Part shown: positions 1-32,452 of the stretch, piece after piece
Layout: every line of letters starts with the position of its first letter
Numbering within the stretch: the first letter of the stretch is position 1
Notes under the pieces: generated by a model
What the model saw: only the letters and a program-made list of their open reading frames with translations
What the model was told of the DNA's origin: nothing
Databases searched by the model: none
Position numbers and translations under genes: made by a program
Source: Methanobacteriota archaeon
Lineage (GTDB): Archaea > Thermoplasmatota > Poseidoniia > Poseidoniales > Poseidoniaceae
NCBI GenBank assembly: GCA_002692465.1
Contig: NZKH01000028.1
Location: 6,787-39,238, forward strand
Length of the DNA stretch: 32,452 nt
Reading direction: 5' to 3'

Positions 1-12
1 AATTAATGGAAT

Positions 13-471
13 CTAAGATTTAGTTTTAGGTAATTTTATTGAAGTTTCTTTTACAGTATTAAGGACTACATGTGTGAGTGAACGTTCTATTCCTTCTGAA
101 GTCAAAACTCCTTTTGTTAAATCATTCAAATCATCAGTATCTTGAACTTTGGCAACTACAAAACTATCATAATCTCCTGTAACGTCATAAACTAAAAACA
201 CCCGGGGATCTTCTGCGATCCTTTTTTGAACTTCAATCATTCTTCCCTTGGTTATTCTTAGACCTACGATGACAGTCATTTCCCAACCTACTTTGGCAGG
301 GTCAAGAATTACATTGTAACCTTTGATTATTTTTTCTTGTTCAAGTCTTTTTAATCGATTCCCAATAGTTCCTAGAGCAACATCTAATTCAACAGCGAGT
401 TGACGCATTGACGCTCTACTATTATTCATCAAAGCTTCAATCAATTTCCTGTCAACATCATCTAGCATCAT
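13..471 (-). CDS. Lrp/AsnC family transcriptional regulator
   Basis: A 152-residue protein with the two-part architecture and normal length of Lrp/AsnC regulators. Residues 1-60 form a winged helix-turn-helix that begins LDDVDRKLIEAL and continues with RQLAVELDVALGTIGNRLKRLE. Residues 65-150 form the RAM/AsnC ligand-binding and oligomerisation domain, with VTGDYDSFVVAKV at its core. Family members bind DNA as dimers or octamers and respond to amino acids or other small effectors; the effector cannot be read here. Two ATGs are adjacent (469-471 and 466-468). A TATA-like box ends about 20 nt upstream and a perfect palindrome lies between it and the start, so the mRNA may be leaderless and autoregulated. 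The minus-strand gene upstream ends 73 bp away, so this gene probably has its own promoter. Confidence 0.93.
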   Translation of the reverse strand: MMLDDVDRKLIEALMNNSRASMRQLAVELDVALGTIGNRLKRLEQEKIIKGYNVILDPAKVGWEMTVIVGLRITKGRMIEVQKRIAEDPRVFLVYDVTGDYDSFVVAKVQDTDDLNDLTKGVLTSEGIERSLTHVVLNTVKETSIKLPKTKS

Positions 472-476
472 TTGTC

Positions 477-498
477 CACTAAATTAGTGCAAATATAG
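477..498 (-). promoter_or_regulatory. Promoter and candidate Lrp operator
   Basis: On the minus strand a TATA-like element CTATATTT (491-498) precedes the Lrp gene start by about 20 nt. Directly downstream is the perfect 13-bp palindrome CACTAAATTAGTG (477-489), six-base arms around one base. Arms TGCAAAT (488-494) and ATTTGCA (512-518) also form a wider inverted repeat across the TATA box. A palindrome between TATA box and start codon fits autorepression, which is common for archaeal Lrp proteins. Binding is inferred from position only. Confidence 0.5.
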
Positions 499-544
499 TC
501 CCTGTTTGAACATTTGCATATTTTTTATCAATTTTCTTGCTCAT

Positions 545-1789
545 TTATTCACTTTTTTCTTGAATCATATCAATATCCATCATCCATTGACCTAAATCTT
601 CAACTTCTGTTTTCACAGTAATTTGTAATGGATTTTCATCATGGTTTTCTGATTTCTTTAATACTTTAAATTCAAAATCTAAATTAGACTTTGGTGATAT
701 CGTTGGCAATTTTTTCAATCTTGAAATCCGCCATCCTTTGTTAACATCGACTTCCAAAACATCAACTTTTTTATTGCCGGTTTTGATATTAATGTTAATT
801 TTCTTTTCATTATCTTTAGAATGTAAAATTTTGCCTTCTAAAAGAGGTAATCCCTTTTCTCGAATTCTTTCTTGGATTATGATGAAACAAATACCTACTA
901 AAATTATAATATTCCCAAGAAGCATTAATGGAATATTCGACCACGCTTTTTGCTCATGAATTGAGGGTAATGTGGTTTCATTTACAGTTAATACTTGCAT
1001 ATTTGATTCATTTTCTAATTCATCTCCATGGACTGAAATAATAATCGAATATCTACTTGAATCACCATTGTTTAAATTTATATTTGCACTTTCCAAATAT
1101 GTTTGAGACAAACTGTATTCCCATAAGGTTGTGTTTCCCTTTTTTACTGAAAAATCTTCTTTTGCAACCCATTCTCTTAGTACATTGGTTATTGGCGGCC
1201 TTGCACCAGAACCATCTGAATCAGCAAAATTTTCGACAATGTGTATGTGTATTGCAGTATCATTGTGTAAATCTGCCAAGGGCGTTATTTCTCCAGTTAA
1301 TTTAATTTCATCTGCCTCATTATCATTGGTAGTGTCAATAAGATCAATATATAATGAAAAATTCACTAGTTTTTTCCCTTCATAACTATTTACTGATTGT
1401 TTTAAAATATCATTCCATGTTTCAACAGTATCGTTTTTATTGAATTCTTTTATTTCTCCATTCACTACAAGAAGTGGGAAATCTGAGCTATTTAATTGAT
1501 TTAATCTTCTTTCTGCATCATCTCTTGCCAAATTATTTATTTTATCATTTTCAGAATTAAACCAATTTACCCAAGCATAATTTGAGTTTATGTGAGTATT
1601 TTCAAATTTTCTGCAATCATCACAATCTGTAGAGCTAAACCATTCAACTAGTGCTGTATTTTCTTCAAAAATAATTGATTTTGTTGCTAATGCTTTGGCA
1701 TTATTTTCTGCAAGAATTATGGGTGAAAAAATAGAAATTAAAATTATGGAACACAAACCAATTATTGTTATTTTATATTTTTTAATCAA
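545..1789 (-). CDS. Membrane-anchored protein with thioredoxin-like CxxC domain
   Basis: A 414-residue exported protein. Residues 1-28 look like a signal peptide or N-terminal anchor (GLCSIILISIFSPIILA). Residues 40-135 read like a thioredoxin fold: a strand ending LVEWFSSTDCDDC with the CxxC pair at Cys56/Cys59, and a later FPLLVVNGEI that resembles the cis-Pro segment. Residues 140-275 are an extracytoplasmic region I do not recognise. A transmembrane helix spans about 286-305, followed by a basic ~105-residue tail that would be cytoplasmic. The start overlaps the stop of the upstream methyltransferase gene by 4 bp, so the two are cotranscribed. A disulfide oxidoreductase role for envelope proteins is possible, but substrate and partner are unknown. 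The long middle region and cytoplasmic tail are not typical of small thioredoxins. Confidence 0.72.
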   Translation of the reverse strand: MIKKYKITIIGLCSIILISIFSPIILAENNAKALATKSIIFEENTALVEWFSSTDCDDCRKFENTHINSNYAWVNWFNSENDKINNLARDDAERRLNQLNSSDFPLLVVNGEIKEFNKNDTVETWNDILKQSVNSYEGKKLVNFSLYIDLIDTTNDNEADEIKLTGEITPLADLHNDTAIHIHIVENFADSDGSGARPPITNVLREWVAKEDFSVKKGNTTLWEYSLSQTYLESANINLNNGDSSRYSIIISVHGDELENESNMQVLTVNETTLPSIHEQKAWSNIPLMLLGNIIILVGICFIIIQERIREKGLPLLEGKILHSKDNEKKININIKTGNKKVDVLEVDVNKGWRISRLKKLPTISPKSNLDFEFKVLKKSENHDENPLQITVKTEVEDLGQWMMDIDMIQEKSE

Positions 1790-3429
1790 ATCAAATCATC
1801 TCTTTGAGTATGCAAAATTAATTTTTCATTTTCATCCAATAATAATCTAAGCCCGGTTCCAAGCCACGCGGGTAATAATCTCCTACCATTAATCCAATTT
1901 ATATCAAGTAGTATTGAACCAGAACGTTCATTTTTAAACTCCTCATCTAATTCTTCAAGGGGTATTACATTTTTGTCTAATAATTTAATTAACAACTCGT
2001 TGTCAATTTTAAATATGTGTTTTTTAGGATAAGAAAAATGACCTTTTAATAATTCTGCTTTGGGTCTAATTGATTGAGAATTCGAATCTTTGAAAGCAAC
2101 TCTCCCTAGTTGTCTAACCTTTAGTGGATGCCAATGATTTCCTGGTAGTTGAAAACCGGCTCCATCAATTCTCGGCGGCTCGAAAAAATATTCTCCTAAA
2201 GTTTTACTAGCTTCAATAATGGTTCTCCCTCTTTCCCATAATGTTCCAGTAAAACCGTTCCATTCTCCCCATTCTTTTTCTAACACTTCTTTTCGATTAG
2301 AAGAGATTGGGGCTGGTGAGCCATGATCATTTTTTAGGTCTCTCTTTTCAATCGGCCAATTTTCTTTATGATTTAGCCCGTAAGCATTTTCCCCATCCCC
2401 TGTGTGGCGAAACATAGCAATAAAAAAACCCCCGGAATTATTTTGACTCGGATTAATTCTAATACAATTTTTCAATTGAGAAATTGATTCTTCAATTGGT
2501 TTTTTAAAAAATGAATCTTCTTCACTAAATGGTTCAATATTTTCAATTCCCACATTATATTTTAATCCAGGAAAAATTTCTTTAACATCAATTTTTTCAA
2601 GTTTTAACCATTCATATTTTTCTAATAATTTAGTTACAATAATTTCATTTTCAAGAGGATCAATTGAACATGTTGAATATATCATTTTTCCGCCAGGTCT
2701 TAGTAAAGAAGCACATCTGCTTGATATTTTTAGTTGAAGTTTATGTAATGATTTAGAAATACTAGGTTTCCAATTCCACCATAGGCCTTTATTTTTCCTG
2801 ATCGTTCCTGTACCACTACAGGGAACATCAACTAAAATACTGTCAAATCCAGGTTGCGGAACTCTTGGAAAGTTTCGAGCATCATGTTGGGTAATTGCAA
2901 TAGACCTTAATCCGAGGCGTGAACGATTTGTTACTAACATATTCATTCTACCTTTATTTGGCTCATTTGCAATAATTGCAGCATCATCTTTTGCTAATTC
3001 TGCAATTTGTGTGGCTTTTGATCCAGGTGCAGCACAAGAATCTAGGATAATTTCTCCAGGTTTAGGGTTAATTAATTCTGCAGGAATCATTGAAACAGCT
3101 TCTTGGCGAGTATGTCTTCCAGAATTATGCATTGATTGTAATAATTTTTTAGTTTCTAAATTTTCAGCGCCACCCTTAATCCATGGCATTTGAAAACCTA
3201 ATGTCTTTTTACCAACCCATTTAATTCTTTTAGCCCCCAATTCATTTAATTTTGAGATTGTCCATTTGTTTTCTAGGTGTATGGGATTTACTCTAATGGT
3301 TTCAGGTAATGGTATTGTACTATATTCAATCCATTTTTCTAGGTCATAATCTAATGTTTCTACTAATCTAGTGATTTCAGAATTTTTTGCGATTTTAATA
3401 AATTCAAAATCGACGTTATTTTCTTGCAT
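1786..3429 (-). CDS. NOL1/NOP2/Sun family tRNA/rRNA cytosine-C5 methyltransferase
   Basis: A 547-residue SAM-dependent RNA m5C methyltransferase. The SAM-binding motif LDSCAAPGSKATQIAEL is at about residues 129-145. The two cysteines of the family are both present: Cys204 in DVPCSGTGTIRKN and Cys254 in YSTCSIDPLENE. In this family one attacks C6 of the target cytosine and the other releases the product. Residues 20-90 form the N-terminal segment usual for the family. The ~200 residues after 345 would hold a C-terminal RNA-binding module of the kind seen in RsmF/NSUN6-type enzymes, though I cannot assign it by motif. Target RNA and position cannot be read. This is the first gene of a two-gene operon. 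A palindrome overlaps its probable promoter. Confidence 0.93.
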   Translation of the reverse strand: MQENNVDFEFIKIAKNSEITRLVETLDYDLEKWIEYSTIPLPETIRVNPIHLENKWTISKLNELGAKRIKWVGKKTLGFQMPWIKGGAENLETKKLLQSMHNSGRHTRQEAVSMIPAELINPKPGEIILDSCAAPGSKATQIAELAKDDAAIIANEPNKGRMNMLVTNRSRLGLRSIAITQHDARNFPRVPQPGFDSILVDVPCSGTGTIRKNKGLWWNWKPSISKSLHKLQLKISSRCASLLRPGGKMIYSTCSIDPLENEIIVTKLLEKYEWLKLEKIDVKEIFPGLKYNVGIENIEPFSEEDSFFKKPIEESISQLKNCIRINPSQNNSGGFFIAMFRHTGDGENAYGLNHKENWPIEKRDLKNDHGSPAPISSNRKEVLEKEWGEWNGFTGTLWERGRTIIEASKTLGEYFFEPPRIDGAGFQLPGNHWHPLKVRQLGRVAFKDSNSQSIRPKAELLKGHFSYPKKHIFKIDNELLIKLLDKNVIPLEELDEEFKNERSGSILLDINWINGRRLLPAWLGTGLRLLLDENEKLILHTQRDDLI

Positions 3430-3452
3430 AAATTATCCCTATTTGAATTCCC

Positions 3453-3467
3453 GAGTTAAACTAACTC
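3453..3467. promoter_or_regulatory. Palindrome in a divergent intergenic region
   Basis: GAGTTAAACTAACTC is a perfect inverted repeat, six-base arms around a three-base spacer. It lies in the 91-bp gap between the divergent methyltransferase gene and the membrane protein gene. On the minus strand it contains AGTTTAAC, a plausible TATA-like element about 28-35 nt upstream of the methyltransferase ATG. A protein bound here could block that promoter. No regulator can be assigned. Confidence 0.35.
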
Positions 3468-3520
3468 AAAATACTCTCTTTCGGTTTGGTTGAATAACTG
3501 GCACTTCTTGCATTGATTTA

Positions 3521-4882
3521 ATGGAGGTCACAGAAAGCTCATTTGCAAATGTGATTGTGGCATTTTCTTTACTAAGTTGTTTTACATTATTATTTTCTTC
3601 AGCGCTTAGAAATTTACTTTTATCACGGAATTGGAATAATAAAAAATTAAAAACAATTGAATTATTTTTAAGATGGTTACCTGCAATCTTATTTTTCATA
3701 CTATTTATTAGATATGCTATAGCTCATATTTTATTAAATTCATCACATGTGCATGTTGCTTATCATTTAAATTCAGATTCAAGTGTTTTAATTAGATTAC
3801 TTTGTTTATTTGTTGGCTATGATGGTGCTTCAATAATGTTGATGTTTGTAATTTTAATAACTCATTTATTATTGATAAAATACATTAAAATAAAAAGTAC
3901 CGATATGGTAGATCGTTGGTTTTCTTTATTGTGGATTATATGTTTAACTGGGGTATTGCCAGAACAAACATTTGAAATGTTAAATGCTGCTGAATTTGCT
4001 CCTGTAAGTGAGGATTTATTGATACAATCTGCAAAAAAGGGAATATTGGCATCATTAATTTTTGGACTAATTCTTGGCTTTGGGCCTCATGCAATGGAAT
4101 TAAATATTTCTAGAAAGTCTACAAAACCTCTTCTTTTAACATTAGGGATTTTTGGAATGTTATCTATTTCGATTGGGCCTTTAGATGCTTTAGTTCCTTT
4201 GTCAAATAACATTTGGAATGCGAAACTTTTTTCTGAATTAGAAATAATACGTTTGGGTACAATAATTACAATTTTGAGTTTATTTTCATTTGGTCCGAGC
4301 ATTGTTTATTATTCAGAAAAAATAGATACTTTAATTCCCGTGGGAAAAAATCGTTCAATGAGTTTAGCAATTAGCATATTGATTGGATTTTGTTGTTTAA
4401 TTTTCCTTAGCATTGGATTTTTATATACTGAATGGAGTTTTGTTAGTATTTTTTATGAATTGATTTATGAATTATTTCCAATACTTTTCTTCGCATTAAT
4501 TTTTAGTTTATTGCCTATAATTGGATTAGATGAACGTGCTAGGCCTGAATTACATGGGTGGAGGTATGGGCTTTTTGTTGGAATGGCCTTAAGTTGTATT
4601 AATTCCGCTTTAATTTCATTAACTTTGTTACATGGATGGATTTTGGCACTTTTCTTTTCTTTAACATTACCACTAATTTTGGAATCTTCAATTATGTTAA
4701 ATTCAAAAATAAAGTTTGTAAATCTTGTTACATCCCTCTTTTGTTTACTATTTATAATTCTTTTAATGACATTTTTTTCAGATCTTAATGTGGTTTTACC
4801 AACAATTGGACTTTGTTGTATTATTTTAATGGAAGTTAATGATATTCAATTGTCTAAAGTAAATCAACTATTGAAAACATAA
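3521..4882 (+). CDS. Polytopic membrane protein, probable degenerate CcmF/CcsA relative
   Basis: A 453-residue, strongly hydrophobic protein with roughly 12 membrane segments. No family is certain, but residues 78-108 (HVAYHLNSDSS, then IRLLCLFVGYDGAS) align without gaps to the conserved CcmF segment with the pattern VAxxSNSxLPxxYRxxAxWGxxEGS. The genuine CcmF in this window has YVARHGSESLP at residues 65-75. Spacing to a later LPEQ (146-149) and to an IGPLDALVPL/NIWNAKLFSE stretch (218-239) is close to that of CcmF, where KPEN and the haem-binding WGGYWAWDP lie. The tryptophans, the Asp-Pro and the haem-ligand histidine region (IHPP) are not retained. If the homology holds, this is a CcmF fold without haem handling, perhaps structural. 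An unrelated transporter is the main alternative. The gene is monocistronic or first in a plus-strand pair. Confidence 0.6.
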   Translation: MEVTESSFANVIVAFSLLSCFTLLFSSALRNLLLSRNWNNKKLKTIELFLRWLPAILFFILFIRYAIAHILLNSSHVHVAYHLNSDSSVLIRLLCLFVGYDGASIMLMFVILITHLLLIKYIKIKSTDMVDRWFSLLWIICLTGVLPEQTFEMLNAAEFAPVSEDLLIQSAKKGILASLIFGLILGFGPHAMELNISRKSTKPLLLTLGIFGMLSISIGPLDALVPLSNNIWNAKLFSELEIIRLGTIITILSLFSFGPSIVYYSEKIDTLIPVGKNRSMSLAISILIGFCCLIFLSIGFLYTEWSFVSIFYELIYELFPILFFALIFSLLPIIGLDERARPELHGWRYGLFVGMALSCINSALISLTLLHGWILALFFSLTLPLILESSIMLNSKIKFVNLVTSLFCLLFIILLMTFFSDLNVVLPTIGLCCIILMEVNDIQLSKVNQLLKT

Positions 4883-4908
4883 TATTTGTTTTAATTCCCC
4901 CCTTAAAC

Positions 4909-4917
4909 ATATAAAGT
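4909..4917 (+). promoter_or_regulatory. TATA-like promoter element
   Basis: CATATAAAG in the gap after the membrane protein gene is a good archaeal TATA-like box. Transcription would begin near 4938. That would make a TTG codon at 4936 almost leaderless, or give a ~28-nt leader to the ATG at 4966. Confidence 0.45.
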
Positions 4918-4965
4918 AAACGTACTGACAAAAACTTGGACGTAGGTCCAACGGATGGGAAAAAG

Positions 4966-5340
4966 ATGGGAAGAGCGTTTCGCGAAGGTAGAAAAAAAGA
5001 TACAAAAATAGTTCCAAAAGCACATCCTTTGTTAGCTAAAATGGGCACTCAGGATAAGACAATTGCTGTATTGGCAGAAAGAGCAAAATTTGCTAGATCT
5101 GTTGGAAATTATATGATGAATCAATCATTATTATTGACAATGGAAAACGATCAATGGATTTGGCAGAATTTACACATAAGTAAAAATCTTGATGCTTCTT
5201 ACAGATTAATGTTGCATGAACAGAATTGTGAACCATTTGAAATTTGTATGACTTTAGATTTTCAAACTGCAGTGGCTGCTGCAAATGAATTAGCAATAAA
5301 ATGTGAACAAGTAGTAGAAATAGAACCATTAACAGTTTGA
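4966..5340 (+). CDS. Conserved-looking small protein of unknown function
   Basis: A 124-residue soluble protein starting MGRAFREGRKKDTK. I chose the ATG; an in-frame TTG at 4936 would add ten residues and sits close to the predicted transcription start, so either is possible. The first ~45 residues are basic (RKKDTKIVPKAHPLLAKMG). The middle is helical (IAVLAERAKFARSVGNYMM) and the C-terminal part mixes strand and helix (FEICMTLDFQTAVAAANELA). There is no signal peptide, membrane helix or metal-binding motif. It ends base-to-base with the convergent Sec61-beta gene. The function is not recognised; the basic N-terminus would allow nucleic acid or ribosome binding, but that is a guess. Confidence 0.7.
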   Translation: MGRAFREGRKKDTKIVPKAHPLLAKMGTQDKTIAVLAERAKFARSVGNYMMNQSLLLTMENDQWIWQNLHISKNLDASYRLMLHEQNCEPFEICMTLDFQTAVAAANELAIKCEQVVEIEPLTV

Positions 5341-5541
5341 TTAAAATAAACTACTAATTGCACTCCAAATAAATTGCAATACACCATGGTTGAGTAAATA
5401 TACTCCTCCACCAAGTACTAAGCAAGCAACATAAACTTGGGTTTTGCTAATTTTCCAAGCATCTTCAGACTCTTCATCAAAATACCTAATTAGACCCGCG
5501 GCTTGTTGAATACCACTACCTTTTTCTTTCTTGCCGGCCAT
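5341..5541 (-). CDS. secG: Preprotein translocase Sec61-beta/SecG subunit
   Basis: A 66-residue tail-anchored protein of the SecYEG/Sec61 translocon. The archaeal Sec-beta signature is clear: GSGIQQAAGLIRYFDEES at residues 8-25, then KISKTQ leading into one transmembrane helix (about 37-60, VYVACLVLGGGVYLL). Length fits archaeal homologues (about 50-65 residues). The subunit is peripheral in the channel and helps ribosome or SRP-receptor coupling. The SRP19 gene in the same window belongs to the same targeting pathway but is not adjacent. A minus-strand TATA-like element (ATTTGATATAG, 5570-5580) lies about 30 nt upstream of the ATG, so it probably has its own promoter. Confidence 0.93.
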   Translation of the reverse strand: MAGKKEKGSGIQQAAGLIRYFDEESEDAWKISKTQVYVACLVLGGGVYLLNHGVLQFIWSAISSLF

Positions 5542-5590
5542 ATTCTCAGATTTCTGCGACCTACTCCCCCTATATCAAATAGACGTGTAA

Positions 5591-6433
5591 TTATTCTTCA
5601 TCATCATTAACTAAATCAATAAATGGAATATTTTCAATATCTAATGTTTTTAAATTTTGATTTTGTAATAATTCCTCATTTTGTAAACCCACTAATGGAT
5701 CCGCCTCAATCAATTTTGCCTCAGCACGATCTAAAGCACGTTTTAATCCAACCGCATTTTGATCATGTAATGCCTGTTTTGCAATTTCAATATGTTTTTT
5801 TACTTCTTTCAAATTCATTTTTGAATTTTCTTGATTCCAATCAGGTGGAAATAATTTTGTTTCTTTTGAATTCTTTTCTACAATTAGATATCTAGAATTA
5901 ATTTCTTCAATTTCCTCTTCCATTCCTTTTTTAGCAAAATTTAGTAATTCTAACCATACATTTCTATGTTGCTCACTTTTATTTTTCGTGGCTTTTTCCC
6001 AAAAAAAAGTAAATTTTGGTTCCCAAGGGTTTCTTCCAAGTGCGGCAACAAGATCAAAAATTAATTTTGCTCGCTTAATTAAACTGCCTTCTAATCTAAC
6101 TTTATTCACATAACAACTCGAAAAAAGACCAAAACCCCAATATGGCAAACTATCAATATTAATGACTAATTCAGAAGAAATAATTTCTAAAGACCATCTT
6201 TGCTCATCAAATGAAGGTTGAGTCGTAAATTGTATACTATCATGGGGGCCGCTGATTTTAATTAAAGTGGAAACAACATCGCCAATTAAAACTTTATTTC
6301 CTTTTTCAGGATATTCATTTGGACGTAATAGTCCATCAATACATTTCATTTGAGGGGGGCCCTTTTTTACTTGCATCCAAAGTATACTTCTTTCTGGATG
6401 TGATCCAATTAGTGTTGATTTGTTATCAGACAC
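5591..6433 (-). CDS. Uncharacterised 280-residue soluble protein
   Basis: I do not recognise this protein. Residues 1-120 are predicted to be rich in strands, with ILWMQVKKGPPQMK near the start, a GDVVSTLIKISGPHDSIQF segment and SLPYWGFGLFSSCYVN around residue 100. Residues 150-250 are largely helical and highly charged, with a likely coiled-coil stretch (VKKHIEIAKQALHDQNAVG, then KRALDRAEAKLIEADP). The tail is acidic (DLVNDDEE). No signal peptide, membrane segment or catalytic motif is visible. Its stop is about 50 bp upstream of the Sec61-beta start on the same strand, so cotranscription is possible, although a TATA-like box lies between them. It is divergent from the H1-like gene. Confidence 0.68.
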   Translation of the reverse strand: MSDNKSTLIGSHPERSILWMQVKKGPPQMKCIDGLLRPNEYPEKGNKVLIGDVVSTLIKISGPHDSIQFTTQPSFDEQRWSLEIISSELVINIDSLPYWGFGLFSSCYVNKVRLEGSLIKRAKLIFDLVAALGRNPWEPKFTFFWEKATKNKSEQHRNVWLELLNFAKKGMEEEIEEINSRYLIVEKNSKETKLFPPDWNQENSKMNLKEVKKHIEIAKQALHDQNAVGLKRALDRAEAKLIEADPLVGLQNEELLQNQNLKTLDIENIPFIDLVNDDEE

Positions 6434-6511
6434 ATTATGTCCATGGGGGAATTAAATAAGATGTTGTTGTTTATTTTTAACGCCAAATTCATAGGTTTAT
6501 ACTTCCCCCGC

Positions 6512-6853
6512 ATGTCACAGGGGATTGTGTTGGCAGCAAAAAAATCTAAATCAAAAGATAATAAAAAATCAGCAGCAGCTAAGAAAGCAGCAGCAACAAG
6601 AAAGGCAAATGCAGCTAAAAAAGCGGCAGCAGAAGCGGCTGCAAAAGCAAAGAAAGCAGCAGCAGCTAAGAAAGCGGCAGCAACAAGAAAGGCAAATGCA
6701 GCAAAGAAGGCAGCAGCAGCAAAGAAAGCAGCAGCAGCAAAGAAAGCAGCAGCAGCAAAGAAAAAAGCAACAGCTTTGGCTAAGAAAGGAATCATTAAAG
6801 CACCGAAATCAGTTAGTGATATGCTTTCAAGAATTGAGAAGAATAAAAGATAA
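6512..6853 (+). CDS. Histone H1-like Lys/Ala-rich repeat protein
   Basis: A 113-residue basic protein made mostly of AAKKAAA units. The start MSQGIVLAAKKSKSK is at an ATG; a longer reading from 6437 is possible but less like the rest. Residues 20-90 are low-complexity repeats of AAKKAAA and AATRKANAAKKAAA, with Glu only once. The C-terminus is different and ordered-looking: GIIKAPKSVSDMLSRIEKNKR. Composition matches the C-terminal tail of eukaryotic linker histone H1 and bacterial H1-like proteins (Hc1, AlgP), which neutralise and compact DNA. A nucleoid role is therefore likely but inferred from composition alone. The Cys3His protein gene follows 37 bp downstream on the same strand. The repetitive codons leave other frames open too; those are artefacts. 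Confidence 0.8.
   Translation: MSQGIVLAAKKSKSKDNKKSAAAKKAAATRKANAAKKAAAEAAAKAKKAAAAKKAAATRKANAAKKAAAAKKAAAAKKAAAAKKKATALAKKGIIKAPKSVSDMLSRIEKNKR
6571..6756 (+). repeat. In-frame tandem repeats in the H1-like gene
   Basis: A 45-bp unit occurs at 6571-6615 and 6658-6702 with one mismatch, a shift of 87 bp or 29 codons. Three 18-bp units follow head to tail at 6703-6720, 6721-6738 and 6739-6756 (AAAGAAAGCAGCAGCAGC, with one variant base in the first). All keep the reading frame, so repeat number can change by slippage without truncating the protein. Confidence 0.85.
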
Positions 6854-6890
6854 AGTAATCATTATGCCCTTATTTGCTTTGCTTTGAGCA

Positions 6891-7070
6891 ATGCCTAGGC
6901 GGAAGTATGGGAAATTACGCAAAGTTGTTGAAACTCCTACTAAGGAAAAATGTAGTCGATGTAGAAGCGGGAAGTTTTGTCCAATTCCAGGGCATTCAGG
7001 GAATGATATAGTTTCCTCAAAGAATTGGAAAGGCCCAGAAAAAATTTCTAAAAGAGATGGTAAAAAATAA
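6891..7070 (+). CDS. Small basic Cys3His (zinc-ribbon-like) protein
   Basis: A 59-codon reading frame from ATG to TAA. It starts MPRRKYGKLRKV and ends KRDGKK, so both ends are strongly basic. The centre holds CSRCRSGKFCPIPGH: Cys21, Cys24, Cys30 and His35, a spacing that could bind one zinc ion. It follows the H1-like gene by 37 bp on the same strand and ends one base before the convergent recombinase gene, so it fills the gap neatly. Such small basic zinc proteins often act on nucleic acid or on the ribosome. I cannot name a family. The complete frame, fitting position and metal-ligand spacing argue for a real gene. Confidence 0.65.
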   Translation: MPRRKYGKLRKVVETPTKEKCSRCRSGKFCPIPGHSGNDIVSSKNWKGPEKISKRDGKK

Positions 7071-7071
7071 T

Positions 7072-8085
7072 TTATTCATCAATTTTTTCCAAATTACTTT
7101 GTGCTCTAGTATATACTTCTCTCAGAGTTTGATCATTAATTTCAAGATAAACTCTAGTTGTTTGAATATTAGCGTGCCCAAGTAATCGTTGGATAGAGAC
7201 AATGTCCGCCCCTCTTTCTAATAATCCAGTAGCAAAATTATGTCTTAGTACATGTGGTGACAATCTTTTTTTAGAAATATTAGCATCTTCAGCGATTCTA
7301 TCCATTAATTTTTGAATTCCTCTTGGTGTAATTCTTTTTCCTTTTGAGTTAACTAATAATGCATCTTCATCAACTAAAATAATTTTATTCCTTAAAGTTA
7401 GCCAACAATTTAGAACATCTGCGGTTTGTTCTGTGTAAAGAACCATACGATCCTTATTTCCCTTTCCACCAACAACTCTTGCACTTTTATCTTTAAAATC
7501 AACATCATGAATATTTAATCCACAGAGTTCACTAACTCTTATTCCCGTTTCCAAAAGCAACGTGACAATTAGGTGCGCAAGGGGGTTTTCACTGTTAAAT
7601 GCTGCAGTTCGAACGCTTTTCAACTCATTATTTGAAAGGACTTTAGGAATTTGTTTACCTTTTCTAGGTCTAATAATATGTTCAGGTACATGATGTCCAA
7701 CCCATTCAATTAAGTGACTTATTGCTGCTAAACGTGCATTTACCGTAGATGCTTTAAATTCATTAATTGATTGTAACCAGATATCTAATCTTCCATTTTC
7801 TGGATTAACATATGAATTCAAATCTTTTACAGTTAGATTTTCTAAATATTCATTTGACATTTCTTCTTCGTTTGAAGAAATTTTTGTTTTTAGAAATTTT
7901 TTCACTGCACATAAATAAGATTTGATAGTATTGTTACTTTTCCCCTCAGTCTTTAATTGTTGAATCCAGCAGGGATGCCAAGAAACATGAGATAAACGAA
8001 TTATTCTATCGGGTAAAATTTTTTCATTAAGCTTTTTTTGAATCTCCAACAATTGTTTTAATTCTTGATTATAATCCAAAGACAT
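7072..8085 (-). CDS. xerA: Tyrosine recombinase, XerC/XerD/XerA type
   Basis: A 337-residue site-specific recombinase. Residues 35-130 are the SAM-like core-binding domain (TIKSYLCAVKKFLK and following). Residues 150-325 are the catalytic domain, with all active-site residues visible: Arg183 in TGIRVSELCGL, Lys208 in GGKGNKDR, His278 and Arg281 in SPHVLRHNFATG, His304 in LLGHANIQTT and the nucleophile Tyr313 in RVYLEI. It is close to chromosomal Xer proteins, which resolve chromosome dimers at dif; an archaeal XerA is the simplest reading. No excisionase, transposase or flanking attachment repeats were seen, so an integron or phage origin is not supported. The leader (8086-8196) is unusually rich in hairpins and contains a GAGGGG ribosome-binding site. 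Confidence 0.9.
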   Translation of the reverse strand: MSLDYNQELKQLLEIQKKLNEKILPDRIIRLSHVSWHPCWIQQLKTEGKSNNTIKSYLCAVKKFLKTKISSNEEEMSNEYLENLTVKDLNSYVNPENGRLDIWLQSINEFKASTVNARLAAISHLIEWVGHHVPEHIIRPRKGKQIPKVLSNNELKSVRTAAFNSENPLAHLIVTLLLETGIRVSELCGLNIHDVDFKDKSARVVGGKGNKDRMVLYTEQTADVLNCWLTLRNKIILVDEDALLVNSKGKRITPRGIQKLMDRIAEDANISKKRLSPHVLRHNFATGLLERGADIVSIQRLLGHANIQTTRVYLEINDQTLREVYTRAQSNLEKIDE

Positions 8086-8101
8086 TGCATCCCCTCTTTT
8101 T

Positions 8102-8178
8102 GTCGCTAAGCGACTGCATCCCTGCCTAAAAGGCAGATAGCCTCAGACATCTTAGGCTTTGAATGCTTCGTGTCATTC
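8102..8178. other. Cluster of four hairpins upstream of the Xer gene
   Basis: The gap 8086-8196 carries four inverted repeats in 77 bp: GTCGC-TAA-GCGAC (8102-8114), CTGCCT-AAA-AGGCAG (8122-8136), GCCTCAG-ACAT-CTTAGGC (8140-8157, one mismatch) and GAATG-8 nt-CATTC (8161-8178). TGCATCCC is repeated at 8086-8093 and 8115-8122. Read on the minus strand, the cluster lies between a TTTAAACG-like promoter (about 8187-8194) and the GAGGGG site of the Xer gene. The strand-specific GCAUUC of hairpin 4 could instead pair with either GGAUGC copy, one of which touches the ribosome-binding site. It may be a regulatory leader, an independent small RNA or a recombinase target. Confidence 0.55.
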
Positions 8179-8196
8179 GATTAAAAAACGTTTAAA

Positions 8197-9432
8197 TCAA
8201 TATGTTTCAAATTTTTCCGAATCTTTAAATTTAGATTCCATTTTTCGATTATTATATATTTCAAAGTTTAATATTTCTTTTAAATTTAATCTTAGTTGAT
8301 GTAAATCACCGTAAAAAATCAATATGTCATTGTATCTTAATTTCAAATCATCTTTTGGTGCCCAGACTAATTGACGTGATCTTGATAATGCAAAAGCACT
8401 AGTTCCAAAATCACTGAATAAATCTCCAATTCTTTCACCAACTAACCACGGGTGATTAACTAAATGTATGGGCAAGATTCCATGACCTGGAACAGTTAAA
8501 AGTAATTGATCCATACTTATTTTTACAAATTTTGCATCTTCTTCTAAAAAATCAATTATTTTTTCAGCAACATTAACTCCTGAAGCCATCTCTATACCTT
8601 CTAAACCAGGAGATGAATTTATTTCAAGTACCAATGGGCCATTTTTCCCTTCCAAAAGGTCAACTCCAGCAATGTTTAATCCTAACACTCTTGCGGCTCT
8701 AAGTGCGATTTCTTCATATTCAGGAGTTAATTCAACAGATTCAACAGTTCCATTAAGATGGAAATTTGATCGGAACTCTTTACCTCTTGCTCTTCTTCTC
8801 ATACACGCTACAACTTTGTCACCAACTACTAATGCTCTAATATCGGTTCCATGACTTTCATGAATATATTGTTGAATCAAAACTTCATGGTTTAAATCTA
8901 ATAATGCAGAAACAAGACCAATAGCATCTTTGTATAGGTGTCTAAGGTAAACTCCACGTCCTTGAGTTCCTTCTGAAACTTTTATTACGACTGGAAGCCC
9001 TCCTACAATATCAATTGCTCTTTCGACATCATTAATATTTCGAACATAGGCAGTTTTTGGAATAGGAACATTATTTCTACCTAGTATTTGTGCAGCTAAT
9101 AATTTGTTTCTACTTTGTCTAATTCCTTCACCAGAATTTGCAGAATACACATCTAATTGTTCAAATTGTTTCAATAATGCAACACCATGTGATGTAATTG
9201 AATGTCCAATTCGTGGTAGAACAGCATCAAAATTTACTTGGTTTCCCTTGTGTAATATTTGTGGTGAATCTTTACTTATTGACAATGTAAATTGTAGTGG
9301 ATCTAAGATTGTAGTATGAATGCCTTTTTTCAAGGCTTCTTCTTGTAATCTTCTAGTGCTGTATAATCTTGGCCCTCTAGAAAGAATTGCTAATCGCAAA
9401 GTAACCCCACCCAGACAATCTGAACAAACCAT
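8197..9432 (-). CDS. rimK: RimK-type ATP-grasp ligase with C-terminal RCK_C-like domain
   Basis: A 411-residue protein. Residues 13-300 match RimK, the ATP-grasp ligase that adds glutamate to the C-terminus of ribosomal protein S6: RLAILSRGPRLYSTRRL, FDAVLPRIG, VVIKVSEGTQGRGV (ATP-binding loop), DIRALVVGDKVVACMRR, FRSNFHLNG and VLEINSSPGLEGIE (Mg-binding Glu/Asn). Archaeal relatives include LysX, MptN and CofF, so the amino-acid acceptor is uncertain. Residues 311-390 are extra and resemble a TrkA_C/RCK_C domain (LVGERIGDLFSDFG, later DDLKLRYNDILIFYGD), a ligand-binding module of K+ channels. ATG at 9432 is given as the start, but a TTG at 9399 (preceded by GGTGGGG) aligns exactly with the usual RimK N-terminus and may be the real one. 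A T-run (GTTTTTTAAT on the minus strand) follows the stop. Confidence 0.9.
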   Translation of the reverse strand: MVCSDCLGGVTLRLAILSRGPRLYSTRRLQEEALKKGIHTTILDPLQFTLSISKDSPQILHKGNQVNFDAVLPRIGHSITSHGVALLKQFEQLDVYSANSGEGIRQSRNKLLAAQILGRNNVPIPKTAYVRNINDVERAIDIVGGLPVVIKVSEGTQGRGVYLRHLYKDAIGLVSALLDLNHEVLIQQYIHESHGTDIRALVVGDKVVACMRRRARGKEFRSNFHLNGTVESVELTPEYEEIALRAARVLGLNIAGVDLLEGKNGPLVLEINSSPGLEGIEMASGVNVAEKIIDFLEEDAKFVKISMDQLLLTVPGHGILPIHLVNHPWLVGERIGDLFSDFGTSAFALSRSRQLVWAPKDDLKLRYNDILIFYGDLHQLRLNLKEILNFEIYNNRKMESKFKDSEKFETY

Positions 9433-9540
9433 CCTTTTTCAGTCTTGGGTTACTCTGTTAAGTGTTAAATCGTATATTTTTGTGAAGATTTTAACAACAG
9501 ACTTGAAAGGTTAGTAATGTCGCCAATATCAATGTAACAT

Positions 9541-11694
9541 ATGGCAGATCAAGAAAAACCTGGTGTGGAATTACCTCCGTCTTCACTTTCTCATAAGGAT
9601 CTACGTATGCTTTGTTTGGATAATGATTTATCCATTTCTGGTAAAAAATCTGTTTTAGTTGAGCGTTTATTGGATGCTGGAGTTTCATGGGAAGATTTAG
9701 GTTTAGAAAGTGAGGAAGAACACTTAGAACAGGAAGAATTAATTTTAGAAGAATCAGAACCTATGGATGTAGAAGAACCGATTGAAGAGTTGGTTGCAGA
9801 AATAGAAGAATCAGAACCTATGGGTGTAGAAGAACCGATTGAAGAGGATGAGATTTTTGAAGCAGAAATAATTGAAGAGATTAAACCTGCTTCAACTACA
9901 AAAATTACCAAAGAAGAGAGTCAAAAGGACTTTTTTAAGACTCTATTGACCCCTAAAGCATTGCTTTCTTTCATAATCGTAGGGTTATTAATTGGTAGTT
10001 TATTTTGGTATGTTTATTCTCAGCCAGAACCTTTTACGGCTGATAAATTAAGGTATGGAGACTCAATGACTTTTTCAATAAGTAATGGAAATTTATTAAT
10101 TGAAGGTGAAGAGTTAGTAGAACAAATTGCACATCAATTAAATGCAGAAGATAAGATGTGTGGGAAAATAGAAGTTGATTATGTCGGGACAGGGAGTGTG
10201 ACAGTTACAGAAGGAGGAAGTATTGAGATTGCTAATCAACCAGACGACTCTAAATTAGGTGCAGTCCAGAAAAAAGGATCATTTGGTGAAACTTGGTTAA
10301 CTTTAGAACAACGATATGAATACAATTTTGATGATGTAGATATTGCTACAAATACTCCAATAGCTAACAAATGTAGCAGTACTACTTTAGGAAATTTGAA
10401 CGATAACCAAGCACAAATTTCAGTTGATTCGTGGACGGAGATTAGAAATCAAGAATTATTAAGGTCAGATATTGGTTATGAATTTCAAGGAGGAGATTTA
10501 GGCTCAATTAGAGGAAAAACTGTTACATACGGGTTGGATAATTTTGGAGAAGTCTTACAAAATTTAATACCTGGAATCGCCTTAGCTTTTGCTCCGATTG
10601 AATTGGATAAGTTGCTAGAAGGTGCTTTTCTTTCTGAAGGGGTATCAGGTGAAAAATGGAATTGGAATTGGACAGTTGCAGGTACTGATGAAGTTGGAGG
10701 GAAAGAGACCTGGAAAATATATTTAGAAAATACAGAAGTTAGTGAAAGATGTTTTGGTTCTGCAAAAATAAATTTGTGGGCTTCAAAAGATTCACCTTGG
10801 CCAGTAAAACAATATGTTGATTTAAAAATTTCAAATTTTGATGAAGATCGAACCTCATGTAGTAAATCATTATTAGAACAAGTTGGAACGACGCTTTTTG
10901 ATATTGAAATACCACAAGGTAGATTTAATCTAGAAATGATGTTAATGGAAACCTCTTTTACATCTGGCGGAGATTTGGTAGATTGGAAAGAAACTTATTC
11001 AAATAGACCAGCACCAGGGCAAGGGCATCTAACTCCTACGCATAATTGGAAAAATAATAATGAAATCCATATGCCTGATAATTCTGAATTAAGAGAGTAT
11101 ACAATAGAAGAAACAATAAAATGTGTTAATGAAACAATACCAAATTCTGATTTAATTACAAAATTGGATGCTGGAGCATATATTTGGCGTGCCATCGATG
11201 ATCGTTCAAATAGTGCAATGACTTATTGGAACCTTAGTTGGGTAGACCCTGCAGATCAGAGCGGTTGGGCTTTAATAGAAATAAGGGATACAATTGAAGG
11301 AGAAGATTATTGTGAAATTGATGGTTCAGGGATATATGAGTCACAATCAATAGCTCATAACTCTGATTCAATTAGCATTACAAATTCATTAACAGAATTG
11401 GAAACTCGGATTTTAGATTCTAACAAATTTCCAGAATTATCGGGAACAAATGGAATTATAGCCACAAATGGAGAGTTAAGTAGTGAAACTCAAATCGGAT
11501 ATCTTGTCCTTACCCCAAATGATGATTTAAACGAGATTTTAGATTTAATTAATCGCGATGATGGTGCAGTTAGTTTTGATTTACAGCGTAATTATGAACA
11601 GGATGGATGGGATGTTTCTGTAGAATTATTAGTTGATGCAACTAATGGAAGAATAATTGGGTGGACACAATCATCTACACAAAATATAGAGTGA
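9541..11694 (+). CDS. SAP-domain protein with one membrane helix and a large ectodomain
   Basis: A 717-residue protein with an unusual order of parts. Residues 13-47 are a SAP motif (LSHKDLRMLCLDNDLSISG, then KKSVLVERLLDAG), a helix-extended loop-helix that binds DNA in other proteins. Residues 55-115 are a very acidic linker with two near-identical repeats. Residues 141-159 are one transmembrane helix (LLSFIIVGLLIGSLFWYVY), with Lys139 on its cytoplasmic side. The remaining ~555 residues are extracytoplasmic, mostly strand-forming, with scattered Cys and N-glycosylation-type sequons. No signal peptide precedes the SAP domain, so it should be cytoplasmic and the C-terminus outside. The ectodomain matches no family I know. 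The next gene starts 4 bp after the stop, so they form an operon. Confidence 0.78.
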   Translation: MADQEKPGVELPPSSLSHKDLRMLCLDNDLSISGKKSVLVERLLDAGVSWEDLGLESEEEHLEQEELILEESEPMDVEEPIEELVAEIEESEPMGVEEPIEEDEIFEAEIIEEIKPASTTKITKEESQKDFFKTLLTPKALLSFIIVGLLIGSLFWYVYSQPEPFTADKLRYGDSMTFSISNGNLLIEGEELVEQIAHQLNAEDKMCGKIEVDYVGTGSVTVTEGGSIEIANQPDDSKLGAVQKKGSFGETWLTLEQRYEYNFDDVDIATNTPIANKCSSTTLGNLNDNQAQISVDSWTEIRNQELLRSDIGYEFQGGDLGSIRGKTVTYGLDNFGEVLQNLIPGIALAFAPIELDKLLEGAFLSEGVSGEKWNWNWTVAGTDEVGGKETWKIYLENTEVSERCFGSAKINLWASKDSPWPVKQYVDLKISNFDEDRTSCSKSLLEQVGTTLFDIEIPQGRFNLEMMLMETSFTSGGDLVDWKETYSNRPAPGQGHLTPTHNWKNNNEIHMPDNSELREYTIEETIKCVNETIPNSDLITKLDAGAYIWRAIDDRSNSAMTYWNLSWVDPADQSGWALIEIRDTIEGEDYCEIDGSGIYESQSIAHNSDSISITNSLTELETRILDSNKFPELSGTNGIIATNGELSSETQIGYLVLTPNDDLNEILDLINRDDGAVSFDLQRNYEQDGWDVSVELLVDATNGRIIGWTQSSTQNIE
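9748..9846 (+). repeat. Two 42-bp in-frame repeats coding for acidic linker
   Basis: Copies at 9748-9789 and 9805-9846 differ at one base (GATGT versus GGTGT) and are offset by 57 bp or 19 codons. Each encodes EESEPM(D/G)VEEPIEE, giving tandem acidic units between the SAP domain and the membrane helix. Near-identity at DNA level points to recent duplication. Confidence 0.88.
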
Positions 11695-11698
11695 TTAT

Positions 11699-12148
11699 AT
11701 GCCTAAAAAGAAATTATCCAAAGGGTTTGATGATTTGTTTTCACAAAACGAAACAGATTTATCTTTTCTTGATGCGTATGGAAAAACAGATTTAGAAAAC
11801 ATATCAGGTCTTCCTGAATCAAGTCAAACTCATCAAAATGCAGATGAATTGTTTGATGCTATACTTCGGTTATTAAAATCAGAAAAAGTAGCAATAAAAT
11901 CAACTAAAAAAAAGATTTCACTTGACAAGTTTTTGTTAATAAATAAAAAGAATAGTCACATAGAAATTAAAATTGCATCAGAAAAATTAAGTTTGCCTTT
12001 AGTTCAAAGTGATTTAATGGCCCCAGGATTTACAGATTCGAAATTATCTAAAGACTCAATGAATTGTTTTGTAATTATTGATTCATGGGGTATCAGCACA
12101 AAAAATTTTATTTCAAGAATAATTGAGTTTTACAAATTTAATTATTGA
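11699..12148 (+). CDS. Uncharacterised 149-residue protein, cotranscribed with the SAP protein
   Basis: A soluble protein starting MPKKKLSKGFDDLFSQNE. The first 40 residues are charged and probably flexible. Residues 45-65 form a helix (ADELFDAILRLLKSEKVA). Residues 70-149 alternate strands and helices (KKISLDKFLLINKKNS, then FVIIDSWGISTKNFI). There is no signal peptide, membrane helix, cysteine cluster or catalytic motif. Its start lies 4 bp after the stop of the SAP-domain protein, so the two are almost certainly one transcript and may work together. Its last 7 bp overlap the convergent secreted-protein gene. Function is not recognised. Confidence 0.7.
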   Translation: MPKKKLSKGFDDLFSQNETDLSFLDAYGKTDLENISGLPESSQTHQNADELFDAILRLLKSEKVAIKSTKKKISLDKFLLINKKNSHIEIKIASEKLSLPLVQSDLMAPGFTDSKLSKDSMNCFVIIDSWGISTKNFISRIIEFYKFNY

Positions 12149-12726
12149 TTTTTTTTGATAATTATAGTTGCAAGTGTTAGTGAAATTATGGCACTAAAAA
12201 AAGGAAAACCGCTAATATTTTCATCATTATCTCCACAGTCGGCTCCTCCAGTAATTATTTCTTTATTCTCCATAATTTCCCAACAGGTACTCCATACTTT
12301 TGCATAACCATCGGAACGTTCTGGAATAAGTAATTCAGATTCATTTTCATAGACAATGTGTATTCTCCAGTTAACGTATGAGTGTTTTTCTAATGTTGTA
12401 ATAGTCCCACTCCATAAATTATCATTATATGTCATATCAATAAATTCAGGACTATGGCATACAATAGGATCATAAACACAAATTTGTGTTTCTAATTTTA
12501 ATTTAGTTATATTTTGAGAATTTTCAGAAACAGATACGCTTAATTTCCATTCAGAAAGGTCTTCACTCGGAGTTGTAAATGTTAAATTTTCTAATGGAGA
12601 ATTTTCTAAATTAGGTATAGTATCATCTCTAGTTTCAGCTAATGCATTTGGGAAATTAATACATAATAAAATGCAAATTAAAGCAGTTGTGTAAATTCGA
12701 TATTTTTGATTAAACATGCCTTCCAT
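12142..12726 (-). CDS. Secreted or surface protein with C-terminal membrane tail
   Basis: A 194-residue exported protein. I chose the ATG at 12726 (MEGMFNQK) over a longer reading because a signal peptide (TTALICILLCINFPNALA) then begins properly and the TATA box lies 25-32 nt upstream. Residues 35-150 look like a small beta domain with WKLSVSVSENSQNITKLKL and two Cys (CVYDPIVCHSPEFI) that may form a disulfide. The C-terminus GFPFFSAIISLTLATIIIKKNQ is a short hydrophobic helix ended by lysines and is reminiscent of a degenerate PGF-CTERM sorting tail. It is divergent from the PGF-CTERM protein gene and shares its promoter region. Function is unknown. Confidence 0.72.
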   Translation of the reverse strand: MEGMFNQKYRIYTTALICILLCINFPNALAETRDDTIPNLENSPLENLTFTTPSEDLSEWKLSVSVSENSQNITKLKLETQICVYDPIVCHSPEFIDMTYNDNLWSGTITTLEKHSYVNWRIHIVYENESELLIPERSDGYAKVWSTCWEIMENKEIITGGADCGDNDENISGFPFFSAIISLTLATIIIKKNQ

Positions 12727-12750
12727 GCCCCTTCCTTGAGTAATATCGTT

Positions 12751-12812
12751 AAAATATATGCCTACGGAGGTTATATATCTAATATCTTTGTCGTGGTTAC
12801 AGCATAGAGGTG
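12751..12812. promoter_or_regulatory. Divergent promoter region of two surface-protein genes
   Basis: On the minus strand TATATTTT (12751-12758) is 25-32 nt before the ATG at 12726, implying a nearly leaderless mRNA. On the plus strand TTATATATCT (12771-12780) precedes the PGF-CTERM gene, with a Shine-Dalgarno GAGGTG at 12807-12812, eight bases before the ATG at 12821. The TATA boxes are about 13 bp apart, so only one promoter may be occupied at a time. Confidence 0.6.
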
Positions 12813-12820
12813 TACCTATT

Positions 12821-14428
12821 ATGAACACAAAAACAATAATGAACGTATTAATTGCAATATTGCTTTGTGCATCAGGATTGGCATCTGTAGTCTCAGCAGC
12901 AGACGACGGTGCAATTCCAGAAGATATGCATACAGTGACTATTGCGGTTGATCATGATGACGATAGTGAAGATGAAATAACAGTATCTGTGACCCTTTCT
13001 TGGGAATATCCAGACATGATGAGAAACATGGCTGATACTCCTGGAGATGAAAGGGATGGAGTAATTGATGCTTCCGAAGCAACAGAATACGCAGCAATGT
13101 TAGACGACATGGGGCTTGAAGAGTTACAAACCGCTCACAGATCCCATGTATGGAATATGAATTTGGGCAGTAGCAACGCTGCTAATCCAGATGATGGCGG
13201 TTCAGAAGTAGCATGGGATATTTCCACAGATGTTACTGGTGTAGAAGGATCCACAGATGATGGAACAACTTGGACAGTTACAATTACTTTAGCAATGGAC
13301 ATGACTGCTGATGATTTACCTAGTGACACATTGGATATGACTTTTGGTCCTGCTGGTGATAGAGAAGGAGGAGTAACAGACCTTCCTTACTGGGAAACAT
13401 CTGTATCAGTTGAGGGAACAGATTCTTGGTGTATTGCATCAATTACAAAGGATGATGGTAGCTCATTAGAATCTGAATTTGCTTACCGTGGTAATGATAC
13501 AACAAATTCTGATCAAGAACCAGACGACTGGGATTTCACAGTATCTTTTGACCAAAATATTGATTGTACAGAAGATGATGATAAGGCTGATGACGATAGA
13601 GATGGTGTAGGAAACGAAGATGATTTATGCCCAGGAACTGCAGATAACACTGTTGTAGATGAAGATGGTTGTGCTGTTGATGACGGAACTTGTGAAGCAG
13701 GAACTGATACTGATGGAGACGGTGTTGACGATTGTGATGACACATGTCCAGATACAACAGGAACTGAAACAGATAACAACGGATGTTCAGCAGAACAACT
13801 AGGTACTGATGATGACGATTGGACATTTAGTGTTACATTTACTGTAGATTCAGCTTCATTCACTTGTGAAGGAATGACAAATGATTCTACAGCACAAGAT
13901 TGTATGACTGCTGCTGGAGCAACATTGTCTGATGTTGCAGATGTAAAAGCAGGTCACCCACACGAATGGTCTTGGGAATTACAAGTTAACGGAGTTGCAG
14001 CAGATGATCAAGATGCAGCTAACATGGCTTTAACTTCTCAATCCTCATTTTCTTGGGTTGTTAAGTGTGCTTCTGGCGCATCAACATGTGGAGATGAAAC
14101 AGTTCACGTAGTTACAGAATTAACAGGCGCATTAGAAATTGCTTCTGGAGATTGTGTTTTCTTTGATGGAGTAACACCAACATTTGGTGATGCTTGGGAT
14201 GACTTAGGTCAATCTAGCAGATGTTTCTCCGCTGAAGGAACTTGGACATCAGGTGACTTTTCAGTTACAGTCCCAGCAGCAACTACTGGTGATAACACAA
14301 CAACAGATCCTATTGATGATACAGCTACAACAGTTGAAGCTGAAGAAACACCTGGATTTGGTTTGATTGCAGGAGTTAGTGCAGCACTTGGTGCAGCATT
14401 AATTGCAGCGTCACGCAAAGAAGATTGA
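12821..14428 (+). CDS. Surface protein with EF-hand-like loop, TSP3 repeats and PGF-CTERM tail
   Basis: A 535-residue exported acidic protein. The start at 12821 is set by GAGGTG eight bases upstream and by the signal peptide that follows (NVLIAILLCASGLASVVSA). Around residues 76-87 DERDGVIDASEA resembles an EF-hand or dockerin loop. Residues 252-326 are thrombospondin type 3-like repeats: DDDRDGVGNEDDLCPGT and DTDGDGVDDCDDTCPDT, calcium-binding with paired Cys. Two beta-rich domains flank them. The last 26 residues carry TPGFGLIAGVSAALGAA and end with RKED: the PGF motif, hydrophobic helix and basic end of archaeosortase substrates. These tags are removed by ArtA and replaced by a lipid anchor. 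A role in the cell surface or in adhesion is likely. Codon use is GC-richer and more regular than its neighbours, suggesting strong expression. A terminator follows. Confidence 0.88.
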   Translation: MNTKTIMNVLIAILLCASGLASVVSAADDGAIPEDMHTVTIAVDHDDDSEDEITVSVTLSWEYPDMMRNMADTPGDERDGVIDASEATEYAAMLDDMGLEELQTAHRSHVWNMNLGSSNAANPDDGGSEVAWDISTDVTGVEGSTDDGTTWTVTITLAMDMTADDLPSDTLDMTFGPAGDREGGVTDLPYWETSVSVEGTDSWCIASITKDDGSSLESEFAYRGNDTTNSDQEPDDWDFTVSFDQNIDCTEDDDKADDDRDGVGNEDDLCPGTADNTVVDEDGCAVDDGTCEAGTDTDGDGVDDCDDTCPDTTGTETDNNGCSAEQLGTDDDDWTFSVTFTVDSASFTCEGMTNDSTAQDCMTAAGATLSDVADVKAGHPHEWSWELQVNGVAADDQDAANMALTSQSSFSWVVKCASGASTCGDETVHVVTELTGALEIASGDCVFFDGVTPTFGDAWDDLGQSSRCFSAEGTWTSGDFSVTVPAATTGDNTTTDPIDDTATTVEAEETPGFGLIAGVSAALGAALIAASRKED

Positions 14429-14459
14429 GTCTAATTAAAGACTTGAAATGTGTGAAATG

Positions 14460-14503
14460 GACCATCCCTGCCGTAAATCGGTGGGGGTGGTCGTCCTTTT
14501 TTT
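14460..14503 (+). terminator. Hairpin-plus-T-run terminator after the PGF-CTERM gene
   Basis: A 13-bp stem pairs GACCATCCCTGCC with GGTGGGGGTGGTC around the loop GTAAATC, with three G-U wobble pairs and no mismatch. GTCC and seven T follow. The wobbles make the hairpin much better on the plus-strand RNA than on the opposite strand. The T-run reaches into the last bases of the convergent PUA gene. Most archaea stop at plain T-runs, so a long stem here is notable. Confidence 0.8.
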
Positions 14504-15011
14504 ATAATTCTAAATTCCACAATTCATCTCCAATCCAGTGAATTGTAGAGATTCCTTTTCCAGATTTTGAATTTTTCATAGTAGTTCCATCAGTTAAAGC
14601 CCAACCTACAGCGATTGGTTTATTGTGAGTTTCATCACGAACCCAAACTAAATCATTTTCAACAATATTTTCATCACAATCTTGAATTCCAGCCATCATA
14701 CAGTCTGCCCCATTGAGTAGAAATGGTATGGCACCACGATCAACATTAATCCATTTAAGAGATGGGTTCCAAGATAAAATTCCTTTTAATGTTGGGAAAG
14801 CAACAAGATTTCCGTTTGGATTTTTTAATTCGATAGCCATTGGAAGCTTATCAACTAAAATTAAATTCCAAGTTCCATAATCTGCAAATTCAAATAAAGC
14901 ATTTTGAATATCAATACTTAACCCAAGTGCATTTGATAATTCGTTTAAGAGGGGTAGAACCATTTTTTTACGCACCGGTCTGCGTTTTTTTATTTTCCAA
15001 TCCTTTGACAC
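14502..15011 (-). CDS. PUA-domain RNA-binding protein (MCT-1/Tma20-like)
   Basis: A 169-residue protein with the archaeal MCT-1-like layout. Residues 1-80 contain the basic KIKKRRPVRKKMVLPLLNEL and an N-terminal alpha/beta domain. Residues 88-165 are a PUA domain: NVDRGAIPFLLNGADCM, ENDLVWVRDETHNKPIAVGW and ISTIHWIGDELWNLEL. The PUA domain binds structured RNA; eukaryotic MCT-1 (with DENR) acts in translation re-initiation and 40S recycling. The start is GTG. The conserved basic segment lies upstream of the first in-frame ATG (14963), so the GTG is favoured. It is divergent from the S8e gene across a 101-bp gap. Confidence 0.87.
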   Translation of the reverse strand: MSKDWKIKKRRPVRKKMVLPLLNELSNALGLSIDIQNALFEFADYGTWNLILVDKLPMAIELKNPNGNLVAFPTLKGILSWNPSLKWINVDRGAIPFLLNGADCMMAGIQDCDENIVENDLVWVRDETHNKPIAVGWALTDGTTMKNSKSGKGISTIHWIGDELWNLEL

Positions 15012-15112
15012 ATTTGCCTTCAGAAAGTAGAATGCCCTTGATACCTTCCCTTCTTTTTACCCAATTCATTGAAATAAGGGCAGTAAGTGGACGAGTCCGC
15101 GAGGGAATAGGT

Positions 15113-15496
15113 ATGGCTCAATGGCATGGGGTATCAAAACGTAAACCATCAGGTGGACGTAAGCGCATGATGCGTGGAAAGAGACGTACAGAAATAAGTT
15201 CAGAGAAGCAATTTGCTGTACTTGGAGATGCTAAGCGTAAAAAGTATCGGAAAACAGGAGCAATGACTAGAATCAAGGTTCTTTCTGATGATGTAATTAA
15301 TGTTAACAATCCAAAAGATGGAACTACAAAATCTGTAAAATTTACAACAGTAACAGAAAATCAATCAAATCCAAACTATGTAAGAAGAAATATTCTTACA
15401 AAAGGTTCAGTTGTTGAAACAGAATTAGGAAAAGTAAGGATTAGTAGTAGACCAGGTCAAGATGGCGTGATTAATGGAACTTTAATTAAAGAATAA
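15113..15496 (+). CDS. rps8e: Small-subunit ribosomal protein S8e
   Basis: A 127-residue protein of the S8e family, found in archaea and eukaryotes only. The N-terminal signature is clear (MAQWHGVSKRKPSGG, then KRMMRGKRRTEISSEKQ). It continues with KYRKTGAMTRIKVLSDD, a run of strands, and VRRNILTKGSVVETELGKV near the C-terminus. It sits on the 30S subunit surface. The full-length reading from 14840 would add 91 residues with no S8e similarity; the ATG at 15113 begins exactly at the family N-terminus. SRP19 follows 49 bp downstream on the same strand, probably cotranscribed. Confidence 0.97.
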   Translation: MAQWHGVSKRKPSGGRKRMMRGKRRTEISSEKQFAVLGDAKRKKYRKTGAMTRIKVLSDDVINVNNPKDGTTKSVKFTTVTENQSNPNYVRRNILTKGSVVETELGKVRISSRPGQDGVINGTLIKE

Positions 15497-15545
15497 TTAA
15501 TCATAAATATCTTGATGAATTCAATCTAATTGAAGGGAGATACTT

Positions 15546-16007
15546 ATGGAACATAATTCTGATAGGGTAGCTCTTTGGCCGGGTTATTTTAATTCTAAGT
15601 TTAGTAGGAGTTCGGGAAGGAGAGTGCCTGCAGATAGTTCAGTCCCTAATCCTGATTTAGAAGGGCTCCTTTGGGCGGCTAGAAAAGTTGGCATTACTAA
15701 AATGAAAAGAGAGGAAGGAATTAGCCACCCCAAGCGTCCAAATCTAAAAGAAGGACGACTTTGGATTTCTCTTAGTGCCGCCTGTAAAACACTTGGTACT
15801 GAAAATAAAGAAGAAATGATGCAGGTTATTGGTGGAGTTTGGAGAGAAAGTTATTCTCAAAAGTTAGAACAAGAAAAAGCAGAAAGGAAAAAGGGGCCAA
15901 AAGTTGGTGATAAAAGAGCAAGATCACAATTTAAACAAAACAAAGCGGCTCAACTTGCAGCTCGTAGGGCATTAGCTGCAAAAAGAGCTAAAAAGAAAAA
16001 ATATTGA
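15546..16007 (+). CDS. srp19: Signal recognition particle 19 kDa protein
   Basis: A 153-residue SRP19 homologue. The family opening ALWPGYFNSKFSRSSGRRVP is at residues 9-28 and is followed by DLEGLLWAARKVGI and HPKRPNLKEGRLWISL, the residues that bind the tip of helices 6 and 8 of SRP RNA. Residues 110-153 are an extra, very basic tail (RAKKKKY at the end) that typical archaeal SRP19 of about 90-110 residues lacks. The protein readies 7S RNA for SRP54 binding and serves cotranslational targeting to the Sec channel. GGGAG stands eight bases before the ATG, a good ribosome-binding site for an internal operon gene after S8e. The convergent aminotransferase gene ends 4 bp away. Confidence 0.92.
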   Translation: MEHNSDRVALWPGYFNSKFSRSSGRRVPADSSVPNPDLEGLLWAARKVGITKMKREEGISHPKRPNLKEGRLWISLSAACKTLGTENKEEMMQVIGGVWRESYSQKLEQEKAERKKGPKVGDKRARSQFKQNKAAQLAARRALAAKRAKKKKY

Positions 16008-16010
16008 TTT

Positions 16011-17045
16011 TTATTTTTCTAGATTTAAATTTAAATCAACTTCATGTAACCACCCAAATGAATCTTCAACTTTTTCACTATGGATTCCTGAAATCGAATC
16101 ATACAACTTTTGAGTAATTGGTCCAATGTCTCCATTAGAATATACTTTCTTTTTATCTCCGTGTTGAATTGAGCCAATTGGGGAGATTACAGCAGCAGTT
16201 CCGCAACAAAATGCTTCATCTGCATCCATAGCAAATTCAGCAGATACTTTTTCTTCAATAACGTCATAATCATAACTTCTAGCTAGTTGAATAACAGAAT
16301 CTCTTGTAATTCCTGGAAGAATTGTTCCAGTTAATTCAGGTGTGTAAATTACATTATTTTTAACACAAAAGAAATTTGCAGCCCCAACTTCTTCAATATA
16401 TTTATGATTTTCAGCATCTAAATAAATTACTTCAGCAAATCCCTCTTTCTTTGCATTTTTTGATGGCATCATACCAGGAGCATAATTTCCAATTGCTTTT
16501 ACTCCCCCGGATCCACCAGGAGCAGCTCTGTGATATTCATCGGTAATGATTAAATCAATACAACTTAATCCTCCTTTGAAATATGGGCCTACTGGTGTAA
16601 CAAACACAATAAATGTATATTCTGGAGCAGGAGCGACTCCCATAATAGGTCCAGTGCCAAGTAATAATGGTCTGATATACAATGCTCCTTTTCCTGCAGG
16701 AGGAACCCATTTTTTATTGGCGGCAACGACTTGTTCGACCGCGTCCAAGAAAATTGATTCTGGTACAGGAGGCATGCCTAGACGATCAGCACCAGATTGA
16801 AATCTTCGTGCATTTTCTTCAGCTCTGAAGATTACAACTCTATCATTTATTGTTCTATGTGCTTTCATGCCTTCGAAAATACCTTGACCATAATTTAAAA
16901 CACCAGCAGCAGGATCAATTTCAAAAGTTCCATATGGCATTATTTTTCCAGGAGCCCATGCATCACCAAGATTACATTTTGCCATATACATCCAATCAGT
17001 CTTTGTCAAAGAAAATGTAAGAGAATCCCAGTCAATATCATCCAT
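16011..17045 (-). CDS. ilvE: Branched-chain amino acid aminotransferase
   Basis: A PLP enzyme of fold type IV that exchanges amino groups between Leu/Ile/Val and 2-oxoglutarate. Starting at the ATG at 17045 (MDDIDWDSL) it has 344 residues; a TTG six codons earlier is less likely. Visible family features are LNYGQGIFEGMKAHR, ALYIRPLLLGTG, the catalytic Lys in GGVKAIGNYAPGMMP (about residue 183) and ELTGTILPGITRDSV, which holds the PLP-phosphate site. The sequence resembles the eukaryote-like BCAT2 group. It may run in either the biosynthetic or the degradative direction. The leucine-degradation operon lies about 4.7 kb away on the same strand, but PolB and other genes intervene, so they are not one operon. 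Confidence 0.94.
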   Translation of the reverse strand: MDDIDWDSLTFSLTKTDWMYMAKCNLGDAWAPGKIMPYGTFEIDPAAGVLNYGQGIFEGMKAHRTINDRVVIFRAEENARRFQSGADRLGMPPVPESIFLDAVEQVVAANKKWVPPAGKGALYIRPLLLGTGPIMGVAPAPEYTFIVFVTPVGPYFKGGLSCIDLIITDEYHRAAPGGSGGVKAIGNYAPGMMPSKNAKKEGFAEVIYLDAENHKYIEEVGAANFFCVKNNVIYTPELTGTILPGITRDSVIQLARSYDYDVIEEKVSAEFAMDADEAFCCGTAAVISPIGSIQHGDKKKVYSNGDIGPITQKLYDSISGIHSEKVEDSFGWLHEVDLNLNLEK

Positions 17046-17182
17046 TTTTCCCACTTCCTTCAACTATAATCTGAACTCAAATTGCTCCCAGTTGATACAC
17101 CTAATGAAATACAGTTTTCAACCATTCCGCTATTAATTTTAAAAAGGGAGTACAAGAATTAAAGTTCCTTAGTCAATTTCTT

Positions 17183-19690
17183 ATGTTTGTGTCGGAGTAT
17201 TCTAGCCAGTACGACCTTGCTGTCATTTCCACTAGGTCTACAGATTATAATATCGAATTATGGGGTAGATGTAAAACTGGCGAATCAATTTTTTTGGAAA
17301 TAGAGGGTTTAAAGCCCTATATGGAAGTTACCTATCCAAGAAAAGAGATACCTTCTGATATAGATAAAAGGTTGGAACAGTTAAGAAAAAGAGATGATGT
17401 TGCCGAAGTATATGAATTTGGAGAAAAATGGACAGAGTCTGGGGTTAAAAAAATATGGAAAGTAATAATGCATGGCTCACAACATAAGGACCGTTCTGAA
17501 TTTCGTAAAGAAAATGCTGATGAATGGAAATTTTATAATGCAGATTTCAATCATGACAGGAGGTTGTTTTATGATTTAGATTTGGGTACACATATTTCAG
17601 TTAATTGTGAATTAATTGATAACCATAATTTTCCGGTTGATGTTTATGCAAAAACAGATATTCATAATTTACAAAAGATAGAATCATTTCAAGCGCCTTT
17701 CATTATTGCATCCTTTGATTTAGAAACAAGTATTGCTGATAATAGAATATTATGTGCTGCAGTAATTATTGATCAATTAGATACTTCAGGTCAAAGAAAA
17801 GAAGTTCCAGAAGAGTATACTTTTGTTGGAACAGAAATGGAAATTATGAAAGAAATGACTGATTTGATTAGTAGAAAAGATCCAGATATTATTACAGGAT
17901 ATAATATTGATAATTTTGATTTACCCCGTTTAGAAGAGAGATTGAATTATCTTGTTAAAAAAGAAGATAGGAAAAGTCGTGAAGAGTTATTTGGCTGGTC
18001 AAGAGCATCTCATAAACGATCGGGAGATAAAGTTCCTAAAAAGAGATTTAATTCAAAAAAATGGGAAATTATTGGACGTTGTTTTGTTGATGCTTGGTGG
18101 GAAGCAAGAATGGCTCTTAGACCTAAAAGAGAAACATTGTCATATGTTAGCCAATTATTATTTCCAGAAAGAGAGGATTTACGTAAATTAGAAATTGATG
18201 CTAGCAAAATGGATGAAGAATGGGCAAAAAGACCTGATGAGGTTTTAGAATATTGTAAAAGAGATGCGTTACTTCCATGGGAAATCTTAGATGAATTAAG
18301 GGTAATTCCTAGGAAAGAATCCTTAGCAGCTGTATCAAAAATATCTCTTGATGTTGTAATTAATGGTACTACTAGTAATTGGATTGATAGCCTAGTGATT
18401 CGTTTAGCAGATAGAAGTAATGTTGCAGTACCAATGACAAAACGATATGATAGATCAGACCAAATTGCAGGAGGTTATGTTCATGAAGTTGAACCTGGGG
18501 TGTATCCATGGGTTGCGGTTCTTGATTTCAAATCAATGTACCCTTCAATAATGATTAACAATAATATTTGCAGGACTACAATGATTGAAGATAAAAATAG
18601 TCAATTGCCATGTCATGAGTCACCGGATGGCATAAAATATTTACAAAAAAGTGAAAGAGAGGGTTTAGTTCCAAAATTACTTGTAGATTTAATGTCACAA
18701 AGAGACTTTCATAAAAGTGAAATGAAAAAAGCAGAGGAGTCAGGAGATAAGTCTAAACAAAGATTTCATGATGGAATGCAATATGCTGTTAAAATTTTAA
18801 TGAATTCTTTTTATGGTGTGTTTGCATCAGTATTTTATCGCTTTACTCATAAAAACATAGGATCGTCAATTACAGCATGGGCGCGATATAATATCACAGA
18901 AATCATTCGTCAATTAGAAGAAGAAAATCAAAATGTAGTGTACTCTGATACAGATTCAATTTTTGTTAGCGTGCCTATGAAAGATAATGTTCCAACTAAG
19001 CGCTCTGATATTGAATCCGATGCTAAAGAGTTTGATGATGCCAAGGAAGAATTAGTTAGATTTGGGAAAGAATTAGCCGAAAGGTTTACTGAAGATGCGG
19101 CAGAATTAGAATTTGAAACAGGCCTATCAGCATTTTTTTCACATGGAGCAAAAAAGCGTTATGTTGGAAGAATGATTTGGCCTAAAGAAGAAATGATCAT
19201 AAGAGGTTATGAAACAAGGAGATCGGATTCATTTACATTGTTAACAAATACAATGACTTCAATGTTTGAATATATTTTGGATGGTAATCAAGAATCGGCT
19301 ATTCGAGATGTTATTGATTTAATTAAAGAAGTAAAGAAAGGTAATGCTAATGTTGAAGATTTAGTGATAAGCCGTTCATGTAAAGCATTCAACTCCTATG
19401 CAAATCCAGAGGGTTTACCTTTTGTAAAAGCGGCAAAAAGAAGGATAGAACTTGGACTTGAATTTACTCCTGGAATGAAAGTAGCATATGTCGTAACGAA
19501 TACTTCTGGAAGCACTCAAGAAGTAGAACCTTGGTTAGTTGAGGATGGTGGTGAACCCGTTTCAAATTATGATCCTGATTATTATTCAAAACGTTTGGCT
19601 AAAGCATTGGGTAGGATTACAGAAGCATTTGGTTGGAGTGAAAATGAATTACTTACAGGCACTCGACAAACAACATTATTTTCTTTTTGA
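17183..19690 (+). CDS. polB: Family B replicative DNA polymerase
   Basis: An 835-residue DNA polymerase with proofreading exonuclease. Exonuclease motifs: FDLETS (Asp179, Glu181), YNIDNFD (about 240-246) and YCKRDA (Tyr357, Asp361). Polymerase motifs: DFKSMYPSIM (A, Asp448), KILMNSFYG (B, Lys537) and YSDTDS (C, Asp589/Asp591), with KKRY at 657-660. All catalytic acids are present and no intein interrupts the motifs. It is slightly longer than most archaeal PolB (about 770-800). The insertion around residues 255-290, rich in Lys/Arg, and the linker near residues 600-625 may account for this. It likely serves in replication or repair beside PolD, which is usual in this lineage. A 137-bp gap separates it from the divergent aminotransferase. 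Confidence 0.96.
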   Translation: MFVSEYSSQYDLAVISTRSTDYNIELWGRCKTGESIFLEIEGLKPYMEVTYPRKEIPSDIDKRLEQLRKRDDVAEVYEFGEKWTESGVKKIWKVIMHGSQHKDRSEFRKENADEWKFYNADFNHDRRLFYDLDLGTHISVNCELIDNHNFPVDVYAKTDIHNLQKIESFQAPFIIASFDLETSIADNRILCAAVIIDQLDTSGQRKEVPEEYTFVGTEMEIMKEMTDLISRKDPDIITGYNIDNFDLPRLEERLNYLVKKEDRKSREELFGWSRASHKRSGDKVPKKRFNSKKWEIIGRCFVDAWWEARMALRPKRETLSYVSQLLFPEREDLRKLEIDASKMDEEWAKRPDEVLEYCKRDALLPWEILDELRVIPRKESLAAVSKISLDVVINGTTSNWIDSLVIRLADRSNVAVPMTKRYDRSDQIAGGYVHEVEPGVYPWVAVLDFKSMYPSIMINNNICRTTMIEDKNSQLPCHESPDGIKYLQKSEREGLVPKLLVDLMSQRDFHKSEMKKAEESGDKSKQRFHDGMQYAVKILMNSFYGVFASVFYRFTHKNIGSSITAWARYNITEIIRQLEEENQNVVYSDTDSIFVSVPMKDNVPTKRSDIESDAKEFDDAKEELVRFGKELAERFTEDAAELEFETGLSAFFSHGAKKRYVGRMIWPKEEMIIRGYETRRSDSFTLLTNTMTSMFEYILDGNQESAIRDVIDLIKEVKKGNANVEDLVISRSCKAFNSYANPEGLPFVKAAKRRIELGLEFTPGMKVAYVVTNTSGSTQEVEPWLVEDGGEPVSNYDPDYYSKRLAKALGRITEAFGWSENELLTGTRQTTLFSF

Positions 19691-19734
19691 AACTAATGTT
19701 AATTGACTTAAAAGCCGCATAAAATTAAAAGTTA

Positions 19735-20739
19735 ATGTTTGAAAAAGTAATTATGGAAGAAGAACCTGTTTCAAGAAAAGCCCGTTTAATTTCTATGCTT
19801 TTACGATTAATGGCTCTTGCTTTAATTGCAGGCGCACTTTATATTTCCACAGAAGGAATTTTCCTGATAATCTTATTGTTTATTTTAGTTGTACCATTTG
19901 AGAAGCTTTTCCCAAGACACAAGGGCCAAAAAATACGTAGACCAAATTTGGATACTGATTTAGGCTATGCTCTTGCGGCACCACTTCTAGGATTAATTAC
20001 AGGAGCTGTAACTATATTTGTCGCATTTGCTAGTTTAGCATGGATTCCTGGCCTTTTAATCAAACCATATGTAGCAATGATTCCTAGTCAATATATGCCA
20101 ATTATAGGATTTTTTTTATTTGATTTTCTAGTTTATTGGACACATCGATTTTATCATGAAATTCCAGTATTATGGAAATTTCATGCCATTCATCATTCAA
20201 CAGAGCATTTAGATTGGGCAAGTGGGTTTCGAGCACATCCTTTGGATGGCACAATTTTAGCTCCTGCATTCATATTTCTCATTACAGCAGGATTTAGTCT
20301 AGAAATAACAGGTTCATTGGCAGTGGCTCAAATTATTCTTGGCCTTTTCCTCCATGCAAATGTACGTTGGAATCTTAAGATACTTCATCGAATAATTATT
20401 ACACCAGAGTTTCATCATTGGCACCATACAAATGAAAAAGATGCTATTTGGACTAATTATTCGACATTTTTACCACTTTGGGATCAAATTTTTGGAACTT
20501 ATTTCATACCTAAAGATAGAAGGCCAATGAGCTACGGGGTTAATGAAAAAGTACCTGATGGTATGATTTTACAACTAAAATATCCATTTCGCGGGTGGAA
20601 AAATCCTCTTTGGTATTTTTTCCATCCGATTCAGAGTATAAAACGCGTATTTCAATTTAGTTGGTCTATTATAATTTCAATGTTTAAATCAGCATTCAGA
20701 AAAAGAGGTTCGAAACCATGGGATATTTATGCTGATTAA
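19735..20739 (+). CDS. Fatty acid hydroxylase/sterol desaturase superfamily membrane enzyme
   Basis: A 334-residue integral membrane di-iron enzyme. Histidine boxes lie where expected: HRFYH (137-141), HAIHH (150-154) and HHWHH (227-231), with His207 also conserved-looking. Hydrophobic helices at about residues 20-55, 78-105, 120-135 and 172-208 would set the boxes on the cytoplasmic face. The superfamily introduces hydroxyl groups or double bonds in sterols, carotenoids or lipid chains; examples are ERG3, CrtZ and AlkB-like hydroxylases. The substrate cannot be read; a membrane lipid or carotenoid is a reasonable guess. The start at 19735 is used, but an ATG at 19753 (MEEEPVSRK) is equally plausible. 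It follows PolB by 44 bp with its own TATA-like CTTAAAAGCC. Confidence 0.88.
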   Translation: MFEKVIMEEEPVSRKARLISMLLRLMALALIAGALYISTEGIFLIILLFILVVPFEKLFPRHKGQKIRRPNLDTDLGYALAAPLLGLITGAVTIFVAFASLAWIPGLLIKPYVAMIPSQYMPIIGFFLFDFLVYWTHRFYHEIPVLWKFHAIHHSTEHLDWASGFRAHPLDGTILAPAFIFLITAGFSLEITGSLAVAQIILGLFLHANVRWNLKILHRIIITPEFHHWHHTNEKDAIWTNYSTFLPLWDQIFGTYFIPKDRRPMSYGVNEKVPDGMILQLKYPFRGWKNPLWYFFHPIQSIKRVFQFSWSIIISMFKSAFRKRGSKPWDIYAD

Positions 20740-20783
20740 ATTAGATTTACAAATAAAATTTTACAGTTAAATTGGAATATCCC

Positions 20784-20789
20784 TTATAG
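20784..20789 (+). promoter_or_regulatory. TATA-like box of the lipoprotein nuclease gene
   Basis: CCCTTATAGTTGC contains TTATAG ending 21 nt before the ATG at 20811, the spacing expected for an almost leaderless transcript. AGGGT at 20803-20807 could act as a weak ribosome-binding site if the start is further upstream. Confidence 0.45.
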
Positions 20790-20810
20790 TTGCGGTTTAC
20801 ATAGGGTACT

Positions 20811-21698
20811 ATGAAAATATTCACAATTCATATTTCATTGATACTAATATGTTCAATGTGTTTTTTACCTGGATGTACAGAAATTAGATTTAAGGACAAT
20901 AATATTGAGACTGAAGAACAATATAATACAACAAAAATTAGTATCGCATCATTTAATATCAAAATATTTGGTAAAACAAAAGCATCAAATGATACAGTTA
21001 TGGCATCACTTGTAGATATTGTTTCGAAGTATGATATAATTGCAATCCAAGAAATAAAAGACATAGATCAAGAAGTTCCTTATGAGTTTCTTGAATTATT
21101 AAACAATGAGTCATTAATTCCGTTTGAAATGTTATTATCAGAGAGGTCGGGAAGTCAAGAAGATGATAAAAATAGTCAGGAGCAGTATGCTATACTGTAT
21201 AATCCGGATTTAATTTCTGTAATAGATAATGGTACTTTGTATAATGATTCCGTGAATGACTCTTTTCAAAGAGAACCATTTTTGGCACATTTATCCGTCA
21301 AAAATACAACATTAGATTTTGTTTTAGGTGTTATTCATACCAAACCAGCAGCGGCTGAAGATGAGATTGCAGCGTTAATTGATGTATTTAATTGGTCAGC
21401 AGATTATTATGATGACGAAGATGTTATGATTGTTGGAGATTATAATGCAGATTGTAGTTATTTTGATGAAGAAGATATTACAGAATTAGAAATAGGTTCC
21501 ACAGAATTCCTTTGGGCAATTCCAAATGAGGCAGATACTAATCTTGCAAGCTCTAATTGTACATATGATAGAATGGTATTAACTGGAGAGATAGTAAACA
21601 ATTTCAATGGAACTTGGGGTGTTGATAATACCTTTTCAGAGTCTTCAATTTCTGATCATTGGCCCGTTTGGATTGAATTAGTAATAAGAATTGATTAA
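20811..21698 (+). CDS. Lipoprotein of the endonuclease/exonuclease/phosphatase (DNase I-like) fold
   Basis: A 295-residue exported protein. Residues 1-22 are a lipoprotein signal ending in the lipobox LPGC (Cys22). The rest matches the DNase I-like fold: SFNIKIFG (Asn49), AIQEIKD (Glu81, metal ligand), GVIHTKP (His176), VGDYNADCSY (Asp210, Asn212) and the terminal SDHWPVW (Asp282, His283). All catalytic residues are present. Members cleave DNA, phosphoinositides or sphingomyelin. An exported, lipid-anchored form is best read as a surface nuclease, perhaps for phosphate or nucleotide scavenging from external DNA, but a phosphodiesterase acting on lipids is not excluded. It has its own promoter and is convergent with the leucine operon, whose last stop lies 1 bp away. 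Confidence 0.86.
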   Translation: MKIFTIHISLILICSMCFLPGCTEIRFKDNNIETEEQYNTTKISIASFNIKIFGKTKASNDTVMASLVDIVSKYDIIAIQEIKDIDQEVPYEFLELLNNESLIPFEMLLSERSGSQEDDKNSQEQYAILYNPDLISVIDNGTLYNDSVNDSFQREPFLAHLSVKNTTLDFVLGVIHTKPAAAEDEIAALIDVFNWSADYYDDEDVMIVGDYNADCSYFDEEDITELEIGSTEFLWAIPNEADTNLASSNCTYDRMVLTGEIVNNFNGTWGVDNTFSESSISDHWPVWIELVIRID

Positions 21699-21699
21699 A

Positions 21700-22194
21700 C
21701 TAATTTTGTTTTAATTCTATTAAGATAAAACCTCTGTCTACCTTTTGCTCAACATTGCAATTAATTTTTTCAACAGTTCCACTAAATGGTGCAGTAATTT
21801 TATGCTCCATTTTCATTGCTTCCATAATTAACAAACTTTGCCCTTCTTCTATTGATTGTCCAACATTTACTTGCACATCTAAGATTGTCCCTGGCATCGG
21901 AGCCTGAAGAGATCCTTCTGTGAGTTTTGTTGCGCTTTTTCTACTATCTGCGGAATTAAATGTAAGGACTTTACCATCTATATGAACCCAAAATGTGTCT
22001 TTATCTCTAACTACATTAGCAATAATTTTTTGACCTCCTTGAGTTATTTTAATGGTTTTTTTATTTATTGAGTATTCTATTTTAGGTAGATCGTAATCTT
22101 CATCATTTAGTGTGATTTTTCTAATCAAATTCAAATTATTGATATTTTGTAATGAGATTTCCCATTTATCATTATTTGAATCTATTATTTTCAT
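21700..22194 (-). CDS. Biotin carboxyl carrier protein, probably of methylcrotonyl-CoA carboxylase
   Basis: A 164-residue protein. Residues 1-90 look like the linker/BT-type region that in fused enzymes joins carboxylase and carrier (KWEISLQNINN, then DTFWVHIDGKVLTF). Residues 95-164 are the biotinyl domain: APMPGTILDVQVNVGQSI and the biotinylation motif EAMKMEH with acceptor Lys128. It carries carboxybiotin from the carboxylase subunit to the transferase. It is the last gene of the operon, 8 bp after the carboxylase stop. AGGTGA five bases before the ATG shows independent translation. In bacterial LiuD and animal MCCA this part is fused to biotin carboxylase, so here the subunit is split. 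Confidence 0.93.
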   Translation of the reverse strand: MKIIDSNNDKWEISLQNINNLNLIRKITLNDEDYDLPKIEYSINKKTIKITQGGQKIIANVVRDKDTFWVHIDGKVLTFNSADSRKSATKLTEGSLQAPMPGTILDVQVNVGQSIEEGQSLLIMEAMKMEHKITAPFSGTVEKINCNVEQKVDRGFILIELKQN

Positions 22195-22202
22195 ATTTTC
22201 AC

Positions 22203-23747
22203 CTATGGATATTTGTTATTTAATTTTAAAAATGGATCTGGAAATACATTATTATTTTTTGAATAATCTAAATTTGCACTTCCTAGATTTTGTGAAACTG
22301 CACATGCAATCGCCCCTAATGCCAAAGTATCAATATCAATTGATGGTGTCCATCCCTTAGGCCATTTATTTTCAATTAAGTTAGTGGTAGTTTCACCTTT
22401 GACAACATCTTCATCACAAAGTAATGCATGTAAAAATTCAATATTTGTTTGTAATCCCAATAATACAGTGTCTTTTAATGCATGTTTCATCCTCATAATG
22501 GCAGATTTACGATCTGAACCATGTACGATTATTTTTGCAATCATTGGATCAAAATTAGTATCTATTGCATTACCTTCTACAACTCCAGAATCTACTCTAA
22601 TTCCTGGCCCTTGAGGCATTTTTAGTCGAAGGAGTGGTCCCGCAGAGGGTAAAAAGCCAGACGATGGGTCTTCCGCATAAATTCTACTTTCTATGCTGTG
22701 TCCTTTCATTGAAACATCTTTTTGTACAATTCCTAAAGGCAAACCGGCTGCTATTCTAAATTGTTGATGTACGATGTCTATTCCAGTAACATATTCAGTA
22801 ACAGGATGTTCAACCTGTAATCTTGTATTCATTTCCAAAAAATAGAAGTTTTCACCATCTAATAAAAATTCTACAGTGCCTGCTCCCATATAAGTTACAG
22901 CAGCGGCAGCAGCAATCCCTGCTGCCCCCATTTGATTTCTTAATCTTTCATTTAGTGCAGGTGATGGGCATTCTTCAATGACTTTTTGATGCCTTCTTTG
23001 TAGGCTACATTCACGTTCTCCTAAATGAATTATATTTCCATATCCGTCTGCAAGAATTTGAATTTCAATATGTTTGCAGTCAGATAGTAATTTTTCAACA
23101 TAGATTCTTCCATCACCAAAAGCAGATTCTGCTTCTCTTTGAGCAGCCTCTATTGCGCCAGCCATTTCTCCTGGACGATTAACTACTCGCATACCTTTTC
23201 CACCACCACCAGCACTAGCTTTAAGCAATAATGGAAATCCTAATTTCGGCCCAACTGTGATTAATTCTTGATGAATATCTTTCATTTCTATTGAAACTAC
23301 TTCATGCCCAGGAACTAGGGGCACACCAACACTTCTCATTTTTTCTCTTGCAGACATTTTATCTCCCATAATTTCAATGGCATCTGGAGATGGCCCAACC
23401 CAAATAAGACCAGACTCAGTTACTGCTTGAGCAAATTCAGCAGATTCTGATAAAAATCCAAATCCTGGATGAATAGCCTGTGCCCCAGTTTCTTTAGCGG
23501 CATTAATTATTGCATCAACATTTAGATAGGTTTCATGTAATGTTTCACCTTCAAGGAAATAATTTTGATCACATAAATCAAGTAATGGTGCGTCCTTATC
23601 ATTTGAGGTATAGATTGCTACGGGACTAAGTTCAAGCTCCTTACATGCTCTTGCAATCCTACAAGCGACTTCTCCTCTGTTTGCAATTAATACACAACCG
23701 AATGGAAATTTTGCATTCTTCATCCACTCTGGTGCTAGCATTTTCAT
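22203..23747 (-). CDS. Biotin carboxylase subunit of methylcrotonyl-CoA carboxylase
   Basis: A 514-residue ATP-grasp enzyme that carboxylates biotin using ATP and bicarbonate. Features: VLIANRGEVACRIARAC (19-35), IHPGFGFLSES, the ATP glycine loop ASAGGGGKGMRVV (177-189), HLGERECSLQRRHQKVIEE (241-259) and EMNTRLQVEHPVTE (305-318). Residues 450-514 are the start of the region that in fused alpha subunits leads to the BT and biotinyl domains. The protein stops there and the BCCP follows as a separate gene. The start overlaps the hydratase stop by 4 bp (ATGA), with GAGGA next to it; an ATG two codons later would have better spacing. Biotin carboxylases of acetyl-, propionyl- and methylcrotonyl-CoA carboxylases look alike; the operon decides for the last. 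Confidence 0.93.
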   Translation of the reverse strand: MKMLAPEWMKNAKFPFGCVLIANRGEVACRIARACKELELSPVAIYTSNDKDAPLLDLCDQNYFLEGETLHETYLNVDAIINAAKETGAQAIHPGFGFLSESAEFAQAVTESGLIWVGPSPDAIEIMGDKMSAREKMRSVGVPLVPGHEVVSIEMKDIHQELITVGPKLGFPLLLKASAGGGGKGMRVVNRPGEMAGAIEAAQREAESAFGDGRIYVEKLLSDCKHIEIQILADGYGNIIHLGERECSLQRRHQKVIEECPSPALNERLRNQMGAAGIAAAAAVTYMGAGTVEFLLDGENFYFLEMNTRLQVEHPVTEYVTGIDIVHQQFRIAAGLPLGIVQKDVSMKGHSIESRIYAEDPSSGFLPSAGPLLRLKMPQGPGIRVDSGVVEGNAIDTNFDPMIAKIIVHGSDRKSAIMRMKHALKDTVLLGLQTNIEFLHALLCDEDVVKGETTTNLIENKWPKGWTPSIDIDTLALGAIACAVSQNLGSANLDYSKNNNVFPDPFLKLNNKYP

Positions 23748-24610
23748 TCCTCATTACTTACATACCAATCCGGATCTCGTCTTTCAATAAATGCTCCTAA
23801 ACCTTCTTGACCTTCTTTTCCTCCACGCATCACACTTGTTGTTTTTAGAGTATGATCTCTTAACTCCATCATGTTTCCATTCCAATCATCGAATGTTTTG
23901 CACAATAGTTTGGCTTGCTCAATTGCAGAAGGTGCACTTGTAAGAATTTGTGAAATAATTTTATTACAATTTATTTCTAAATCCTTTTCATCTTTAGCAA
24001 TTTCATCAATAAACCCGATTCTTAATGCTTCGTCAGTATTAATTCTTGAACCTAGCATTGCTAATCTTCGGAATTGTGCACTACCTAATCTTTTGTATAC
24101 GTAAGGCCCAATAACTGCGGGTAAAATACCTAATTTAATTTCACTCATGGCGATTTTTGACCCATCCATTGCAATTACATGATCTAAGCAGGCAACTAAA
24201 CCTGCGCCTCCACCTAATGCTACACCTTTGATTAACCCAATTGTAAAACAAGGATTTGACCAGATTCCATAAAATAATTCATCTAATCTTTTAGCATCTT
24301 TTTGATTTTCTTCTAGGGTTGCTTCTCCACTATCTTTCATCCAATTAATATCTGCACCAGCGCAGAAATGTTTTCCATTTCCTTTCAAAATAATTACACG
24401 CGGAAGAGTTTCTCCAGATTCAGAGACTAGTGAATGCGCAGTAGCAGCACAGTTGTTCGCAGCCCATGAAAAAATATTGATTAATTCTTGAATTAATTCA
24501 GGGTTTAACGCATTATAGACCTCTATTCTGTTTAATGAAATTTCTAAAATTTCTTTTTCTAAATTCACTTCCAGTAAGTTACATTTTGGCATTGATTCTT
24601 TTAAATTCAT
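23744..24610 (-). CDS. liuC: 3-methylglutaconyl-CoA hydratase (crotonase superfamily)
   Basis: A crotonase-fold enzyme that hydrates 3-methylglutaconyl-CoA to HMG-CoA. The sequence HFCAGADINWMKDSGE followed by NQKDAKRLDELFY, GGGAGLVACLDHVIAMD and MSEIKLGILPAVIGPYV is typical of LiuC rather than of generic enoyl-CoA hydratases. The two oxyanion-hole segments (CAGAD and GGGAG) and the Glu in SEIKLG are intact. I start at the ATG at 24610 because GGATGTGA, a strong ribosome-binding site, lies four to five bases before it. Starts at 24643 (overlapping liuB) or 24592 are possible. It sits between the MCC beta and alpha genes, the same order as liuB-liuC-liuD in pseudomonads. Confidence 0.92.
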   Translation of the reverse strand: MNLKESMPKCNLLEVNLEKEILEISLNRIEVYNALNPELIQELINIFSWAANNCAATAHSLVSESGETLPRVIILKGNGKHFCAGADINWMKDSGEATLEENQKDAKRLDELFYGIWSNPCFTIGLIKGVALGGGAGLVACLDHVIAMDGSKIAMSEIKLGILPAVIGPYVYKRLGSAQFRRLAMLGSRINTDEALRIGFIDEIAKDEKDLEINCNKIISQILTSAPSAIEQAKLLCKTFDDWNGNMMELRDHTLKTTSVMRGGKEGQEGLGAFIERRDPDWYVSNEE

Positions 24611-24614
24611 TATT

Positions 24615-26225
24615 TCACATCCTAAATATTCCATATTTTTCATTACTTTCTTTACTGTTTAAACTCGAACTAATCGCAAGTCCGAGAATATCTCTAGTCT
24701 TTCTTGGGTCAATGATGCCATCATCCCATAATCTTGCAGTTGAATAATATGGAGAACCCTCAGTTTCATATTTTTCTAAAATAGGTGCTTGAAACTCATT
24801 TAATTCTGTTCCAGAAAGAGGGGACTTGCCCTCTCTTTCAAGTTGATCTGACTTTACTGTACTCAAAACACCTGCAGCTTGCGGTCCGCCCATTACAGAG
24901 ATTCTCGCATTCGGCCACATAAATAAGAATCTTGGATCATAGGCTCTTCCACACATACCATAATTTCCAGCACCATGGCTTCCACCAATGATAATTGTAA
25001 ATTTTGGTACAGGAACACAAGAGACAGCAGTAACTAATTTTGCCCCATCTTTTGCAATACCGCCTGATTCATATGCTTCACCAACCATGAATCCCGTAAT
25101 ATTTTGAAGGAAAATTAGTGGTATTTTCCTCTGCCCACATAATTCTACAAAATGAGCTCCCTTCAATGCAGATTCAGAAAACAATACACCATTATTTGCT
25201 ATAATTCCCACAGGGAATCCATGAATTCTTGCAAAACCACAAATTAATGTTGTACCATATCTTTCTTTGAATTCGTGAAATTTAGAACCATCAACAATTC
25301 TTGCAATTATTTCATGAACATCATAGGGGATTCGATTATCATCAGGAATTACTCCTAAAATTGAATCAATATCATAAGCAGGCTCTTCTGTAATTTTTGT
25401 ATCTAATTCCAATCTTTTTGGAGGGGGCAAATTTTCTACAATATCTCTAACAATTTCTAGAGCCTCTTCTTCATTTTCAGCAAAATGATCAGCCACTCCA
25501 GATTTTTCTGTATGTACTGCTGCTCCACCAAGTGCTTCTGCGGTTACTATTTCCCCAGTTGCGGCTTTTACAAGTGGAGGTCCTGCTAAAAAGATAGTTC
25601 CATTTCCCTTTACAATTACACTTTCATCAGACATTGCAGGAACATAAGCACCTCCCGCAGTACAAGAACCAAGTACAGCAGCAATTTGTGGGATGTCTTT
25701 CCCACTCATTCTTGCTTGATTAAAGAAGATCCTCCCAAAGTGTTCTTTGTCAGGAAATACATCATCCTGCATAGGTAAAAAAGCACCACCAGAATCAACT
25801 AAGTAAATGCACGGAAGATTATTTTGCTCAGCAATAGTTTGAGCACGAATGTGCTTTTTAACAGTCATTGGGTAATATGAGCCCCCTTTGATGGTAGCAT
25901 CATTTGCTACAAACATACAATGTCTACCATGAACCATTCCAATACCTGTAATTATGCCTGCACTGTGTGCTTTTTTGTCATATAAGTCGTATGCTGCTAA
26001 AGTAGATAATTCAAGAAATGCAGTTCCAGGATCTATTATTTTATCTATTCTTTCTCGAGGTAAAAGCTTGTTTCTACTTCTATGCCTTTCTTCATATTTT
26101 CCTCCTCCACCAATTCTTGATTTAGCCATTTTTTCTTCTAAATCTTCAACTAATTTCAAGTTAAAATCATGATATTTTGTATAGGCAGAATCGCCGACAT
26201 TTATTCCGGACCCTAGGCGTTGCAT
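24615..26225 (-). CDS. liuB: Methylcrotonyl-CoA carboxylase beta (carboxyltransferase) subunit
   Basis: A 536-residue carboxyltransferase. The N-terminal half has [19 protein letters not shown], a hallmark of acyl-CoA carboxylase beta subunits, and [31 protein letters not shown] and [18 protein letters not shown] favour MCC over PCC. The C-terminal half has [20 protein letters not shown] and [19 protein letters not shown] with the oxyanion-stabilising loops. It transfers CO2 from carboxybiotin to 3-methylcrotonyl-CoA. It is the first gene of the operon and starts at 26225; a 67-bp gap with AT-rich sequence separates it from the DUF63 gene upstream on the same strand. Isovaleryl-CoA dehydrogenase (liuA) and HMG-CoA lyase are not in the window, so the pathway must be completed elsewhere. 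Confidence 0.95.
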
Positions 26226-26292
26226 GTTTCCCCAGTCGGTCAGACACAGTACAGACTTTCAAATCAACGCCAATAAAAGCCAAATTAGGGCT

Positions 26293-27594
26293 TTAAACAC
26301 CTAGAACATTTCTTCCGAGGTTACGAAGTCCTGGAGCCATACCAACAGCTAGTAGTGCTAATACGATTAACAATCTCAAATGTTTTTGTTGTGATTCAAT
26401 TCTAGTTTTCGAAAATACAAAAATCAACAAACAAGTTAGGATTATTTTTACAATTAAAAATAACCAAGCACCTTCACCCTCAATTATTTCTGAACCGAAT
26501 TCCATAATCTTTGTTCCAAGAACATGTTTTTCTTTGTATGGCCCAAAATCCACACCAATCCATGTTGCTAAACCGTCACATAATTGGCCGAATGTAAAAG
26601 CTAAAGTGAGTGGTGAAGCAATCATAGCCTTGCTCATTAAAGATTCAATTTCATCTTTTTCAGGGCTTTTGTGTTTTTCCCATTCTGCAGCGGTCCATTC
26701 TGAAGTAAGAACCCCTGGTTCTATTCCTCTATTTTCTAATTCAATTTGAGCAGCAATTCCATATTTGTATAATCCAACTAAAATTACTATTGGAACACCT
26801 ATGGAAACAATTACCGGCCAAAATTCTTGAGAGCTATAACTTGCCCATGGCTCTATAAAAAATTGTAACCAGAATCCAAAAGTAAGCATACAAAATGCAC
26901 TTCCTGTTGAAAAAAGCATTCTTTCTAAGGGTGTCCATTCTAAACTTGGAATTGCAGGAAATAACCAAACTACACTCATTGAAAGCAGTACAGTAATTGG
27001 TATTGAAAACCAAGATAAATTGCCATGCTGCTCAAGTGAAGGTTCAAAGATTATCAAATAAAATAATAAAAACATAAATGCTGTAGAGAATCTAATCCTG
27101 TTTAACATTTGATTAAAGATTTCATTATTATTTGAATCTTGTAAATTTTTTGTAACAAGATAACCTATTGTTCCAGCCGCTATTAACCAAATTGCCAAAT
27201 GAAAATGAATTATCGGGGAAATGAATAACTTATCAGTTCCATCAATAAAAAATTCAGAATCTTCCAAGACTCTAATTGCTGCGGCTAGAATTACCCATGG
27301 AATAAGTGCTACGATGGTATCGTGGCGACAAGGTAAATTATTAATTCTAAAAACACCCGAAATTGCAATTACAAATGAAAATAGTAATACTGCAAATAAA
27401 ATTGTATTTTGCGTATTATAGGGTGAATCTCCTAATGTTGCATCACCTACAATTGGTGCCCAAATATTTGGATTTACAAAATCATCCCAAATTATTTCAG
27501 GAAATAATAAACTACCTAATCCTAAAACAATTATTGATAAGAATATGAAGAATATTGCACTTAATTCAAAATTGTTAAATTTTGAAAATTTCAT
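26293..27594 (-). CDS. DUF63 family archaeal membrane protein
   Basis: A 433-residue protein with about ten membrane helices. DUF63 hallmarks are visible: WAPIVGDATL and YNTQNTILFA near residues 45-70, CRHDTIVALIPWVILAAAIR followed by VLEDSEFF (about 88-117), LFISPIIHFHLAIW, and near the end DGLATWIGVDFGPYKEKHV. The family is confined to archaea and its function is unknown. It is longer than the usual members (about 250-300 residues): an insert around residues 190-300 adds helices and a hydrophilic stretch (TSEWTAAEWEKHKSPEKDE). It follows the FKBP gene by 30 bp and is the last gene of the four-gene minus-strand operon. Confidence 0.82.
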   Translation of the reverse strand: MKFSKFNNFELSAIFFIFLSIIVLGLGSLLFPEIIWDDFVNPNIWAPIVGDATLGDSPYNTQNTILFAVLLFSFVIAISGVFRINNLPCRHDTIVALIPWVILAAAIRVLEDSEFFIDGTDKLFISPIIHFHLAIWLIAAGTIGYLVTKNLQDSNNNEIFNQMLNRIRFSTAFMFLLFYLIIFEPSLEQHGNLSWFSIPITVLLSMSVVWLFPAIPSLEWTPLERMLFSTGSAFCMLTFGFWLQFFIEPWASYSSQEFWPVIVSIGVPIVILVGLYKYGIAAQIELENRGIEPGVLTSEWTAAEWEKHKSPEKDEIESLMSKAMIASPLTLAFTFGQLCDGLATWIGVDFGPYKEKHVLGTKIMEFGSEIIEGEGAWLFLIVKIILTCLLIFVFSKTRIESQQKHLRLLIVLALLAVGMAPGLRNLGRNVLGV

Positions 27595-27624
27595 GAGATC
27601 AGACTCTTAAAATAATTACAACAC

Positions 27625-28320
27625 TCATTCTTCTTCAGAAATTGAACGTGGTTCATGAACCTCAGTAAATGTTACTTTTTCAACACCAGCACCATCTCTA
27701 AGAGAGCCTACTAGTCTGAATTTTAACATTGAAGCATTCGGGTCATAAAGCATTTCTTGTGGTAATTCAATTGTGATGTCATTACCTTTGAAGTTAATTG
27801 AAAAATTCTTGTGACCTGTTTGACTTTCTAAAATTGCATTAACTTTTTCTTTTTTGCCTTTAATCACTTCAACAATTTTATAATTATATTTTAATGTTTG
27901 ACCAGCTAATGGGTGATTGTAATCAACTCTTGCTCTTCCAGCAGCAACATATTTTAGAATCCCAGTTCTTCCATTTATTTCTACACTAGAACCTATTTGC
28001 AGTGATTCAGGATCTCTGACAAATCTCATCATTTTTTCCATGCCGTAAGTTTCTACATCCTCGCTTTTTCTTTCACCATATGCTTTTTCTGGAGGTATTT
28101 CTAACTCGATATCTTTGTTTGCTTTTGCTTCTAAAAGGCTTTCTTCAAACCCTTCAATTAATTGTCCTGAACCAACAACAATTGTCATTGGAGAATATTC
28201 TTGGCCTTCTTTATGAATCTCATTTTCTTTAGCCGTTTCTTCTCGAGTAGTTTCGATTAATGCATCATTTTCAGCATTAAATAAGTCATAGTCAATTTTC
28301 ACTATAGTTCCTTCTTCCAT
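27625..28320 (-). CDS. FKBP-type peptidyl-prolyl cis-trans isomerase (SlyD-like)
   Basis: A proline isomerase/chaperone of the archaeal long FKBP type, 231 residues from the ATG at 28320 (MEEGTIVKIDYDLF). The FKBP core is MTIVVGSGQLIEGFEESLL and IPPEKAYGER, followed by an insert-in-flap-like segment (VSSVEI-type strands around NGRTGILKYVAAGRARVDYNHP, read in parts) and the HPLAGQTLKYNYKIVEV end of the core. The last ~80 residues are an extra domain of unknown role. A reading from 28374 would add 18 residues and overlap the CcmF stop; the FKBP core aligns better with 28320. It follows CcmF on the same strand, so it may help fold proteins connected with cytochrome assembly, or be simply cotranscribed. 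Confidence 0.9.
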   Translation of the reverse strand: MEEGTIVKIDYDLFNAENDALIETTREETAKENEIHKEGQEYSPMTIVVGSGQLIEGFEESLLEAKANKDIELEIPPEKAYGERKSEDVETYGMEKMMRFVRDPESLQIGSSVEINGRTGILKYVAAGRARVDYNHPLAGQTLKYNYKIVEVIKGKKEKVNAILESQTGHKNFSINFKGNDITIELPQEMLYDPNASMLKFRLVGSLRDGAGVEKVTFTEVHEPRSISEEE

Positions 28321-28363
28321 GTAATACACCGCTTGGTTGACAGCCCGCCGACTTAATTCCCCT

Positions 28364-30916
28364 TTATGAGTCAAACGGGTCTCTTCCGTTGTTAGATGTA
28401 ATCAAAAGTGGGATGGAACCCAATAATGTGAGTGCCCACCCAAACCATACAAAATGACTCCCAGGCAACTCATAAATCGTCACTCTAATCTGTTCTAAAT
28501 TATTTAATTCCCCTTTTTGCATATTCTCCATTGCTTGAGATTGAGTCAGATCAAAAATAACAACAATGTCTCCATGGAATTTTATAGCACGATCAACTTC
28601 ACTTCTTGGGAATGTTTCGAATGGCATATCAAACCTGAGAACACCGGGTTCAATTTGTGTTGATTTTTCCCCATCACTAATGCTGATAATTGTACCAATG
28701 TAGCCATCACCAACATCAAACCTCTTATTGAATTCTTCATTTGTTTTATTAAGAATTACAACATCTTCAAAAGTGTATTCATAAGATCCATATGATGTGG
28801 GTTGATCTTTAATTAATGTAACTTGATGACTTAAATCTCCCCTATCAATAGAGGTGGTTGCAAAAAGGTGACCAATAATTAGTATCACTATACCTAAATG
28901 AATTATGTGTGCACAAATCATTTTTATTGAATTTGATTTAGATGATTTTTTAGGTAAATTTTTGATGCCAGAATAGATTAATGAAATTAAAGCAGGTAAT
29001 GCCATTAACCCCATCGGCATTAGTAACCAAACTATGTGGCCTCTGATTATTGGCCCTCCTAAATCATTTCCAGCGTCACTTGGTAACTTATCTCCCAGTA
29101 ACCATGCAAAAATTATTGAAATAATTGAAATACAGATTAATAGTGCAATTAATGTTTTATTTTCCATTTTCTTTTGTAAACTATAAGCTGTCAAACTTAC
29201 TAAAATCAGTAATAAAATTGGTGCCCCAAATAATTCATGGGCTTCAAACCTTGGTCCATCAATACTGCTAAGCAGAATTATCCAAGTTAATAGTAAATAG
29301 ATGGATGAAATAATAATTGGACTCCACAAAATAATTGAAGATAATTTTAATGTTTTTTCTTCTTCATTCGGACTCATTAACACCCAAGGAATTGATAGTA
29401 ATAAAATTCCAATTCCTGCCTCATATATTTCGATTATATTTGACCAAGAGCTGAAAAGTAGTATTATTATTGAACTCATAATCCAAGGCCACCCATCTTC
29501 CATCTTTTTGTTACATGTTGCAAATAGTGCACTGGCCATCAATATACTTCCAAGTATTACATCTCCCATCCAAATAATCAAAATCGTCATACCTAAAATC
29601 ATTAAAAGCCTTAAAGGATTATCTTCCTTCGTATAATTCTCGAATTTTAAAAATTTAGAATAAAACTCTTTTTGTTTTAGTATCGGGGTGATGATTGGTA
29701 TTATTCCACAAATTAATAGTGGAATAAAGATTGGTATATTTTCCCAAATATCAGCATTAAATAATCCAAGAAAAACTAACATCGGACCTATTAAAATGGT
29801 TAGGAAAATACTCAAAAAGAAATTTTCTCCGGTTCTATTTTCAGCAGTATATAACTCGGTAAGCTTTTGATTTAACAGGGAACCAGTAAATATTCCAAAT
29901 AATGCCGTCAAAATAAAGAGATAAGTCATTATTTCAATGCCCGCAATGTCATCAGATTTTAGAATTAAAATCCGTTCCCACAAATTAGTATTTGCAAGAG
30001 AGTCCGAATTAACAACAAATGAATGGACACTTCCAGCCCAAACCCCTCCTGCACGGGTTACTAGTGTTGCTAGTAAAGAAAACCAAATAGGACTAATTCC
30101 AGCAAGAATTACCCATTCTTTAGATAATTTATTTTTACGTAATCTGAGGTGTAAAAGTATCATTATTGATATCCACGGTAGTATTGAAGCAGTTTCAACA
30201 GGATCCCAAGCCCAATAACCACCCCAATCTAACACAGTATAGGCCCAAAAACCACCCAATCCAATGCCTAATGCGCCTAGTGCAAATGATATTGTGGCCG
30301 GAAAACGAATTTCTTCTAAGAATTCATTATTGGTCCATGTTTCATAATTAAGAACCATTTTTGGAATTGTTAAACATCCTACCCAAACACAAGTAGAATA
30401 AAATGCAAAAATCAAAGGTGGATGAATCACCATTAAATTTGTCTGTAATAGTGGATTTAATCCAGATGAAATAATTAATGAATTTTCTGGCTTTAGTTTA
30501 AATGGATCTAATGAAATTGCAATCAATAGTAAACAGAGTGTAAAGCAATCTAAAATTTTAGTACTCGTTTTCCAAGAGTATTTTTTTTGTGGGAATAGTA
30601 CATTGTAAAGTGAAATAATTGAACAACAAGCAGCCCATAATAGTAAAGGCCCTTCTCTTGCAGCCCAAACAGCGCTAATTCTGAATCTAATTGGTAAACT
30701 TTCAGAACCATGCCTGGCTACATATTCATAGTTTTCATTATTCGTGATAAATAAATAACAAAGAGATAAAAATGGAATAATTGGCATAATACTACCTGAA
30801 AATTTAATTATTTTCTTAATCAAAGCATTGTTAAAATATTTTTCAATATTGATTATTTTAAGAGAAATGCAAAAAACAGCTAAAGGTAAAATAAAGTTAA
30901 ACATTAACTTCACCAT
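28364..30916 (-). CDS. ccmF: Cytochrome c-type biogenesis protein CcmF (haem lyase core)
   Basis: An 850-residue protein with about 15 or more membrane helices. CcmF signatures: YVARHGSESLPIRFRISAVW (65-84), WAAREGPLLLWA (84-95), NPLLQTNLMVIHPPLIFAFY with its haem-ligand His (154-173), and the tryptophan-rich haem-binding WWD motif WGGYWAWDPVETASILPW (231-248). A large loop around residues 715-820 precedes the last helix and would be outside the cell. The protein attaches haem to the CxxCH of apocytochrome c. It is longer than typical bacterial CcmF (about 640-670). CcmE, CcmH and ABC exporter genes are not nearby. The start overlaps the reductase stop by 7 bp and is the third gene region of an operon with FKBP and DUF63. 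Confidence 0.93.
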   Translation of the reverse strand: MVKLMFNFILPLAVFCISLKIINIEKYFNNALIKKIIKFSGSIMPIIPFLSLCYLFITNNENYEYVARHGSESLPIRFRISAVWAAREGPLLLWAACCSIISLYNVLFPQKKYSWKTSTKILDCFTLCLLLIAISLDPFKLKPENSLIISSGLNPLLQTNLMVIHPPLIFAFYSTCVWVGCLTIPKMVLNYETWTNNEFLEEIRFPATISFALGALGIGLGGFWAYTVLDWGGYWAWDPVETASILPWISIMILLHLRLRKNKLSKEWVILAGISPIWFSLLATLVTRAGGVWAGSVHSFVVNSDSLANTNLWERILILKSDDIAGIEIMTYLFILTALFGIFTGSLLNQKLTELYTAENRTGENFFLSIFLTILIGPMLVFLGLFNADIWENIPIFIPLLICGIIPIITPILKQKEFYSKFLKFENYTKEDNPLRLLMILGMTILIIWMGDVILGSILMASALFATCNKKMEDGWPWIMSSIIILLFSSWSNIIEIYEAGIGILLLSIPWVLMSPNEEEKTLKLSSIILWSPIIISSIYLLLTWIILLSSIDGPRFEAHELFGAPILLLILVSLTAYSLQKKMENKTLIALLICISIISIIFAWLLGDKLPSDAGNDLGGPIIRGHIVWLLMPMGLMALPALISLIYSGIKNLPKKSSKSNSIKMICAHIIHLGIVILIIGHLFATTSIDRGDLSHQVTLIKDQPTSYGSYEYTFEDVVILNKTNEEFNKRFDVGDGYIGTIISISDGEKSTQIEPGVLRFDMPFETFPRSEVDRAIKFHGDIVVIFDLTQSQAMENMQKGELNNLEQIRVTIYELPGSHFVWFGWALTLLGSIPLLITSNNGRDPFDS

Positions 30917-32145
30917 CCATAAAATTTAGCCCTGCTATAACCAAATGAGAGTAACACTGAAATCACTCTTTTCTTAAATATTAATTTTGGACTTTTAATC
31001 ATTATTTTTAATCCCACACCAATTTTGGTAAATATTGACATCCCATTCATTTCATCTGGCATGCAAGCAGCCATTATTGCTAACTCATCATCTGTCAAAT
31101 CATATAATGCTTTTTTGCCCTTCAGGATTTTATGATAGGGAGGGAATTCCTTTTTCCATAACGTTTCATATTTACTTAAATCATTTTTTGAAAAACTATT
31201 TTTTTGTAATGCTTCTTTACATACTTCTGCAGCAAACTTTCCAGATTTCATTGCGAGGTGAGACCCACCTTCAAATAAGGGTGATGTAAATCCTGCTGCA
31301 TCTCCAATCATAATTAATCCATCATCAATTGTATTATTCCTCGGGCCACTAATTGGAATAGTTCCTCCAAACGGTTTAATCTTCATTCCTGATTTTTTCC
31401 AAACAGGATCAATTTTCTTTTTCTCACTAAGATATGTATCTTCAATAAAAGAATCTAAAGATTTTATTTTTTCACTTTTTTTTGTGGTAACTAGTCCGAC
31501 ATTAGCTCTCCTATTTTTTTTGGGAATCATCCAAACATAACCTTCAGGTGCATATTTAGGCCAGATATAAAAATCAAGATATTTGTCATTTTCCACCTCA
31601 ATCATTTCATATTGATATCCAGATATAACTTCAATTTTATTGGAATTATTCAAAATTCTTGAAGTTATTCCTGCAACTCCACTTGCATCAATAATAATTT
31701 TTGTAGTGACGGGAAACAAGTCTCCTTTTCCCGTAATTTCCCAATTAGAAAATTGATTTTTCAATTGAAAATTTTTATTTAAGCCTTTAACCTTATGTGA
31801 CGGTTTAAAAGTCGCCCCTTCTTTAACGGCTTCATCGATAAGCCATTGTTCAAAAAGGTGTTTTTCTAAAACATAACCCGATTCCGTTAATTTTTTTTCC
31901 ACATTATTTGGAAAAAGGACTCTGATCCCTTTAACATGTAGAGAGATTACTTCTTCTGGCAACTCTATTTCTAAATTTTGTACTGCAATCTCTGATAGAC
32001 ATTCCCCACAATGTACGGGCACACCGATTTCTTTGTGTTCTTCGAGTATTAGTGTACGTAGCCCAAGTCTTGCACAATGAAGCGCTGCAGTACCTCCTCC
32101 TGGTCCAGCACCAATCACGACGACATCCCAGTCAGCATCTCCCAT
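30910..32145 (-). CDS. Geranylgeranyl reductase family FAD-dependent oxidoreductase
   Basis: A 411-residue flavoprotein. The FAD-binding GxGxxG is at residues 12-17 (VVIGAGPGGGTAALHCARLG). PVHCGECLSEIA (43-54) is the family's conserved cysteine-containing segment, YVWMIPKKNRRANVGL is the YxWxFPK-type motif, and MIGDAAGFTSPLFEGG is the second FAD-contact motif. Archaeal homologues saturate the isoprenoid chains of archaeal lipids (digeranylgeranylglycerophospholipid reductase) or the tail of menaquinone. Length fits the family. It is the first gene of a minus-strand operon with CcmF, FKBP and DUF63. Linkage to cytochrome c biogenesis leans slightly toward quinone reduction, but lipid reduction is equally possible. 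Confidence 0.88.
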   Translation of the reverse strand: MGDADWDVVVIGAGPGGGTAALHCARLGLRTLILEEHKEIGVPVHCGECLSEIAVQNLEIELPEEVISLHVKGIRVLFPNNVEKKLTESGYVLEKHLFEQWLIDEAVKEGATFKPSHKVKGLNKNFQLKNQFSNWEITGKGDLFPVTTKIIIDASGVAGITSRILNNSNKIEVISGYQYEMIEVENDKYLDFYIWPKYAPEGYVWMIPKKNRRANVGLVTTKKSEKIKSLDSFIEDTYLSEKKKIDPVWKKSGMKIKPFGGTIPISGPRNNTIDDGLIMIGDAAGFTSPLFEGGSHLAMKSGKFAAEVCKEALQKNSFSKNDLSKYETLWKKEFPPYHKILKGKKALYDLTDDELAIMAACMPDEMNGMSIFTKIGVGLKIMIKSPKLIFKKRVISVLLSFGYSRAKFYGW

Positions 32146-32149
32146 TGAG

Positions 32150-32191
32150 TTAACAAATCATCACCGGTCTTATCAATTCAGTGTTTGTTAA
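32150..32191. promoter_or_regulatory. Inverted repeat between divergent reductase and SDR genes
   Basis: TTAACAAA (32150-32157) and TTTGTTAA (32184-32191) are perfect complements, 34 bp or just over three helix turns apart, just upstream of the reductase ATG. It could be a paired operator. In an AT-rich gap of 94 bp chance is a real alternative. Confidence 0.25.
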
Positions 32192-32239
32192 TGCATGGGT
32201 TCAAGAAAGGGTAGTATACGTGCGTACTGAGGGCAACAC

Positions 32240-32452
32240 ATGAATTCAGCACAACCAATTGCCATTGTTACTGGCGGAGGAAGAGGAATTGGGAGGGGAG
32301 TGTCGCTGAGATTGGCTTCAGAGGGATATAGGATTTTGTTGACATATAATTCCGATAGCTCATCCGCAGAACAAACAGTTGATGAAATTAGAACAAATGG
32401 TTCCGATGCGGTTGCTTTGAAAATAGATTGTAGTTCACCATCCGAAATTTTG
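32240..32452 (+). CDS. Short-chain dehydrogenase/reductase (SDR), 3' end cut by the window
   Basis: The first 71 codons of an SDR. After MNSAQ the classic Rossmann opening appears: AIVTGGGRGIGRGVSLRLAS with the TGxxxGxG dinucleotide-binding motif, then a helix and a second strand (YRILLTYNSD). NSD at the end of the second strand, and the nearby Arg, suggest NADP(H), as in FabG-type 3-oxoacyl reductases. The catalytic Ser-Tyr-Lys is beyond the edge, so no substrate can be given. A TATA-like AGTATACG (32213-32220) is 20-27 nt upstream of the ATG, implying a nearly leaderless mRNA. Confidence 0.85.
   Translation, partial: MNSAQPIAIVTGGGRGIGRGVSLRLASEGYRILLTYNSDSSSAEQTVDEIRTNGSDAVALKIDCSSPSEIL

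Follow-up and report, generated by a model that had tools for sequence, protein, structure and literature searches.

A conserved hairpin leader of xerA in Poseidoniales archaea, a candidate translational control element

The leader of the recombinase gene xerA in the window (the whole 32,452-nt stretch of DNA that was analyzed) is most likely a translational control element restricted to that gene. A probability of about 0.6 was assigned to the reading that it is a cis-acting, structured 5' untranslated RNA of the xerA mRNA, in which the binding of a factor via GGGAUGCA sets the use of the Shine-Dalgarno (SD) sequence, autogenous control being the simplest form. The basis is sequence comparison: the conservation of the leader, its compensated hairpins, its exclusive link to xerA and its adjacency to the SD sequence. 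We infer from there the transcript start, the translational mode, the binding of a factor and autogenous control. The relatives compared were metagenome-derived genomes, and they indicate that the window probably belongs to a Poseidoniales (Marine Group II) archaeon.

Results

A sequence-only reading of the window had reported four inverted repeats in this leader, here called hairpins 1 to 4 (8102-8114, 8122-8136, 8140-8157 and 8161-8178, respectively), and all of them are in the sequence. The features of the locus, in window coordinates, are as follows.

8197-9432, minus strand: RimK-like gene, on the other flank of the hairpin stretch (8086-8196)
8164-8170, minus strand: BRE-like element CGAAGCA, just 5' of the TATA box
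8158-8163, minus strand: TATA box TTCAAA (consensus in the order, TTSAWA), which most xerA leaders also have, 29-30 nt ahead of P2
8134, minus strand: predicted transcription start, a G that is the first base of P2, 29 nt past the first T of the TATA box; placed by spacing
8124-8134, minus strand: hairpin P2 (GCC-UUUUA-GGC), the core of hairpin 2; found order-wide, with compensatory changes
8115-8122, minus strand: nearly invariant GGGAUGCA between P2 and P3; GGGAUGC is present in almost all leaders read order-wide
8102-8114, minus strand: hairpin P3 (GUCGC-UUA-GCGAC), the same as hairpin 1; two-sided changes at 5 of 5 modelled pairs
8091-8096, minus strand: SD sequence GAGGGG, a few nt 3' of P3
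7072-8085, minus strand: xerA, the tyrosine recombinase gene 3' of the leader, with matches to NF040815 (recomb_XerA_Arch) and PF00589

The XerA protein scored 222.7 bits against NF040815, above the equivalog cut-off of 220, and matched PF00589 with E = 7e-39. The gene is present in 152 of the 171 genomes of the window's family. The gene on the 5' side of the leader varies from genus to genus, and thus the element goes with xerA.

About 110 of the family's xerA loci were read for their leaders. On the xerA strand, the order of parts common to them is a box (either GAAGCATTCAA or a variant of it with TTSAW at its end), approximately 22 nt of variable sequence and nearly constant length, P2, GGGATGCA(C), P3, the SD sequence and the start codon. 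The P2 stem has 3-5 bp across the order and just 3 bp in the window's genus. The unpaired segment may be extended by a C, as GGGAUGCA(C), and its variants are GGGAUUGC in genus g15, GGGAAUGG in g17 and GGGAUGUA in part of g4. In the congener locus L005, a C-G pair of P3 is replaced by U-A. The SD sequence (the 16S 3' end is GGATCACCTCCT) touches the 3' arm of P3 or runs into it in the majority of leaders in most genera, the gap being about -2 to +5 nt. A third hairpin, P4 (GGCG-GUGA(A)-CGCC), holds the SD sequence in most genera of the window's family. The window's genus, g10, g11 and the sister family have no P4, which means that sequestration of the SD sequence by this hairpin is not the general mechanism; judged by this distribution, P4 is a family-level addition.

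The pairing was assessed in alignments of differing construction. Stem positions had been picked partly by pairing in a curated alignment, a bias that was lessened by aligning A1 and A3 without structure. In A1 (39 sequences, aligned with MAFFT), 96.5% of the cells in the three hairpins were paired, and this value fell to 30-45% when the partners were slid by 1-3 columns. Changes on both sides were found at 9 of 14 pairs in A1, compared to 3.8 in shuffles, and the two-sided cells numbered 64, compared to 19. The wider alignment A3, which was used for P2 alone, gave the same picture for paired cells and covariation score, but not for the number of pairs changed. In A2, a model-fitted alignment of 62 distinct sequences that is biased towards structure, 13 of the 14 pairs had two-sided changes. 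In P4 there is little variation, only two pairs having changed on both sides, each in one or two sequences. The loops were counted after the longest stem had been chosen with no loop bonus. YNMG and GNRA are families of RNA loops; tetraloops of these types close 105 of 116 P2 and 93 of 106 P3 hairpins (about 90%, vs. about 9% by chance). On these alignments, the pairing in the leader is kept by compensatory changes, the mark of a secondary structure. The check that the sequence-only reading had set, namely conservation of the stems with compensatory changes in relatives, was thus carried out, and two of its four hairpins passed.

Those two are hairpin 1, kept order-wide as P3, and hairpin 2, kept as P2. 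Conservation does not extend to hairpins 3 and 4, which fall in promoter DNA: two of the five members of the genus have a disrupted hairpin 3, and it does not occur elsewhere; hairpin 4 has a disrupted stem in two or more of the five, its GAAGCATTC half alone being conserved, as a promoter box. The TATA-like element had been placed ahead of all four hairpins; it sits among them, as GAAGCATTCAAA in the region of hairpins 3 and 4 is the BRE/TATA pair. A direct repeat of TGCATCCC had also been described around hairpin 1. Its copy between the hairpins is nearly invariant, and the copy adjoining the start codon reads GGGATAAG, GGGATGAG, GGGATACT or GGGATGTT in the four congeners; it is not conserved as a repeat, even within the genus. 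When folded, the 111-nt stretch was somewhat more stable than its shuffles, with z = -2.1 for the xerA strand and z = -2.7 for the opposite strand. The window's RNA from the predicted start at 8134 is not unusually stable when folded alone (z = -0.4), and the case therefore rests on comparison.

The promoter statistics cover 400 kb of G034, a genome in a single contig, and about 350 kb of G000. In the former (L163-L182, G034:C1:1-400000), TTSAWA peaks on the sense strand near -30 of start codons (16 sense vs. 2 antisense occurrences), and TTCAAA and TTGATAT are among the words enriched upstream of genes. In these two forms, TTSAWA seems to serve as the TATA box of the order's leaderless genes. 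The xerA leaders have the same geometry: the distance from the box to the first base of a 4-bp P2 is 29-30 nt in 97 of 123 leaders and 26-28 nt in 22 more; the latter group takes in the window's genus and some of the sister family, in which the reference arm is shifted by at least one base. A pyrimidine/G step is found at the predicted start in 96 of the 123. GAAGCA stands at a fixed spacing in each of the five members of the genus and in the majority of sister-family genera. By the spacing of leaderless genes, the xerA transcript is thus predicted to start with P2. With that start, hairpins 3 and 4 would be promoter DNA, probably absent from the RNA, and GCAUUC of hairpin 4 could not pair with GGAUGC in the mRNA. 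The alternative fold that had been proposed from this pairing also fails on comparison, since GCAUUC, which is promoter sequence 5' of the predicted start, becomes GGCUUC, GGUUUG, CCUUGA or GCGUUC and diverges in most genera while GGGAUGC stays constant. In the AT-rich genome of the window, the upstream-enriched words are different (TTTTAA, TTTAAA).

The distribution of the element was examined with a covariance model, R1, run on 167 family genomes. Exactly one match per genome was obtained in 131 of these, always just 5' of xerA and on the same strand; for 129 of the 131 matches, a listed xerA match follows at a distance of 16-96 nt, and the remaining two stand before pieces of xerA truncated at the end of a contig. 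R1 had no match in 19 family genomes that lack xerA. Against the window itself, the model scored 13.5 bits (E = 0.34). The window's leader is, on comparative grounds, a divergent member, placed by its gene, its position, its promoter spacing and the TTTAGGCAGGGATGCAGTCG core common to the genus (four congeners). In the sister family, R1 gave 15 weak matches (E of about 1e-4 to 1e-3), all 15 upstream of xerA. The pattern GAAGCATTCAA-N28-45-GGGATGC occurred in 86 of 293 genomes of the order, four of the window's genus and 82 of the sister family, and the reversed-pattern control in the order's genomes returned 0. Genera g12, g15 and g17 are without the exact pattern and have the recognizable variants GGGATGCAC, GGGATTGC and GGGAATGG between two hairpins. 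Nothing similar was seen in the upstream regions of six xerA loci from other classes within the phylum. The leader element is, as far as these searches indicate, present across the order Poseidoniales, the sister family included. A scan of the window and 18 related loci from several genera against Rfam 15 gave no match above a gathering score; U1_yeast and MEG8_1, which fell below theirs, were dismissed as chance.

Discussion

A translational switch had been among the suggestions made from the window's sequence, and the leader, a conserved and compensated RNA next to a ribosome-binding site, is best read as a translational control element. In the mechanism proposed here, transcription would begin at the first base of P2, such that the 5' end of the mRNA is a hairpin. 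It would be followed by the single-stranded, almost invariant GGGAUGCA(C), then by P3, with the SD sequence touching it; most genera of the window's family would add P4, which contains the SD sequence. An unpaired stretch that hardly varies, set between two hairpins that do, looks like the recognition site of a trans-acting factor. Such a factor (XerA, another protein or a ligand) would bind the module through GGGAUGCA and thereby decide whether the SD sequence is accessible to the ribosome. Because the SD sequence abuts or overlaps P3, stabilization of P2-GGGAUGCA-P3 would hinder ribosome binding. In the autogenous form, XerA would limit its own synthesis. The occurrence of one copy per genome, at xerA only, in more than 200 genomes makes autogenous control the simplest form, as a pattern and not as proof. 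The full proposal, that a DNA enzyme, XerA, restrains its own production by binding to the GGGAUGCA leader of its mRNA and that this constitutes a new archaeal class of regulatory RNA, is a doubtful one at present. If true, organisms that lack FtsK would control chromosome-dimer resolution at the RNA level.

The accessibility of the SD sequence could also be governed by a small molecule, with GGGAUGCA and the two hairpins forming a ligand pocket. The small, compact core, its strictly invariant sequence and the adjacent SD sequence would suit such a riboswitch. However, it is usual for metabolite riboswitches to regulate several genes in the same pathway, and here a single gene, a recombinase, is associated in more than 200 genomes; neither a pseudoknot nor a multistem junction was found in the leader, nor was a relative in Rfam, and we regard a riboswitch as unlikely. 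It is similarly improbable that the 5'-terminal hairpin and leader serve only to protect the mRNA from 5'-to-3' decay or to prevent leaderless initiation. The coincidence of the predicted transcript start with the first base of P2, in an order where promoters with leaderless spacing are common, fits that role, which leaves GGGAUGCA, the position of P3 beside the SD sequence and the restriction to xerA unexplained. Still less probable is control by the AUG within GGGAUGCA, which would open a short frame acting on xerA by coupling or decoy initiation. This AUG is present in 122 of 123 leaders scored, and many of the frames end at a UGA in the P4 loop or at an ATGA on the xerA start. Yet the frame is unconserved (it stops within 20 codons in 80 leaders and later or not at all in 42), the changes in P3 length are not multiples of three, g15 has GGGAUUGC, and the GGG and the hairpins would have no explanation.

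Both of the remaining readings are very improbable. A compact, conserved element with its own promoter might be an independent small RNA between two genes, as had been suggested from the window; nothing points to one, as the element is always 5' of xerA on the same strand and continues straight into the SD sequence and start codon, with no terminator seen. The leader might otherwise work as DNA, either as a XerA target with folded single strands (also an earlier suggestion) or as an operator, given that XerA binds DNA and that the hairpins could extrude. Archaeal dif and other Xer sites consist of inverted 11-15 bp repeats separated by a 4-10 bp spacer (PMC2958812). The leader shares with them the connection to XerA; when the alignments were read, conserved inverted 11-bp arms as in dif were absent, and the stem sequences vary with compensation. 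The retention of RNA-type tetraloops also argues against a folded DNA site. As for an operator of a regulon, GGGATGCAC is not enriched elsewhere in G034 (5 copies vs. 3.4 expected in 400 kb), and within the portion of the window's genome that was sampled, the copies of GGGATGCA fall in open frames.

Several pairing partners for the leader were considered and rejected. GGGAUGC has a 10-nt complement in the window's xerA coding region, at 7969-7978. Over 117 leaders, the longest complement in the first part of the coding region averaged 4.34 nt, compared to 4.48 nt for shuffled motifs. The 16S and 23S rRNAs of G034 contain no 7-nt complement, the matches being confined to the flanks or the opposite strand. 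Anti-SD pairing by the 5' end, which the fold of the window offers, is not retained in the congener loci L002 and L003, as judged by eye.

The leader was filed as a new family among conserved cis-acting mRNA leaders. By gene, the nearest known elements are the bacterial xerDC motif and STAXI. The xerDC RNA motif is a candidate cis-regulatory RNA upstream of bacterial xerC/xerD. It resembles the present element in being a candidate cis-acting RNA before a Xer-type tyrosine recombinase gene; unlike it, the motif is bacterial, and the Poseidoniales leader (window and 18 loci) matches no Rfam 15 family. Only a few conserved structured leaders have been described from archaea. STAXI is a pseudoknot repeated in tandem close to many types of genes, possibly acting as single-stranded DNA (Weinberg et al. 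2010, PMC2864571). It is likewise a structured motif near integrase and other DNA-handling genes, those of XerDC integrases included (PMC2864571), whereas the xerA leader is a single copy with simple hairpins, one gene and RNA-type loops. Autogenous leaders, e.g. those of ribosomal proteins (PMC7247131), are also structured, located only before the controlled gene and placed beside the ribosome-binding site; the product of xerA, in contrast, is a DNA recombinase whose self-binding is a proposal. A search of a library of papers found none on Poseidoniales and xerA, nor one linking RNA to xerA in these archaea.

A whole order of abundant surface-ocean archaea thus keeps a structured leader on a single gene. 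Archaea lack FtsK, and the control of their chromosome-dimer resolution by XerA is for that reason an open question (PMC8371274); an element that sets the XerA level would offer a direct handle on it. Metatranscriptomes can be used to test what the analysis provides, namely a covariance model, a promoter consensus and a predicted start of the mRNA.

Some minor observations were made at these loci. In L110, L030 and L153, the AUG of GGGAUGC and xerA share a reading frame with no intervening stop, and the protein could begin inside the leader there. A second xerA copy in a genome of the window's family (L037, G165:C16) has a leader, CCCTGTAAGGGGATGGGAATGGGTGTCACC, that is nearly identical to that of the sister-family genus g17 (L239, G179:C5); either the gene and its leader moved between families or the 4.1-kb contig is contamination. 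In the window, a 138-aa lysine/alanine-repeat protein with no Pfam match (6437-6853; a histone H1-like tail with AAKKAAA repeats) is encoded convergently to xerA. The product of 8197-9432 is a RimK-family ATP-grasp ligase with a weak C-terminal match to TrkA_C, below the Pfam cut-off, which would be an unusual pairing of domains.
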